Part shown: positions 1 through 64,000 of the stretch, piece by piece
Position numbering within the stretch: position 1 is the stretch's first letter
How the letters are laid out: the number at the start of each line of letters is the position of its first letter
Translations under genes and position numbers: made by a program
Notes under the pieces: generated by a model
What the model saw: the letters and a program-made list of their open reading frames with translations, nothing else
Told to the model about the DNA's origin: nothing
Database searches by the model: none
Source of the DNA: an uncultured Alistipes sp.
GTDB taxonomy: Bacteria; Bacteroidota; Bacteroidia; Bacteroidales; Rikenellaceae
Assembly: GCA_947623965.1 (NCBI GenBank)
Contig: CANQIF010000012.1
Location: 1 to 64,000, forward strand
Direction of reading: 5' to 3'
DNA length: 64,000 bases

Positions 1-5
1 TCTAT

Positions 6-68
6 ATCCTACTTTTTGCATATTAGAACAGATCGGATCCTTTTTCATCCTACTTTTTGCATATTAGA
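6..68. repeat. 22-bp direct repeat pair, 41-bp period
   Basis: The string ATCCTACTTTTTGCATATTA (plus GA) occurs at 6-27 and again at 47-68 without mismatch. The unit holds TACTTTTTG, which resembles a -7 box with one extra base, so this may be a duplicated promoter-like segment. The window begins here, so a longer array to the left cannot be excluded. Confidence 0.7.
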
Positions 69-150
69 CCTTTTTTTTGTCCGTATCGGAGAGGCACGGT
101 CCCGATGCGACGCGGGGAACGACGGTCGCAACGCTTTGAACGGATGAGGT

Positions 151-366
151 ATGAGTTTATTCAGGAAAAAGAAGAAGCCGGACCTGTCGAATTTGGACAA
201 GCTGCTGGCAATGAAAGATCCCTTTGTGACGTGGATGACCCGCGTTACCGCTGCGGACCTGGATTACCAGGATGCGTGCGGAAAGGTCGATCCGGCCGAT
301 CTGCAGGCACTGGTCGATAAACGGTTTCTGCACTACGCAGCCTACCAGGCGAAAAAGACGAAATAG
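151..366 (+). CDS. small hypothetical protein, 71 aa
   Basis: I do not recognise the family. The product is 71 residues, starts with a basic patch (MSLFRKKKK) and continues as a soluble, mixed charged and hydrophobic sequence without a signal peptide or membrane segment. It has an ATG start, and its composition is unlike the Arg/Pro-rich shadow ORFs produced by the repeats next to it. No partner gene is visible: the ssb operon ends on the opposite strand about 740 bp away. It could be a small conserved cytosolic protein. Confidence 0.6.
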   Translation: MSLFRKKKKPDLSNLDKLLAMKDPFVTWMTRVTAADLDYQDACGKVDPADLQALVDKRFLHYAAYQAKKTK

Positions 367-368
367 AC

Positions 369-930
369 GAGCGGGCCGCTTTTGCAAGCCCATTTTTCTG
401 TTTATCGGTCGCGTAGCGACCGAGCAGCCCGCAGCCGCCCCCCCTGGCGGAGGGCTGCTCCTCTACGTCGCAAGCCCATCCGCTCGGCTGCGGGCGCATC
501 TCAAGTTGGAATCGGTCCGTCAGGACCGGCGGGCCGCAGCAAAATCGACCTCGCAAGAGGTCGTGCGGGCCGCAGCCTGGGGGCGGCGGAGGCCCGCAAT
601 TCGTACCCGAACATGCGGGCGCTCTGCAGGCTGCGTCCCGAAACGGGATCTATGTCTAAATGTGTCCGGAAGCCCTGCTTAATTCTGAATTTTGAATCTT
701 GAATTTTAAATTTGCGCCCGAACGGGCGCAGCGGGCCGCAGCTTCGCCCGGCGAAAGCCCGCACTCGCGTCCGCCGTTGCGTCCGCTTGTGCGTCCCTTC
801 GCAAGTTGCAGCCCGAGCTTGAATCGAAATAGGTGGCAGCGGAGAGCTGCTCCTCTAAAGTCGCAAACCCATCCGCTCGGCCGCGGGCTTGCCATCGGGT
901 TCGGCGCCGAAAAGGGAACGGGCGTCGAAC
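369..930. repeat. composite GC-rich repeat block
   Basis: This gap has no gene. It holds several modules of the dispersed family: a GGTCGC/GCGACC hairpin near 406-421, a palindromic arm of the GCAGCCCGCAGCCG type, a GACCTC/GAGGTC hairpin at 547-562, a GCGGGCCGCAGC arm, a tract of ATTTTGA-like 7-bp repeats at about 680-713, and a GCGCCC/GGGCGC hairpin at 714-729. The ORFs called here are Arg/Ala/Pro-rich shadows of these repeats. Confidence 0.8.
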
Positions 931-937
931 AAAAAAA

Positions 938-964
938 GGTCCGACTCCTTTTCGGGGTCGGACC
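938..964 (-). terminator. terminator of lpxK-PNP-ssb operon
   Basis: GGTCCGAC and GTCGGACC form a stem interrupted by a small loop. On the minus strand the stem is followed by a run of seven T (the A run at 931-937). It lies about 150 bp beyond the ssb stop codon, so it is the likely end of that operon. Confidence 0.7.
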
Positions 965-1017
965 GAAGTTTTTATGCGCTGCGCACCTTACCGAACTTTC
1001 GCCCGGCTTGCGTCGCA

Positions 1018-1116
1018 GTTGTCGGAAAGTCAGCCGTCAGAAAACCGGTCCTTCGAAATTTAAAGGCCGCATAAGGGCCGCCTGTCAGCCCGTTGTCGGA
1101 AAGTCAGCCGTCAGAA
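1018..1116. repeat. 25-bp direct repeat overlapping the ssb 3' end
   Basis: GTTGTCGGAAAGTCAGCCGT (plus CAGAA) is found at 1018-1042 and at 1092-1116. The second copy covers the ssb stop codon at 1111-1113, so the first copy looks like a duplicated scrap of the end of ssb, 74 bp downstream. Confidence 0.7.
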
Positions 1117-1680
1117 CGGCAGGTCGTCGGGATCCTCGGCCGGGGCCGGCGGGACGGGTGCCGCAGCAGGCGCCGTTTCGGGGGCATTTTGCTGCTGGCG
1201 GTTGTAGCCGCCGTTCCGGTTGCTGTTCCGGTAGCCGCCGTCATTGTTCCGGTAGCCGCCCCCGTCGTTGCCGCGATACCCGCCGCCATCGTTGCCGCGG
1301 TAGTTTCCTCCATCATTCCCCCGGTAACCGCCGCCGTCGTTCTCCTGCCGGTTGTCGCGGCGGCCGAGCAGGTTCATCGTGTCGGCCATGATCTCCGTCG
1401 TGTAACGTTTGTTCCCGCTCTGATCCGTCCATTCGCGCGTGCGCAGACGCCCTTCGATATAGAGCTGCGAGCCCTTGTGCACGAAGCGGTCGACTACGTC
1501 GGCCAGGCCGCGCCACAGCGTGACGGTGTGCCATTCGGTATGTTCGCGGTTTTCGTTCGTCGCACGGTCGCGGTAGCGCTCCGTCGTGGCCAGTCGGATA
1601 CGGGCCACCTTGCCGTTTTCCGTGGCGCGTATTTCGGGATCGACACCGACATTCCCGATCAAAATGACTTTATTTACCAT
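1111..1680 (-). CDS. ssb: single-stranded DNA-binding protein
   Basis: Binds single-stranded DNA during replication, repair and recombination. Residues 1-105 are a typical OB fold (MVNKVILIGNVGVDPEIR, then a WHTVTLW strand and a YIEGRLRTREW strand). Residues about 108-160 are a Gly-rich linker made of repeated GGGYRGND-like units, and the protein ends in the acidic tip DPDDLPF, the family's site for recruiting partner proteins. At 189 residues it has normal length. It is the last gene of a minus-strand group, 17 bp after the purine nucleoside phosphorylase stop codon. The linker repeats are visible at DNA level and could vary in number between strains. Confidence 0.96.
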   Translation of the reverse strand: MVNKVILIGNVGVDPEIRATENGKVARIRLATTERYRDRATNENREHTEWHTVTLWRGLADVVDRFVHKGSQLYIEGRLRTREWTDQSGNKRYTTEIMADTMNLLGRRDNRQENDGGGYRGNDGGNYRGNDGGGYRGNDGGGYRNNDGGYRNSNRNGGYNRQQQNAPETAPAAAPVPPAPAEDPDDLPF

Positions 1681-1697
1681 TGTTGTCCGTCGTTTGT

Positions 1698-2504
1698 TTA
1701 AAGTTCGCGAATCATCGCTTTGAAAAGTGTTTCCATATTGCCGGCCGCCTTGCGTCCCTGCCGCTGTACGTCTTCGTGGTCGCCGACCTCGTCCGAAAGG
1801 CCGCAGTTCGTGATGACCGAGACGCCGAAACAGGGGATTCCCATGTGGCGCGCCACGATCACCTCGGGAACGGTGGACATCCCCGCCGCATCGCCGCCGA
1901 TCGCCTTGAAGTAGCGGTACTCGGCCTGCGTCTCGAACGTGGGACCCGTGCCGCCGACGTAGACGCCGTACTGGAGCTTGATGTGCTCGCGCTCGGCGAT
2001 GGCCGTCGCACGCTCGATGAGCCCCTTGTCGTAGCAGTTGTGCATATCCGGGAAGCGGGGGCCGAGTTCGGCGAGGTTGGGGCCGATGAGCGGATTGGGC
2101 ATCAGGTTGATGTGGTCCGTGATGACCATGAGGTCCCCGACGCGGAACGAGGTGTTGATGCCCCCCGAGGCGTTCGAGACGAAGAGGCGGCGGATGCCGA
2201 GGAGCTTCATCACGCGGACCGGGAAGGTGACCTGCGTCATTTTGTACCCTTCGTAGTAGTGGAACCGTCCCTGCATAGCGACCACCTTGCGCCCCTCGAC
2301 CGTGCCGAAGATCAGGCGTCCCTTGTGGCCCTCGACCGTCGAGACGGGGAAGCCCGGAATCGAGGCGTAGTCGAGCGTGCAGACGGCTTCGATCTTTTCG
2401 CCGAAGTCGCCCAGCCCCGTACCGAGGATGATGCCCACTTCGGGGGCGAAGTCGTTCGTGGCGGTCCGGATCCAGGCCGCCGTCTTTTTAATTTCTTCTA
2501 ACAT
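1698..2504 (-). CDS. punA: purine nucleoside phosphorylase (type I)
   Basis: Cleaves purine nucleosides with phosphate to give base and ribose-1-phosphate in purine salvage. The 268-residue length and motifs fit the trimeric PNP/MTAP family: the phosphate-binding start IILGTGLGDFG near residue 25, the GRFHYYEGY segment near 80, SNASGGIN near 115, GTGPTFETQAEYR near 190 and GMSTVPEVIVARH near 210. The start codon overlaps the end of lpxK by 17 bp, so the two are translated from one message. This coupling with a lipid A gene is positional, not functional. The trimeric type is clear; whether guanosine or inosine is preferred is not visible. Confidence 0.95.
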   Translation of the reverse strand: MLEEIKKTAAWIRTATNDFAPEVGIILGTGLGDFGEKIEAVCTLDYASIPGFPVSTVEGHKGRLIFGTVEGRKVVAMQGRFHYYEGYKMTQVTFPVRVMKLLGIRRLFVSNASGGINTSFRVGDLMVITDHINLMPNPLIGPNLAELGPRFPDMHNCYDKGLIERATAIAEREHIKLQYGVYVGGTGPTFETQAEYRYFKAIGGDAAGMSTVPEVIVARHMGIPCFGVSVITNCGLSDEVGDHEDVQRQGRKAAGNMETLFKAMIREL

Positions 2505-3531
2505 CTTCTTCTATTTTTTGGAGAAAATCCGTTGCCGAATCTTCGATGAAAGCAATATCGATGGGCAGGTAGTAGAGGCTGCGCCGCACGACGGCCGGAA
2601 TCTTCTTGCGGCGGCACATCTTCACGGCGTCTTTCTCCGTCGTGACGATGACCGCGTCGGGGTGCTGCCCGAGCAGTCCGGCCAGCTCCTCCATATCGCT
2701 CACGCGGTAGACGTAGTGGTCCTTGCGCGTCAGCTCGGCGACGACGTCGTACCGTTCGTGCAGCGTCTGCAGGAAAGGTTTCGGGTTGCCGATGCCCGAG
2801 AGGGCGATCACGCGGCGGCGCTGCGTGACGGGGGCGGCGGGCGCCTCGCCGGGGTAGACGGGCTGGGGCGTGAAGCTCTCGAAGCGGGTGAAGTAGATCT
2901 GCTGGTAGACGTACTTGATGAGAACCTTGCGCAGAATGCGGCGGTCGATCGGCGCCATCCGCTCGGGGCATTTCGTGACGATGAAGTAGTGGGCGCGGTA
3001 GAGCTGGTCCGGCAGGTCTCGCAACGAGCCTGCGGGAAGCATCCGGTCGCTCTGGATCGGCCGCGTCGAGTCGATCATCAGCACGTTGATCTTGGGGTCT
3101 ACGTAGCGGTGCTGGAAGCCGTCGTCCATAATGATCAGATCGACCTCGGGGTGTTCGCGGCAGAGCCGGCGGATCCCCTCGACGCGCTTTTCGCAACAGA
3201 CGACGACGGCCGACGGAAATTTGCGCTTGATCTGCAGCGGCTCGTCGCCCACGTCGCGGTAGTGGTCCTCGGGGTGTACCTCGACATAGCCCTTCGTGCG
3301 GCGCCCGTAGCCGCGCGAGAGGAGCGCCACGCGGTGCGAGCGCGACATATAGCCGATGAGCATCTCGGCCATCGGGGTTTTGCCCGTGCCGCCGACGGTG
3401 ATGTTGCCGATGCAGATGATCGGAATATCGAACCGCACGCTTTTCAACACACCCCAGTCGAACAGCCGGTGCCGCAGGGACACCGCCAGTCGGTAGAGCA
3501 GGGCGATCGGGGCGAATAGCAGGTTGCGCAT
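2488..3531 (-). CDS. lpxK: tetraacyldisaccharide 4'-kinase (LpxK)
   Basis: Phosphorylates the 4' position of the lipid A disaccharide at the inner face of the cytoplasmic membrane. The P-loop GNITVGGTGKTP lies near residue 45, preceded by a hydrophobic N-terminal segment (MRNLLFAPIALLYRL) typical of this membrane-associated kinase. Further family motifs are LSRGYGRRTKGYVEV, DVGDEPLQIKRKF and IIMDDGFQHRYV. I chose the ATG at 3531 (347 aa) rather than the 476-residue ORF of the track, because the extra N-terminus is translated repeat DNA and a promoter lies at 3574-3605. It heads the lpxK-PNP-ssb group. Confidence 0.95.
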   Translation of the reverse strand: MRNLLFAPIALLYRLAVSLRHRLFDWGVLKSVRFDIPIICIGNITVGGTGKTPMAEMLIGYMSRSHRVALLSRGYGRRTKGYVEVHPEDHYRDVGDEPLQIKRKFPSAVVVCCEKRVEGIRRLCREHPEVDLIIMDDGFQHRYVDPKINVLMIDSTRPIQSDRMLPAGSLRDLPDQLYRAHYFIVTKCPERMAPIDRRILRKVLIKYVYQQIYFTRFESFTPQPVYPGEAPAAPVTQRRRVIALSGIGNPKPFLQTLHERYDVVAELTRKDHYVYRVSDMEELAGLLGQHPDAVIVTTEKDAVKMCRRKKIPAVVRRSLYYLPIDIAFIEDSATDFLQKIEEDVRRN

Positions 3532-3573
3532 AGTCGGTTCGTCGGGTATACGGGGTGCTTGATACGATTTTGG

Positions 3574-3605
3574 TAAAGGTAGCGACTTTTTTCCGTTCCG
3601 GCAAA
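3574..3605 (-). promoter_or_regulatory. promoter of the lpxK operon
   Basis: On the minus strand TTTG (3605-3602), a 20-bp spacer and TACCTTTA (3581-3574) match the Bacteroidetes -33/-7 consensus, 43 bp ahead of the chosen lpxK start. Confidence 0.65.
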
Positions 3606-3714
3606 CGAAAACGGCCTTTTCTTCGTCCGAAGCGTGAATCGGTGTGCTTTTCTTGGGTTTTCGGACGGTCGGCAGCGGTTTCTTGCAGGAACTGCGAAAT
3701 AAAAATTCAAAATT

Positions 3715-4600
3715 TATGGCGGCTTGCCGATGCCTGCAACAAGCCCGCAGCCCGCTTGGCCTCCAGAGAGGGCGATTTTCTAATCGCCTAATTTCCGACG
3801 GCAGTCCCGCAGCCGGGCGGACGGGCCTGCACGAGCGGCCTGCGGGACGCGAAGCTGCAGCCCTCCGCCAGGGGGCGGCTGCGGTCTGCCGGTCCTGACG
3901 GACCGATTTTGTCAGCAAGCACTTTCACTCCGACCGGTTGCGTGCTTGTTGCAGGCAGATTCGATGCCGCAGGCATCGGCGGGCTGCAGCCTCCGGGCAG
4001 CGGAGGCCCGCAGTTCGTTGCCGAATCTGCGTGCGCTCCGCAGGCTGCAGCCCGAATTGGAATGTACGCCCAAGCGCCCCCGAAAGCCCTTTTTAATTTT
4101 GAATCTTGAATTTTGAATTCTGAATTTGCGGCTTCGATAAGAAGCCGCAGCGGGCCCCAGCTTCGCCCCGCGAAGGCCCGCACCTCGCATCCGCTCGTGC
4201 CGGCGCTTCGCAAGCTGCTGCCCGAGCATCATTTTTAATTCTTCATTTTTCATTTTTAATTGCACCCGCATGGGCGCTGCAGCCCGCAGCCGCCCCCGGG
4301 CGGAGGGCTGCTCCTCTGCGTCGCAGGCCCGTCCGCTCGGCTGCGGGCTTTTGCAGTGGGTCGATCGCGCAGCGATTGGCGGGCCGCAGCCTTGCGACCC
4401 GAACTGGAATATATGCCCAAGCGCACCTGAAAGCTCCTTTTAATTTTGAATCTTGAATTTTGAATGCTGAATTTGCGGCTTCGATAAGAAGCCGCAGCGG
4501 GCCGCAGCTTCGCCCCCGCGAAGGCCCGCTGCTCGCGTCCCGCAGGTCCGCTTCGTGCGGCCGCTTCGCAAGCTGCGCCCCGCGGATGCAGATGCGAATG
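3715..4600. repeat. composite GC-rich repeat block
   Basis: No gene here. Several full cassettes follow each other: 7-bp repeat tracts at about 4094-4127, 4226-4260 and 4440-4472, then hairpins with different stems (GCGGCTTC/GAAGCCGC at 4128-4148 and again near 4473-4493; GATGCC/GGCATC near 3963; GGTCCTGACGGACC near 3893), then GCGGGCC or GCAGCCCGCAGCCG arms. The 492-residue minus ORF that crosses this block is a repeat artefact. Confidence 0.8.
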
Positions 4601-4809
4601 CAAACCTCGGCAAAACCGCGAACTCCGTTTGCTTTTGCCCTCGGCTTTTCGTACTTTGACTTCGTCGAAGATACTTGGGCCTCGGCAAAACCGCAAACTC
4701 CGTTTGCTTTTGCCCTCGGCTTTTCGTACTTTGACTTCGTCGAAGATACTCGGGCCTCGGCAAAACCGCAAACTCCGTTTGCTTTTGCCCTCGGCTTTTC
4801 GTATCTTTG
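4600..4809 (+). repeat. 75-bp promoter module in three tandem copies
   Basis: Each copy contains CCTCGGCAAAACCGCAAACT followed by the -33 box TTTG (at 4628, 4703 and 4778, exact 75-bp period) and the spacer CTTTTGCCCTCGGCTTTTCG. The first two copies read TACTTTGA where the third has TATCTTTG, so only the last has an intact -7 box. Each unit carries an inverted pair GGCAAAA/TTTTGCC around GCAAAC/GTTTGC that overlaps the -33 box, and a CTTCG-T-CGAAG palindrome. Confidence 0.8.
4778..4809 (+). promoter_or_regulatory. promoter of the exonuclease gene
   Basis: TTTG (4778-4781), 20 bp, TATCTTTG (4802-4809). It decides the start of the following gene: the TTG start used in the ORF track lies inside the -7 box and cannot be transcribed from here, so the ATG at 4846 is preferred. 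Confidence 0.75.
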
Positions 4810-4845
4810 TCCGACTTTTTCCGAAAAGATGATACCGCGACAAAG

Positions 4846-5457
4846 ATGACACCGCGACCTCCCTATATCCATAAGATCGACAACGAACAGACGGCCCTGC
4901 TGCCCGCCATCGAGTTCCGGGGCGAGATTTGCGTCGTCGACCGCGAAGAGCAGATCGAAGAGGCCTGCCGCTACCTCGCCGAGCAGCCGATGCTGGGTTT
5001 CGACACCGAGACCCGCCCCTCGTTCCGCGCCGGGGTGACGTTCCGCGTCTCGCTGCTGCAACTCTCGTCGGCCGAGCGCTGCTACCTCTTCCGGCTCAAC
5101 CTGATTCCGCTGGCGAAGCCCATTCTCCAGCTCCTCGAGAACCGCGACCTGCCGAAGATCGGCACCGATGTGGCGGGCGACCTGCGCGCCCTGCACCAGT
5201 TGCGCCACTTCCGCGAGGCGGGGTTCGTCGATCTGCAGTCGCTCGTCGGCGAGTGGGGCATCGAGGAGAAGAGCCTGCGCAAGATGTCGGCCATCATCCT
5301 CGGCAAGCGGGTCTCGAAGGCGCAGCGGCTGAGCAATTGGGAGAGCTCGGCCCTCACCGAGAAACAGCAGCTCTACGCCGCCACCGACGCCTGGGTCTGC
5401 ACGAAGATCTACCGCCGGCTGCGTCACGTCCCGAAGATCGGAAAGGAGGCGCAATAG
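4846..5457 (+). CDS. 3'-5' exonuclease, RNase D-like DEDDy domain
   Basis: A single-domain DEDDy exonuclease, likely removing nucleotides from RNA or DNA 3' ends. ExoI is LGFDTETRPSF (residues about 50-60), ExoII is IGTDVAGDLRAL (about 105), and ExoIII is YAATDAWVCTKIYRRL (about 175), so all four acidic residues and the Tyr are present. The 203-residue protein has no HRDC or helicase domain, which sets it apart from RNase D and WRN and fits the stand-alone proteins common in Bacteroidetes. The start is fixed by the promoter at 4778-4809. The substrate cannot be read from the sequence. Confidence 0.9.
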   Translation: MTPRPPYIHKIDNEQTALLPAIEFRGEICVVDREEQIEEACRYLAEQPMLGFDTETRPSFRAGVTFRVSLLQLSSAERCYLFRLNLIPLAKPILQLLENRDLPKIGTDVAGDLRALHQLRHFREAGFVDLQSLVGEWGIEEKSLRKMSAIILGKRVSKAQRLSNWESSALTEKQQLYAATDAWVCTKIYRRLRHVPKIGKEAQ

Positions 5458-5785
5458 CCGCCCGAATGCTGCCGCCGGGCTGCATAACACCGGACGCATA
5501 ACCGCTGACTGTAACCCCTCGGGGCGTAAAACGCGGGGCCGTAAACCGCCTTGGTTGTGAATCTGCGGGTCGCAGAGCGCAAGCCGCAAACCGCCGGGCT
5601 GCGACGCTGCCCCTTCGGTCGTAAACCCCGGCCACAACCCCGGCCACAACCCCGGCCACAACCCTGGCCACAACCCCGGCCACAACCCCGGCCACAACCC
5701 TGGCCACAACCCCGCTGGCAAACCCGGCCGCCCCTCATCCCGAATCCCGGGAGGCGGTCACCGAAAACGTACAAACAGAGATTCC
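5458..5785. repeat. gap with 12-bp minisatellite
   Basis: A 328-bp gap without a gene. At 5626-5712 there are about seven copies of CCCCGGCCACAA. Copies 4 and 7 read CCCTGG, giving a 36-bp higher-order pattern. The Pro-rich plus ORF at 5551-5901 and the GLWPG-repeat ORFs on the minus strand are translations of this tract. The DNA before it is a degenerate Arg-rich low-complexity sequence. Confidence 0.75.
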
Positions 5786-6985
<1,200 letters not shown>

Positions 6986-7005
6986 ACAAACGCCCCCGAG
7001 ACAGC

Positions 7006-7045
7006 GCATCGCCCCGCCGGAGTACACTTTCCGGCGGGGCGATGC
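7006..7045. terminator. bidirectional terminator
   Basis: GCATCGCCCCGCCGG (7006-7020) and CCGGCGGGGCGATGC (7031-7045) form a perfect 15-bp stem between the convergent rlmI-like and PH-domain genes. Confidence 0.75.
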
Positions 7046-7068
7046 GTTCCGGAAGCGGACGGCCGCTT

Positions 7069-7587
7069 TTACGATTCCTCCTCCTCTTCGCCCGCCGCTC
7101 CCGCATTGAGCAGATCGACCAGCTCGCCGGCCTGCTGGCAGGAGACCCAGATGCGGTCTTCGTAGACGGTCATCACCTCGACCAGGTTGCGCCATTCAGA
7201 GGCGTAGATTAGGATGCGGTCGAAGTGGCGCAGGTCGAAGAAGTGGCCGTAGTAGCCGAAGAATCCGCACCCGCCGAAGATGGGTACGAGGAGTTTCATT
7301 TCGTCGGGCTGCACGAGCCGGGCGCCGGCGATTTCGTCGCGCCGCAGCTCCGTAATATCGAGCAGGCAGCGAATTTCGAGCTTCTCGTCGGTCAGCACCA
7401 ACCTGCGCGGAATCGAGAGGGCCATCAGGATCAACAGCGCCCCGATGCAGGAGATGAACCAGGCCGAGAGATACTCCCCTTCGTAGAGCCAGTAGAGCCC
7501 CCAGCCCAAGCCGATGTAGACCAGAACGTAGAGCGCCGTCCAGTAGAGGGTCCGGCGGTCGATGCGGTATTTGTAGGTGCGGATCAT
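7069..7587 (-). CDS. PH-domain (YcxB-like) membrane protein, 172 aa
   Basis: A small inner-membrane protein of unknown role. Residues 15-32 (TALYVLVYIGLGWGLYWL) and 41-60 are two hydrophobic helices. The remainder resembles the bacterial PH-like fold found after paired helices: RRLVLTDEKLEIRCLL, then the IFGGCGFFGYYGHFF segment and a closing strand VWVS-like region (RIWVSCQQAGELVDLL). The C-terminus is acidic (GEEEEES). Its ATG overlaps the ispD stop by 4 bp (ATGA type), so it is translationally coupled to ispD. No ligand can be proposed. Confidence 0.75.
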   Translation of the reverse strand: MIRTYKYRIDRRTLYWTALYVLVYIGLGWGLYWLYEGEYLSAWFISCIGALLILMALSIPRRLVLTDEKLEIRCLLDITELRRDEIAGARLVQPDEMKLLVPIFGGCGFFGYYGHFFDLRHFDRILIYASEWRNLVEVMTVYEDRIWVSCQQAGELVDLLNAGAAGEEEEES

Positions 7588-8399
7588 GGCTGTTCGCAGG
7601 GGGTGACGGGGCCGCCGGGGTTGCCGGACCGGTCGGGGTTGCCGGACGGGTCGGATGGGGTGGGGAAGTCCGGGGTATCGGGGCTGCCGGCCCCGGAATC
7701 GGCGGCTGCTTGCAGCGCTTCGGCTTCGGCCTCCAGCAGCGCCGCGGCGATCGTCAGGTCGTCGGGCGTGGTGAGCTTGATGTTGCCGCGCTCCCCGTCG
7801 CAGAGGTGCACCGCCTCGCCGGCCGCCTCGACGACCGAGGCATCGTCCGTGAAGGCGGTCGTGTAGGGCTGCTCGTAGGCGCGGTCGAGCAGGGCCCGGT
7901 CGAAGAACTGGGGCGTCTGCACGATCCGCAGGGTTCGCCGGTCGAGGATCCGCGACCGCCCCTCCGCATCGACGCAGCGGTAGGAATCGACCGCCTCGAC
8001 GACCGGGACGGCCGACCCGTAGCGGGCCGCCTCCCCGGCTGCGCGACGGATCAAGGCCTCCGAGGCGAGCGGCCGCACGGCATCCTGCACCCCCACGATT
8101 GCGGCGTCGTAGGCCACGGCCGCGAGGCCGTTCTTCACCGAATGGAACCGCTCGGCACCCCCCTCGACGATCGTGTGGGCGGGCACGTCGAAACGCGCCT
8201 TCAGCTGCTTCCAGTATTCGATGTGGGCGGCGGGCAGCACGACGATGAGTTGCGCCGCGGGCAGCGCCCGGTGGAAGCGGTCGAGCGTGTGGGCCAGCAC
8301 GGGACGCATTCCGAGCAGGCGGAACTGCTTGGGGATCGTGCCGCCCATCCGGGTGCCGCCGCCGCCGGCGACGATGATGACGGAGGTTCGTGGTTGCAT
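7584..8399 (-). CDS. ispD: 2-C-methyl-D-erythritol 4-phosphate cytidylyltransferase
   Basis: Third enzyme of the MEP isoprenoid route: couples MEP with CTP to give CDP-ME in the cytosol. The nucleotide-binding start VIIVAGGGGTRMGG with downstream PKQFRLLGMRPVLAHTL is diagnostic. VGVQDAVRPLASEALI (about 105) and TPQFFDRALLDRAY (about 160) are further family motifs, and DDASVVEAAG and NIKLTTPDDL follow near the end. After residue 230 there is an unusual 40-residue Pro/Ser/Gly tail (PDTPDFPTPSDPSGNP) absent from ordinary IspD, which mirrors imperfect DNA repeats. It is coupled to the PH-domain gene and lies 80 bp after the M23 gene on the same strand. Confidence 0.95.
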   Translation of the reverse strand: MQPRTSVIIVAGGGGTRMGGTIPKQFRLLGMRPVLAHTLDRFHRALPAAQLIVVLPAAHIEYWKQLKARFDVPAHTIVEGGAERFHSVKNGLAAVAYDAAIVGVQDAVRPLASEALIRRAAGEAARYGSAVPVVEAVDSYRCVDAEGRSRILDRRTLRIVQTPQFFDRALLDRAYEQPYTTAFTDDASVVEAAGEAVHLCDGERGNIKLTTPDDLTIAAALLEAEAEALQAAADSGAGSPDTPDFPTPSDPSGNPDRSGNPGGPVTPCEQP

Positions 8400-8479
8400 A
8401 TCGGGATATACTTATTTATACGTCGCCGGTTGCCGGCCGGCGGCTGTTTCCATACCTTTTTCCCTGCGTTAGCAACAGG

Positions 8480-9832
8480 TTATTTCTTCGTCTCCGCTTT
8501 CTCTCTTTCCGCCGCGTTCATTCCTGCGGCGCCGGCCAGCGTGTCGGCTCCCCGCAGCGCCTCGGCCGAGGGAAGCGAGTCGAGCTGCGTGATGCACGCC
8601 TCGATCGGCACGTCGCCCTCCAACTCGGCGACGATGCGGTCGCGGACATATTCGAACTGGGGCCGGAGCGCCGCGGCGATCGGCTCGGCGGGCTCCTGCG
8701 GGACGGTCAGCGGGTTGATCGGCGAGCCGTTTTTCCAGATGCGGTAGTCGAGGTGCGGACCTGTCGAGGTGCCCGTCGAACCGACGTAGCCGATCAACTG
8801 CCCCTGCGCGACGCGCGTTCCGACGGCGATGCCCTTCGCGAAGCGGCTCAGATGGAGATAGCCCGTCACGAGACTGCCGGCGTGCTTGATCTTGATCGTG
8901 TTGCCGCCTCCGCCGCCCCAGCCGCGGAAGGTCACCACCCCGTCGGCCACGGCCCGCACGGGCGTCCCGGCCGGCGCCGCGTAATCGACCCCCGTATGGG
9001 GCCGGCGCACCTTGTGCACGGGGTGCAGCCGCGAGTAGCTGAAGTGCGAGCTGATGCGCGAATATTTCAGCGGCGCCTTCAGCAGCTGCTTGCGCAGCGA
9101 GGCGCCGTCGGCCTCCCAGTAGCGCAGCCGGTCGTCCTGCCGGAAGGGAATCGCGTAATAGACCTTGCCGCGCTGCTCGAACTTGGCGCCCCAGATGCGG
9201 CCGACGCCGATCGACACCGTGTCGTCGATGAAGCGCTCGTCGTAGATCACCGTGAAGTTGTCGCCCTTCTGAATGCTGAAGAAGTCGACCGTCCATTGGT
9301 AGATATCCTCCAGCTCGGCGGCCAGCGCATAGGGCAGATTCTGTTCCATAATCGCCCCCCAGAGCGACGAGTGGATCGTGGCGGTGCGCTTCGTGCGGCG
9401 CACGGCGGTGGGCTTTTCGCCCAGCTCGACCGAGACCGAATCGCCCGCGAAGCCGAAGACGACGTATTCCGCGACGGAGCGTTCGTAGGCCAGGAAGTCG
9501 AGGTGGGGGGTGTGGAGCGAATCTTCGTGGATGAAGGCGGTGTACTTGTGCCCCGCGCGGATGTTGCGGAGCGGGAAACGCTCTTTCGAGGCCTTGTCGA
9601 GCCGGTCGATCTGCGCGGCCGACACGCCGAAGCCGCTCAGGATGCGGCCCACGGTCTCGCCGGACTGCACTTCGCCCGTTTCGAGGCGGTAGCGGTCGGC
9701 GTCGATGCCGTAAACCAGTCGGACGGGGCGCTTCTCCTCTTCGGGTGTGTCGGCCGCGGAGCGGGAACGCGAACAGCCTGCGGCCAGCAGCAGCGAAGCG
9801 CATAGGAAAGGAAGCAATCGGGACGATTTCAT
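8480..9832 (-). CDS. M23 family metallopeptidase lipoprotein
   Basis: Likely a cell-wall endopeptidase or its regulator in the periplasm. The N-terminus (MKSSRLLPFLCASLLLAAGCSRS) is a lipoprotein signal with the lipobox cysteine near residue 20. A LysM-like or OapA-type region follows (about 75-130). The LytM domain spans about 285-395: HTGVDYAAPAGTPVRAVADG supplies the HxxxD zinc ligands and GPHLDYRIW the HxH-equivalent site, here HLD, with an upstream His in TGYLHLSRFA. It is transcribed from the promoter module at 9939-9971 and probably reads into ispD. Confidence 0.9.
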   Translation of the reverse strand: MKSSRLLPFLCASLLLAAGCSRSRSAADTPEEEKRPVRLVYGIDADRYRLETGEVQSGETVGRILSGFGVSAAQIDRLDKASKERFPLRNIRAGHKYTAFIHEDSLHTPHLDFLAYERSVAEYVVFGFAGDSVSVELGEKPTAVRRTKRTATIHSSLWGAIMEQNLPYALAAELEDIYQWTVDFFSIQKGDNFTVIYDERFIDDTVSIGVGRIWGAKFEQRGKVYYAIPFRQDDRLRYWEADGASLRKQLLKAPLKYSRISSHFSYSRLHPVHKVRRPHTGVDYAAPAGTPVRAVADGVVTFRGWGGGGGNTIKIKHAGSLVTGYLHLSRFAKGIAVGTRVAQGQLIGYVGSTGTSTGPHLDYRIWKNGSPINPLTVPQEPAEPIAAALRPQFEYVRDRIVAELEGDVPIEACITQLDSLPSAEALRGADTLAGAAGMNAAEREKAETKK

Positions 9833-9938
9833 CGTGGATACGTTTTAGCCAATACTCAAACGGAACGGCTCGCGCGGAGGGTTCGGCGGCGCGTTTCGCG
9901 ACGCGTTTTTGCAGCGGCGGTTTTGCCGTTCCGTCTGG

Positions 9939-9971
9939 CAAAGATACGAAAAGCCGAGGGCAAAATGCAAA
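9939..9971 (-). promoter_or_regulatory. promoter module of the M23 gene
   Basis: On the minus strand TTTG, a 21-bp spacer (ATTTTGCCCTCGGCTTTTCG) and TATCTTTG (9946-9939). The sequence further upstream to about 10040 repeats part of the same module (CTCGGCTTTTCGTACTT, GATACTCCGCCTCGGCAAAA), with a decayed -7 box, matching the tandem array in front of the exonuclease gene. Confidence 0.7.
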
Positions 9972-10044
9972 CGAAGTTTGCAGATTTTGCCGAGGCGGAG
10001 TATCTAAGGCGCAGCCGAAGTACGAAAAGCCGAGAAATGAGGCC

Positions 10045-10580
10045 GCATTTTTAATTCTTTATTCTAATTGCAGCCTTGTAAAGGCTGCAGCAGCCCGCAG
10101 CCGCCCCCGGGCGGAGGGCTGCTCCTCCACGTCGCATGCCCATCCGCTCGGCTGCGGGCTTGTCTCGAGTTTAGACCGGTCCGTCAGGACCGAGCGGGCC
10201 GCAGCCTCCGCCCGGCGGAGGCCCGCAGCTCCTTGCAGTCGTGCGCGCGCTCCGCAGGCTGCGTCCCGAATCGGATTGAGCGCCTAAGAACCCTGCAGGC
10301 CCAATTAATTTTGAATCTTGAATTTAGAATTTTGAATTTCGGCCTTGCAAAGGCCGTGCGGGCCGCAGCTTTGCCCGGCGAAGGTCCGCTGCTCGCGTCC
10401 CGCAGGTCCGCTTCGAGCAGTTCCTCCGCAGGCTGCAGCCCGAATGGTAATTTTGAATCTTGAATTTTGAATTCTGAATTGCGCCCGAATGGGCGCAGCG
10501 GTCCGCAGCCTTCCGGCAGCGGAGGCCCGCAGTTCGTACCCGAACGTGCGCGCGCTCCGCAGGCTGCAGCCCGAATTCCA
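10045..10580. repeat. composite GC-rich repeat block
   Basis: No gene. Four cassettes are clear: GCAGCC/GGCTGC hairpin at about 10073-10091 with a GCAGCCCGCAGCCG arm, GGTCCGTCAGGACC hairpin near 10178 with a GCGGGCCGCAGC arm, GGCCTT/AAGGCC hairpin near 10341, and GCGCCC/GGGCGC hairpin near 10482. 7-bp repeat tracts separate them (about 10305-10340 and 10448-10480). The last one runs into the 3' end of recQ. Confidence 0.8.
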
Positions 10581-12581
10581 TCATTCTGAATTTTGAATCT
10601 TGAATGATGAATTTTCCATCAGCTTTCCGTCCTTGGCGAGCACGATTGCGCCTTCGCTTTGCATCGTGCGCAGCAGCTCGGCAATCCGTTCCGGCCGGCC
10701 GCCGAACGAGGCGAGCAGCGTGCGGGGATCGGCCGGTTCCCGGCGAAGCGCTTCGAGGATCGCTGCGCGCAGCGCCCGGTCCTCCTCCCCGTTCTCGTTT
10801 CCGTTCTCGCGCAGCCTGGCCGCCCGCCGTTCGGCCAGGCAGAGGTCGCAGATGCCGCACGGGCGGCTCTCCTCGGCGCCGAAGTAGCGTTCGATCACCT
10901 CGCTGCGGCACTCCGTTTCGTTCGTGGCATAGCGCAGCATCCCCTCGAAACGTTCGTGCGTAAGCTCCTTGCGGCGCTGGTAGGTCTCGGGGGCGATGTA
11001 GAGGTCGGCCCGCGGCAGCCGCTCCTCGTTGAAGTAGAGGATGGGCGAGGCGTTGGCGGGAATGTAGCGGATCACGCGCAGCTGCCACAGCCGGCGCAGC
11101 AGCTCGCGGACCCGTTCGACCGTGTAGCCGCTCCAGGTGGCGATCTGCTGTTCGTCGATCGGCCGGAAGTCGGTGAAGACGCCGTTGTAGAGCCGCAGCA
11201 GCACCCGGATGAAGGGGTCGAGCTCGTCGCGCCGCAGCCGCAGCCGGTAGAGCTCGTCGCGGCTGACGGTGAAAAGAATGCGCGCCGGATGCTCGCGGGC
11301 GTCGGTCAGGGTCAGATAGCCGTTGAGCTGCAGCAGCTTGATGGCGCACGATACGCTCCCTTCGTAGAGATGTTCGCGGGCGCAGAAGTCATAGATGTTG
11401 AAGAGAAACGAGGCGCCGTCGCCGTCGCCGACGGCCACCTGCAGGTAGGAACAGAGTTTTTCGTAAATGTCCTTGACCCGTTCGAGGGGCGGAAACTCCT
11501 GCTCGAAGCTGCGGACGATGCGGTCGGCGTCGTCGGGGGCGACCAGCAGCAGGGCGTATGCCCGTTTCCCGTCGCGGCCTGCGCGGCCCGCCTCCTGGTA
11601 GTAGCTTTCGAGCGAGTCGCACATCGTGTAGTGGACGACGAACCGGACGTCGCTCTTGTCGATGCCCATCCCGAAGGCGTTCGTCGCGACCATGATCCGT
11701 ACCCGGTTTGCCAGCCAGGCCTCCTGACGGGCCGAACGCTCCTCGTAGCGGAGGCCGCCGTGGTAGGCGGCGGCCGTCTCGCCCTCCGAGCGCAGCCATT
11801 CGGCCAGCTGCTCGGTCGCTTCGCGCGTGCGGACGTAGACGATGCCCGAGCCGGCGACGCCATGCACGAGGCGTAGCAGCTGGCTCTCCTTGTCCTCGGT
11901 GTGGCGGACGCTGAAAGAGAGGTTGGGCCGGGCGAAGCTGCTGCGGAGCAGGTGCGGCTCGGCGAAGCGGAGCTGTTCCATAATGTCCGCCGCGACCCGG
12001 GCGGTGGCCGAGGCGGTCAGCGCCAGCACGGGGACCTCGGGCAGCAGCTTGCGCAGCTCGGCGATGCGCAGGTAGGCGGGGCGGAAGTCGTAGCCCCACT
12101 GCGAGATGCAGTGAGCCTCATCGACGGCCAGCAGCGAGACGGGCATCCGCGCCGCGCGGGCGCGGAAGAGCTCCGTGGCGAGCCGTTCGGGTGCGACGTA
12201 GAGGAATTTCGTGTCGCCGTAGACGCAGTTGTCGAGGGCGATGTCGATCTGACGGGGCGAGAGCCCCGAGTGGATCGCCACGGCGCGGATGCCCTGACGC
12301 CGCAACCGGTCGACCTGGTCTTTCATCAGGGCGATGAGCGGCGTCACGACGATGCACAACCCGTCGCGCATCATCGTCGGGAGCTGGTAGGTGAGCGACT
12401 TGCCGCCGCCCGTCGGCATCAGGGCCAGCGTGTCGCGCCCCGCCAGCACGGCACGGACGATCTCGCCCTGCATCGGGCGGAGCGTGTCGAACCCCCAGTA
12501 GCGGCGAAGGGTCTCGCGAAGCAGGGTGTCCGTGTCGCGTGCGTCGCGGGTATCGCGTGTGTTGCGGTCGTGCGGTTCCAT
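10581..12581 (-). CDS. recQ: ATP-dependent DNA helicase RecQ
   Basis: 3'-5' DNA helicase of recombination and replication-fork repair. Walker A is MPTGGGKSLTYQLP (near residue 55), the DEAH box is LLAVDEAHCISQWGYDFRPA (near 150), and motif VI is YYQEAGRAGRDGK (near 310). An RQC region follows with zinc cysteines (ESRPCGICDLC). The tail (about 600-666) looks like a short helix-turn-helix region rather than a clear HRDC domain. I used the ATG at 12581 (666 aa). The longer ORF start would lie upstream of the promoter, whose -7 box ends only 5 nt from this ATG. The C-terminal residues SSFKIQNSE are translated from the repeat family, so the end of the gene has been extended or replaced by a repeat. 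Confidence 0.94.
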   Translation of the reverse strand: MEPHDRNTRDTRDARDTDTLLRETLRRYWGFDTLRPMQGEIVRAVLAGRDTLALMPTGGGKSLTYQLPTMMRDGLCIVVTPLIALMKDQVDRLRRQGIRAVAIHSGLSPRQIDIALDNCVYGDTKFLYVAPERLATELFRARAARMPVSLLAVDEAHCISQWGYDFRPAYLRIAELRKLLPEVPVLALTASATARVAADIMEQLRFAEPHLLRSSFARPNLSFSVRHTEDKESQLLRLVHGVAGSGIVYVRTREATEQLAEWLRSEGETAAAYHGGLRYEERSARQEAWLANRVRIMVATNAFGMGIDKSDVRFVVHYTMCDSLESYYQEAGRAGRDGKRAYALLLVAPDDADRIVRSFEQEFPPLERVKDIYEKLCSYLQVAVGDGDGASFLFNIYDFCAREHLYEGSVSCAIKLLQLNGYLTLTDAREHPARILFTVSRDELYRLRLRRDELDPFIRVLLRLYNGVFTDFRPIDEQQIATWSGYTVERVRELLRRLWQLRVIRYIPANASPILYFNEERLPRADLYIAPETYQRRKELTHERFEGMLRYATNETECRSEVIERYFGAEESRPCGICDLCLAERRAARLRENGNENGEEDRALRAAILEALRREPADPRTLLASFGGRPERIAELLRTMQSEGAIVLAKDGKLMENSSFKIQNSE

Positions 12582-12586
12582 CCCTG

Positions 12587-12618
12587 CAAAGATACGAAAG
12601 CCGAGGGCAAAAGGCAAA
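12587..12618 (-). promoter_or_regulatory. promoter of recQ, near-leaderless
   Basis: TTTG, 20 bp (CCTTTTGCCCTCGGCTTTCG), TATCTTTG, then only CAGGG before the ATG. Transcription would begin at or within a few bases of the start codon. Confidence 0.7.
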
Positions 12619-12654
12619 CGGAGGTTACCTTTTCTATTGCACAGCAATTGGTGG

Positions 12655-13085
12655 GCCGCAGTTCATTTTGCATTTCGGCCTTGCAAAGGCCGTGCGGGCC
12701 GCAGCCTGGGGGCGGCGGAGGCCCGCAGTTCGTACCCGAACTTGCGTGCGCTCCGCAGGCTGCAGCCCGAATGGTAATTTTGAATCTTGAATTCTGAATT
12801 TGCGGCTCCGCAGGGAGCCGCCGCAGCCCGCAGCCGCCCCCGGGCGGAGGGCTGCTCCTTATGGTCGCAGGCCCGTCCGCTCGGCTGCGGGCTGGTCTCG
12901 AGTTCGGGCCGGTCCGGTAGGACCGAGCGGGCCGCAGCTTCGCCCCGCGAAGGCCCGCAACTCCTTGCAGTCGTGTGCGCGCTCCGCAGGCTGCGTCCTG
13001 AATCGGTAATTTTGAATTTTGAATTTTGAATCTTGAATTTGCGGCTCCGCAGAAAGCCGCCGCAGCCCGCCCCGAAAAATCGCAT
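12655..13085. repeat. composite GC-rich repeat block
   Basis: No gene. It carries GGCCTT/AAGGCC (about 12675), GCGGCTCC/GGAGCCGC (12802-12821) and GGTCC/GGACC (about 12910) hairpins, both arm types, and 7-bp tracts near 12776-12800 and 13006-13040. It lies between divergent recQ and the PqqD-like gene. Confidence 0.8.
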
Positions 13086-13092
13086 CCGTCCG

Positions 13093-13124
13093 TTTGCTTT
13101 TGCGCGCGTTTTTTCGTACCTTTG
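13093..13124 (+). promoter_or_regulatory. promoter of the PqqD-like gene
   Basis: TTTG (13093-13096), 20 bp, TACCTTTG (13117-13124), with 7 nt to the ATG at 13132. Again a near-leaderless arrangement. It sets the start 33 codons inside the ORF of the track. Confidence 0.72.
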
Positions 13125-13131
13125 CACCCGT

Positions 13132-13401
13132 ATGAAAATTCGACCCGAATACACGGTCCGCGAAATGGCGGGCGAGTATCTGATCGTCATGCCGGGGCGC
13201 TACGGCGCCGATCTTACGCGTGTCATCGCGATCAACGCCTCGTCGCTCTACCTTTGGGAGGAGCTGCGGGAGCGGGAGTTCGGCACGGAGGATGCAGCGC
13301 GTCTGTTGATCGAACGCTACGGGATCGACGCCGAAACGGCCCGCCGGGATGCCGAGGCCTGGGCCGGCCGCCTCGTCGCGTGCGGCGTGGCCGAGCCCTG
13401 A
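13132..13401 (+). CDS. PqqD-like peptide-binding protein (RRE fold), 89 aa
   Basis: The sequence fits the PqqD family: a strand-rich start (MKIRPEYTVREMAGEYLIVM), an IAINASSLYLWEEL helix typical of the family's xLNxTgaxlWexl motif, and two closing helices ending GRLVACGVAEP. Family members bind leader peptides for radical SAM enzymes, but many Bacteroidetes copies stand alone with no known substrate. It is followed after about 100 bp by the Cys-rich protein and the TonB receptor. The radical SAM pair lies 5.3 kb downstream, so a link to it is possible but unproven. Confidence 0.8.
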   Translation: MKIRPEYTVREMAGEYLIVMPGRYGADLTRVIAINASSLYLWEELREREFGTEDAARLLIERYGIDAETARRDAEAWAGRLVACGVAEP

Positions 13402-13518
13402 CGGAACCCCCGCTGCCGGATCGCTGTTCCGATCGCTGCCGCTGGTGCTGTGTGCCGTCCGGCCGTGTACCCGATGGCTTGTCGGATCGTTCATACGCAG
13501 CGAATGGAAAAACGAACC

Positions 13519-14070
13519 ATGAAATCGCGCAGAATCATCGCCTCTTTCTTTTTCGTCGTCTATGTCTGGGCGGCGATCGGGGCGTTGTGCAGTTCGCTGA
13601 CCTGCTCCTGCGCGGCGGTGCACGGCCGCGATGCGCTTTGCGCCCGCCATGCCCAGGAAGCCCCCTGCGCCCGCCATTTGCGCGAAAACCCCTGCGCCTT
13701 GCCGGAATCTCCCTGCACCTGCGCTTCGTGCGAGGCTCATGCCCAGGCGCAGGATCAAGCCCAACCGCAGGCCCCGACAACCGCCGGCACGGCCTATTCG
13801 GCCCCCTGTTGCAACCATCTCCACGCCCTCTACGAAACGCTCTACACCCGCTGCTGCGACGGCGAGCGTTGTCGTCAGCATCTCTCCTACAAGCTCCTTT
13901 CCTACAAGCTTCTTGCGGAGAAACTCTTCGCGGCGGGCCTCGCCGATCCGGCTGCCTGGCGGCCCGAGGCGCCCGAACCGACCCCCGTGCACTGCGACCG
14001 CACGATCCCGCCGCTCCGGCGGGGATACTCGCGGCTTGCGGGGCTGCGCGCCCCACCCGTTACGGCCTGA
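13519..14070 (+). CDS. Cys/His-rich membrane-anchored protein
   Basis: Family not recognised. An N-terminal hydrophobic segment (IIASFFFVVYVWAAIGAL) acts as signal or anchor. The exported part has about 15 cysteines and many histidines (TCSC, CTCASC, APCCNHLHAL, TRCCDGERC), which suggests metal binding. The downstream TonB receptor and HMA protein support a metal-handling role. Two starts are possible, ATG 13504 (MEKRTMKSRR) and ATG 13519; I chose the second because the signal peptide begins there, but the first is equally usable. YKLLSYKLLAEKLF is a small internal repeat. It could also be a disulfide-rich envelope protein. Confidence 0.65.
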   Translation: MKSRRIIASFFFVVYVWAAIGALCSSLTCSCAAVHGRDALCARHAQEAPCARHLRENPCALPESPCTCASCEAHAQAQDQAQPQAPTTAGTAYSAPCCNHLHALYETLYTRCCDGERCRQHLSYKLLSYKLLAEKLFAAGLADPAAWRPEAPEPTPVHCDRTIPPLRRGYSRLAGLRAPPVTA

Positions 14071-14146
14071 CTTCGATCGTAGGCTGCGACCCGCCGTGTG
14101 CGGTCGGCAGCCGCTGAAAGTTTAACCGTAATTAAGTGGAAACCGA

Positions 14147-16513
14147 ATGAAAATCAAACTGTCAATCTGTTTTCTCGTCCTGCTCGGCTGCGCGGCGAAC
14201 GCCGCGGCGCAGGATCTGCGCGCGAAGGTCTGCGACCGGGAAGGGCAGCCGCTCATCGGCGCCGCGGTCTACTGGGCCGAGACGAATGTCGGCGGCAGCG
14301 CCGATGCCGAAGGCGGCGTGCAGCTGCACCGCGTCAAGGGCTACGACCGGCTGGTCGCCTCCTACCTCGGCTATACGAACGACACGATCCGCGTGCCGGC
14401 CGGCGTCGAACGCATCGACTTCGCCCTCGAACCCGAAGGGGTCTCGGTGGATGAGGTGGTGATCGAAGGCCGCCAGAGCGGCAACTACGTCAAGAGCGAA
14501 GGGCTCGTCAAAAGCGAGATGATCTCCTTCGCGGGCCTTTGCAAGATGGCTTGCTGCAACCTGGCCGAGTCGTTCGAAAATTCGGCCTCGGTGACGGTGG
14601 GGTACAGCGACGCCATTTCGGGCGCCCGTCAGATCAAGATGCTCGGCCTGGCCGGCACCTACACCCAGATCCTCGACGAAAACCGCCCGATCATGCGCGG
14701 CCTCAGCGCCCCCTACGGCCTGAGCTACACGCCCGGCATGTGGCTCTCGTCGATCCAGGTCTCGAAGGGCGTCGCCTCCGTCACGGCGGGCCACGAGGCG
14801 ATCACGGGGCAGATCAACCTCGAACACCGCAAGCCCACCGACGAGGAGCGTCTCTTCGTCAACCTCTACCTCGACGACCAGCTACGCCCCGAGGTGAACC
14901 TCTCGTCGGCCTTCCCCGTCACGAAGGACAAGAAGCTCTCGTCGATCATCCTCTTCCACGGCTCGGCCGATACCGACGTCCGCGAAATGGACCACAACCA
15001 CGACCGCTTCTGCGACCAGCCCGAGACGAACCTCCTCTCGCTGGCCAACCGCTGGGTCTATGCCGCCGACAACGGCATCCAGATCCGCTGGGGCTTCAAG
15101 CTCCTGCAGGAGAACCGCCTGGGCGGCATGCTCGACTACAAGGACCGCGACGCGAACCGCGAGGCGATGGCCGACCGCTGGAACTGGAAGGAGGAGGGGC
15201 TCGCTATGCCGCTCTACGGTTCGCACATCCGCAACCGCGAGGCGGGGGCCTATCTCAAGATCGGTATGCCGGTCGGGGCGGCCGTCTACGACCCCGACGA
15301 GCAGGATGAGCTGCGCTCGAACCTGATTCTGGTCGCCGACTTCGACCACTACGGCGAGCAGGCCTATTTCGGCCTGAACGACTATGCCGGCACGGAGAAC
15401 GCCGTATCGCTGAACGTGGCCTACAACCACTACTTCACCTACCGCTCGTCGGTGATCGTCGGGCTGCAGGGTCACCACGCCTCGATCAACGAACGGCTGC
15501 TCAACGCCACCCCGTGGATCGAGGAACACGCCGCGACGGACTACCTCTTCGACCGGCGCGAGCAGGAGGCGGGCATCTATGCCGAGTACACCTACTCGAT
15601 CAAGGACAAGCTCTCGATCGTGGCGGGCATCCGCGGCGACTACAACGCCTTCTACGACAAGTCCTTCGTGACGCCGCGCGGCCATATCCGCTGGAACATC
15701 ACCCCGCGGACGGCGCTGCGCCTCTCGGCCGGTCTGGGCTACCGCTCGACCAACGTGCTGACGGACAACATCGGCATCCTGACGACGGGCCGCCACATCC
15801 TCTTCGAGGACGGGCGGCACACGGCGGCGGACTGGTTCGACCGCTTCGACCGGATGGAGAAGGCGCTGACGGCGGGCGGTTCGCTGACGCACACCTTCTC
15901 GCTGGCCGGCTCGGAGAATGCCACCCTCAGCTTCGACTACTTCCGCACGCAGTTCGACAACTCCGTGGTGGTGGATCAGGAGTGGGACCCCTCCTATATC
16001 AATATCTACAACACGGACGGCAAGTCCTACACGGACACCTACCAGGTCGACTTCTCGTGGACGCCCGCCGACCGGCTCGACATCTTCGCCACGTTCCGCT
16101 ACACGGACAGCCAGATGACGATCCGCCGCCCCGACGGCACGACCGCTTCGGTCGAGCGCCCGTTGGTGAACGCCTACAAGACGCTGCTCAACATCCAGTA
16201 TGCGACGAAGTTCCGCCGCTGGGTCTTCGATGCGACGGCCCAGCTCAACGGCCCGGCCCGCATCCCGACGCAGGACGGCGACCTGGCCCACGACGACAAG
16301 TCGCCCTCCTACCCGATGTTCTTCGCCCAGGTGACGCACAAGGTCGGCAAGTTCGACTTCTACGTCGGCTGCGAGAATATCGGCGACTACCGCCAGAAGG
16401 TCCCCATCCTGAACGCTTCGAATCCCTACTCGACGGCCTTCAACTCGATGAACATCTGGGGCCCGCTGATGGGACGCAAGTTCTACGTGGGTCTGCGGTT
16501 CAACCTCTATTGA
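14147..16513 (+). CDS. TonB-dependent receptor, probable metal or metallophore uptake
   Basis: Outer-membrane active transporter of 788 residues. A signal peptide (MKIKLSICFLVLLGCAANAAAQ) is followed by a CarboxypepD-like domain (about 24-105, GQPLIGAAVYWAET), a plug (about 110-220, including ISGARQIKMLGLAGTYTQIL and VTAGHEAITGQINLE) and a 22-strand barrel region that closes on an aromatic C-terminus (FYVGLRFNLY). There is no SusD partner, so it is not a typical glycan system. Neighbours are a Cys/His-rich protein and a periplasmic HMA protein, which suggests copper, zinc or another metal. The plug contains CKMACC, an unusual cysteine cluster that may bind metal. Confidence 0.9.
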   Translation: MKIKLSICFLVLLGCAANAAAQDLRAKVCDREGQPLIGAAVYWAETNVGGSADAEGGVQLHRVKGYDRLVASYLGYTNDTIRVPAGVERIDFALEPEGVSVDEVVIEGRQSGNYVKSEGLVKSEMISFAGLCKMACCNLAESFENSASVTVGYSDAISGARQIKMLGLAGTYTQILDENRPIMRGLSAPYGLSYTPGMWLSSIQVSKGVASVTAGHEAITGQINLEHRKPTDEERLFVNLYLDDQLRPEVNLSSAFPVTKDKKLSSIILFHGSADTDVREMDHNHDRFCDQPETNLLSLANRWVYAADNGIQIRWGFKLLQENRLGGMLDYKDRDANREAMADRWNWKEEGLAMPLYGSHIRNREAGAYLKIGMPVGAAVYDPDEQDELRSNLILVADFDHYGEQAYFGLNDYAGTENAVSLNVAYNHYFTYRSSVIVGLQGHHASINERLLNATPWIEEHAATDYLFDRREQEAGIYAEYTYSIKDKLSIVAGIRGDYNAFYDKSFVTPRGHIRWNITPRTALRLSAGLGYRSTNVLTDNIGILTTGRHILFEDGRHTAADWFDRFDRMEKALTAGGSLTHTFSLAGSENATLSFDYFRTQFDNSVVVDQEWDPSYINIYNTDGKSYTDTYQVDFSWTPADRLDIFATFRYTDSQMTIRRPDGTTASVERPLVNAYKTLLNIQYATKFRRWVFDATAQLNGPARIPTQDGDLAHDDKSPSYPMFFAQVTHKVGKFDFYVGCENIGDYRQKVPILNASNPYSTAFNSMNIWGPLMGRKFYVGLRFNLY

Positions 16514-16593
16514 CGGCGCACCGGCGGGGAGGCGTCCGGTGGGGTGTCCGTTGAGGTGCCCGGCGGGGTTCCCGATGAGGTGCCCGGCGGCGC

Positions 16594-16616
16594 GGGCGGG
16601 GCGGCTTTTCCCCGCC
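16594..16616 (+). terminator. putative terminator hairpin after the TonB receptor
   Basis: GGCGGGG and CCCCGCC flank an 8-nt loop. There is no T run, so termination may be partial and the HMA gene may still be read from upstream. Confidence 0.35.
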
Positions 16617-16695
16617 GCGGCGCGGAAGCAGCCCCGGACTGCGGCCGAAACGAATAAAAAAATTGAAAAAATAAACCATTAAACACTGCAACACG

Positions 16696-17016
16696 ATGAA
16701 AAAGTTTTTGGTAATCTGCCTGGCCCTCGTGATGGGTACGGGTATCTGCCTGGCACAGAAGCCGGCGAAGAAGGCACACAAGCAGCTGACGACGACCGTC
16801 TTCAGCACGGATCTCGACTGCCCGAACTGCGCCAAGAAGGTCGAGACGAACGTTCCGGCCCTCGGCAAGGGGATCGAGGATCTGCAGATCGACATCAAGA
16901 AGCGCGAGGTGACGGTCGTCTACGACGCGGCGAAGAACAACGACGCTACGATTCTCGAGGGCTTCCGCAAGCTGAACGTCAAGGCTTCGGTGAAGGAGAC
17001 GCAGAAGCAGAAATAG
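16696..17016 (+). CDS. periplasmic heavy-metal-associated (HMA) domain protein
   Basis: A 106-residue exported metal-binding protein. The signal peptide is MKKFLVICLALVMGTGICLA. The mature part is one HMA domain with the metal site DCPNCAKKVE (CxxC), beginning TTTVFSTDLDCPNC and ending with GFRKLNVKASVKE. It resembles MerP or CopZ-type domains with a Sec signal. It sits 180 bp after the TonB receptor and before a strong terminator, so these genes probably form one metal-handling unit. Cu(I) is the usual ligand of CxxC HMA domains, but the metal is not determined here. Confidence 0.88.
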   Translation: MKKFLVICLALVMGTGICLAQKPAKKAHKQLTTTVFSTDLDCPNCAKKVETNVPALGKGIEDLQIDIKKREVTVVYDAAKNNDATILEGFRKLNVKASVKETQKQK

Positions 17017-17024
17017 CCGGAACG

Positions 17025-17061
17025 GCGCGGGCGGTGCTTCGGCCTGCCCGCGCTTTCGTTT
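17025..17061 (+). terminator. terminator after the HMA gene
   Basis: GCGCGGGC (17025-17032) pairs with GCCCGCGC (17046-17053), followed by a T-rich run. Confidence 0.75.
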
Positions 17062-17083
17062 TTGTAGAAAAAACGTCGATACC

Positions 17084-18118
17084 ATGAAGATCGTCACCTT
17101 CGGCGAACTGATGCTGCGGCTGACGCCGCCCGCGTTCCGCCGATTCAACCAGACGGGCCGTTTCGAGGCCGGCTTCGGCGGCAGCGAAGCCAACGTCGCC
17201 GTCTCGCTGGCCAACTACGGCCTTGCGAGCGAGTTCGTCACCTGCCTGCCCGCCAACCGGATCGCCGATGCGGCCGTCGCCGATCTGCGCCGCTACGGCG
17301 TCGGCACGGACTTCGTCGTCCGCAAGGAGGGCCGCATAGGGCTCTATTATATGGAGGAGGCCGTTGCGATGCGTTCGTCGCAGGTGGTCTACGACCGGGG
17401 CAACTCGTCGTTCGATGCCCTGCAGCCCGGCGACATCGACTGGAACGCGGTCTTCGCCGATGCCGGCTGGTTCCACTGGTCGGGCATCTCGGCGGCCGTG
17501 AGCGCCGGCACGGCGGCCGTTTGCGCCGAGGCGATCGCCGCCGCGCGCCGTCGCGGGCTGGTGGTCTCGTGCGACATCAACTACCGCCGCAACCTCTGGA
17601 AATACGGCAAGACGGCCCGCGAGGTGCTGCCGCCGCTCCTGGCCGAGTGCGACATCGTCTTCGGCACCGAGCTGGAGTACCTCCAGGCGCTCGGGGTTCC
17701 GATGCCCGCCTTCAAGGCGTGCGACACGGCCTACGAGATGCCGATGGAGGGGTATGCGAAGGCGGCCGGGGAGGTGGCGCGGCTGCTGCCGAAGTGCCAT
17801 ACGATCGTCTTCGCGCTGCGCAACGTCCTCAATGCCCAGCACCACCTGCTGGGCGGCACGCTGTGGCACCGGGGGAAGATGTATGCGGCGCGGATCTACG
17901 ACATCGAAGGGGTCGTGGATTGCGTGGGCGTGGGGGATGCCTACAACAGCGGCATCATCTACGGAATGGTCCACGGGATGGAGATGCCGCGGGCGCTGGC
18001 GCTCGGCGCTGCGGCCTGCGCGCTGAAGAACACCGTCCCGGGCGACTACGCCCAGTTCCCGATCGAGGAGATCATGGCCGCCGCCGACGGCGCCACGAAC
18101 GGCCGGATCGCCAGGTAG
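17084..18118 (+). CDS. PfkB-family sugar kinase, 2-keto-3-deoxygluconate kinase-like
   Basis: A ribokinase-fold carbohydrate kinase of 344 residues. The N-terminal signature is FGGSEANVAVSLANYG (about 30-46), and the sequence TFGELMLRLTPP matches KdgK proteins. The anion-hole and catalytic motif reads CVGVGDAYNSGI (about 280-291), where most family members have TGAGDAF; the catalytic Asp is kept but Gly-Ala is replaced by Gly-Val. No aldolase or other Entner-Doudoroff gene is adjacent, so the substrate (KDG, fructose or other) is only a family-based guess. It stands between two strong terminators and so is probably monocistronic. Confidence 0.85.
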   Translation: MKIVTFGELMLRLTPPAFRRFNQTGRFEAGFGGSEANVAVSLANYGLASEFVTCLPANRIADAAVADLRRYGVGTDFVVRKEGRIGLYYMEEAVAMRSSQVVYDRGNSSFDALQPGDIDWNAVFADAGWFHWSGISAAVSAGTAAVCAEAIAAARRRGLVVSCDINYRRNLWKYGKTAREVLPPLLAECDIVFGTELEYLQALGVPMPAFKACDTAYEMPMEGYAKAAGEVARLLPKCHTIVFALRNVLNAQHHLLGGTLWHRGKMYAARIYDIEGVVDCVGVGDAYNSGIIYGMVHGMEMPRALALGAAACALKNTVPGDYAQFPIEEIMAAADGATNGRIAR

Positions 18119-18142
18119 GACGAACGGCGCGCATATCGCTGC

Positions 18143-18184
18143 GATCCCCCGCTCCTGTTTTTCGGGAGCGGGGGATCTCTTTTT
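18143..18184 (+). terminator. terminator after the sugar kinase
   Basis: GATCCCCCGCTCC (18143-18155) pairs with GGAGCGGGGGATC (18165-18177), followed by TCTTTTT. Confidence 0.85.
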
Positions 18185-18398
18185 AAGGGCCGCAGCTGCC
18201 CGGAGGCCGGGGATTTGGCTGGGCAGTGGGGGCGGGGGGGGTGGTCCAGGTTCGAGCTCCGCCAGACGTTGCGGCGCCCGGAACGAATGCACCGAAGCTC
18301 CGTATGCTCCGGTTGCGGTTTGCCGCCGATCTGCCGATCTTGGTTTTTCGAAATTATTTGGCGATCTTTGCTCCGGCAACAGTCCGAAAAAGATGACG

Positions 18399-18430
18399 TT
18401 TGCATTTTCCGAATAAGTTTTTTACCTTTG
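18399..18430 (+). promoter_or_regulatory. promoter and long leader of the RiPP locus
   Basis: TTTG (18399-18402), 20 bp, TACCTTTG (18423-18430). The distance to the first radical SAM gene is about 245 bp, an unusually long leader. It contains a 17-codon ORF (ATG at 18486, MRVKNRRTSFAPYPFVA) of unknown meaning. A weaker -7-like TATCTTTC lies at 18639-18646. The rest of the gap 18185-18676 shows no gene I can support. Confidence 0.65.
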
Positions 18431-18676
18431 CAGCGACATTTGGAAAGTGTAAGTTTATTCTTCTGTAACGAACTTAGGAAATTCGATGAGAGTGAAGAAT
18501 AGGCGGACATCTTTCGCGCCGTATCCATTTGTGGCATAAGGCGTGGGGACTGTTGCTTATTTTATACTCCGAGGTTTCCTAAGACCTGTTACAGTAAAAT
18601 AGGCTTTCAGCTCTGCGCTTTTCTTTTTTTTCTGCTTTTATCTTTCAGGGGCTGGAGAGACAAAAACGGTCTCCGT

Positions 18677-20026
18677 ATGGAACGCTTCGACTGCGAAACC
18701 GGCTTGCTGGGCGAATGCACGCTCTTTGCCTCGCAAGAAAGTGCGCTGCTGTTACAGTCTGCGACGGGGGCGACTTTGCTCGCTTCCCGGGAATTGGGAT
18801 CGCGTATTGTCCGTGGCGACCGGCGACCGGAGTTGCAGCGCGTGCTCTCCCTGCGCGGATTCGCCCTCGGTAATGAGCGGACCGCCGCCATCAAAACCGT
18901 CGATCCCCGTTTCTTTATGATCGATTTGACACGGGCCTGCAACAATCGCTGTACCTATTGTTTCCGGAAACTGCACCCGACGGAGCGTATCGGCGAAGCG
19001 ATGCTCGACGGCATCGTCGCAAAGATCGTTGCGCATTGCCGGGCCTGCGGGTTGCAGCGCATCGCCCTTCAGGCCTGGGGCGGGGAACCGCTGCTGGCCT
19101 GGGATTCGGTCCGCCGGATGCAGGATGCGCTGCACGATGCCGGAATCGAGGTGCGGATGCTGATCGAAACCAACGGTGTCTGCGTGACGCCCACCCTTGC
19201 CCGGGAGATGTACGCACGGGGCATCCTGTGCAGCGTGAGCATCGACGGTCCCGCCTTTATCCACGATCGCAACCGGTTGTCTCGGGATGGCGGTGGTTCG
19301 CATGCTGCGGCTATTCGGGGGTTCGAACGGTTGCGCGAAGCCGGTTACGGCCGCAAGGTCGGCGCCGTTTGCGTCGTAACGCAGGAGACGCTCTCCCACC
19401 TCCCGGAAGTCGTGGCCTATTTCGCCTCCGAACTGGGCCTTCCGCGCATCAAGATGAATGTCGTGAAGGAGAGCGCCCAGATGTCGGATAAATCGCTGTG
19501 CCTTACGCAAGATGACGTAGCCCGGTTTTGGCGGGCGCTGCTGGGTGAATTGGAGGCTGTCAACCGGCAGGGCATCTCGTTCGGCGAAAGCACCGTGATC
19601 GCCATGCTTCATAATCTGACGACGCATCGTCCGGTGAGCTTCTGCCATTCGCAAGGGTGTCAATCGGGTTACAGGATGCTCTCTTTCGGAATGGACGGCG
19701 GGGTTTATCCTTGCGATCTGACCGATTGTCCCGAGCTGCGGCTGGGCGATGTCCGTTCGTCCGAGGGACTGACCGCTATGGTGTCGCGCCAGACGTCGTC
19801 GCACCCGTTTCTGTGCATGTCTCTTCCGGCAGCGTGCGCGGACTGTCCGTGGCGGACGTTCTGCGGAGGCGGATGTACCTCGATGCGCCTGCATAATGGA
19901 GCCGGTGAACCCGATTGGTCCGACTGTGTCCGCAACCGGACGTTGTATCCGCTGCTGATAGAACTTATTCTCGATAAACCGCGTATCGTCTCTTCGCTTA
20001 CCGGAATGGAGGTGAAGATCACATAG
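18677..20026 (+). CDS. radical SAM/SPASM peptide maturase, 449 aa
   Basis: A probable peptide-modifying enzyme. The [4Fe-4S]-SAM motif is CNNRCTYC (about residues 91-98), followed by WGGEPLL (about 134) and the IETNG strand. The C-terminal SPASM domain carries auxiliary cluster cysteines in the CHSQGCQSG, YPCDLTDC, CADCPWRTFCGGGC and WSDC segments. About 85 residues precede the radical SAM core; they could be a leader-binding RRE-like domain but I cannot confirm this. The gene lies 40 bp before a 36-codon precursor gene and has visibly lower G+C than its neighbours. Assignment to a RiPP maturase rests on the SPASM domain plus context; an anaerobic sulfatase-type maturase is less likely because no sulfatase is present. 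Confidence 0.88.
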   Translation: MERFDCETGLLGECTLFASQESALLLQSATGATLLASRELGSRIVRGDRRPELQRVLSLRGFALGNERTAAIKTVDPRFFMIDLTRACNNRCTYCFRKLHPTERIGEAMLDGIVAKIVAHCRACGLQRIALQAWGGEPLLAWDSVRRMQDALHDAGIEVRMLIETNGVCVTPTLAREMYARGILCSVSIDGPAFIHDRNRLSRDGGGSHAAAIRGFERLREAGYGRKVGAVCVVTQETLSHLPEVVAYFASELGLPRIKMNVVKESAQMSDKSLCLTQDDVARFWRALLGELEAVNRQGISFGESTVIAMLHNLTTHRPVSFCHSQGCQSGYRMLSFGMDGGVYPCDLTDCPELRLGDVRSSEGLTAMVSRQTSSHPFLCMSLPAACADCPWRTFCGGGCTSMRLHNGAGEPDWSDCVRNRTLYPLLIELILDKPRIVSSLTGMEVKIT

Positions 20027-20066
20027 ACAAACCCGATATTGGGCTAACTTCAAATTTAATGTAAAA

Positions 20067-20177
20067 ATGAAAAAACTGGAAAATTTGCAATCGGTGGATT
20101 TCGAGGAAGTCTCCGTGAAGTCGATGAACGACGCCTGGATTGTCGCAGGCTATGACAATTTTTGTGTAATCGCTTAA
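20067..20177 (+). CDS. putative RiPP precursor peptide, 36 aa (not in ORF track)
   Basis: ATG at 20067 to TAA at 20175-20177, too short for the ORF track. The peptide begins MKKLENLQSVDFEE, a charged leader-like start common to Bacteroidetes radical SAM precursors, and ends WIVAGYDNFCVIA. The tail has one Cys and three aromatic residues at W24, Y29 and F32. Y-D-N fits the aromatic-X-Asn/Asp type of three-residue cyclophane motifs, and the lone Cys33 could accept a thioether. It lies between two radical SAM/SPASM genes on the same strand and is followed directly by a terminator hairpin. The A-rich stretch before the ATG (GTAAAA) fits Bacteroidetes initiation. Modification type and activity are unknown. 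Confidence 0.72.
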   Translation: MKKLENLQSVDFEEVSVKSMNDAWIVAGYDNFCVIA

Positions 20178-20184
20178 TGGCTGT

Positions 20185-20217
20185 CGGCGGGCATTTCCGA
20201 TGCCCGCCGTTTTTTTA
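20185..20217 (+). terminator. intra-operon hairpin after the precursor gene
   Basis: CGGCGGGCAT (20185-20194) and ATGCCCGCCG (20200-20209) form a perfect 10-bp stem with loop TTCCG, followed by seven T. It lies 8 bp after the precursor stop and 5 bp before the second maturase start. Partial termination here would give more precursor than downstream enzyme message. Confidence 0.8.
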
Positions 20218-20221
20218 TCCG

Positions 20222-21316
20222 ATGAATCGTAAATGCACCCTTTTGATTACCCGCGCCTGCAATCTGAATTGCATCTATTGTTATGAACGCCATAAATCCG
20301 AAGCCCGGATGCCGTTCGAAACAGCCTGCCGTATCGTCGAGGCGGAACTCTATGAAACGGCGCATGCCGGACGATACGACGGCGTGGATTTTCATTTTCT
20401 CGGCGGGGAGCCGCTGCTTCATTTCGATTTGATCCGCGATCTTTGCGAATGGACCTGGTCTGAAGCACGACCTTGTCCATACCGTTTCTATGTCATTACG
20501 AACGGGACCCTGCTCGATGCGTCGCGCCGGAGTTGGTTCGAATCCCACGCCGGGCGGATCACGGTCGACGTGTCCGTCGACGGCGTCGATGGAATGCACC
20601 GAACCAATCGGGGATGTTCGGTGCATGAACTGCCCGTGGAATGGGTCCATCGCTGCTGGCCCGGTTCCCGGTTTAAAATGACGGTTTCCCGACAGACGCT
20701 TTCGGGTTTTGCGGAGGGGGTAATCAGTCTTGTGGACAGAGGTTACGATGTCACGGCTTCACTGGCTGTAGGCGAACGCTGGACGGATGCCGATGTCGCG
20801 GAATACACTCGTCAGTGGGAGAGGCTGTCTTCCTATTACCGCTCCATTGCCGACGGGCCGATATGGCGGCAGCTGCTCAAATCCATCGATCCGCTGTTCG
20901 ACAACTCCTGCGTACAAGACAAATGCTGCGGTTCGGGCGACAGCGCCGTCACCTACGATGTCGATGGCGAGCGTTATCCTTGCGTGATCTTCACACCGCT
21001 GGTTTCCGGGCAAGATATGCGCGGTATGCTGCGCGGCATACGTTTCGACGATCCCGCCGTATTTGCCGATCCGGCGTGTGCCGGCTGTTTCATCCGCAAT
21101 ATGTGCAAGACCTGCTACGGCTTTAATCTGCGGGAGCGGGGAAGCCTTGCCGAACGGGACAAGTCCGTTTGCGGAATGTTCCGGGTCGAGATTGGCGCGA
21201 TTTGTTCTTTCCAACGCGATTTGCTCCGAAGTTTTGCCCGGGTGCGGAATCTATCGGATGCGGAGGCGCAGCGCTTGCAGAGGGCCGAGGCCGCATGCGA
21301 AGCCTTGAATCGGTAG
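20222..21316 (+). CDS. second radical SAM/SPASM peptide maturase, 364 aa
   Basis: The cluster motif CNLNCIYCYE sits right at the N-terminus (residues about 13-22; start MNRKCTLLITRACNLN), followed by FLGGEPLLHFD (about 60) and YVITNGTLLD. The C-terminal SPASM region has the usual pattern: CVQDKCCGSG, ERYPCVIF, CAGCFIRNMCKTC and KSVCGMF. It has no N-terminal extension, unlike the first enzyme, so leader recognition may rely on that partner or a separate RRE protein. I chose ATG 20222 because the longer ORF start at 20162 overlaps the precursor gene and the hairpin. A bidirectional terminator follows. Confidence 0.88.
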   Translation: MNRKCTLLITRACNLNCIYCYERHKSEARMPFETACRIVEAELYETAHAGRYDGVDFHFLGGEPLLHFDLIRDLCEWTWSEARPCPYRFYVITNGTLLDASRRSWFESHAGRITVDVSVDGVDGMHRTNRGCSVHELPVEWVHRCWPGSRFKMTVSRQTLSGFAEGVISLVDRGYDVTASLAVGERWTDADVAEYTRQWERLSSYYRSIADGPIWRQLLKSIDPLFDNSCVQDKCCGSGDSAVTYDVDGERYPCVIFTPLVSGQDMRGMLRGIRFDDPAVFADPACAGCFIRNMCKTCYGFNLRERGSLAERDKSVCGMFRVEIGAICSFQRDLLRSFARVRNLSDAEAQRLQRAEAACEALNR

Positions 21317-21345
21317 ATAACTTGCTGGCCTGTCTGTGCGAAGAG

Positions 21346-21386
21346 AAAACAAAAGGAACGACAACCTGCGTCGTTCCTTTTGTTTT
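21346..21386. terminator. bidirectional terminator closing the RiPP locus
   Basis: AAAACAAAAGGAACGAC (21346-21362) and GTCGTTCCTTTTGTTTT (21370-21386) form a perfect 17-bp stem with A and T runs on both sides, between convergent genes. Confidence 0.9.
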
Positions 21387-21453
21387 GGGTAGGTGCGGAC
21401 GTTTCGTCGTTTGGATGTTTTGTCGGGGGAGGACAGTGCGCCGCGGCTGCGGG

Positions 21454-22080
21454 TCAGCGGATGAAGTTCGTGCGGATCGTCTTCTCGGGTTCGGGCGGCA
21501 TGATGCCTGCTTCGCGGGCGGCGGCGAAAGCCTTGAGCATCCAGGCCATATTGCGTCCGAGCGTCCGCATGATCTGCAGCCCCTCGGCATCCTGCCGCAC
21601 CTGGTCGGGGGTCGAGCCGTGGACCATGTTCCAGTACTGCGACGGCACGAGCGGCATCTGATGGAAGACGATGTATTTGTTAAGCTGGTCGAGTGCGGCG
21701 GTGGTGCCGGCGCGGCGGGCGCTCACGACAGCGGCGGCGGGCTTGTGGCGGTAGATGCCCTGCGAACTGCCCGCCATAAAGGCGCGGTCGAGGAACGAGG
21801 TGATAGCGCCCGAGGCGGCGGCGTAGTGGACGGGCGATCCGAAGATGAAGCCGTCGGCCGTGCGGGTCTTCTCGATGAAGGCGTCCACGAGGTCGTGGCG
21901 GAAGCAGCTGCCGGTGCGGAAGCAGGTGCCGCAGCCGATGCAGCCGGCGATCGGATCATTGCCGAGCCAGAAAATTTCCGAATCGATTCCTTCGTTCGAG
22001 AGGACGGCCGCGATTTCATCGAGGGCCGTGCGGGTGCAGCCGTCGCGATGCGGGCTGCCGTTGAGCATCAATACATGCAT
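21454..22080 (-). CDS. flavodoxin-like NAD(P)H-dependent oxidoreductase (iron-sulfur flavoprotein type)
   Basis: A flavodoxin-fold protein of 208 residues that binds FMN. The N-terminal phosphate loop is LNGSPHRDGCTRTAL (residues about 5-19). GCIGCGTCFRTGSC (about 45-58) is a compact cysteine motif typical of iron-sulfur flavoproteins, and FGSPVHYAAASGAITSFLDR (about 80) is the second FMN loop. It is probably a cytosolic redox enzyme. The start at 22080 is preferred over the ORF start at 22107, which overlaps the -7 box at 22105-22112. It faces the RiPP locus tail to tail, so there is no reason to place it in that operon. Confidence 0.87.
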   Translation of the reverse strand: MHVLMLNGSPHRDGCTRTALDEIAAVLSNEGIDSEIFWLGNDPIAGCIGCGTCFRTGSCFRHDLVDAFIEKTRTADGFIFGSPVHYAAASGAITSFLDRAFMAGSSQGIYRHKPAAAVVSARRAGTTAALDQLNKYIVFHQMPLVPSQYWNMVHGSTPDQVRQDAEGLQIMRTLGRNMAWMLKAFAAAREAGIMPPEPEKTIRTNFIR

Positions 22081-22104
22081 GGGTGTGTCGGATTTTGAAT
22101 TGTA

Positions 22105-22136
22105 CAAAGATAGCGAAACGAACCGGTCCCGCCAAA
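22105..22136 (-). promoter_or_regulatory. promoter of the flavoprotein gene
   Basis: On the minus strand TTTG (22136-22133), 20 bp, TATCTTTG (22112-22105), about 25 bp before the ATG. Confidence 0.7.
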
Positions 22137-22192
22137 TCGCGGGCCATCCGGAGCCGTCGGCAGCGAAAACCGATCGAAAAAACGGAAAAAAA

Positions 22193-22223
22193 TTTGGAGA
22201 ATGGAAAATTTTGGTTACCTTTG
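22193..22223 (+). promoter_or_regulatory. promoter of the tRNA-Gly array
   Basis: TTTG (22193-22196), 19 bp, TACCTTTG (22216-22223). It reads into the 106-bp array and the tRNA-Gly gene. Confidence 0.68.
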
Positions 22224-22247
22224 CTCTCGCAATCCGAAAGGATTATT

Positions 22248-22459
22248 GCGGAAACAGCTCAGTTGGTAGAGCACAACCTTGCTTCAGGGAAAATAAGCAC
22301 GCCCGACCTTGGCAAGGCGATGACCGCGGAAAGAGAGGTGTGCGAGAAGATTTGCGGAAACAGCTCAGTTGGTAGAGTACAACCTTGCCCCAGGAAAATA
22401 GGCACGTCCAACCTTGGCAAGGCAGAGACCGCGGAAAGAAGGGCGTGCAACAGATTATT
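22248..22459 (+). repeat. two 106-bp units carrying a 5' tRNA-Gly half
   Basis: Units start at 22248 and 22354; the real tRNA starts at 22460, so the period is exactly 106 bp. Each unit opens with 35 nt that match the tRNA-Gly 5' half (GCGGAAACAGCTCAGTTGGT and onward to CCTTGC), with similarity ending inside the anticodon loop. The following 71 nt contain CCTTGGCAAGG, an inverted copy of the anticodon arm, and another GCGGAAAG. There is no T arm or 3' acceptor strand, so these are not tRNA genes. They should be transcribed together with the tRNA. Confidence 0.85.
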
Positions 22460-22532
22460 GCGGAAATAGCTCAGTTGGTAGAGCACAACCTTGCCAAGGT
22501 TGGGGTCGCGAGTTCGAGTCTCGTTTTCCGCT
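22460..22532 (+). tRNA. tRNA-Gly (GCC)
   Basis: Complete cloverleaf of 73 nt: acceptor GCGGAAA/TTTCCGC, D arm GCTCAGTTGGTAGAGC, anticodon arm CAACC-TTGCCAA-GGTTG with GCC at 22493-22495, T arm GCGAG-TTCGAGT-CTCGT, discriminator T. The CCA end is not encoded. Confidence 0.95.
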
Positions 22533-22534
22533 CT

Positions 22535-22578
22535 AAACAAGAGAACAGTATCTAAAAGTGCTGTTCTCTTGTTTTTTG
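22535..22578 (+). terminator. terminator after tRNA-Gly
   Basis: AAACAAGAGAACAG (22535-22548) pairs with CTGTTCTCTTGTTT (22561-22574), followed by T residues. Confidence 0.88.
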
Positions 22579-22620
22579 CGAGCAGGCAGCCCTTCTTTTT
22601 GCCCGCGATTCCCGAATAAA

Positions 22621-22652
22621 TTTGGTGTTGTGCCCGATTCTTTGTATCTTTA
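22621..22652 (+). promoter_or_regulatory. promoter upstream of the 127-aa orphan gene
   Basis: TTTG (22621-22624), 20 bp, TATCTTTA (22645-22652). The leader to the gene at 22849 is about 190 bp and contains one copy of the CCTTTTC/GAAAAGG palindrome. Nothing else is visible in the 22579-22848 gap. Confidence 0.6.
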
Positions 22653-22771
22653 GCTGCGAAGCGTTCGGTCCCGGCCGGGGCGTACCGTGTTCGCGGTGCA
22701 GAAGACGGCCGGGCTTCGAGGAACGGTGCGCGGCCGTACGGTGGAGGAACAACGAAACAAAAACAAAATAA

Positions 22772-22832
22772 CCTTTTCGATAAGCCGTGGGCAGAGCCGA
22801 GCCTGCTCGGACTATGCCGAGGCGAGAAAAGG
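22772..22832. repeat. CCTTTTC...GAAAAGG palindromic element, copy A
   Basis: About 61 bp bounded by CCTTTTC and GAAAAGG, with an inner hairpin of CCGAG/CTCGG type. Related copies occur at 26095-26155, 26302-26351 and 39199-39259. This copy lies in inverted orientation, just before an orphan gene. Confidence 0.75.
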
Positions 22833-22848
22833 CCCAAAAATTTGAACT

Positions 22849-23232
22849 ATGTCGGCACACGGAAAAGACGAGTTGGTATTGAATGCAAGCCTGATCGAGA
22901 TGGAGTACGATCTTGATTTATGGGCCGGGGTTATCGTCGGGTTCGACGAAAAGAAAAATTTCATTCTTCGGATCGAATACAATCATTGCAACGAGGCAAG
23001 CCTCTATTACGGTACTGACGTGATTGTCGAACCGGAGGAAGCCTACCGGCTTGCCCACTCGCAGGGTGTCCGGCTGGTCGATCTGCCCGCCTATTTCAAC
23101 AAAAAGTTCGGTAAAGACGGTCTTGTCTTCGATTCGCTCTCCGTGAAACGGCTTTTCGACGACTTGATCGATTTCGTGACGCTCCACAAAACGAACTATC
23201 GGAAGCGCCCGTACCGGTATCTGCGCCGGTGA
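22849..23232 (+). CDS. hypothetical protein, 127 aa
   Basis: Family not recognised. It is a soluble, acidic-to-mixed protein starting MSAHGKDELVLNASLIEMEY, rich in aromatic residues, with no signal peptide or membrane helix and a basic C-terminus (YRKRPYRYLRR). Codon use is less G+C-biased than the neighbours. Its promoter and normal composition support a real gene. The only nearby elements are the tRNA array upstream and a repeat block downstream, so context gives no function. Confidence 0.7.
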   Translation: MSAHGKDELVLNASLIEMEYDLDLWAGVIVGFDEKKNFILRIEYNHCNEASLYYGTDVIVEPEEAYRLAHSQGVRLVDLPAYFNKKFGKDGLVFDSLSVKRLFDDLIDFVTLHKTNYRKRPYRYLRR

Positions 23233-23289
23233 ACGGGAAGGGCTTTGTTACTCGGATCGGTAAGAACTTGCTGCGGTTCCTTGCCGGGA

Positions 23290-23990
23290 CTGCAAATTCA
23301 TGATTCAATATTCAGAATGATGGAATTCGGGGCGCAGCTTGCGAAAGACTCGCACAATCGGACCTGCGGGACGCGAAATGCGGGCCTTCGCGGGGCGAAG
23401 CTGCGGCCCGCTGCGGTTCCATTCGGAACCGCAAATTCAGCATTCAAAATTTAAGATTCAAAATTAAGAGGGCATTCTGGGCACGCTTGGGCATATATTT
23501 CAGGTCGGGTCGCAGCCTGCGGAGTGCTCGCCTGCGACGATAAGGAGCAGCGGGCCTCCGCCGCCGGGAGGCTGCGGCCCGCACGACCTCTACCGAGGTC
23601 GATTCCAGTCGCAAGCGATAAGCCCGCAGCCGAGCGGATGGGCCTGCACGAGCGGCCTGCGGACGCGAGAATGCAGCCCTCCGCCCGGGGGCGGCTGCGG
23701 GCTGCGGCGGCTTCCTGCGAAGCCGCAAATTAAAAATGAAGAATTAAAAATGAAATGTTCCGAATCGGGCTACAGCCTGCGGAGAACACGCAAGTTCGGG
23801 TACGAACTGCGGGCCTCCGCGCCGAGGAGGTTGCGGCCCGCTCGGTCCTGACGGACCGGCTCCACACACAGCAACCTTGACTGCCGAAACAGCACTACGT
23901 CCCGCACGTTCTCTGCAAGGCAAGGTCGATATTCAATAGCTTAAATTCAAAATGAATCGCCCGTCGATCGCTGCGCGATCGCTTCCAGCT
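23290..23990. repeat. composite GC-rich repeat block
   Basis: No gene. The cassettes are mostly in inverted orientation: GCGGTTCC/GGAACCGC hairpin near 23412, 7-bp tract at about 23432-23467, GACCTC/GAGGTC hairpin near 23587, GCAGCCC arms to about 23705, and a GGTCCTGACGGACC hairpin near 23845. The stretch 23515-23700 closely matches 43110-43370 in reverse. Confidence 0.78.
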
Positions 23991-24044
23991 TTCTCTCCTT
24001 TCAAGCGCACTTACGGCGAAACCTCCGCACCTCCCTCAAAAAAT

Positions 24045-24995
24045 CTACAGCCCCTTCCGGGCGATTTTCCAGGCCAAGTAATTGTAGCAGGCCATCACCG
24101 TCGGCCGCCAGCTGCGCGGCAGCCGGATCAGCACCTGCACCTTGTGCAGCGTGCGGCGGTAGGTGCGGGTGAAGCCGAAAGTGCGGATGGCCCGCCGGGC
24201 CGCCTCCGTGTCGCCCTTCGCGGCGAGGATGAGCGCCTTGCCCAGTGCAGCCCGGGCGATGAATTCGCGCTCGTCGACGGGAGCCGCGGGGTCGTAGAGC
24301 GTTTCGAACGAATAGGGCGTCTGCTCGGGGGTGTAGATCGCGGCCGAGCGGTTCGAGGCGATCTTCGAGCAGTCGACTAACCGGCGGGGCGAGAAGCAGA
24401 CCCGGTAGCGGCGGGCGATCTTGATCCAGGTGTACAGGTCGCCGCCGATCTTCATCCCCTCGGGAAATCCGCCGACCTCGTCGAATACGCGGCGCGGCAT
24501 CGCCGAGGTGGAGGAGGTGGCGATGTAGCGGTGAGCCGAATCGCGGAAGAAGTTGTCGACGACACCCCGTTCGGCGGGGCCGGGGGCGGGGAATGCCCCC
24601 TCCCGGTCGATGATGTTGAATCCCGTGCAGTAGAGGCCGCAATCGGGCCACTCGGCGATCATCGAGGCGATCTCGGTCAGAAAGTCGGGATGCCAGCAAT
24701 CGTCGGCATCGACCAGCGCGACCCACTCCGAACGGGCCTCGCGAATGGCGCGGTTGCGGGCGGCGCACTCGCCGGCGTTCGGCTGGCCGATGAGCCGGAT
24801 CGAGGGCGCACCGGGCTGCGCGGCCGTCTCTTCGGCGATGCGGCGGACGATCCCGGCCGAACGGTCCGTCGAACCGTCATCGACGACGACGATCTCGGCG
24901 GCCGCGTGGCGCTGTGCGAGAATGGAGCGAAGCGTGGCTTCGATTTCGCGCTCCTTGTTGTAGAGCGGAACGAGGACGGAGAATCGGATATCCAT
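24045..24995 (-). CDS. glycosyltransferase family 2
   Basis: Transfers a sugar from an activated donor, likely to a surface glycan at the cytoplasmic face. The GT-A start FSVLVPLYNKEREIEATLRS is followed by VVVDDGSTDRS (about 40) and the metal-binding VDADDCWHPDF (about 95). The C-terminal part beyond 220 is basic and helical (RRTLHKVQVLIRLPRSWRPT). The ATG at 24995 is used; the track starts at a TTG that overlaps the stop codon of the upstream Stealth gene. The two genes are directly coupled. Donor and acceptor cannot be read from the sequence. Confidence 0.9.
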   Translation of the reverse strand: MDIRFSVLVPLYNKEREIEATLRSILAQRHAAAEIVVVDDGSTDRSAGIVRRIAEETAAQPGAPSIRLIGQPNAGECAARNRAIREARSEWVALVDADDCWHPDFLTEIASMIAEWPDCGLYCTGFNIIDREGAFPAPGPAERGVVDNFFRDSAHRYIATSSTSAMPRRVFDEVGGFPEGMKIGGDLYTWIKIARRYRVCFSPRRLVDCSKIASNRSAAIYTPEQTPYSFETLYDPAAPVDEREFIARAALGKALILAAKGDTEAARRAIRTFGFTRTYRRTLHKVQVLIRLPRSWRPTVMACYNYLAWKIARKGL

Positions 24996-25000
24996 GGGAT

Positions 25001-25996
25001 TCAACGGATTTCGTAGGTGGATCGATCTGGAAGCAGCTCTTCGAAAGCCGATTCGAGCCGGCGGCGCGAATGTTCGAAATCGGCGATGTCGGTGCTGTCG
25101 TTGAGGCAGACCATACGGCGGCGGCCGGCGGCCACTTCGCGGCAGACCCGTTCGATCGAGCGGTCGTCAAGGTCGCTGAGCAGCGTATCGGCGAAGCCGC
25201 GCGGGACAAATTCGCCGCGGCAGAGGGTATCGTAGCGGACGAGCCAGTGCGAGAGGTCGGAGGGTGCGCGGAAGCGGTTGCGGCAGGCGGCTGCGAGCTC
25301 CGCACCCCACACCTCCCAGGCCCGCTCGAACGCCGAACGGCGGTAGGGCTGCGGCATGTGGGGATCGAAGAAGCCCGGGAAAAAGCTCCAGGGAAGCAGC
25401 GAAAGGGTCTTGCAGAGGTTGCCGAAGCCGTAGCGCGGCGAGAGCCACTTCGCCAGATGACGGTTGAGGTCGCTCCGCGGATGGACCCGGTCGATCAGGG
25501 CGAGGTCGTTCAGCACGGTCTGCGCGATGCACGAAGGGCGCACGATGCTCAGCCGGGCCATGTCGCACGGCAGTCCGCGGCGGAAAAAATCCTCCGGGCG
25601 GCAGGGGCGGGTCAGCAGCGTGTCGTCGTTGAAGAGGACGAAATGTTCGGCGAGCCCCCCTCCTATGCGGGAGATGTTGAGCTCGATAACGTTCGAATTG
25701 AAGGTGGGCAGCCACTCCGCAGGGATGTAGTCCGCGTGGCGGACGATGCGCAGTTTCGGATGGCTGCAGTCGAGCCAGACGGGCAGGTGGCCCCAGGTGA
25801 TGAAGTGGATGCGCCGCACCCAGGGGGCGAAGCGCTCCACGCCGCGGAACCAGTAGCGCAGCAGCCCCCAGTCGCGGTAGCGGACCTCGGAGGCGTCCAT
25901 TCCCGCTTCGCGGCGGTAGCGGTTGAACTCCTCGCGCCAGGCAGGATCGGCGCCATCCACCCAGAGCAGGACGAAGTCGATGTCGGTAGGATTCAT
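25001..25996 (-). CDS. Stealth-family capsular polysaccharide phosphotransferase
   Basis: Family members transfer sugar-1-phosphate groups in capsule or cell-wall polymers and resemble eukaryotic GlcNAc-1-phosphotransferase. The four Stealth regions are visible: CR1 IDFVLLWVDGADPAW (about 4-18), CR2 from RYRDWGLLRYWFRGVE through IHFITWGHLP to HFVLFNDDTLL (about 38-130), CR3 around HMPQPYRRSAFERAW (about 225) and CR4 RRMVCLNDS (about 300). Start ATG 25996 gives 331 residues; the longer ORF upstream is translated repeat DNA. The gene pairs with the GT2 gene, and both probably build one phosphosugar-containing surface polymer. Confidence 0.9.
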   Translation of the reverse strand: MNPTDIDFVLLWVDGADPAWREEFNRYRREAGMDASEVRYRDWGLLRYWFRGVERFAPWVRRIHFITWGHLPVWLDCSHPKLRIVRHADYIPAEWLPTFNSNVIELNISRIGGGLAEHFVLFNDDTLLTRPCRPEDFFRRGLPCDMARLSIVRPSCIAQTVLNDLALIDRVHPRSDLNRHLAKWLSPRYGFGNLCKTLSLLPWSFFPGFFDPHMPQPYRRSAFERAWEVWGAELAAACRNRFRAPSDLSHWLVRYDTLCRGEFVPRGFADTLLSDLDDRSIERVCREVAAGRRRMVCLNDSTDIADFEHSRRRLESAFEELLPDRSTYEIR

Positions 25997-26094
25997 CGGT
26001 CGTATCGGTATCGGTTTAAAACGGTATGGTCTTCGGCGGACGGCCGCCGGCGGCAGGCTGCGCGGGGACGGTCGATCGGGTTCAAATCCTTGCA

Positions 26095-26351
26095 CCTTTT
26101 CCCGCCTCGGCAAAGCCCGGACAAGATCGGCTCTGCCCTCGGCTTGTCGAAAAGGTTTGTTTTTTATTTGCAGTTCCGAATGGAACTGCAGCGGGCCGCA
26201 GCCTCCCGGCAGCGGAGGCCCGCAGTTCGTACCCGAACTTGGCGGGCACTCCGCAGGCTGCGTCCCGCAGACACCGGACATTCAAGGTTCGTTTACACGC
26301 ACCTTTTTTCGCCTCGGCATAGTCCAAGCAAGCTTGGCTCTTTCCAAAAGG
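26095..26351. repeat. two CCTTTTC...AAAAGG palindromes with a GC-rich cassette between
   Basis: Copy B of the palindrome is at 26095-26155 and the shorter copy C at 26302-26351. Between them lie a GCAGTTCC/GGAACTGC hairpin, a GCGGGCCGCAGCCTCCCGGC arm and the string ACATTCAAGGTTCGTTTACA. The block 26155-26351 is nearly the same as 39060-39260. The remaining 25997-26424 gap holds no gene. Confidence 0.75.
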
Positions 26352-26424
26352 TTCGGTTCCCTTGAGCAAGCTGGCTTGAGGAATACGCTGTACGTCAGAC
26401 CGCGGCGGTCGATCGGGTTCGGGG

Positions 26425-27399
26425 TCATTGCACGAGCAGGTTGCAGCCGCGGATCTCGCTGTGGTCGATGCGGCCCTCGACCTCGAACGAACCGTCGGCG
26501 TGGACGCGTCCCACATCCTCGGTCTGGATGAAGGCGCACGAATGGAGGTTGGCCAGGTCGATGATGTCGAGCCCGCCGCGCGCCTCGCCCGCGAAGTGCT
26601 CGAAGGGGTCGTTCACGTCGCGCGCCAGCACCCGCATCCAGCGCGGGCAGCGGAAGCGGTTCGCCCCCGCGGAGTAGGCCTGCGAAGTGAGCTCGGCCAT
26701 CCCGTATTCGGAGTGGATCGCCTCGACGCCGAAGGCCTCGCACAAAATGCGGTGGAAGGCCGCCTTCGGCAGCTCCTCGCGATGTCCCTTCATGCCGCCC
26801 GTCTCCATGACGACTGTGTCGCGCAGCGGCTGCGGATAGCGCTCGGCCAGCTCCCAGAGGGCATAGCTCACGCCGAGCAGGATCTTCGGCTTCGGGTCGG
26901 CCTTCAGGTCGGCGAGCAGTTGCTCGTATTGGTCGAGGTAGAAGCCTCCCGAGCCGCAGGCGGCAATCAACCGGTCGGCCATGTAGACCAGCGACGAACC
27001 GGTGCGCTGCAAGTAGTTGGGGAGCAGCGCATAGAGGCTCCAGCCGGCCGGATCGCCGTAAAAGGTGCGGAACGCCTCTGTGAAGACCCGCTCGTAGTGG
27101 GCCAGCGAGGCCATCGGATGGCGCGAGGGAACCATCCCCGTCGTGGCGCTCGATGTGAAGACCGCCTCGGGGGGACGGCATCCGTCGTAGACGTCGCGAT
27201 GCTTGAAGAGACGGATCGGCAGAAAGGGAATCTCTTCGATCCGTCGGACCGCCCCGATGGCGGCGGCATCGTACCCCAGGCGCTTTAGGTACTCCCCGTA
27301 CGGAGGGCACGCGGCGGCCTGCCGGCGAAAGAGCGCCAGGGCGCTCCGCTCGAAGGCCGTCTCGTCAGCGATACGGAATATCTCCTGCTCGTGAATCAT
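26425..27399 (-). CDS. LuxE/PaaK-like acyl-protein synthetase
   Basis: An adenylate-forming enzyme of 324 residues. LuxE proteins activate fatty acids or transfer acyl groups to protein; Bacteroidetes homologues lie in surface-polysaccharide or lipid loci. The loop SSATTGMVPSRHPM (about 88-101) corresponds to the nucleotide-binding STGTTG motif, METGGMKGHREEL (about 198) and IHSEYGMAELTSQAY (about 230) are further adenylation motifs, and the C-terminal VEGRIDHSEIRGCNLLVQ matches the family end. There is no LuxC or LuxD nearby, so it is not a luciferase-type system. It is expressed from its own near-leaderless promoter. Confidence 0.85.
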   Translation of the reverse strand: MIHEQEIFRIADETAFERSALALFRRQAAACPPYGEYLKRLGYDAAAIGAVRRIEEIPFLPIRLFKHRDVYDGCRPPEAVFTSSATTGMVPSRHPMASLAHYERVFTEAFRTFYGDPAGWSLYALLPNYLQRTGSSLVYMADRLIAACGSGGFYLDQYEQLLADLKADPKPKILLGVSYALWELAERYPQPLRDTVVMETGGMKGHREELPKAAFHRILCEAFGVEAIHSEYGMAELTSQAYSAGANRFRCPRWMRVLARDVNDPFEHFAGEARGGLDIIDLANLHSCAFIQTEDVGRVHADGSFEVEGRIDHSEIRGCNLLVQ

Positions 27400-27403
27400 T
27401 CGA

Positions 27404-27411
27404 CAAATGTA
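27404..27411 (-). promoter_or_regulatory. -7 box of the LuxE-like gene
   Basis: TACATTTG on the minus strand, only 4 nt before the ATG at 27399. No clear -33 box at 20 bp, so the call is weaker than for other promoters. Confidence 0.5.
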
Positions 27412-27499
27412 CGAAATAAAACGGAAAAACGAAGCGGATTGCCCGGTGGGCGCGTCGTTCCGGACGAGGTAAGTTCTTTTTGGAGGGGGCGGTACAGGA

Positions 27500-27845
27500 G
27501 GTTCGATGCGGTTCGCAGCTGCCAGCTGTGGCGGAAAGGCTTGCCTGTAAATTCGACGTCGCAGACGTCGGCAGCCCGCAGCCGCCCTCGGGCGGAGGGC
27601 TGCTCCTTGGCGTCGCAGGCCCGTCCGCTCGGCTGCGGGCTTGGCTCGAGTTTGGATCGGTCCGTTAGGACCGTGCGGGCCGCAGCCTGGGGGCGGCGGA
27701 GGCCCGCAGTTCGTTGCCGACCTTGCGAGCTCTCCGCAGACTGCGACCCGAACTAAAATATATGCCCAAGCGCGCCCGGAAGGCCCTCTTAATTTTGAAT
27801 ATTGAATTTTGAATTATGAATTTGCGGTTCCAAATGGAACCGCGC
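27500..27845. repeat. composite GC-rich repeat block
   Basis: No gene in 27412-27849. It contains a GACGTCGCAGACGTC hairpin (about 27556), a GCAGCCCGCAGCCG arm, a GGTCCGTTAGGACC hairpin (about 27659), a GCGGGCCGCAGCCTGG arm, a 7-bp tract (about 27789-27822) and a GCGGTTCC/GGAACCGC hairpin that abuts the end of the S41 gene. Confidence 0.8.
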
Positions 27846-27849
27846 CCCG

Positions 27850-29346
27850 TCACTGGCGCAGCCCCGTTTCGCATTCAGCATTCCGGGTATTCCGGTCGCG
27901 GCGTTCGCAGATGATCGCCAGCAGGCGGTCCAGTTCGCCGTCGCGCCCCGAGAGGTGTTCGGCGGCGATGGCGGGAAGGGGAATATCGGGAACGATGTAC
28001 CCGTCGTCGCGGCGCGTGCATTCGTCGATGGCAATCATCGAGACGCCTACCTCGGCGAGTTGCACGGGTCTGAACCAGCCGCCGTCGAGCACCTCGCCGT
28101 ATTTGAGTGCGTTGTGCCGCAACGGCTCCCCGGCGAGCAGGGCGCCGCCGTGGTATTGCAGCATATTGACGAACGAGGCGGCGATCGATCCCGTGTCGCG
28201 TCCGACGAGGACGTAGTAGCGCATGCCCTCGACATATTGTCCGGGCGCGGTTTCGAACGAGCGGACGTATTGATCCTCCGGCAGCTCTACGACCTGACCG
28301 AGCTGCTCCTCCGTGAGAAAGTCGTAGTAGCGCATCGCCTCGCGCGAAGCCTTGATCCGCTGCCCCCGACAGTAGGCAACTTCGGGTTTGTCGATGAAGA
28401 TCGACAGCATCTCGTCGAAAGCGTGGCCGCTGCCGCCGGGGTTGCGCCGCAGGTCGAGAACGACGTCGGCAATACCCTGCTTCTTGAAATGGACGATCGC
28501 TTTGCGGACGATGCGGATAAGGCGGCTGTTGTTCGGGAAGAACTGCGGGATGGCGATATAGCCGCACCGGGCGTCGGCATAGGTGCGGATGTTGGCGTCG
28601 GTCTCCTCGGCCTTCTTCAACCGGAAGAGGGTGTCGAAACAGGGGAGCCCCGCCGTTTCGACGGTCAGCGGCGCCCCGTCGCGGTACAGGTCGATCCGGA
28701 ACCGATCGACGAAGAGGTTGTAGAAACAGTTGCAAAGGAGATACGAGGGATTCATATAACGGTCGTCGTAGACGTAGCGGAGGTATTCGGCCGTCGAAAT
28801 GCCGTTGATGGCGGCGATGCGGTCGCCGCGCCGGAAGAGCGGGTCGAGCGAACGGTCGATGATGAGCGTGTCGTTGATCTGCTGCAGGCTGAATCCCGGC
28901 ATCCGGGTTTGGCGGAGTTTGAGCCGCGCTTTCCGTTCGGGATAGATGGTGCTGTCTACCTCGACGACCGGCATGATGCGGTAGTGCGGATCTTCGTGAT
29001 GCAGCCGGTCGTACCAGGGGCGCATGACCCAGAGGAGATCGGCGGTAAGCAGCGAATCCTTGCCCGAAGCGTCGCAGCGGGCGTTGATCTCGGCCAATAC
29101 GGCAGCCCTCTCGGCAGGCGAAGGCAGCGTGTCGAGGCCGGGATGACGTGAAACGCGATGAAGATTCTGTTCGAGGCCGATCCGCGAACGGGGGATCTTG
29201 TAATCGCGGATGGCGATGTTGCGGTCGGGAATGCGGACCGAGCGGCCGGCGGAAGGTTGCAGCGTGTCGGCCGGGGCCGGCGTCTGTGCCGCGCAGAGAC
29301 ACGTGAGGCCGGCTTGCAGCACGAGCGAGAGGAGGATGGATTTCAT
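27850..29346 (-). CDS. S41 family (C-terminal processing) peptidase
   Basis: An exported serine protease of 498 residues. MKSILLSLVLQAGLTCLCAAQ is a signal peptide. A helical N-terminal region (to about 160) is followed by a PDZ-like segment (about 165-230, PGFSLQQINDTLIIDRSL and GDRIAAINGIS). The tail-specific protease domain has VVLDLRRNPGGSGHAFDEML (about 320) and YYVLVGRDTGSIAASFVNML (about 405), where the Ser after TG is the likely nucleophile; the Lys partner is expected about 25 residues later (ALKYGEVL). It resembles the many S41 peptidases of Bacteroidetes rather than CtpA. The substrate is unknown. The extreme C-terminus reads into the repeat boundary. Confidence 0.88.
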   Translation of the reverse strand: MKSILLSLVLQAGLTCLCAAQTPAPADTLQPSAGRSVRIPDRNIAIRDYKIPRSRIGLEQNLHRVSRHPGLDTLPSPAERAAVLAEINARCDASGKDSLLTADLLWVMRPWYDRLHHEDPHYRIMPVVEVDSTIYPERKARLKLRQTRMPGFSLQQINDTLIIDRSLDPLFRRGDRIAAINGISTAEYLRYVYDDRYMNPSYLLCNCFYNLFVDRFRIDLYRDGAPLTVETAGLPCFDTLFRLKKAEETDANIRTYADARCGYIAIPQFFPNNSRLIRIVRKAIVHFKKQGIADVVLDLRRNPGGSGHAFDEMLSIFIDKPEVAYCRGQRIKASREAMRYYDFLTEEQLGQVVELPEDQYVRSFETAPGQYVEGMRYYVLVGRDTGSIAASFVNMLQYHGGALLAGEPLRHNALKYGEVLDGGWFRPVQLAEVGVSMIAIDECTRRDDGYIVPDIPLPAIAAEHLSGRDGELDRLLAIICERRDRNTRNAECETGLRQ

Positions 29347-29509
29347 CGGTGACGGTTTTTCTGTTTGCTTTGTTAAAACGGCATCTCCGATAAAATATTG
29401 CACCGCATGCTCAGAATCGGGTCGGATCGGGCGAATGAATATTGGCGGACCACCGCGTTGTTTCGGCCCGAAAGGAGCGAGCGGGTAGCCGTTGCTGTTC
29501 GTTGCGCGG

Positions 29510-30020
29510 TGTTTTGTGTCGGGCTCGGTCGCGCAGCGACCCGGCAGCCTGCAGCCGCACCGGTTTGGCGGAAATGTCTGCCTGTAAATTCGACGTCGCA
29601 GACGTCGGCAGCCCGCAGCCGCCCCCTGGCGGAGGGCTGCTCCTTATGGTCGCACGCCCGTCCGCTCGGCTGCGGGCTTGTCCTCGAATGGAGTCAATCG
29701 CGTAGCGATTAGTGGGTCGCAGTCGTTGGTGTTTTATACTGTACATGCGACCTCGAAGAGGTCGGCGGGCCGCAGCCTCCCGCCGGCGGAGGCCCGCAGT
29801 TCGTTGTCGAACTTGCGTGCTCTCCGCAGGCTGCAGCCCGAACCGGAATAGATGCCCAAGCGCACCCGAAAGCCCCTTTTAATTTTGAATCTTGAATTTT
29901 GAATTCTGAATTTGCGCCCGCAGGGCGCAGCGGGCCGCAGCTTCGCCCCGCGAAGGCCCGCTCTTCGCGTCCTGCAGGTCCGCTCGTGCGTGCCCTTCGC
30001 AAGCTGCAGTCCGCCCACTT
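29510..30020. repeat. composite GC-rich repeat block
   Basis: The 29347-30155 gap has no gene. Hairpins GGTCGCGCAGCGACC (about 29526), GACGTCGCAGACGTC (about 29592), GACCTCGAAGAGGTC (about 29748) and GCGCCCGCAGGGCGC (about 29913) each precede an arm. The 7-bp tract lies at about 29879-29912. ORFs called here are shadows. Confidence 0.8.
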
Positions 30021-30155
30021 CACCGAATGTTCGCTCCTCGCAAAAAAACGGGCGGCCCGAAAAGGTCGCCCGTCGAACGGCCGGCGGTCGCAACCCAGCA
30101 ACCGCAGCAACTGCCGCCGCAATGTAAATGTAAAAACGTGTCCCGTCTGTCTAAA

Positions 30156-32753
<2,598 letters not shown>

Positions 32754-32833
32754 GGTTATCTGTTTTTTGATGATTTCCGTTTTCGGAAGGGGTATCCGCA
32801 AAAGATTTGCCAAGCCGCCGCGGCCGGACAGAT

Positions 32834-32868
32834 TGACGCATCGTGACAGGTTTTGACACGAAATGACA
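32834..32868. promoter_or_regulatory. 10-bp-phased TGAC repeats upstream of clpB
   Basis: TGAC begins at 32834, 32844, 32854 and 32864, exactly one helical turn apart; the last three are TGACA. On the clpB strand they read TGTCA repeats. The position, 80-115 bp before the start codon of a heat-shock gene, suggests an operator bound on one face of the DNA. Confidence 0.6.
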
Positions 32869-32984
32869 CCTCGGGAGGGGCCGGGGCATGCCATTCCGGC
32901 AGATGCGGGGTCGTTTTTTGCAGGCAGGAACGGCATCGGATCGCTGGCGGGTGCGGTCGCCGAGCGGTCGGCGGACTGCAGATG

Positions 32985-33690
32985 CCCTCCCCGTTTGGAG
33001 GAAATGCCTGCCAGCAAATTCGACGTCAAAGACGTCGAGCAGCCCGCAGCCGCCCCCGGGCAGCTGCGGGCTGGCCTTGCAGCTGGAATCGACCTCGCAA
33101 GAGGTCGGCGGGCCGCAGGCTGCTGCCCGAAAATAATTCTTCATTTTTCATTGCGCCCTCAAGGGTGCCGCAGTCCGTCCGCTCGGCTGCGGGTTGGTTC
33201 TGAATCGGAATCGGTCCGTTAGGACCGTGCGGGCCGCAGCCTGGGGGCGGCGGAGGCCCGCAACTCCTTCGCGTCGTTGCGCCCTCCGCAGGCCGCGGCC
33301 CGAACGGAAATATATACCCAAGCGTACCCGGAAAGCCTCTCTCCTTAATTTTGAATCCTGAATATTGAATTTTGAATCATGAATTGCGCCCGAACGGGCG
33401 CAGCAGCCCGCAGCCGCCCCCCCCCGGCGGAGGGCTGCATCTTCGCGTCCCGCAGGCCGCTCGTGCAGGCCCACCGCTCGGCTGCGGGCTTGTCTCAAGT
33501 TGAAATCGGTCCGTTAGGACCGAGCGGGCCACAGTTGTTGGTGCTTTATACTGTATATGCGACCTCGAAGAGGTCGGCGGGCCGCAGCCTCCCGGCGGCG
33601 GAGGCCCGCAGTTCGTTGCCGAACTTGGCGTGCCCTCCGCAGGCTGCAGCCCGAGCATAATTTTGAATCTTGAATTCTGAATTTGCGGCT
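32985..33690. repeat. composite GC-rich repeat block
   Basis: No gene in 32754-33768. Hairpins: GACGTCAAAGACGTC (about 33024), GACCTCGCAAGAGGTC (about 33090), GGTCCGTTAGGACC (about 33213), GCGCCCGAACGGGCGC (about 33385), GGTCCGTTAGGACC (about 33507) and GACCTCGAAGAGGTC (about 33561), each before an arm. 7-bp tracts occur at about 33346-33382 and 33659-33683. Confidence 0.8.
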
Positions 33691-33754
33691 CCCCGCATGG
33701 TGTCGCCCCTCCCCATTTTTCGAAGCGAAATTTTCATTTTCGGGGCAAAGGTAT

Positions 33755-33762
33755 TATCTTTG
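33755..33762 (+). promoter_or_regulatory. -7 box of dnaX
   Basis: TATCTTTG ends 6 nt before the dnaX ATG at 33769, so the message should be leaderless or nearly so. The -33 position reads TTTT rather than TTTG. This fixes the start 33 codons inside the ORF of the track. Confidence 0.6.
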
Positions 33763-33768
33763 TCGTCT

Positions 33769-35841
33769 ATGAGCGATTTTATTGTCAGTGCACGCAAATA
33801 CCGTCCGGCGACCTTCGCTTCGGTCGTCGGCCAGCAGCATATCACCTCGACGCTGAAGAACGCGATCGAGCGCGGCCAGTTGGCGCACGCCTACCTCTTT
33901 TGCGGTCCGCGCGGCGTGGGCAAAACCACCTGCGCCCGCATCTTCGCCAAGGCGATCAACTGTCTCTCGCCCAACGGAGCCGAGGCCTGCAACGTCTGCG
34001 AATCGTGCCGCTCCTTCAACGAGGGGCGTTCGCTCAACATCCACGAGCTGGACGCCGCCTCGAACAACTCGGTCGAGGATATCCGCACGCTGATCGAGCA
34101 GGTGCGCATCATCCCGCAGGTGGGCCGCTATTCGGTCTTCATCATCGACGAGGTCCACATGCTGTCGGCCGCCGCCTTCAACGCCTTTCTCAAAACCCTC
34201 GAGGAGCCCCCCGCCCACGCCATCTTCATCCTCGCCACGACCGAGAAGCACAAGATCATCCCGACGATCCTGTCGCGTTGCCAGATCTACGACTTCAACC
34301 GCATCCGCGTCGAAGACGCGGTCGGCTACCTGCAGTATATCGCCTCGCAGGAGGGGATTGCGGCCGACGAGGAGTCGCTCAACCTCATCGCGCAGAAGGC
34401 CGACGGCGGTATGCGCGACGCCCTGTCGATGTTTGACAAGGCGGTGTCGTTCTGCGGCACGACGCTCGACTACCGTTCCGTGGCGCGCACCCTCAACGTG
34501 CTCGACTACGACACCTATTTCGATATGACCGACCTGCTGCTGCACGGCGACTACGCGGCGGCGCTCATCGCCTTCGACGGCGTTCTCTCGAAGGGCTTCT
34601 CGGGCCAGACCTTTATGTCGGGGCTGAACCGCCACATGCGCGATCTGCTGATGGCGAAGCAGGCCGACACGCTGCGGCTGCTCGAGATGACCGGCACGCT
34701 CCTCGAACGATACCGCACGCAGGCGGAGGCCTGCGACGTCGAATTCCTCTTCGCGACGATCTCGATCCTCACGGAGCTGGACGGCAAAATCCGACAGTCG
34801 TCGAACGGACGACTGCTCGTGGAACTGGGTCTGATGAAAATCGCACGACTCGGTCAAAAAAAAAAGGAGCCGCTGAACGATGAAGGCTCCTACCCGCTCC
34901 CCGAACTGACGCCCCGACCGGCCGCGGCGGAAGTGGCAGCGGCGAATGAGATGCAGGCTGCAGCGACGAACGGTGCGGCGGGAGCCGCGGTGCCGCCGGC
35001 TGCAAAAAACGCGATACCGACGGCTGCGGCAGGGCCCGCCGGTATTGCAATGGCTTCGGCAAAACCTGCGGCTGCAACGACGGCTGCAACGCCTGCCGGT
35101 ATGGCGGCTGCGGCAAGACCTGCGGCTTCCGTTCCGCCGGCGAGTGCGACGCCCTCCGCATCCCCGGCGGCCGATCCCCGGATCGGTTCCGCCGAAACAG
35201 CGACTGGCGGAGGAGGAATGCCCGCTGCGGGAAGCGAAGCGGAACGTTCCCCGATAAGAGATGCCTCTGCGGGACACGCTGCAGCAGGACAAGCCCTTTC
35301 GGGACAGGCCTGTCCCGAATCGCGGCCGGTGTCCGACGCTCCCCGGAGCGGGACCCCGACCCACCGCCCCTCGACGCTCGGGACCTCGCTCTCGGCGATG
35401 CTTGCCCAAACGGAGGAGGCGCCCCGGACGGCGACGACCGCAGCACGGACTGAAACGGCGGCACCGACAGCCTCCATCACGATCGACCCCGCCTCCGAGG
35501 CGAAGATCGAACGGGCCCGGGAGACGATTCTTGCCCGGATCCGCGAACGCCGGCCCCGCTTCGAGCAGGCGTTCGAGCAGATGGAGGTGCACGGCAACCG
35601 CATCGCGGTCGCCGTACCGACACGCGAATTGCACGACGAGATCCAGCGCAACCGCACGGCGCTGCTGCTGGCGATTGCCCGTATGGCGGGGATCGAGGGA
35701 ACGCTCGAACTGGATGTCGCGATCAACGAAGCGATCCGGGCCGCCCGTCCGATCAAGCTCGAAGACCGCATCCGCTACCTGACGGAGAAGAACCCGCTGC
35801 TCACCGAGCTGCGGCAGACGCTCGATATGGAGGTGGAGTAG
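33769..35841 (+). CDS. dnaX: DNA polymerase III subunit gamma/tau
   Basis: Clamp-loader ATPase that opens the sliding clamp; the full-length form also holds the polymerase. Walker A is FCGPRGVGKTTCARIF (about 44-58), zinc-site cysteines lie in CLSPNGAEACNVCESC (about 65-80), the DEXX box is VFIIDEVHMLSAAAFNAF (about 123) and sensor 1 is LATTEKHKIIPTILSRCQ (about 155). Residues about 370-590 are Ala/Pro/Thr-rich and low in complexity. The C-terminal 120 residues (ASEAKIERARETILARIRER onward) are the tau-specific domain. At codons 363-366 an A10 run with a stem-loop directly after it suggests that a short gamma form of about 371 residues is also made. Confidence 0.96.
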   Translation: MSDFIVSARKYRPATFASVVGQQHITSTLKNAIERGQLAHAYLFCGPRGVGKTTCARIFAKAINCLSPNGAEACNVCESCRSFNEGRSLNIHELDAASNNSVEDIRTLIEQVRIIPQVGRYSVFIIDEVHMLSAAAFNAFLKTLEEPPAHAIFILATTEKHKIIPTILSRCQIYDFNRIRVEDAVGYLQYIASQEGIAADEESLNLIAQKADGGMRDALSMFDKAVSFCGTTLDYRSVARTLNVLDYDTYFDMTDLLLHGDYAAALIAFDGVLSKGFSGQTFMSGLNRHMRDLLMAKQADTLRLLEMTGTLLERYRTQAEACDVEFLFATISILTELDGKIRQSSNGRLLVELGLMKIARLGQKKKEPLNDEGSYPLPELTPRPAAAEVAAANEMQAAATNGAAGAAVPPAAKNAIPTAAAGPAGIAMASAKPAAATTAATPAGMAAAARPAASVPPASATPSASPAADPRIGSAETATGGGGMPAAGSEAERSPIRDASAGHAAAGQALSGQACPESRPVSDAPRSGTPTHRPSTLGTSLSAMLAQTEEAPRTATTAARTETAAPTASITIDPASEAKIERARETILARIRERRPRFEQAFEQMEVHGNRIAVAVPTRELHDEIQRNRTALLLAIARMAGIEGTLELDVAINEAIRAARPIKLEDRIRYLTEKNPLLTELRQTLDMEVE
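34855..34890 (+). promoter_or_regulatory. candidate frameshift/slippage signal inside dnaX
   Basis: The run C-A10-GG (As at 34856-34865) is read CAA AAA AAA AAG. The stem GGAGCC (34866-34871) / GGCTCC (34885-34890) starts on the next base. In the -1 frame the ribosome meets TGA at 34881-34883 after five more codons; in the +1 frame TGA comes after three codons. The position, between the clamp-loader domains and the tau domain, matches the sites in E. coli (ribosomal -1 shift) and Thermus (transcript slippage on an A run). Confidence 0.75.
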
Positions 35842-35869
35842 TTGCGGCGCACCGACCCCTGGTGCAAAG

Positions 35870-36540
35870 GATAATCGGGGCGCAGCCTGCGAAGGAGCTG
35901 CACGGCCCTGATGGACCGATCCTAACTCAAGGCAAGCCCGCAGCCGAGCGGACGGGCTTGCTTTCGAGCAGCGCAAGGATGCAGCCCTCCGCCAGGGGAC
36001 GGCTGCGGGCTGCCAATCGCTTCGCGATTGATTTTGCTGGTGAAAAGCCCTTGTGGGGGTGAGGTTGTGGACTATCGACTTCTAATGAGGTCGATTCCAG
36101 TTGTAAAACGAGCCCGCAGCCGAGCGGACGGGCCTGCTTTCGAGCAGCGCGAGGATGCAGCCCTCCGCCCGGGGGCGGCTGCGGGCTGCTCGACGTCTCC
36201 GACGTCGAATTTGCGGGCAGGCATTTCCTCCAAAACCCGGAGTGGCTACGGGGCTGCAAGCTCCCGTCTGGAACTGCAAATAGTTAAAATAAAATAGTTT
36301 GCACTTCTATTCGGGCCGCGGCTTGCGAAGGACGCATACGAGCGGACTTGCGGACGCGAGTAGCGGGCCTTCGCCGGGCGAAGCTGCGGCCCGCTGCGGC
36401 TTCTTGCGAAGCCGCAAATGAAAAATGATTTTCGGGCTGCAGCCTGCGGAGCACGCCTGCGACGAAAAGGAGCTGCGGGCCTCCGCCGCCGGGAGGCTGC
36501 GGCCCGCTCGGTCCTGACGGACCGATGAGACAGCTGTAAT
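35870..36540. repeat. composite GC-rich repeat block
   Basis: No gene in 35842-36626. Mostly inverted cassettes: GCAGCCC arms at about 35938-36013 and 36112-36190, hairpins AATCGCTTCGCGATT (about 36015), GACGTCTCCGACGTC (about 36191), GCGGCTTCTTGCGAAGCCGC (about 36395) and GGTCCTGACGGACC (about 36510). GGAAATGCCTGCCCGCAAAT-type sequence in reverse at about 36205-36235 links it to the blocks at 33000 and 46450. Confidence 0.8.
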
Positions 36541-36626
36541 CCGCTGCCCGTCTCGTGATCGGTTTTGCGCAACCCCCACGCTCCCGGAACGAAAAAGAAA
36601 CAATTAAAAACAAAAAAGACCATACG

Positions 36627-37922
36627 ATGACCAAGAATTTCATCGAAGAACTCGAATGGCGCGGCATGATCCACACGATCATGCCCGGCGCCAAGGAACA
36701 ACTCGAAAAGGAGATGACGACGGCCTACCTCGGCATCGACCCGACAGCCGATTCGCTGCACATCGGCCACTTGGTGGGCGTGATGATCCTCAAGCACTTC
36801 CAGCTCTGCGGCCACCGTCCGCTGGCTTTGATCGGCGGTGCGACGGGCATGATCGGCGACCCCTCGGGCAAGTCGCAGGAGCGCAACCTGCTCGACGAGC
36901 AGACCCTCCGCCACAACCAGGAGGCGATCCGCCGCCAGCTTTCCAAGCTGCTCGATTTCGATTCGGACGCCCCGAATGCCGCCCGCCTGGTGAACAACTA
37001 CGACTGGATGAAGGACTTCTCGTTCCTCGACTTCGCGCGCGACATCGGCAAGTGCATCACCGTGAACTATATGATGGCCAAGGATTCGGTCAAGAAGCGG
37101 TTCAGCGGCGAGGGCGACGGCATGTCCTTCACCGAGTTCACCTACCAGCTGCTGCAGGGCTACGACTTCCTGCACCTCTACCAGACGATGAACTGCAAGA
37201 TCCAGTTAGGCGGCGCCGACCAGTGGGGCAACATCACCACCGGTACGGAGCTCATCCGCCGCAAGTTGGGCGCCGAGGCGGAGGCCTACGCCATTACCTG
37301 CCCGCTCATCACGAAGGCCGACGGCACGAAGTTCGGCAAGACCGAGAGCGGCAATGTCTGGCTCGATCCGCGCTACACGTCGCCCTACAAGTTCTACCAG
37401 TTCTGGCTCAATGTCAGCGACGAGGATGCCAAGCGCTACATCAAGATCTTCACGCTCCTCGACCGCGAAACGATCGAGGGGCTCATCGCCGAACACGAGC
37501 AGGCCCCCCACCTGCGCATCCTGCAGAAGCGGTTGGCCGAGGAGATCACGACGATGATCCACTCGCGCGAGGAGTACGAAAAGGCGGTCGAGGCGTCGCA
37601 GATCCTCTTCGGCGGCTCTTCCGAGGCGCTGCACCGGCTCGACGAGCAGATCCTCCTGCAGGTTTTCGAGGGGGTGCCCCAGTTCCGCATCGCCCGCACG
37701 GCCCTCGAAGGGCTCACTTTCATCGAGCTGGCGGCCGGCGCGACGCAGATCTTCCCCTCGAAGGGCGAATGCCGCAAGCTGGTTCAGGGCGGCGGCGTCT
37801 CGCTCAACCGCGAGAAGGTGACCGACTCGATGCGCGCCGTCACGAAGGATGATTTGATCGCCGGCAAATACCTGCTCGTGCAGCGCGGCAAGAAGAATTA
37901 CTACCTCGTCATCGCCGAATAA
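36627..37922 (+). CDS. tyrS: tyrosyl-tRNA synthetase
   Basis: Charges tRNA-Tyr. The HIGH motif is [15 protein letters not shown] (about 37-51), the tyrosine and ATP pocket includes [14 protein letters not shown] (about 70) and [12 protein letters not shown] (about 195), and the KMSKS-equivalent loop is [11 protein letters not shown] (about 235). The C-terminus is an S4-like RNA-binding domain ([17 protein letters not shown]). The 431-residue length is normal. ATG 36627 is chosen because upstream codons derive from repeat DNA. folB begins 3 bp after the stop codon, so the two are co-transcribed. Confidence 0.97.
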
Positions 37923-37924
37923 CG

Positions 37925-38278
37925 ATGGAGTACCGGATCACGCTCGAACGCATGGAGTTCCGGGCTTTCCACGGCTGCTACGACCTGGAGCGGCAGGTGG
38001 GCAACCGGTTCACGGTCGATCTCGAACTGACGACCGAGCTGGGCGATGTGGCCGCGGCGGACGACGTCCGGCGAGCCGTCAACTACCTGACTGTCTACGA
38101 GGTGGTGCGCGAACGCATGCGGCAGACGCAGCGGACGATCGAGCGCGTCGCCGTGAACATCATCGAGGCCGTGAAAGCGCGTTTTCCCGAGGTGCGGCGC
38201 GTACGGTGCACCGTGGCGAAACTGGCGCCGCCGTTAGGCGGCAAGATCGCCTGCGTAAGCGTGACGATCGAGGCATAA
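37925..38278 (+). CDS. folB: dihydroneopterin aldolase
   Basis: Converts dihydroneopterin to 6-hydroxymethyl-dihydropterin and glycolaldehyde in folate synthesis. MEFRAFHGCYDLERQVGNRF (about 10-30) is the family start, followed by VNYLTVYEVVRERM (about 55) with the conserved Tyr-Glu, and VRRVRCTVAKLAPPLGG (about 90) with the catalytic Lys near the end. The 117-residue length is exact for FolB. It follows tyrS after 3 bp. A short hairpin ATGCC-TCCG-GGCAT comes right after the stop codon. Confidence 0.93.
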   Translation: MEYRITLERMEFRAFHGCYDLERQVGNRFTVDLELTTELGDVAAADDVRRAVNYLTVYEVVRERMRQTQRTIERVAVNIIEAVKARFPEVRRVRCTVAKLAPPLGGKIACVSVTIEA

Positions 38279-39265
38279 TGCCTCCGGGCATCGCTGGAAT
38301 GAGCGGCCCCGGGCACGTCGGAAGAACGGTGCAGGGCTGGAAGAACTGAAAAAAGAGCGGAGCGAAAGCGATCGGAGTGCGCCCGCCGGGCAATAGGGTG
38401 TTGCTCCGTCGTTTCGACCGCTCCGTCGGGCTGCAAGAATTCAAGAGGTTTCGGTGAATGCCTGGGAGCTTCAGCGGGCACCGATCCCGGGTGCAAAGGC
38501 AAAAGGAGTATAAATCGGGCTGCAGCCTGCGAAGGAACCGCACGAGCGGCCCTGCGGGACGCGAGTTGCGGGCCTTCGCCGCCGGAGGCTGCGGCCCGCC
38601 GATCCCTGCGGGATCGATTTCGTTCTGATCGGCCCGCAGCCGGGCGGAGGGCGGCATCGACTGCAAGGAGCTGCATCCCTCCGCCCGGGGGCGGCTGCGG
38701 GCTGCCGATTGCTTCGCAATCGAATTTACTGCAGAACATCCCGGCGATAGCCGGCAGCTGCGGGGCTGTAGGGTTGCGTTTAGAACTGTAATACATTTTG
38801 TAGTCCTATTCGGGCCGCGGCTTGCGAAGGACGCATACGAGCGGACTTGCGGACGCGAGCAGCGGGCCTTCGCGGAGTGAGGCTGCGGCCCGCTCGGTCC
38901 TGACGGACCGATTCCGATTTAGGACGGGGCTGAGACCGGGCGGATGAGTGACGCAACGGGCAGCGCGAAGACGCCGCCTTTCGCCGGGGAGAGGGGTTGC
39001 GGGCCGGCAGGGGGAAAGGGAACGGCCCCAAAATTCCCTCCCCAAAAACAAAAGGCTCGTTTTATTTGCAGTTCCGAAAGGAACTGCAGCGGGCCGCAGC
39101 CTCCCGGCAGCGGAGGCCCGCAGTTCGTTCCCGAACTTGGCGAGCACTCCGCAGGCTGCGTTCCGCAACCCCGGACATTCAAGGTTCGTTTACACGCACC
39201 TTTTCCCGCCTCGGCATAGCTCGAGCAAGTTCGGCTCTGCCCTCGGCTTATCGAAAAGGTTCGGT
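38279..39265. repeat. composite repeat block with CCTTTTC palindrome copy D
   Basis: No gene. 38279-38510 is non-repetitive and featureless to my reading. From 38515 on there are inverted cassettes with hairpins GATCCCTGCGGGATC (about 38600), GATTGCTTCGCAATC (about 38706) and GGTCCTGACGGACC (about 38897). 39060-39180 holds a GCAGTTCC/GGAACTGC hairpin and a GCGGGCCGCAGCCTCCCGGC arm, followed by the palindrome at 39199-39259, directly upstream of the transporter gene. Confidence 0.75.
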
Positions 39266-39280
39266 TTATTTTAGGTTAAT

Positions 39281-40642
39281 ATGAAGGAATCTCAACATCG
39301 GGCCACCTTCGGTGGCCGCATCAGCGCCGTGCTGGTCGCTGCCGGCGGAGCCGTAGGCTTGGGCAACATCTGGCGTTTCCCCTACGTCGCAGGCGACAAC
39401 GGGGGCGGCGCCTTTCTGCTCATCTACATCCTCTGCATCCTCTTTCTGGGGCTGCCGCTCATGATCGCCGAGTTCTCGATCGGCAAGGCGACCCACCGCA
39501 ACGCCGTGGGGGCCTTCCATCTGCTCGACCGGCGGTGGAGCGGCATCGGCTATATGGGCGTCCTCTCGTCGGTCCTCATCTTAGGTTTCTACCTCGTCGT
39601 CGCGGGGTGGACGGCCGAATATATGATCCACTCCTTCACGAGCGATCTGGTGCGCCAAACCTCCGCCGAGGTGCACCGCCACACCTTCGAAGCCTTCATC
39701 ACCCACCCCTGGAAACCGGTCTTTTATGCGACCCTTTTCGCCGCGGCGACGCACCTCATCGTCACGCTCGGCGTCAAGGAGGGCATCGAACGGGCCGCCA
39801 AGGTGATGATGCCGCTGCTGTTCCTCTTCCTCATCGTCCTCTCGGTGCACTCGATGCTGCTGCCGGGAGGCATCGAGGGGCTGCGCTTCTTCCTCACGCC
39901 CGACTTCTCGAAGGTCACCGCCTCGTCGGTGCTCACCGCCTTGGGGCAATCCTTCTTCTCGCTCTCCATCGGTCTGGGGACGATGATAACCTATGCCTCC
40001 TACTTCACTCCCGAGACGAGCATCCGCCACACGGCCCTGCACGTGACGCTGCTCGACACGCTGGTCGCCCTGCTGGCGGGGCTCATGATCTTCCCGGCCG
40101 TCTTCAGCGCCGGTATCGAACCCGCGGCCGGTCCCTCGCTCGTCTTCATCACGCTGCCGACGATCTTCGGCTCGATGCCCTTGGGCGAGCTGTGGTCCAC
40201 GATCTTCTTCCTGCTGTTGGTGATCGCCGCACTCACCTCGACCATCTCGCTGCACGAGACCGTCACGGCCTACCTGCAGGAGGAGTGGGCTCTGAGCCGT
40301 TTTGCCGCCGCCCGCTGCACGACGCTCTTCACGGCGCTGCTCGGCGCCCTCGCCTCGCTCTCGTTAGGCGTGCTGCAGGAGTGGCGCATCGGCGGGCTCA
40401 CTCTCTTCGATGCCCTCGACTTCGTCACGGCCAACATCCTGCTGCCGTTAGGCGGCCTGCTGATCTGCGTGTTCGTGGGCTGGCGCTGGAAAAGGGACGA
40501 GATCGCCTCGCAGCTCTACGCCCCGACCGGCGGCGCACATCGCCGCCCCGGTTTCAGCATCTTCCGCTTCCTGGTCCGCTATTTCTGCCCGGTGGTGATG
40601 CTGCTGCTCTTCCTCGACAACCTCGGCTGGAAACTCTTCTGA
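39281..40642 (+). CDS. sodium-dependent transporter, NSS/SNF family
   Basis: An inner-membrane Na+-coupled symporter, usually for amino acids. The family signature AAGGAVGLGNIWRFPYVAGDNGGGAF (TM1, about residues 20-45) contains the GNIWRFPY motif for Na+ and substrate. About 11-12 hydrophobic helices follow, including GLPLMIAEFSIGKAT, LSVHSMLLPGG and SLSIGLGTMITYASY (TM6 region). The 453-residue length fits bacterial NSS proteins such as MhsT and LeuT. The substrate is not readable. It is monocistronic, between a repeat block and the rplT terminator on the other strand. Confidence 0.92.
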   Translation: MKESQHRATFGGRISAVLVAAGGAVGLGNIWRFPYVAGDNGGGAFLLIYILCILFLGLPLMIAEFSIGKATHRNAVGAFHLLDRRWSGIGYMGVLSSVLILGFYLVVAGWTAEYMIHSFTSDLVRQTSAEVHRHTFEAFITHPWKPVFYATLFAAATHLIVTLGVKEGIERAAKVMMPLLFLFLIVLSVHSMLLPGGIEGLRFFLTPDFSKVTASSVLTALGQSFFSLSIGLGTMITYASYFTPETSIRHTALHVTLLDTLVALLAGLMIFPAVFSAGIEPAAGPSLVFITLPTIFGSMPLGELWSTIFFLLLVIAALTSTISLHETVTAYLQEEWALSRFAAARCTTLFTALLGALASLSLGVLQEWRIGGLTLFDALDFVTANILLPLGGLLICVFVGWRWKRDEIASQLYAPTGGAHRRPGFSIFRFLVRYFCPVVMLLLFLDNLGWKLF

Positions 40643-40767
40643 CCGGAGCGGCGGCAGCGTCCGATCTTCTTTCCCTGCACAAACAAGTCTGCATCGGCCC
40701 GGACGGCCTCTTTCCGCGCGCTCTTCGCGATGGCTGGGAATGCTGGGAACGCCCCCAATAAACGAAT

Positions 40768-40803
40768 CAGGCGGAGCGCCGTTTCGAAAACGGGCTCCGC
40801 CTG
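40768..40803 (-). terminator. terminator after rplT
   Basis: CAGGCGGAGC and GCTCCGCCTG pair around an inner GTTTCGAAAAC segment. On the minus strand it lies about 100 bp beyond the rplT stop codon. The 40643-40901 gap has no other feature I can support. Confidence 0.65.
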
Positions 40804-40901
40804 AAAGTGCGGCGGTACGTGTCGCGGGCAAGCCCGCGGGTCATTCCGACCGCGATCGGTCCGCGGGGAAAGCACCGGAGCGCCTCCCGAGCGGCCGGTT
40901 G

Positions 40902-41246
40902 CTATTTAACCGCATTAACTACTGCTTCGAATGCCTTCGGCTCGTTCATGGCCAGGTCGGCGAGAACCTTGCGGTTCAGCGCGATGCCCTTGGCATTGAG
41001 CTTACCGATGAACTGCGAATAGGTCATTCCCTGCGCGCGGACGGCGGCGTTGATACGCGTGATCCACAGCGAACGGAATGTCCGCTTCTTGAGCTGACGG
41101 TGCGCATAAGCGAACTGCAAACCCTTCTCGACCGTGTTTTTCGCAACGGTCCATACGTTTCCCCTTGAACCAAAGTTGCCCTTGGCAAGTTTCAAAACTT
41201 TCTTTCTGCGCGCACGAGACGCAACAGCATTGACTGAACGTGGCAT
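40902..41246 (-). CDS. rplT: 50S ribosomal protein L20
   Basis: Early 23S rRNA-binding assembly protein. It has the basic start [23 protein letters not shown] with the long N-terminal helix, [20 protein letters not shown] in the middle, and [20 protein letters not shown] at the end. 114 residues is normal. It follows rpmI in the same direction, as in most bacteria, but infC and thrS are about 12 kb away instead of adjacent. Confidence 0.98.
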
Positions 41247-41358
41247 AATGTAAAAGTTTTAGTAGCGCTCGCAGCGATGCGGTTCTCCCGCATTCTTCGG
41301 GGCTGCTTTGCGCCCGATTGAAAATGGTGCTCGTCGAATTTCGGTTGTCCGAAGCTAT

Positions 41359-41553
41359 TTATTTGACGAGCAGGTTCTTGATTTTGGCCTCGTCGGCCGC
41401 AGAAACGATCCCCGAATAGCAGAGGTTGCGCTTCTGTTTCGTCGTCTTTTTGGTCAGGATGTGACTGTGATAAGCGTGCTTGCGCTTGATCTTTCCTGTG
41501 CCGGTGAAGGTAAAGCGTTTCTTCGCCGCGGCATTGGTTTTCATTTTCGGCAT
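41359..41553 (-). CDS. rpmI: 50S ribosomal protein L35
   Basis: A 64-residue basic protein with the family start [20 protein letters not shown] and the [17 protein letters not shown] segment. It lies 112 bp upstream of rplT on the same strand. It has its own promoter, which fits its separation from infC. Confidence 0.98.
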
Positions 41554-41587
41554 TGTCGTAAACAGTTAATTAGTTAAACATAGCTTG

Positions 41588-41619
41588 CAAAAGTACACAT
41601 TTTTTCGCAATCGGCAACT
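41588..41619 (-). promoter_or_regulatory. promoter of rpmI-rplT
   Basis: TACTTTTG (41595-41588, minus strand) with a GTTG-like -33 box near 41618, about 35 bp ahead of rpmI. The rest of the 41554-41883 gap is GC-rich sequence with no feature I can name. Confidence 0.55.
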
Positions 41620-41883
41620 TTTTTCGACCGATTTTTCGATTTCCAGGGCGCTGCAGACCGACGGCCGGGAGGCTTTCCGCCGCGCCCGGGCGGATTGCCG
41701 CCTCCGACCAGGCTCCGCGATGCCAACGGGATGGCGCGGATCGGCCCTTCAGATCGGCTGCTACGGCCTCGGCACAACCGGGCGAACCGGGTCTCCAATC
41801 GGCTTCCACAGCCCGGGGAGACCGGCCGGATCGTCCTCTCCGATCCATCTTTGCGGCCCAGGCACTGCCGCTCCGGACGGCGG

Positions 41884-42744
41884 CTACTGTTTCCGGCGTT
41901 TCCGATGGGACTTGCGGTAGTTGGGGAAGGTGATGGCGGCATAAAAAAGGCGGTAGCGGCGGCGCAGCGTTTCGTAGTCGGCCAGCTCCTCATGCGGCAG
42001 CGAGTGGGCGCGCCAGGGGAGCTGCAGCTTCCGTTCGCGGGGGAACCAGTTGCCGTAGAGCTCGAACTCCGAGAAGCACGAGAGCTCCGTCCGGTCGAGG
42101 CTCTCGACGATCGCCCGGTCCCACCGAAGCCCTGTGCGCTGTTCGATCTCGGCCCGAAGCCGGGCCAGCTCCTGCCGCGAGAAGAGCATCTTGTGGGCGA
42201 CGTACGACAGCCGGCTGGCGGGCCGGAACCCCATCAACCGCTCGATCTGCTCGTAATAGGGGCGATGGCATTCTCGGCTGCCGTAGAAGACGGTCCGGCC
42301 GTCGCGCGTCAGAAAGGTGTGGGGGCGCAGCAGCAGGTGATCCGAATCGATCGTCAGAAAGTATTCGCTGTCGCCCACCGCGCCCGAAAGCTTGAGCAAC
42401 TGCTGGAAGATCCAGCCGCTGCGATCCCGACCGTTCGGGGGGGGGACTTGGATGTTCAACGATTTAGCGTCGTAGCCAAGGACGCTGCGCTCATCGACGA
42501 AGCGGCAGTCGTGCACCCGGCAGAACTCCTCGAAGACGGGCGAGGGCGCCGCGATGATGTAGATGGCGGCGATCGGATGGCAGACCTGGCGGCGGACCCC
42601 TTCGAGGGCGAGGGGCAGAATTTCGAGATCCTTCTCGCAGACGGGAATCAACACGTCGATCAGCACGTCGGCCGGGGCCGGCATCCGCCCCGTACAGCGG
42701 AGCAGTTCGAAGCCGTAGAGAATCTTGCGCAAGAATTTGTTCAC
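41884..42744 (-). CDS. DUF6492-like putative glycosyltransferase, GTG start
   Basis: A probable nucleotide-sugar transferase. The start IDVLIPVCEKDLEILPLALEG resembles a GT-A fold and TIDSDHLLLRP (about 130) supplies a DxD-type motif. YGSRECHRPYYEQIERLMG and FSEFELYGNW are typical of the group I associate with DUF6492. Only GTG at 42744 (MNKFLRKILYG in effect) lies downstream of the promoter at 42817-42849; the ATG at 42903 used in the track lies upstream of that promoter. The C-terminus is very basic (FPNYRKSHRKRRKQ). It has no partner gene; a role in surface glycans is an inference. Confidence 0.75.
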   Translation of the reverse strand: MNKFLRKILYGFELLRCTGRMPAPADVLIDVLIPVCEKDLEILPLALEGVRRQVCHPIAAIYIIAAPSPVFEEFCRVHDCRFVDERSVLGYDAKSLNIQVPPPNGRDRSGWIFQQLLKLSGAVGDSEYFLTIDSDHLLLRPHTFLTRDGRTVFYGSRECHRPYYEQIERLMGFRPASRLSYVAHKMLFSRQELARLRAEIEQRTGLRWDRAIVESLDRTELSCFSEFELYGNWFPRERKLQLPWRAHSLPHEELADYETLRRRYRLFYAAITFPNYRKSHRKRRKQ

Positions 42745-42816
42745 GGGCGGTGGTTGTTTAAGGGTTGTTTTACAGGTTGCTTTTAGGGCTGCTTTTAAGG
42801 CTGCTTGGCGGCTTGA

Positions 42817-42908
42817 CAAAGATACTGCTAAGCCGGGGGTAAAAGCAAATTTATTTGCATTTTTGCTGTTACCTCGGGCGGCGCGTATCCAAGGCGGAGC
42901 CAAAGATA
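42817..42908 (-). promoter_or_regulatory. two tandem promoter modules before the DUF6492-like gene
   Basis: Proximal: TTTG (42849-42846), 21 bp, TATCTTTG (42824-42817). Distal: a second TATCTTTG at 42908-42901 preceded by CCCTCGGCTTTTCG. The segment between them repeats the module (GATACGCGCCGCCCGAGG, then GCAAAT/ATTTGC around the -33 box). Confidence 0.65.
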
Positions 42909-42954
42909 CGAAAAGCCGAGGGCTGAAGCAGGCGAATATTTGATTTAGTCAAGG

Positions 42955-43480
42955 CAGGGTATTCCGGCCACAAGGTTGGTCGCGATGGCGGGCGGCGGGC
43001 TGCAGACTGCAGGATGCCGAGTGTGCTGTTTCGGCAATCGTTGCGCAGTGTGTGGAATCGGTCCGTCAGGACCGAGCGGGCCGCAGCTGCTGTTTGTTGC
43101 GGAGGGTGTCGTGTCGAGCTCGGTCGCGCAGCGACCGGCAGCCCGCAGCCGCCCCCGGGCGGAAGGCTGCATTCTCGCGTCCGCAGGCCGCTCGTGCAGG
43201 CCCATCCGCTCGGCTGCGGGCTTATCGCTTGCGACTGGAATCGACCTCGGTAGAGGTCGGCGGGCCGCAGCCTCCCGGCGGCGGAGGCCCACAGTTCGTT
43301 GCCGAACTTGGCGTGCCCTCCGCAGGCTGCAGCCCGAGCATAATTTTGAATCTTGAATTCTGAATTTTGAATTTGCGGCTTCGCCCGGCGAAGGCCCGCT
43401 TTTCGCGTCCTGCAAGTCCGCTTGTGCGTGTCCTTCGCATGCGCTCCGAATATCATTTTTTATTTTGTATTTGCGGCTCC
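42955..43480. repeat. composite GC-rich repeat block
   Basis: No gene. Hairpins GGTCCGTCAGGACC (about 43062), GGTCGCGCAGCGACC (about 43121) and GACCTCGGTAGAGGTC (about 43244) each precede an arm, with a 7-bp tract at about 43343-43372. It closely matches 23515-23700 in reverse. Confidence 0.78.
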
Positions 43481-43529
43481 GGAAAAGGGCCATTGCAAAC
43501 TGCGGCCCGATAAACTCCGTTCCATTATG

Positions 43530-43574
43530 AAAAAAAAGCCTGCATGACGCCAAAAGCGGCCGCCCTGCAGGCTT
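43530..43574 (-). terminator. terminator of hppA
   Basis: AAGCCTGCA (43536-43544) pairs with TGCAGGCTT (43566-43574). On the minus strand a T run follows. It lies about 27 bp after the hppA stop codon. Confidence 0.8.
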
Positions 43575-43600
43575 CCATAATAACCGTCCCGTCGAGACGG

Positions 43601-45811
43601 TCAGAAAAGGCTGTAGGCCACCGTCAGACCAGCCATGACGATCGAGACCATCGACATAAGTTTGATCAGAATATTGAGCGACGGGCCCGACGTATCCTTG
43701 AAGGGGTCGCCGACTGTATCGCCCACGACCGTGGCCTTGTGGCATTCCGATCCTTTGCCGCCGAAATGGCCCTCCTCGACGTACTTCTTGGCGTTATCCC
43801 ACGCGCCGCCCGCATTGGCCATGAAGATCGCCAGCACGAAGCCCGAACCGAGACCGCCGATGAGCAGCCCCATCACGCCGGCCACGCCGAACAGCAGCCC
43901 GACAGCCACCGGGACGATGATCGCCAGCAGGCTCGGGAAGATCATCTCGCGCTGCGCGCCGCGGGTCGAAATTTCGACGCAGCGGGCGTAGTCGGGCGTC
44001 GCCTTGCCCGTGAGGATCCCCTCGATCTCGCGGAACTGCCGCCGCACCTCGACCACCATGCTCTCGGCGGCGCGGCCCACGGCATTCATCGTGAGGCCGC
44101 AGAAGAGGAACGACATCATCGACCCGATGAAGATGCCCACCAGCACGATCGGATTCATCAGGTTGATCTGGTAGTAACTGATGAAGTCAAGAATCGTGGC
44201 GCGCGCCACCTCGATCGTCGAGCCGTCGGCCAGCTCGATCACTGCGGTGCCGATGTGCTGCAGTCCGATCTTGATCTCCTCTACATAGGACGCAAGCAGC
44301 GCCAGCGCCGTCAATGCAGCCGAGCCGATCGCGAATCCCTTGCCCGTGGCGGCTGTCGTGTTGCCCAAGGCGTCGAGAGCGTCCGTGCGGCGGCGTACCT
44401 CCTCCCCGAGACCGCTCATCTCGGCATTGCCGCCCGCATTGTCGGCAATCGGTCCGTAGGCATCCGTCGCGAGTGTGATGCCGAGCGTCGAGAGCATGCC
44501 GACGGCCGCGATGCCGATGCCGTAGAGCCCCAGCGAGACGCTCTCGGCCGTCATAGCGGGTTCGAAGCCGTTGGCGAAGAGGTAGGCCAGCATGATCGCC
44601 GCCCCGATCGTCACGACCGGCACGGCTGTCGAGATCATCCCCATGCCGACGCCCGAAATGATGACCGTCGCCGGCCCCGTCTCGGCGCTGCCGGCGATCT
44701 TCTGCGTCGGCCGGTAGGTGTGCGAGGTGTAGTATTCGGTCGCCTGGCCGATGATGATGCCCGCCACGAGCCCCGTTACGACCGAGAAGGAGAGCCCCAG
44801 CCAGTTGGCGATGCCGAGACCGTAGAGAATGCCGAAGGTCGCCGCGGCGATGAGCAGCGCCGAAAGGTTCGTGCCGAGCCCCAGTGAGCGGAGCAGCTGC
44901 CTCATCGAGGCTCCCTCCTTCGTGCGGACGGCGAAGATGCCGAGGATCGAGAGGAGAATGCCCGCCGCCGCGATCAACATCGGCGCCAGGACGGCCCGGG
45001 TCTGCATCGCCACGTCGCCCGTTACGGCATAGGCCGCCGCACCGAGCGCCGCCGTCGAGAGAATCGAACCGCAGTAGCTCTCGTAGAGGTCGGCACCCAT
45101 GCCGGCCACATCGCCTACGTTGTCGCCCACGTTGTCGGCGATCGTCGCCGGGTTGCGCGGGTCGTCCTCGGGAATGCCTGCCTCGACCTTGCCCACGAGG
45201 TCGGCGCCCACGTCGGCCGCTTTGGTGTAGATGCCGCCGCCGACACGGGCGAAGAGGGCCTGCGTCGAGGCGCCCATGCCGAAGGTGAGCATCGTGGTGG
45301 TGATGACGACGAGTTTCTGCGCTGCGGCCGCCTCGACGAAGCGGTCGAGAATCAAGTACCAGATCGAGATGTCGAGCAGGCCGAGCCCCACGACCACCAG
45401 CCCCATGACAGCGCCGCTGCGGAAGGCGATGCGCAGACCGCTGTCGAGCGACCGACGCGCGGCGTTGGCCGTGCGGGCTGAGGCGTAGGTGGCGGTCTTC
45501 ATGCCGAAGAAGCCCGCGAGGCCCGAAAAGAAGCCGCCCGTGAGGAAGGCGAAGGGAACCCAGGGGTTCTGCACGCCGAATCCGTAGGCCAGTACAGCGA
45601 AGAAGAGAGCCAGCACGGCGAAGACGATCCCGACGACCTTGTACTGCTGGCGCAGGTAGGCCATGGCGCCCTTGCGGACGTGGGAGGCGATTTCGCGCAT
45701 GCGGGGCGTCCCCTCGTCGGCCTGTTTCATCGAGCGGTAGAAGAGCCCCGCCACGACGAGTGCGACGACGGAGGAGGCCGGAACCAGCCAGAAAAGCGAT
45801 GGAGTGTTCAT
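43601..45811 (-). CDS. hppA: membrane-bound (ion-translocating) pyrophosphatase
   Basis: Hydrolyses PPi to pump Na+ and/or H+ across the inner membrane. About 16 membrane helices are spread over 736 residues. The PPi site motifs are DVGADLVGKVEAGIPEDDPRNP (about 190), DNVGDNVGDVAGMGADLYES (about 225) and the C-terminal GGAWDNAKKYVEEG and KATVVGDTVGDPFKDTSGPS. In GNTTAATGKGFAIGS the K+-site position is Ala, as in K+-dependent pumps, where K+-independent ones have Lys. Na+ or H+ specificity cannot be settled by eye. The distant neighbourhood gives no operon; long repeats lie on both sides. Confidence 0.96.
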   Translation of the reverse strand: MNTPSLFWLVPASSVVALVVAGLFYRSMKQADEGTPRMREIASHVRKGAMAYLRQQYKVVGIVFAVLALFFAVLAYGFGVQNPWVPFAFLTGGFFSGLAGFFGMKTATYASARTANAARRSLDSGLRIAFRSGAVMGLVVVGLGLLDISIWYLILDRFVEAAAAQKLVVITTTMLTFGMGASTQALFARVGGGIYTKAADVGADLVGKVEAGIPEDDPRNPATIADNVGDNVGDVAGMGADLYESYCGSILSTAALGAAAYAVTGDVAMQTRAVLAPMLIAAAGILLSILGIFAVRTKEGASMRQLLRSLGLGTNLSALLIAAATFGILYGLGIANWLGLSFSVVTGLVAGIIIGQATEYYTSHTYRPTQKIAGSAETGPATVIISGVGMGMISTAVPVVTIGAAIMLAYLFANGFEPAMTAESVSLGLYGIGIAAVGMLSTLGITLATDAYGPIADNAGGNAEMSGLGEEVRRRTDALDALGNTTAATGKGFAIGSAALTALALLASYVEEIKIGLQHIGTAVIELADGSTIEVARATILDFISYYQINLMNPIVLVGIFIGSMMSFLFCGLTMNAVGRAAESMVVEVRRQFREIEGILTGKATPDYARCVEISTRGAQREMIFPSLLAIIVPVAVGLLFGVAGVMGLLIGGLGSGFVLAIFMANAGGAWDNAKKYVEEGHFGGKGSECHKATVVGDTVGDPFKDTSGPSLNILIKLMSMVSIVMAGLTVAYSLF

Positions 45812-45834
45812 GCGTATGAAGTTTTAAGGTTGTT

Positions 45835-47150
45835 CCCTTTTTGAGCAGAGGCTGTTATTGATTGTAAGCCGGGGCCAATGCCAAATTTATTTGGGTATGG
45901 CCGAGGCGGAGTATTTTCGGTTCAGCCAAAGATACGCATAAACTGAAAGCAAAAGGCCATTCATTTGCGTTCTGCTGAAACGACGTATCCAAGACAAAGC
46001 CAAAGATAACGAATTTCAACGAAAAATGAATCGTCGAAGAGCGAAAAACGGGGCCGGAGTTGGAATTTTGCAGCGCAGGACTTGCTCGAAACAGCATCGA
46101 TGCCGCCAGACTACTGCCTAAGTCTGCAGGTTCGTTGCAGAGCGACGGCGGGCCGCAGCATTGTTTCGGTCCGTCAGGACCGGCAGCCCACAGCCGCGTC
46201 GGTCGGCGTCGAGGTGTTTTGCAGCAAAATCGGTCGCTGCGCGCCCTCCACAGGCTGTGCTCCGATTGGTAATTTTGAATTCTGAATTTGCGGTTCCGAT
46301 AAGGAACCGCAACGGGCCGCAGCCTCCCGGCAGCGGAGGCCCGCAGTTCGTGTCCGAATCTGCGTGTCCTCCGCAGGCTGCAGCCCGAGTGGTAATTTTG
46401 AATCTTGAATTTGCGGCTTCGCAGGGAGCCGCCGCAGCCCCCGGTTTTGTAGGAAATGCCTGCCAGCAAATTCGACGTCAGAGACGTCGAGCAGCCCGCA
46501 GCCGTTATTTATTGAGAGATATTTTGCGCAGAGATCGGTCGCGAAGCGACCGGCAGCCCGCAGCCGCCCCCGGGCGGAGGGCTGCTCCTCTAAAGTCGCA
46601 GGCCCGTCCGCTCGGCTGCGGGCTGGCCCCGAGGTTGAGCCGGTCCGTTAGGACCGTGCGGACCGCAGTCTCCGCCCTGCGGAGGCCCGCAGTTCGTACC
46701 CGAATCTGCGCGTCCTCTGCCGGCTGCGACCCGACCTGAAATATATGCCCAAGCGTGCCCAGAAAGCCCTCTTAATTTTGAATCTTGAATTTTGAATTTT
46801 GAATTTGCGGTTCCGAATGGAACCGCAGCGGGCCGCAGCCTCCACCCAGCGGAGGCCCGCAGTTCGTACCCGAACTTACATGCACTCCGCAGGCTGCGAC
46901 CCGACCTGAAATATAAGCTCAAGTGTGCCCAGAAAGCCCTCTTAATTTTGAATTCTTAATTTGCGGTTCCGAATGGAACCGCAGCGGGCCGCAGCTTCGC
47001 CCCGCGAAGGCCCGCTTTTCGCGTCCCGCAGGTCGGTCCGCTCGAGCGTGTCCTTCGCAAGCTGCGGTCCGAGTATAATTTTGAATTCTGAATTTGCGCC
47101 CGCAAGGGCGCCGCCGCCCGCCGCCCGCCGCCCGCCGCCCGAACGCGCGA
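45835..47150. repeat. hppA upstream modules and composite repeat block
   Basis: No gene in 45812-47151. 45835-46020 carries degenerate promoter modules on the minus strand: TATCTTTG at 45934-45927 and 46008-46001, and a CCTCGGC...CCAAATAAATTTGG unit. From 46140 there are composite cassettes with hairpins GGTCCGTCAGGACC (about 46166), GCGGTTCCGATAAGGAACCGC (about 46289), GACGTCAGAGACGTC (46474-46488), GGTCGCGAAGCGACC (about 46538), GGTCCGTTAGGACC (about 46641), GCGGTTCCGAATGGAACCGC (about 46807 and 46962) and GCGCCCGCAAGGGCGC (about 47097). Confidence 0.78.
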
Positions 47151-47151
47151 T

Positions 47152-48075
47152 CTATCGCTCCGCCTCCTCCTCTCTTTGGATGTTCTGCCGGATCCGCTGC
47201 AGCCCGCTGCGCGTGAGGGGCGTATCGCCGAACCGTTCCGCGAAGGCTGCCTCGTCGAGCTCCAGCCAGGCCTCGGCATTCATCGTGCGCGGGTCGAAGC
47301 GGGGATCGAAAGCGGGATGGCGGTGGAGAGGAGCGCGGCGGTTGTAGGGGCAGCGCTGCTGGCAGGCGTCGCACCCGAAGATCCAGCCGTCGAGCCCGAT
47401 CCGCGTGTCGGGCTCTCGCTCGATCGTGTGGCAGGCGATGCAGCGGCGGGTGTCGATCATCCGCTCTTCGAGGATCGCCCCCGTCGGGCAGCTGTCGAGG
47501 CAGATGCGGCAGTTCCCGCAGCGCGACCCGGCGAAGGGGGTGTCGTAGCGGTCCGCCTCGTCGGTGAGGAGCAGTTCGCCCAGCAACACGTAGCTGCCGA
47601 ATGCCGGCGTGATGAGGAGCGACTGCCGCCCGATCCAGCCCAATCCCGCCTCGACAGCGAGCTGCTTCTCGCAGAGCGGGGCCGAATCGACGAAGCATCG
47701 CCCCTCGACCGACGGTGCATCCGCACGGATGCGGGTGAACAGTTCTCGAAGCATCTCCTTGATCGTCAGGTGGTAGTCGCGGTTGCAGGCGTAGGAGGCG
47801 ATCTTCGTGCGGTGCCCCGCGGGATAGCCTTCGCCGATCGCATTCTTGTAGCCGACAGCGCAGACAACCGCCGTGCGGGCCCGTTCGACCAGCTGCGACG
47901 GATCGAACCGTTTCCCGGTGTTGCGTTCGAGATAGCCGAGCGACGAGTGGTACCCCGCGGTGAGCCAGGCGCGGAAGCGGCGTTCGCTTTCGGCCAGATG
48001 CCGGCACGGCGCAAGTCCGCAGAGGTCGAACCCGACAGCCGCCGCTGCCTGTCGTATCGCATCGTAAGAGAGCAT
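47152..48075 (-). CDS. queG: epoxyqueuosine reductase
   Basis: Last step of queuosine synthesis in tRNA: a cobalamin and iron-sulfur enzyme that removes the epoxide. The N-terminal half has FDLCGLAPCRHLAESERRFRAW and VVCAVGYKN; the two [4Fe-4S] sites are CGNCRICLDSCPTGAI (about 170-185) and RRCIACHTIE plus CDACQQRCPYN (about 205-240). ATG 48075 gives 307 residues; ATG 48105 would add ten residues and cannot be excluded. The gene is divergent from the first acyl-CoA ligase. The 3' end directly meets a GCCCGCCGCCC low-complexity tract. Confidence 0.94.
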   Translation of the reverse strand: MLSYDAIRQAAAAVGFDLCGLAPCRHLAESERRFRAWLTAGYHSSLGYLERNTGKRFDPSQLVERARTAVVCAVGYKNAIGEGYPAGHRTKIASYACNRDYHLTIKEMLRELFTRIRADAPSVEGRCFVDSAPLCEKQLAVEAGLGWIGRQSLLITPAFGSYVLLGELLLTDEADRYDTPFAGSRCGNCRICLDSCPTGAILEERMIDTRRCIACHTIEREPDTRIGLDGWIFGCDACQQRCPYNRRAPLHRHPAFDPRFDPRTMNAEAWLELDEAAFAERFGDTPLTRSGLQRIRQNIQREEEAER

Positions 48076-48280
48076 TTCTTTCCGTTTTTCGTTTGCGAAT
48101 TTCACCCCTCATAAACGGATTTCACCCCGCATAGCCGATTTTCGCCTTGTGCCCGGGCTTCTGTCCCATATTTTTTGGCTTTTCGCGGAATAGTCCGATC
48201 TTCGTAAAACATCGGGGCGGCGTGCACCTGCATGCCAACCCCGGCGAAAATACGAAATTGTCGAAACAAATCAAAACGGT

Positions 48281-49975
48281 ATGGAGCATTATTTGATCCG
48301 GATCGAAGAGCGACTGCGGCGCGATCGCGACCGCACGGTGTTGAGCGACTACCGCGGCGACTCCTTTACGGGCGGCCGCCTTGCCGGCGAGTTGCTCCGC
48401 CTGCACCGGCTCTTCCGGCGGGCCGGTCTTGTCCCCGGCGACCGGATCGCGATCGCGGCCCGCAACTCGGCCCGCTGGGCCACCGTCTTTCTGGCGGCCA
48501 ACACCTACCGCGCCGTCGCCGTACCGATCCTTTGCGATTTCACCCCTGCCGACATCTCCTCCCTGACCGAACATGCCGGCTGCCTTCTGCTCTTCACCGA
48601 GCGCCGCATCTGGGACCGGATGCCCGCCGGGGCGATGCCTGCCCTGAAAGGGGCGGTCGCCGTCGAGGACTTCTCGCTGCTCCGGGCCGCCGACGCATCC
48701 TTCGGGAGCGCCTTCGCCCGTTTCGCGGCGGAACCGGCCGGGGCCTGCGGCGACGGCGGGAAGGAATCCCTGTTGCCGGAGGTCCCTCCGCTCGACGAGT
48801 TGATGATCATCAACTACACCTCGGGGACGACCGGCCGCCCCAAGGGCATCATGCTGACAGGTCGCAACCTCTCCTCGAACATCTCCTTCGCACTGGCGCG
48901 CATTCCCGTGCCGGACGGCGCCACCTCCATTTCGATGCTGCCGCTGGCCCACATGTACGGGCTGGCTTTCGAATTTCTCTACCCCTTTTGCGGCGGCAGC
49001 CGCGTGACCTTCCTCGGGGTCGCCCCCTCGCCGACGGTCCTGCTGGCCGCCTTCGCCGCCGTGCGCCCCTATATTCTCATTACGGTGCCGCTCGTGATGG
49101 AGAAGATCGTCAAGGGGCGCGTGATGCCCCTGTTGGAGCGCCCGGCGATCCGTGCGCTGACGGCGGTTCCGGGGCTTCGCCGGCTGGTTTACAACCGCAT
49201 CCGCCGCGGCATCCTCGCCTCGTTCGGCGGTCGGGTGCAGACCCTCGTCATGGGCGGCGCCCCCCTGAACGAGGGGGTCGAACGGATCCTCCGCACGGCC
49301 CGCATCCCCTACACGGTGGGGTACGGTATGACCGAATGCGCCCCGCTGGTCGCCTATGAAGACTGGCACGCCTTCGCGCCGCGCTCCTGCGGCCGCGTAG
49401 TGACGGGGCTCGAGATTCGCGTCGCCTCGCCCGATCCCGAACGGATGGTGGGCGAACTCCAGGTGCGCGGCGAGAATGTCATGCAGGGGTATTACCGCGA
49501 TCCCGAGGCGACGTCGGCGGCCTTTACGGAGGACGGCTGGCTGCGGACGGGCGACCTGGGCGTCATCGACCGCGCGGGCAACATCTTCATCCGGGGGCGC
49601 TCGAAGTGCATGATCCTCTCCGCGAACGGGCAGAACATCTACCCGGAGGAGATCGAGGCCCGGTTGAACCTGATGCCCGGCATCGCCGAATCGCTCGTCG
49701 TCGAGCGCGACGGGCTGTTGGTGGCGCTCGTCGCCCTCCAGAACACGCCGGCGGCCGGAGCCGGGGCGAAGCCCGGCGCAAAACCGGGTACCGAATCCGG
49801 AAGCGGAGCCGTGTCCGAACCGACGGCCGAAGCGGTCGCCCGGTCGCTCGAGGAGACGCGCAGCCGCCTCAATGCGCTGCTGCCCGCCTACAGCCGCATC
49901 GCGCGTATCGAGGTGCTGCCCGACGGGTTCGCCCATACGCCGAAACAGTCGATCCGGCGCTTCCTGTACACGTAG
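48281..49975 (+). CDS. AMP-dependent acyl-CoA (or acyl-ACP) ligase
   Basis: Activates a carboxylic acid through an acyl-AMP. The P-loop YTSGTTGRPKGIMLTG lies near residue 180, YGMTECAPLVAYED near 350, and GWLRTGDLGVIDRAGNIFIRGRSK near 420, all typical of long-chain fatty-acid ligases. A Gly/Ala/Pro-rich insert (AGAGAKPGAKPGTESGSGAV, about 508-530) interrupts the C-terminal subdomain; the catalytic Lys is expected in HTPKQSIRRF. It is a paralogue of the gene at 50407, with which it is in tandem but separated by 430 bp. Chain length and acceptor (CoA or ACP) are unknown. Confidence 0.88.
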   Translation: MEHYLIRIEERLRRDRDRTVLSDYRGDSFTGGRLAGELLRLHRLFRRAGLVPGDRIAIAARNSARWATVFLAANTYRAVAVPILCDFTPADISSLTEHAGCLLLFTERRIWDRMPAGAMPALKGAVAVEDFSLLRAADASFGSAFARFAAEPAGACGDGGKESLLPEVPPLDELMIINYTSGTTGRPKGIMLTGRNLSSNISFALARIPVPDGATSISMLPLAHMYGLAFEFLYPFCGGSRVTFLGVAPSPTVLLAAFAAVRPYILITVPLVMEKIVKGRVMPLLERPAIRALTAVPGLRRLVYNRIRRGILASFGGRVQTLVMGGAPLNEGVERILRTARIPYTVGYGMTECAPLVAYEDWHAFAPRSCGRVVTGLEIRVASPDPERMVGELQVRGENVMQGYYRDPEATSAAFTEDGWLRTGDLGVIDRAGNIFIRGRSKCMILSANGQNIYPEEIEARLNLMPGIAESLVVERDGLLVALVALQNTPAAGAGAKPGAKPGTESGSGAVSEPTAEAVARSLEETRSRLNALLPAYSRIARIEVLPDGFAHTPKQSIRRFLYT

Positions 49976-50406
49976 CGCCGAGGGGCCGGGGGCCGGGGCT
50001 GGGGGATCGGGGGCTGCAGCCGCGCAGGCGGTTTTGCCTCGGATTCGCCGATCGTCCCGCCGATCGTCCCGCGGATTGTCCCGCGGATTGTCTCGCTGCT
50101 GCCCCGCCGACGTCCCGCCACGGTTCCGCTGCAAAACGGCCGAAGCCCCGCCGGCATCCGGCCGATCGTCCCGCCGCGGTCCTGTTGCTGCCCCGCCGGC
50201 ATCCGGCCGACCGTCCTGCCGCGGTCTCGTTGCAAAACGGTCGCAGCCCCGCCGACGTCCCGCCGCTGCCCCTCCGATCGTCTCCGCAACCCGTTCCGGC
50301 GGGCGCGCGGAGCCCTTTTTGAGCAGAAGATTGGGTTATTTCGCCGCTTTTTCGTACTTTTGCGACGCAGTATCCGTTCTTAATAACGAACTACATTTAG
50401 TTGGAT
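49976..50406. other. low-complexity gap with a promoter
   Basis: About 300 bp of degenerate 12-25-bp repeats (GATCGTCCCGC, GCCCCGCCGGCATCCGGCCGA and relatives) with no gene. At 50355-50362 TACTTTTG is a likely -7 box for the second acyl-CoA ligase, with a TTGG-like -33 box about 20 bp upstream. Confidence 0.6.
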
Positions 50407-52080
50407 ATGGCTATTCAAACATTGTATGAGCTGGTTCAACGGAGTACCGAACGCTTTGCCGATCGCATCGCCTACACGATGCTCGACGGGGAGGATGTGA
50501 CCTTCCGCGAAGCGGGCCTCCGGATCGCCCGGCTTCAGGAGACGCTCCTCTCGGCCGGCCTCGGTCCGGGCGACAAGGTGGCGCTCTTCAGCAGCAGCAT
50601 GCCCAACTGGGGCATCTGCTATTTCGCCGTCGTAGCGGCGGGCATGGTGGTCGTTCCCGTCCTGCCCGGCTTCTCGGGCGAGGAGGTCGACAAGATCCTC
50701 GAGCATGCCGAAGCGAAGGCGCTGCTGGTTTCGGACAAACTCTACGGCATCCTCTCGAAGGAGACGATCGCCCGGTTGAACATCGTGATCCGCACGAAAA
50801 ACCTCAGGGTCCTGACGCAGCGCGTCGAGGCGCCCGGATCGAAGACGGTCCCCGCACCCGATGACCTGGCAGCCCTCATCTACACCTCCGGGACGACCTC
50901 GTCGCCCAAGGGGGTGATGCTCTCGCACCGGGCGCTGGTGCACCACATCGAACTCTGCCGCGGCTTCTATCCGATCACCGAGGAGGACCGCTTCCTCTCC
51001 GTGCTGCCGCTTTCGCACGTCTACGAATGCTCGATCGGCTTGATTTATCCCTTCTCGGCCGGTTCGAGGGTCTACTACCTGGATCGGCCGCCCGCCGCGT
51101 CGGCCCTCGTGCCGGCGATGCGCCGCGTGCGGCCGACGGCGATGCTCATCGTGCCGCTCGTGATCGACAAGATCTACCGCTCGCAGATCCTCGCCAAGTT
51201 CACCGCCAACAAGGCGATGCGCCTCCTCTACGGACTGGCGCCCGTGCGCAGGCTGTTGCACCGCATCGCGGGGCGCAAGCTCTACGGCGTCTTCGGCGGC
51301 TGCCTGCAGTTCCTCGGCATCGGCGGGGCGAAGCTCGACCCGATGACCGAACGTTTCCTGCTCGAATCGAAGCTGCCCTATGCCGTGGGCTACGGCCTGA
51401 CGGAGACGGCGCCGCTGCTGGCGGGGGCCGTGGGCGACAACGTGACGATCGGCACGACCGGCCCGGCGGCCGAAGGGGTCGAACTGCGTCTCGAAAACGT
51501 CAACCCCCAGACGCACCAGGGCGAGCTGGTGGCCCGCACCCCCTGTATCATGATGGGGTACTACAAAAATCCCGAAGCGACGGCCGAGGTGATCGACGCC
51601 GACGGGTGGTTCCACACGGGCGACCTCGGCGAATTCGACAGCCGCGGACGGCTCTACATCAAGGGGCGTCTGAAGAACATGATTCTGGGTCCCGGCGGCG
51701 AAAACATCTACCCGGAGGATATCGAGAGCGTGCTCAACTCGCACGTCTGCATCGAGGAGGCCCTCGTGACGGAGCAGGAGGGGGGCCGGTTGGTGGCCTT
51801 CGTCCACTTCAACCGCGAGCAGCTCGAGCGTTCGATCGCCGACTGGCGCGCCACGTGGAAGACCAAGCAGGAGGCTATCGAGGCGAAGAGCGCGCAGCTC
51901 TGCAATGAGATTCGGGAGTATGTGAACGAGAAGGTGAACCGTTATTCGCACCTTTCGGAGGTGATCGAGCTCAAGGAGGATTTCATCAAGACGCCCTCGA
52001 TGAAGATTCGCCGGTTCCTCTACAACAACCTCAAGAATCTGAACAACATCCGCAAGGGCAACGGCTCGCTGCTCTGCTGA
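50407..52080 (+). CDS. long-chain fatty-acid CoA ligase family protein
   Basis: A 557-residue adenylate-forming ligase, paralogous to the previous gene. The P-loop YTSGTTSSPKGVMLS lies near 160, YGLTETAPLLAGAVG near 335, GWFHTGDLGEFDSRGRLYIKGRLK near 400 and the catalytic KTPSMKIRRFLY at the C-terminus. An amphipathic N-terminus fits membrane-bound FadD/FACL proteins. The track starts at TTG 50401; ATG 50407 (MAIQTLYELV) is the more normal start. It is closed by a 14-bp palindromic terminator. It may feed phospholipid synthesis or lipid recycling; no beta-oxidation genes are present. Confidence 0.9.
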   Translation: MAIQTLYELVQRSTERFADRIAYTMLDGEDVTFREAGLRIARLQETLLSAGLGPGDKVALFSSSMPNWGICYFAVVAAGMVVVPVLPGFSGEEVDKILEHAEAKALLVSDKLYGILSKETIARLNIVIRTKNLRVLTQRVEAPGSKTVPAPDDLAALIYTSGTTSSPKGVMLSHRALVHHIELCRGFYPITEEDRFLSVLPLSHVYECSIGLIYPFSAGSRVYYLDRPPAASALVPAMRRVRPTAMLIVPLVIDKIYRSQILAKFTANKAMRLLYGLAPVRRLLHRIAGRKLYGVFGGCLQFLGIGGAKLDPMTERFLLESKLPYAVGYGLTETAPLLAGAVGDNVTIGTTGPAAEGVELRLENVNPQTHQGELVARTPCIMMGYYKNPEATAEVIDADGWFHTGDLGEFDSRGRLYIKGRLKNMILGPGGENIYPEDIESVLNSHVCIEEALVTEQEGGRLVAFVHFNREQLERSIADWRATWKTKQEAIEAKSAQLCNEIREYVNEKVNRYSHLSEVIELKEDFIKTPSMKIRRFLYNNLKNLNNIRKGNGSLLC

Positions 52081-52106
52081 CCCGCCCCGGAGGGGCATGA
52101 CGCTGT

Positions 52107-52140
52107 CGGCCGCGGCTTCCATACACGGAAGCCGCGGCCG
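52107..52140 (+). terminator. terminator-like palindrome after the acyl-CoA ligase
   Basis: CGGCCGCGGCTTCC (52107-52120) and GGAAGCCGCGGCCG (52127-52140) form a perfect 14-bp stem. A short T run (GCGTTTTG) follows. Confidence 0.7.
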
Positions 52141-52179
52141 ATGCGTTTTGTCCGGCGCTCCTTGCCGGGATGCGGCCGT

Positions 52180-52264
52180 CCGGTCCCAGGTTGTCCGGTC
52201 CCAGGTTGTCCGGTCCCAGGTTGTCCGGTCCCAGGTTGTCCGGTCCCAGGTTGTCTGGTTCCAG
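52180..52264. repeat. 15-bp minisatellite beside the integrase gene
   Basis: Five exact and one decayed copy of CCGGTCCCAGGTTGT. It lies between the acyl-CoA ligase terminator and the integrase 3' end and creates the VPGC and TWDRT repeat ORFs in the track. Confidence 0.85.
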
Positions 52265-52323
52265 GTCCCCGGTCGCAGGCCGTCCAAGGCCGGCGGTCGC
52301 CCGCCGCGCCCGCCTCTCCAGCC

Positions 52324-53532
52324 TTACAAGGACTTAAGAATAAGCCGGTTCGCCCGGTCTACGACCGAGGTGTCCAGCGAGGCGAGGTAGATGCGCGTCG
52401 TGGCCTCCGAGTCGTGTCCCATCGCTTCGCTGATGGTCGAGATGGGGATGTTCTTGCTTTTGGCGATGGAGGCCCAGGCGTGGCGGGCGACGTAGCTCGT
52501 CAGCGGGATGGCGAGCCCCAGCTTTTCGCCGATCCGCTTCAATCGCCTGTTGACGAAGTGGCCGGCATTCTGGTATTGCCGCCGCTCCTCCTGCTGCGTG
52601 TCGCGGATGATCGGCAGCAGATAGGGGCTCCCCGGGGTGTCGTATTTGGCGACGATCTCCTCCATCTGCCGCTCCCACTTGATGAAGAGCCGCTGCCCCG
52701 TTTTCTGGCGCCGGTAGGTGAGCACGCCGCCCTGCAAATCCCGCTTCTTCAGGTAGGCCATATCCACGAACGACATCCCCCGGGTGTAGAACGAGAAGAG
52801 AAACAGATCCCGCGCATACTCCATATCGGCGTCGAAGGAGAGATCCATATCCCGGATGCGCCGGATGACCTGCAGCGGGACAGCCCGTTTGACGGTCTTG
52901 TCCACCCCCGTGTAGACGTGCTTGAAAGGGTTGCGCTGCGCGGTCAGCCCCCGTTCCACGGCCCGGTTGTAGATGGCCCGCAGGTTGCGCATGTAGAAGG
53001 AGGTGCTGTTCGGACAGATGCCGGTGGCGCGGAGCTGGCTTTCGTAGCCCATCATCAGCGTCGAATCCACCTCCTCGAACAGCAGCTCCCCCTCCCCGCA
53101 GTAGCGCTGGAAGCTGTTCAGGGAGGTCGTATAGGTCTCGGCGATCCGCCGTTTCCCGATCTGGCGCAGCTCCCGGACCAGCTGCCGCGCGAAGGTGAAG
53201 AACCCGCCGGCCGCCGACCGCGAGGTGAAGCACGCCAGCACCCGGTCGATGGTGTAGGGGATGCCCGAGCGTTCGAACCGGGCGATGATGCCGTCGAAGC
53301 GGTCGCGCTCCTTCGCCAGCGCCTGCTGGATGGCGAACAGGTAGTCGCTGCGCTGTTTCTCGATGCCCGGAGACAGGACGACTTTCGAACGGACGGCGTC
53401 CCACTCCTCGGGAAAGAGGCGGTAGCCGGTGTTGATCTGGCGGACCTGCCGGTTGTGGATCACCTGGTAGTAGAGCTTCCCCTCCCTCATCTCGACGGTG
53501 GAGGCCCGGAATTTGATTTTTACGCTTGCCAT
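52324..53532 (-). CDS. tyrosine recombinase / site-specific integrase
   Basis: A 402-residue integrase of the Bacteroidetes type. It has an N-terminal Arm-like DNA-binding region (1-90, SVKIKFRASTVEMREGKLYY), a SAM-like core-binding domain (about 110-215) and a catalytic domain. Catalytic residues are R in FYTRGMSFVDMAYL (about 258), K in YRRQKTGQRL (about 285), H-x-x-R-type YVARHAWAS (about 350), H in MGHDSEATTRIYL (about 375) with the nucleophile Tyr in that segment. It lies directly downstream of the infC terminator and is the only mobility gene in the window. It may be the remnant of an integrated element or a recombinase acting on DNA elsewhere. Confidence 0.9.
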   Translation of the reverse strand: MASVKIKFRASTVEMREGKLYYQVIHNRQVRQINTGYRLFPEEWDAVRSKVVLSPGIEKQRSDYLFAIQQALAKERDRFDGIIARFERSGIPYTIDRVLACFTSRSAAGGFFTFARQLVRELRQIGKRRIAETYTTSLNSFQRYCGEGELLFEEVDSTLMMGYESQLRATGICPNSTSFYMRNLRAIYNRAVERGLTAQRNPFKHVYTGVDKTVKRAVPLQVIRRIRDMDLSFDADMEYARDLFLFSFYTRGMSFVDMAYLKKRDLQGGVLTYRRQKTGQRLFIKWERQMEEIVAKYDTPGSPYLLPIIRDTQQEERRQYQNAGHFVNRRLKRIGEKLGLAIPLTSYVARHAWASIAKSKNIPISTISEAMGHDSEATTRIYLASLDTSVVDRANRLILKSL

Positions 53533-53574
53533 ATTGCTTGATTGTTAGGTAAAAGTGGTCCGTGAATATGGCAA
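53526..53574. promoter_or_regulatory. 10-bp inverted repeat over the integrase start codon
   Basis: TTGCCATATT (53526-53535) and AATATGGCAA (53565-53574) are perfectly inverted around 29 bp. The left arm contains the ATG (53532-53530) of the integrase. It could be an operator, a recombinase-binding site or an RNA stem that hides the start codon. 53575-53783 holds imperfect 30-bp low-complexity repeats and no gene. Confidence 0.6.
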
Positions 53575-53783
53575 ATGTTCGGTAAATGGGGGCGATCGGG
53601 ACGTTTCTCCGCTGTAATTATACGGACGTTTTGTCCGGTTCCGATCGTTTCGGCGCCGGGACGGGGCCTTTTTTCGGACGCTGCGGCCGGTCTTTCGAGC
53701 GGTGCAGTCGATCTTTCGGCGGGTGTAGCCGGGTTTTTCGGCAAGTGCGGCCGGTTTCCCGGAGAGCGGTGGGGCGGTGCGCA

Positions 53784-53846
53784 TAAAAAAAGCCTCGGAG
53801 TAGTTTCCGAGGCTTTGCCGTGCAGCCGACAGACGGCCGGCTGCAC
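53784..53846 (-). terminator. double hairpin terminator after infC
   Basis: AAGCCTCGGA (53790-53799) pairs with TCCGAGGCTT (53806-53815) and a T run follows on the minus strand. A second stem GTGCAGCCG/CGGCTGCAC lies between it and the infC stop codon. It shows that infC is the last gene of its transcript here. Confidence 0.82.
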
Positions 53847-53847
53847 G

Positions 53848-54465
53848 TTACTTCTTCGTCCCCTTCGGGGCGAGCATCATGTTCATTTTCTTGCCGTCGA
53901 GCTTGGGCATCATCTCCACCTTGGCCAGCTCCTCGAGGTCGGTCGCGAAGCGCAGCAGCAGAATTTCGCCCTGCTCCTTGAAGACGATCGAACGGCCGCG
54001 GAAGAAGACGTAGGCCTTCACCTTCGCCCCCTCCTTCAGGAAGTTCTGGGCGTGCTTGAGCTTGAAGTTGTAGTCGTGGTCGTCGGTCTGCGGTCCGAAG
54101 CGGATCTCCTTGATGACCACCTTCGTCTGGTTGGCCTTGATCTCCTTGGCCTTGCGTTTCTGCTGGTAGAGAAACTTCTGGTAGTCGGCGATCCGGCATA
54201 CGGGAGGTTCGGCCTTGGGCGAGATCTCGATCAGATCGAGCTCCAGTTCGTCGGCCAGACGCAGGGCGTCGCGGATCGGCATCACTTGCGCCTGCGGCAC
54301 GTTGTCGCCCACCACGCGCACCTCGGGTGCCGTGATCTGGTGGTTGATCCGGTGCGGATTCTCCTTCTCGGCTCGCGGGCCGCGCGGCCCGGGGGCGCCG
54401 GCAGGTTTCGGTCTGTTGTTCCCGGGGTTGAAAGGCCTCGGCGGGAACGGTTTTGTCGTTGCGAT
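53848..54465 (-). CDS. infC: translation initiation factor IF-3, probable rare ATC start
   Basis: Controls start-codon and tRNA selection on the 30S subunit. The track starts at an internal GTG (157 aa), which removes part of the N domain. The same frame is open upstream through [18 protein letters not shown], the true IF-3 start region, preceded by a Pro-rich stretch ([20 protein letters not shown]). No ATG, GTG or TTG precedes it in frame, but ATC at 54465-54463 (then Ala-Thr-Thr-Lys) or ATT at 54477-54475 would serve. infC uses a rare AUU-type start in many bacteria for self-control. From ATC the product is 205 residues. The C domain ends [15 protein letters not shown]. It follows thrS by 100 bp. 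Confidence 0.9.
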
Positions 54466-54565
54466 AGTCGTATGAATTAAAAAGTGAATGAATGATTCTG
54501 GTACGTCGCCGGTGCCGGCCGCAGACCCGGAGCCCCGGGCTGCCGCCTGCGCCGACGGGCAAAAA

Positions 54566-56518
54566 TCAGGCCCGTTCCAGTTTGTTGGCTTCGACCTCCT
54601 GGCGGACCGATTCGAGAATCAGCTCCTTGAAGGCCTCCATCGTCATCTGGCCCTTGTCGCCCTCGCCCTGTGCGCGGACCGATACGAGCCCCTCGCTGGC
54701 CTCCTTCTCGCCGACGATCAGCAGGTAGGGGATGCGCTTGAGCTCGTTGTCGCGGATCTTGCGGCCGATCTTCTCGTTGCGGTCGTCGATCTGGACGCGG
54801 ACATCGCTGCGGTTGAGGTATTCGACGACCTCGCGGGCGTAGTCGTTGAACTTCTCCGAGATGGGAAGCACGACCGCCTGGTCCGGGGCGAGCCACAGCG
54901 GGAATTTGCCCGCCGTGTGTTCGAGCAGCACGGCCACGAAACGCTCCATCGAGCCGAAGGGGGCGCGGTGGATCATGATCGGGCGGTGGAGCTTGTCGTC
55001 GGCTCCCTTGTAGGTGAGGTCGAAGCGCTCGGGCAGGTTGTAGTCCACCTGGATCGTGCCGAGCTGCCAGCTGCGGCCCAGGGCGTCCTTGACCATGAAG
55101 TCGAGCTTCGGGCCGTAGAAGGCGGCCTCGCCGTACTCGACGACCGTGTTGAGCCCCTTCTCGCGGGCGGCCTGCATGATGGCCGACTCGGCCTTCTCCC
55201 AGTTCTCGTCCGAACCGATGTACTTCTCGTGGTTCTCGCGGTCGCGCAGCGAAACCTGGGCGGTGTAGTTGTCGAACTTGAGCGTGCGGAAGATGTAGAG
55301 CACGATGTCGATCACGCGCTCGAACTCCTCGAGCAGCTGGTCGGGACGGACGAAGAGGTGGGCGTCGTCCTGCGTGAAGGCGCGCACGCGCGTCAGTCCG
55401 TGCAGCTCGCCCGACTGCTCGTAGCGGCAGACCGTGCCGAACTCGGCCAGACGGACGGGCAGGTCCTTGTACGAGCGGGGCTTCGAGCGGTAGATCTCGC
55501 AGTGGTGGGGGCAGTTCATCGGTTTGAGGAAATACTCCTCGCCCTCGATCGGGGTCTTGATGGGCTGGAAGGAATCCTTGCCGTATTTGGCGTAGTGGCC
55601 CGAGGTGACGTAGAGCTCCTTGTTGCCGATCGGCGGGGTGATGACCTGCTGGTAGCCGTATTGCTTCTGCACCTTGCGCAGGAACTGCTCCAGCCGGTCG
55701 CGCAGGGCCGTGCCCTTCGGCAGCCACAGCGGCAGCCCCTGGCCCACCTTCTGCGAGAAGGTGAAGAGCTCGAGGTCCTTGCCGAGTTTGCGGTGGTCGC
55801 GCTTCTTGGCCTCTTCGAGCATGACGAGGTATTCGTCGAGCATCGACTTCTTGGGGAACGAGATGCCGTAGATGCGCGTCAGCATCTTGTTCTTCTCGTT
55901 GCCGCGCCAGTAGGCGCCGGCCACGGAGGTGAGTTTGATGGCCTTCACGAGGCCCGTATTGGGAATGTGCGGACCGCGGCAGAGGTCGGTGAAGGCGCCG
56001 TTCGTGTAGAACGAGATCGTGCCGTCCTCCAGATCGCGGATCAGCTCCACCTTGTAGGGGTCGTTCTTCTCGGTGAAGGTCCTCAGGGCCTCCTCCTTGG
56101 GCACTTCGCGGCGGATCACCTCCTCCTTGGTGCGGGCCAGCTCGGTCATCTTCTGTTCGATGGCGGGCAGATCGGCCTCCGTGATGGGGGTGGGGCTGTC
56201 TACGTCGTAATAGAATCCGTTCTCGATCGCGGGTCCGATGCCGAACTTGATCCCCGGGTAGAGGGCTTCGAGCGCCTCGGCCAGCAGGTGCGACGAGGTG
56301 TGCCAGAAGGCGTGCTTGCCCTCGGGGTCCTCCCACTTGAAGAAGCGGATCGTGCCGTCCTCCGCGATCGGATGCTGCAGATCGACGGTGTTGCCGTTGA
56401 ACGAGGCCGCTAACGAGTCGGCAGCTAAACGAGGGCTGATGCTCGATGCGATCTCGAAGGCCGTTGTCCCTTCGGCGAACTCTTTGCATGTGCCGTCGGG
56501 AAAAGTGATGTGAATCAT
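54566..56518 (-). CDS. thrS: threonyl-tRNA synthetase
   Basis: Charges tRNA-Thr and edits mischarged Ser. An N-terminal TGS domain ([20 protein letters not shown]) is followed by the editing domain (about 65-225, with [16 protein letters not shown] and the later [10 protein letters not shown]). The class II catalytic core includes [21 protein letters not shown] (zinc ligands and motif region), [14 protein letters not shown] and [21 protein letters not shown] (motif 3). The anticodon-binding domain ends the protein. 650 residues is normal. The upstream -7-like box TAATTGTG near 56565 is weak. thrS and infC form one transcript; rpmI and rplT are missing from it. Confidence 0.97.
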
Positions 56519-56639
56519 AGTTTTTTTTTGTATTTAAGTTTTCGGGGCCTTCGGCGCTTCCACAATTACGAGACGGAATACGCTTCCGGTGTGCCCGGTT
56601 TTTTTCGGTGCGGTATGTGCGGGTCCGGACGGGGCTGCG

Positions 56640-57455
56640 CCCCTTCGGGTGCAAATTCATTCTTCACAATTAAACAGCTTTGCCGGACGCGGTTGGGCAA
56701 GCATTCCGGTTCGGGACGCAGCCTGCGGAGGGCACGCTCGAAGCGGACCTGCGGGACGCGAGCTGCGGGCCTCCGCCGCCGGGAGGCTGCGGCCCGCGGC
56801 GGTTCCTTGCCGGAACCGCAGATTCCCGACTCAAAATTCAGCATTTTGAATCGGGCTGCAACCCGCTGTCCTGACGGACCGATTCTTGTTGCACAAGGCC
56901 AGCCCGCAGCCGAGCGGACGGGCCTGCGACACAAAGGAGCAGCCCTCCGCCAGGGGGCGGCTGCGGGCTGCCGGTCGCTGCGCGACCGAGCCACAAGCGT
57001 AATCAACTGCCAAAGAACAAAACTGCGGCCTGCCGATTGCCGTGCGACCGAATCATTCTGAATTCGGGTCGCGGCCTGCGAAGGTTCCGCTCGACTGCAA
57101 GGAGCTGCGGGCCTTCGCCGCCGGAGGCTGCGGCCCGCCGATGCCTGCGGCATCGAAACCGTCTCGAAGCCAGCTCACAGCCGGGTGGACGGGCTTGCGA
57201 TGTAGCGGAACAGCCCTCTGCGCGGGGAGGCTGCGGCCCGCCGATGCCTGCGGCATCGAAACCGTCTCGAAGCCAGCTCACAGCCGGGTGGACGGGCTTG
57301 CGATGTAGCGGAACAGCCCTCTGCGCGGGGAGGCTGCAGCCCGCCGATGCCTGCGGCATCGAAACCGTCTCGAAGCCAGCTCACAGCCGGGTGGACGAAC
57401 TTGCGACGTAGAGGAACAGCTCTCCGCCCCGGGAGGCTGCGGCTCGCCAGCGTCA
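56640..57455. repeat. composite block with a 103-bp triple tandem repeat
   Basis: No gene in 56519-57479. 56690-57060 has ordinary inverted cassettes (hairpins GCGGTTCCTTGCCGGAACCGC near 56798, GTCCTGACGGAC near 56867, GGTCGCTGCGCGACC near 56970). From 57138 a unit starting CCGATGCCTGCGGCATCG repeats three times with an exact 103-bp period (57138, 57241, 57344). The last copy decays near 57440 beside the pdxA stop codon. Confidence 0.8.
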
Positions 57456-57479
57456 TCGACGCCGGAATACTCTTCCCCA

Positions 57480-58571
57480 CTACTCCTTCTCCGTCTGCGG
57501 CAGCTCCTTGACGGAGAGGTCGCGCCGGCTCCGTTCGCGCTCGGCCCGGGGCAGCGGATCGGCCGACCACTCGTTCCAGTCGCGTCGGTGGCGGACGATG
57601 TCGATCGCCGCATAGAGGGCGCTGCGCATCGACTGCGGATCGGCGAGGTTCTTCCCTGCAATATCGAAGGCCGTGCCGTGGTCGGGCGAGGTGCGGACCG
57701 CGCTCAGCCCCGCCGTGAAGTTCACGCCGTCGGGCGAGAGGGTCTTGAAAGGAGCCAGCCCCTGGTCGTGGTACATGGCCAGAATCCCGTCGAATTTGCG
57801 GTAGCCGCCGCTGGCGAAGAGCCCGTCGGCGGCGAAGGGTCCGAAGGCCAGCACGCCGCTGTCGAAGGCTTCGGCGATGGCGGGGGCGATCGTCTCCTGC
57901 TCCTCGCGGCCCAGCAGTCCGCCGTCGCCTGCGTGGGGATTGAGCGCCAGCACGGCGATGCGGGGCGCCACGATGCCGAAGTCGGCCACGAACGTCTGTT
58001 TGAGGGTCTTGAGGTCGGCGATGATCTTTTCGCGGGTGATGCGGCTTGCGATCTCGGCCACGGGGACGTGCTTCGTCACGAGCCCCACTCGCAGCAGCTC
58101 GCTGCACAGAATCATCATCGGTTCGCCTTCGAATGCGGCCCCGAAAAATTCGGTGTGGCCCGTGTAGCGGAAGTCGTCGCTCTGGACCGTCTCCTTGTCG
58201 AAGGGGGCGGTGACGAGTGCGTCGATCGTCCCGGCCTTCAGTTCGTCCGTCGCGCGGCGGAGCGCCTCGACCGCCGCAGCACCCGCCTCGCGGGTGGCCA
58301 GCCCGGGTTCGATCTTCGCAGGGACGCCGCACTCGACGAGCGCGATGTGTCCGGCGCGGGCCTCCTCGGCCGAGGCGACCGGGTCGAACGGCAGGGCCTC
58401 GATCTCGGGAATCGTGTTTAAATAGTATTGCAGGGCGTTTGCGGCGCCGTAAACGACCGGCGTGCAAAGCTCCGTGATGCGTGGATCGGCCAGCGTCTTG
58501 AGAATCACCTCCCAGCCGATGCCGTTCGGGTCTCCCTGCGTGATGCCTATTTTGAGTTTCTGTTCGGACAT
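57480..58571 (-). CDS. pdxA: 4-hydroxythreonine-4-phosphate dehydrogenase (PdxA)
   Basis: Oxidises 4-phosphohydroxy-threonine in DXP-dependent pyridoxal phosphate synthesis. The start KIGITQGDPNGIGWEVILKT is the family signature; DALVTAPFDKETVQ (about 120), FRYTGHTEFFG (about 137), VLALNPHAGDGGLLGREE (about 215) and AMYHDQGLAPFKTL (about 290), with a metal-binding His, follow. ATG 58571 gives 363 residues; the track's longer start is a TTG directly after the -7 box. The gene is downstream of the TrmH-type and rnz genes on the same strand but has its own promoter. Confidence 0.95.
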   Translation of the reverse strand: MSEQKLKIGITQGDPNGIGWEVILKTLADPRITELCTPVVYGAANALQYYLNTIPEIEALPFDPVASAEEARAGHIALVECGVPAKIEPGLATREAGAAAVEALRRATDELKAGTIDALVTAPFDKETVQSDDFRYTGHTEFFGAAFEGEPMMILCSELLRVGLVTKHVPVAEIASRITREKIIADLKTLKQTFVADFGIVAPRIAVLALNPHAGDGGLLGREEQETIAPAIAEAFDSGVLAFGPFAADGLFASGGYRKFDGILAMYHDQGLAPFKTLSPDGVNFTAGLSAVRTSPDHGTAFDIAGKNLADPQSMRSALYAAIDIVRHRRDWNEWSADPLPRAERERSRRDLSVKELPQTEKE

Positions 58572-58593
58572 GCCTTTCTTTCGTTTCAAAGGA

Positions 58594-58625
58594 CAAATGT
58601 AGCAAATATTCTTTGAGTTGGCAAT
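58594..58625 (-). promoter_or_regulatory. promoter of pdxA
   Basis: ATTG (58625-58622), 20 bp, TACATTTG (58601-58594), about 22 bp before the ATG. Confidence 0.6.
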
Positions 58626-58809
58626 CGGCGAGGAAAAAATGAGACACGGAAATGGAAAAAACGGCAGGGCGGATTCTGCCGTTTCGCTTTGCGTGCGGCG
58701 GTTCGGACGGCGCTGCCGGCATGCGGCGGCGGCATTTCGTCGGACGGGGCGGTCTCATCCGATCGGAATGTCGTCGTATTTACCTGGAAAACATCCGGTT
58801 GCGAAACTT

Positions 58810-59556
58810 TTATCGCTGTGCGGCCCGTCGCCGGAACTCGGCGCAGACGATACCCGTGGCCATCGCGACGTTGAGCGATTCGGAGGCGCGGCGGTCGGCG
58901 GGGTAGGGCGGGATCAACAGCTTGCGCGTGACGGTGTGCGCCGTCTCGGCCGAGATGCCGCGCCCCTCGTTGCCCATTACGATGACCCCCGCGGGCGTGA
59001 GCGCCGCATCGTAGAGGTTCTCGCCTTCGAGGAAGGTACCGTAGACCGGCGCCCCCTCGCCGGCGGCCCGCTGCAGGAAGGGTGTCAGGGGGGCGTAGTG
59101 GACCCGCACGCGCAGAATGGCCCCCATCGTGGCCTGCACCACCTTGGGGTTGAAACAGTCGGCCGTACCGGGCGAGCAGACGATGTCGCGGATGCCGAAC
59201 CAGTCCGCGAGGCGGATGATGGTGCCCAGATTGCCCGGGTTCTGGACCTCGTCGAGCGCCAGCACGAGCGTTTCGGCAGGGCGGACCGCCGCGAGGTCGC
59301 CGTGCGGGAGCTCGACCAGCGCCAGTGCCCGGTTGGGGCTCTTGAGGAGCGAGAGGCGCTCCATTTCCTTCGGCGTTACCACTTCGACGTCCGCCCCTTC
59401 GAAGCTCCCCGCGAGGGCGAAGAGGCGGCGGATGCGGAGGTGCGACGAGCGGATCTCGCCGACGAGTTTCTCCCCCTCGGCGACGAAAAGCCCGTGTTCG
59501 GTGCGGCTGCGTTTGTCGGCCAGCGAGCGGATCAGTTGGATATCGGCTTTGGTCAT
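58810..59556 (-). CDS. TrmH/SpoU-family RNA 2'-O-methyltransferase
   Basis: Probably methylates a ribose in rRNA or tRNA. The N-terminal substrate-binding part (1-95, starting MTKADIQLIRSLADKRSRTE) is followed by the knotted SPOUT domain: motif 1 LDEVQNPGNLGTIIRLADWFG (about 105), motif 2 VIVMGNEGRGIS (about 190) and motif 3 IPPYPADRRASESLNVAMAT (about 215). Start ATG 59556 gives 248 residues; the longer ORF runs into rnz. It lies 64 bp after rnz and is likely co-transcribed with it. The target nucleotide cannot be told; RlmB and TsnR-like proteins are the closest types. Confidence 0.9.
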   Translation of the reverse strand: MTKADIQLIRSLADKRSRTEHGLFVAEGEKLVGEIRSSHLRIRRLFALAGSFEGADVEVVTPKEMERLSLLKSPNRALALVELPHGDLAAVRPAETLVLALDEVQNPGNLGTIIRLADWFGIRDIVCSPGTADCFNPKVVQATMGAILRVRVHYAPLTPFLQRAAGEGAPVYGTFLEGENLYDAALTPAGVIVMGNEGRGISAETAHTVTRKLLIPPYPADRRASESLNVAMATGIVCAEFRRRAAQR

Positions 59557-59620
59557 GGTGGTTTCAGCGGATGGATGGGGTTTGTCCGGCCGGCTCGGCT
59601 GCGGGCCTCCCCGGCGTTTT

Positions 59621-60544
59621 TTAGCGTTGTTTCTCGATGGTGAAGATTTCGCCTTCGCGGGCGGGGTAGCTCTCCGCGAAGAGGCTTCGCGCCTCGGCGA
59701 CGAGGGGCTCGACCGACTTGTAGCGGGAGGAGTAGTGGCCGATGACGAGCCGTTTCGCCTCGGCCTTGAGGGCTGCGCGGGCCGCGTCGAGGGTGGTCGC
59801 ATGGCCGCGGTCGCGGGCCGAACGCTGCTCGGCGGCGGCGTAGGTCGCTTCGTGGTAGAGCAAATCGACCCCGCGGCAGAGCGTCGCTGCCCGGGCCGAG
59901 AAGTTCGTGTCGGAGAGGTAGGCGTAGGAGCGCGGCGCGTAGGGGCGGTAGGTGAGTTCGGCGTTGGGGATCGTTTCTCCGTCTTCGCGCACGACCGCCT
60001 CGCCCCGCTTGGCGGCGGTGATCTCGGCGATCGAGAGCCCGTATTTCGCGATCTTGAACTTATCGACGTTCAGCGGCGGCTCCTTCTCGCGGAAGAGAAA
60101 CCCCGCGCACGGCACCCGGTGGCGCAGCGGAATGCTCCATACCTCGATCGTGCGGTTCTCCAGCAGCAGGCGGTGTTTCGTCGTGTCGGTTTCGACCCAC
60201 TCGACGGGGTACGGCAGAGCCGTGTCGAAGTACTTCAGATGCACGGCGAGGAGCTCGCCGAAGGGGGCCGGCGCATGGATGCGGAGCGGTGTGCGGCGGC
60301 CGTAAAGGCCCAGCGTCGAGAGGAGCGGGAAGATGCCGAAGCAGTGGTCGCCGTGGAGGTGCGAGAGGAAGACTTCGCGAATCTTCAACGGGTTGATTCC
60401 GAAGCGGATGAGCTGTTGCTGCGTACCCTCCCCCGCATCCACGAGGTAGTGCTGTTCGTGGATGTTCACCACCTGCCCCGAGGGGTGACGGTCGATCGTG
60501 GGCTTGGCCGAGGCGCAGCCTAAAATGGTGACGGTGAAACTCAT
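59621..60544 (-). CDS. rnz: ribonuclease Z
   Basis: Zinc endonuclease that matures tRNA 3' ends, important where CCA is not encoded, as in the tRNA-Gly of this window. The metallo-beta-lactamase motif is VFLSHLHGDHCFG (about 60-72), preceded by YLVDAGEGTQQQLIRFG (about 33), a family hallmark. AYLSDTNFSARAATL (about 205) and DLLYHEATY follow, and HATTLDAARAAL carries the last His. The exosite arm is around 150-170. 307 residues is normal for the short form. It heads a minus-strand pair with the TrmH-type gene. Confidence 0.95.
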   Translation of the reverse strand: MSFTVTILGCASAKPTIDRHPSGQVVNIHEQHYLVDAGEGTQQQLIRFGINPLKIREVFLSHLHGDHCFGIFPLLSTLGLYGRRTPLRIHAPAPFGELLAVHLKYFDTALPYPVEWVETDTTKHRLLLENRTIEVWSIPLRHRVPCAGFLFREKEPPLNVDKFKIAKYGLSIAEITAAKRGEAVVREDGETIPNAELTYRPYAPRSYAYLSDTNFSARAATLCRGVDLLYHEATYAAAEQRSARDRGHATTLDAARAALKAEAKRLVIGHYSSRYKSVEPLVAEARSLFAESYPAREGEIFTIEKQR

Positions 60545-60599
60545 CGGTTCGTCGTTTCGCGAAATCGTTCGTGCCGGGCGCTTGGGCGGCGGGCGTTGG

Positions 60600-61590
60600 G
60601 CTTGTTGGCTCTGCTGCGGGCTTGTCTTGCAGCAGGAATCGACCTCGTTAGAGGTCGGCGGGCCGCAGCCTCCGGTTGTTGCTCGTTATTTTGCCTGCAA
60701 AATCGGTCGCGGAGCGGCCGGCAGCCCGCAGCCGCCCCCGGGCGGAGGGCTGCTCCTTTACGTCGCATGCCCGTCCGCTCGGCTGCGGGCATTTCCTCGG
60801 GTGAAATTGATACCGCAGGCCGGTCTGTCAGGACTGAGCGGGCCGCAGCCTCCCGGCGGCGGAGGCCCGCAACTCCTTGCAGTCGTGTGCGCCCTCCGCA
60901 GTCTGCTGCCCGAACCGGGACATATCGCCAAGCTCGTCCGGGAACTCCATTTAATTTTGAATTTGCGCCCGCAGGTCCGCTTCGAGCGAGCCCTCCGCAG
61001 GCTGCTGCCCGTGTGTAATTTATCGTGTCTTTATCGGTCGCGGAGCGATCGGCAGCCAGCAGTCGTCCCCCAGCGAAGGCCCGCTATTCGCGTCCCGTAG
61101 GTCCGCTTCGAGCGAGCCCTCCGCAGGCTGCTGCCCGTGTGTAATTTATCGTGTCTTTATCGGTCGCGGAGCGATCGGCAGCCAGCAGTCGTCCCCCAGC
61201 GAAGGCCCGCTATTCGCGTCCCGCAGGTCCGCTTCGAGCGAGCCCTCCGCAGGCTGCTGCCCGCGTGTAATTTATCGTGTCTTTATCGGTCGCGGAGCGA
61301 CCGGCAGCTCGCAGCCCCCCCGGCGAAGGCCCGCTATTCGCGTCCCGCAGGTCCGCTTCGAGCGAGCCCTCCGCAAGCTGCTGCCAGCGTGTAATTTATC
61401 GTGTTTTTATCGGTCGCGCAGCGATCGGCAGCCCGCAGCCGCCCCCGGGCGGAGGGCTGCATGCTCGCGTCCGCAGGCCGCTCGTGCAAGCCCACCGCTC
61501 GGCTGCGGGCCGCACTCGCATCCGCTTGTGCTGTTCCTCCGCAGCACGCAGCCCCATTTTTAGTTCTTCATTCCCGCCCGAATGGACGGG
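60600..61590. repeat. composite block with a 126-bp tandem repeat (four copies)
   Basis: No gene in 60545-61595. Ordinary cassettes lie at 60635-60960 (hairpins GACCTCGTTAGAGGTC near 60641 and GGTCGCGGAGCGGCC near 60706). From about 60968 to 61410 a unit with GTGTAATTTATCGTGTCTTT and a GGTCGCGGAGCGATC hairpin repeats at 61011, 61137, 61263 and 61387 (126, 126 and 124 bp apart). A final GCAGCCCGCAGCCG cassette follows up to the trxB end. Confidence 0.82.
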
Positions 61591-61595
61591 CCTGC

Positions 61596-62519
61596 TTACT
61601 TGCTGCGCAGGAACCGTTCGCAGTCGAGGGCCGCCATGCAGCCCGTCCCGGCGGCGGCGATCGCCTGCCGGTAGCGGGGATTCATCACGTCGCCCGCGGC
61701 GAAGACCCCCTCGACCGAGGTGCGCGACGTCCCCGCCTCGACGCGGATGTATCCCTCGTCGTCCAGCGCGAGCTGCCCCTCGAAGAGTTCGGTATTGGGG
61801 TGGTGTCCGATGGCCAAGAAGAGCCCCGCCACGTCGAGCGTGCGCTCCGAGCCGTCCGTCTTGCGGAGCCGGAGCCCCGTCACGCCCGCCTCGTCGCCCA
61901 GCACTTCGGCCGTGTTGTACTCGAAGAGCACCTCGATGTTGGGCGTCTCGAAGACGCGCTGCTGCATCGCCTGCGAGGCGCGCAGGAAGGGTTTGCGGAC
62001 GATCATGTAGACCTGCCGGCAGAGCGAGGCGAGGTAGGCGGCCTCCTCGCAGGCCGTGTCGCCGCCCCCGACCACCGCCACGTCGCGCTTGCGGTAGAAG
62101 AAGCCGTCGCAGGTGGCGCAGGCGCTCACGCCCATGCCGCGGTATTTCGTCTCGGAGGGGAGCCCCAGGTAGCGGGCCGTGGCTCCCGTGGCGACGATGA
62201 GGCTCTCGGCCTCCACCTCCGCACCCTCCTCGATCGTGAGCCGGAAGGGGCGCGACGAAAGATCGACCTTCGTCACGATGCCCGTGCGGATGTCGGCGCC
62301 GAGGTTCAGCGCCTGCTGGCGCATCTGCCCCATCAGCTGGTTGGCGTCGATGCCGTCGGCGAAGCCGGGGTAGTTCTCGATAAGGGTCGTGGTGGTCAGC
62401 TGGCCGCCTGGCTGCAGCCCCTCGAAGAGCACGGGATGCAGATCGGCTCGCGAAAGGTAGATCGCGGCGGTATATCCGGCAGGTCCGCTGCCGAGAATGA
62501 CGGTTTTGTATCGTTCCAT
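61596..62519 (-). CDS. trxB: thioredoxin-disulfide reductase
   Basis: FAD enzyme that reduces thioredoxin with NADPH. The FAD site is VILGSGPAGYTAAIYLSRA (about 6-24), the redox motif is SACATCDGFFYRK (CATC, about 135) and the NADPH site is VAVVGGGDTACEEAAYLAS (about 150). The C-terminal FAD motif is GVFAAGDVMNPRYRQAIAAAG (about 278). Start ATG 62519 gives 307 residues; the longer ORF upstream is out of family. It lies about 130 bp after the DUF4954 gene on the same strand and may be co-transcribed. Confidence 0.96.
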   Translation of the reverse strand: MERYKTVILGSGPAGYTAAIYLSRADLHPVLFEGLQPGGQLTTTTLIENYPGFADGIDANQLMGQMRQQALNLGADIRTGIVTKVDLSSRPFRLTIEEGAEVEAESLIVATGATARYLGLPSETKYRGMGVSACATCDGFFYRKRDVAVVGGGDTACEEAAYLASLCRQVYMIVRKPFLRASQAMQQRVFETPNIEVLFEYNTAEVLGDEAGVTGLRLRKTDGSERTLDVAGLFLAIGHHPNTELFEGQLALDDEGYIRVEAGTSRTSVEGVFAAGDVMNPRYRQAIAAAGTGCMAALDCERFLRSK

Positions 62520-62652
62520 ATCTTTTTCGGTTTGTATCGGTTTTGTTCGCGGGGGGGGGCACTCTCGACACCTCGCCGCCTCATAGCCGCCGGGAGCCTG
62601 TCGGAAGGCCCGTTGGGAGTGCCGCCGGGAGCCTGTCGGGAGCCCCGCCGGC

Positions 62653-64000
62653 TTACGCCTCGCCCCGCACGTTGCAAAAATCGCGCAGCCGCTCCTCCTC
62701 CGTATCGCAGTCGATGCCGTAGCCGACGGCCATTTCTGGCGAGAAGTCGCGCTGCCGGTCGGCGTCGGTCGTGCGCCGCATCGCTGCCCGGGCGTTGGCG
62801 CCCGCCTCGATCGCCTCGCGCACCTCCTCCGCCGAGGGGTAGTGGCCCAGCACGGCGGCATAGGCCTGCTCGGCCCAGCTGCGGGCGTAGTCGTCGTAGT
62901 GAACGTCGAAGCAGCGGAAGGCGTTGTCCACTTCGCCGAGGGTTTTCAGCTCGCCCGTTTCGATCCGTTCGGCGATCCGCTCTGCGGCGCTCTTGGCGAT
63001 GAACTGTCCCGCCGCGTCGATCCAGCGCCCGCCGCCGTCGTACCGCTCCGTCGAGGCGCCCCGTTCGAGCATCGCACCGAGCGAGGCGACGATCGCCCGG
63101 TTGTAGAGCGTGAGGCCGCGCTGCAGGGCCGTCGCGGCGATCCGGACCCCGTTGTGGCTGTATTCTTCACTTCCGGGGGCCTGCTCTTCGAGCGTGTGGA
63201 GCGTATCGACCGCCCGCAGCATCGCCCCCGCGGTGTAGGGGTTGTGCTCCTCGAAGGAGATCACGTCGCGCTGCACCGTGCGGCGGTCGCGGGCCGGCCA
63301 CTTCTCGATGTCGCGCACCGTGCCGCAGCTGGTCAGATTGGCCCCGGGAAGCAGGTACGACCGCTCCTTCCGCTCCAATAAATAAGAGTAGGGCAGGGCC
63401 GAGGTGTCGTGGTGGTGCGAGTGGTGCCCCATGACCATCGTGAAGGGACCCTCGACGGCAGGAGCCATGATGTAGGCGCCGCTGGCGAACTTGCAGCCGC
63501 GGGCGTGCACGGCCTGGTGGACGGCGCCGCTTTTGAAGAGGTGGTTGCTCTGATTCGAGGCGCTTCCCGCATTGAAGAAGGAGAAGAACCCCGCGATGAG
63601 CAGCGTCGATTTGTGGTGCGAGACGGTGTAGGGACCGGCGAAGACCGCCGAGGCCTCGCCGTTCTCGCAGTGCGAGTTGGCGAAGAAGAGCGAATCGGTC
63701 GCCGTGAAGCCCTTGTCGAGGATGCAGCTTTCGCCGGCGAAGCAGCGTTCGAGCGTCGTGCCGCCTCCGATGCGGGCCCTTTCGGCGGCGATGAAATCCG
63801 TCGCCCGGACGTCGATGCCGATGCGGACGTCGTCGCACAAGGTGCCGTTTTCGAGCAGCGAGGCCCCCTCGATCGCGACACGGTCGCCGATCCGCATTTC
63901 GCGGATGAGGCGGGCCCCCGTGATCGTGCAGTCGGCGCCGATCGTGCCGATCGTGTCGGTGCGCGCTTCGGCGACGTCGGCGACCATCGCTTCGAGGGCC
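62653..64000 (-). CDS. DUF4954 family protein, 5' end outside window
   Basis: A left-handed beta-helix-like protein common in Bacteroidales. Hexapeptide-type turns are visible (IGTIGADCTITGARLI, MRIGDRVAIEGASLL, ARIGGGTTLERCF), as in acyl- or nucleotidyl-transferase repeats, followed by NSHCENGEASAVFAGPYTVS and GHHSHHHDTSALP with several His. The C-terminal third is helical (NAFRCFDVHYDDYARSWAEQ). The frame stays open to the window edge, so the ATG at 63987 is probably internal and the start lies beyond 64000. The function of the family is unknown; a sugar-phosphate-related role is only a guess from the fold. Confidence 0.85.
   Translation of the reverse strand, partial: ALEAMVADVAEARTDTIGTIGADCTITGARLIREMRIGDRVAIEGASLLENGTLCDDVRIGIDVRATDFIAAERARIGGGTTLERCFAGESCILDKGFTATDSLFFANSHCENGEASAVFAGPYTVSHHKSTLLIAGFFSFFNAGSASNQSNHLFKSGAVHQAVHARGCKFASGAYIMAPAVEGPFTMVMGHHSHHHDTSALPYSYLLERKERSYLLPGANLTSCGTVRDIEKWPARDRRTVQRDVISFEEHNPYTAGAMLRAVDTLHTLEEQAPGSEEYSHNGVRIAATALQRGLTLYNRAIVASLGAMLERGASTERYDGGGRWIDAAGQFIAKSAAERIAERIETGELKTLGEVDNAFRCFDVHYDDYARSWAEQAYAAVLGHYPSAEEVREAIEAGANARAAMRRTTDADRQRDFSPEMAVGYGIDCDTEEERLRDFCNVRGEA

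Follow-up and report, generated by a model that had tools for sequence, protein, structure and literature searches.

The window, i.e., the whole 64,000-nucleotide stretch of DNA analyzed here, carries on its minus strand the gene for the ATP-dependent chaperone ClpB (30159..32753, 865 codons read), which starts with an ATG at 32753 and runs leftward. Its 865-residue product scores 1299.6 bits against the TIGR03346 ClpB model, above the cut-off of 1232.1, contains the Pfam domains Clp_N, AAA, AAA_2 and ClpB_D2-small, and is most closely related, within the named collection, to ClpB of Alistipes. Upstream of this start, TGAC occurs four times on the plus strand, at 32834, 32844, 32854 and 32864, with a spacing of exactly 10 bp, as a first-pass annotation of this DNA had described; the array measures 81-115 bp from the clpB ATG, in agreement with the 80-115 bp given there. 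Read on the clpB strand, it consists of three TGTCA half-sites (32864-32868, 32854-32858 and 32844-32848) followed by GCGTCA (32834-32839), so that five bases are common to three copies and the fourth is a degenerate half-site, CGTCA (32834-32838). A possible extra degenerate half-site, CTGTCC (32826..32831, minus strand), lies 8 bp downstream of CGTCA, at the spacing preferred in relatives, and is weak. The full fourfold pattern was absent from 100 dinucleotide-preserving shuffles of the window. The threefold TGAC pattern is found only at clpB in the 2.47-Mb genome, as two overlapping matches, and its reversed control pattern gave 0 matches in the same genome. An Rfam search around the array site returned no match.

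Several other repeats lie elsewhere in the window. AATTTTG heptad repeats are present at many places, e.g., at 681-713, 4090-4127, 10307-10339, 13008-13040, 27791-27823, 33347-33385 and 46774-46806. Two tandem arrays, one of a 103-bp unit in 3.2 copies (57123-57448) and one of a 126-bp unit in 4.4 copies (60961-61513), have units that are 90-95% alike. A 106-bp repeat of 2.5 copies (22235-22495) has a unit with tRNA-like sequence, and ARAGORN reports one tRNA-Gly at 22460-22533, overlapping the end of this repeat.

Beside the TGAC array lies a sigma-54 promoter that the first-pass annotation had missed. The -24/-12 element TGGCAAATCTTTTGC (32798..32812, minus strand) matches the canonical TGGCA-N6-TTGC with GG-N10-GC spacing; it is located 21 bp downstream of the array, and its first base is 59 bp before the clpB ATG. 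The element is conserved at orthologous promoters: it precedes clpB in 17 of the 17 genomes with a readable clpB start, this one included, and TGG[CT]-N7-TTG is found within 110 bp of the start at 64 of 76 named Bacteroidales clpB loci. Some of the 12 loci with no match within 110 bp visibly have one farther out. The strict form TGGCA-N6-TTG is present at 51 of the 76 loci, compared with 9 of 1649 control windows. A simple sigma-70 and terminator scan, which does not cover the primary sigma factor of Bacteroidota, gave nothing convincing. The genome contains 17 strict sigma-54 matches, and the one at clpB alone is preceded by three TGWCA. Strict sigma-54-like matches at L066, L067, L070, L075 and L076 also lie upstream of open frames, with no close TGWCA clusters, and are possibly targets of other enhancer-binding proteins or chance matches.

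The exact fourfold direct array with its 10-bp spacing is not conserved at clpB of relatives; what is conserved there instead are TGNCA half-sites and their helical phase. No other 5-mer is as enriched as TGACA, equivalent to TGTCA, in the sequence preceding the clpB sigma-54 site (53 of 63 loci versus 15.8 expected); before the 63 named sites it occurs 102 times, mostly in the first 80 bp, compared with 19 times in shuffles. Half-sites at the named loci are most often 8 bp apart, in most cases forming the inverted repeat TGACA-N3-TGTCA, against which the four direct repeats before the present clpB are an unusual, local arrangement of TGNCA half-sites. The mean number of TGWCA per 120 bp ranges from 1.6 to 2.6 upstream of four chaperone genes, while coding windows hold 0.17.

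We analyzed the positions of TGNCA relative to the -24 box at the clpB, groES, dnaK and htpG promoters of this genome and its relatives, and obtained a best period of 10.5 bp with R=0.62, where the null maximum averages 0.13. The phase was R=0.58 for clpB loci outside Alistipes and R=0.63 for groES, dnaK and htpG alone. With one genome per family, R was 0.57 with p=0.0002 (50 sites, 21 promoters), and p-values outside this last test are optimistic because related loci are not independent. All subsets gave a TGNCA period of 10.3-10.5 bp and R between 0.57 and 0.63, and among 66 XXNXX patterns TGNCA showed by far the strongest 10.5-bp signal. This bears out the earlier remark that the repeats point to the same side of the helix, and it shows that this side holds a set position with respect to the promoter. 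The unit conserved is TGNCA-N3-TGNCA together with half-sites phased with the -24 box, and not an array of four 10-bp direct repeats in particular. Seen at four genes and in nine families, this phasing is a genomic hallmark of a sigma-54 enhancer, and an unusually clear one.

The first-pass annotation had proposed to look for the same half-sites at other heat-shock genes, and TGTCA or TGACA indeed stands before groES, dnaK and htpG of this genome as well as before clpB of relatives. Sigma-54-type elements with TGNCA half-sites upstream precede groES (TGGCACACCAATTGT), htpG (TGGCACACCGTTTGA) and dnaK (TGGTATAACGTTTGT), the half-sites taking the forms TGTCA, TGACA, TGCCA and TGGCA. Taking the first base of the -24 box as reference, the half-sites of groES are located at -80, -57, -49, -26 and -14, those of dnaK at -78, -36, -25 and -17, and those of htpG at -39, -25 and -17; the corresponding positions for clpB are -81 (TGGCA), -56, -46 and -36, with the degenerate CGTCA at -26. 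The -24 box of dnaK in this genome reads TGGTAT, not TGGCA, and before its grpE, the start of which is misassigned, we found no convincing sigma-54 element. At homologous loci, a sigma-54 match was scored for 14 of 21 groES and 11 of 16 dnaK genes. The paired form TGWCA-N3-TGWCA occurs at two sites only in this genome, one of them upstream of groES; the other, at the 3' end within a SusC-like coding sequence, was judged a chance match. Across Bacteroidales, the same module of sigma-54 element and half-sites precedes groES, dnaK and htpG.

The sigma factor itself is encoded in this genome, where RpoN was detected by PF04552 (G000:C4, 177 bits). RpoN is present in 19 of the 21 genomes searched; the two with no PF04552 match are G010 and G016, the latter 98% complete, so that RpoN was not seen in every genome. 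The HrcA repressor (PF01628), by comparison, was found in none of the 21.

Transcription from a sigma-54 promoter depends on an enhancer-binding protein (EBP), and three EBPs with PF00158 are encoded in this genome. One of them (G000:C11, locus L156, 3305-4561; PF00158, AAA_lid_14, HTH_8) is a receiver-less AAA+ protein with a Fis-type HTH. PF00158 begins at residue 21 and neither a receiver nor an N-terminal regulatory domain is present; the protein has the GAFTGA loop, which reads GSFTGA in some relatives, and its HTH is preceded by a linker that is long and variable. Each of the nine families examined yielded a receiver-less EBP of this kind from its loci. Their recognition helix, SERTLYR, is nearly invariant over 20 sequences, as expected if the DNA site is conserved. 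The gene adjoins lptE in most loci read; it is followed by a secG-like gene and groESL in five genomes (G015-G019) and by a secG-like gene and clpB in another (G020), lptE and secG being named from a look at the sequence. The second EBP (L157, 2882-4030) has a receiver and an AAA+ domain. No HTH was recognized in the three proteins of its type examined, from this genome and two other families, which makes it a poor candidate for reading DNA. The third (G000:C8, L158) is a full two-component NtrC-type EBP with receiver, AAA+ domain and Fis HTH. We regard the receiver-less EBP at L156 as the most likely activator of the clpB promoter, given the genomic distribution and neighborhood described above. 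As a separate observation, response-regulator EBPs with a receiver and AAA+ domain and no recognizable DNA-binding domain are widespread (L157:2882-4030, L167:6348-7511, L168:2293-3438), and in two families grpE and, by look, dnaJ are a few genes away from such a gene.

In its architecture, the L156 protein resembles PspF, a receiver-less AAA+ protein with a C-terminal Fis HTH that acts with sigma-54 in a stress response, the phage-shock regulon. Yet it scores below both PspF equivalog cut-offs (258.1 versus 443.55 bits for TIGR02974 and 210 versus 529 for PRK11608) and is therefore not filed as PspF. It further differs from PspF in its long linker before the HTH, in its proposed targets, which are cytosolic chaperones, and in its putative sites, which are TGNCA half-sites.

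Taken together, these comparisons suggest that the TGTCA array (32834..32868, minus strand), on account of its uniqueness and of the 10.5-bp phase of TGNCA half-sites at homologous promoters, is very probably the enhancer, or upstream activating sequence, of a sigma-54-dependent clpB promoter, read by a candidate EBP and shared by a chaperone regulon. The array had been proposed as a heat-shock operator. The notion of a regulatory site on one helix face most likely holds, but with the -24/-12 element 21 bp downstream the site is most likely an activating sequence and not an operator of the repressor type. We infer that RNA polymerase with RpoN would form a closed, inactive complex on TGGCAAATCTTTTGC. 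The TGNCA half-sites, which share one helix face 25-60 bp upstream, would be read by a dimeric EBP whose HTH is of the Fis type; this protein would oligomerize once bound and melt the promoter through ATP hydrolysis by its AAA+ ATPase. The same activator, acting on groESL, dnaK and htpG, would create a chaperone regulon standing in for sigma-32 and HrcA, and the signal may be heat or misfolded protein, presumably sensed by the receiver-less EBP.

The array might also be a sigma-54 enhancer read by another EBP, e.g., the NtrC-type protein at L158, or by several. The presence of three PF00158 EBPs in this genome is compatible with this, as is the L158 protein itself, which possesses receiver, AAA+ and Fis HTH and whose gene lies beside one resembling its histidine kinase. 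Most genomes of the same genus, however, have only two strong EBP matches, and the other common EBP is the one with no recognizable HTH. Moreover, two genomes that are both 99% complete, G013 and G014, have no strong PF00158 match besides the receiver-less EBP and still keep the motif at chaperone genes: clpB of G013 is still preceded by TGACAATTTGTCA and a sigma-54 element, and groES and dnaK of G014 by half-sites. Together with the linkage of the receiver-less EBP to groESL or clpB in several families, this makes a different reader unlikely.

Two further explanations would dispense with an enhancer. Upstream of clp genes, CtsR recognizes GGTCAAA-NAN-GGTCAAA, a direct repeat with a period of 10 bp. 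The present repeats could be the operator of a CtsR-like repressor whose derepression by heat lets clpB be driven from a primary-sigma promoter, and the CtsR repeats are superficially like GTCA-N6-GTCA. The likeness to the CtsR boxes of Firmicutes lies in the 10-bp period of direct repeats before clp genes. The clpB array differs from them in sequence and geometry and is tied to a sigma-54 promoter. Its sites lie 10-60 bp upstream of, and in phase with, a conserved sigma-54 element, which is the geometry of an activator, and the main unit in relatives is inverted with 8-bp spacing. HrcA, which resembles the proposed activator in controlling chaperone genes, is absent from the genomes searched, and the simple scan, within its coverage of sigma-70-like promoters and not of the Bacteroidota primary sigma factor, found none. 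We consider such a repressor quite improbable. That the TGAC cluster arose by chance and has no function would agree with the lack of conservation of the exact array in relatives. It is hardly credible in view of the uniqueness of the array in the genome and its absence from shuffles, the rank of TGACA as top enriched 5-mer at homologous promoters, and a half-site phase conserved across families.

The enhancer reading of the clpB array connects to earlier work on Bacteroidota. In Flavobacterium psychrophilum, sigma-54 promoters have been mapped at groES, dnaK, grpE, htpG, clpB and lon, and its authors did not decide which of three EBPs is the activator (PMC9723704). The promoters of that system (F. 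psychrophilum SM4) share with the present one the sigma-factor element and the targets groESL, dnaK, htpG and clpB. The same species has a sigma-54 regulator-LptE pair (0733-0732) whose locus numbers are close to those of groESL (0729-0728), similar to the neighborhood of the receiver-less EBP gene described above (PMC9723704). A comparative study from 2025 reports COG-level enrichment of sigma-54 at chaperones in Bacteroidota (PMC12316311). The first-pass statement that heat-shock operators in this group are poorly known is partly outdated by the F. psychrophilum promoters. Neither an enhancer motif nor a chaperone activator is named in the accessible parts of the two papers (PMC9723704, PMC12316311). 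What the present analysis contributes is the half-site code of TGNCA, the 10.5-bp phasing of these half-sites and their link with the receiver-less EBP. A literature search, with subscription journals mostly outside its reach, found no description of a TGNCA enhancer or its activator, and we found no mention of RpoN or sigma-54 in the Bacteroides thetaiotaomicron transcriptome papers examined.

We lean toward the wider reading that the master activator of heat-shock genes in Bacteroidales, and perhaps in the whole phylum, is a single receiver-less AAA+ EBP with its gene next to lptE and secG-groESL. This protein would read phased TGNCA half-sites at the sigma-54 promoters of clpB, groESL, dnaK and htpG and so replace sigma-32 and HrcA. 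A small repeat thus leads to a specific, testable circuit consisting of a sigma factor, an enhancer code, a geometry and a named candidate activator, which can be addressed in a laboratory strain such as B. thetaiotaomicron. Bacteroidota are dominant gut bacteria in which chaperone control operating with neither sigma-32 nor HrcA is poorly defined. The module suggests how Bacteroidales may control their heat-shock genes when both are lacking.
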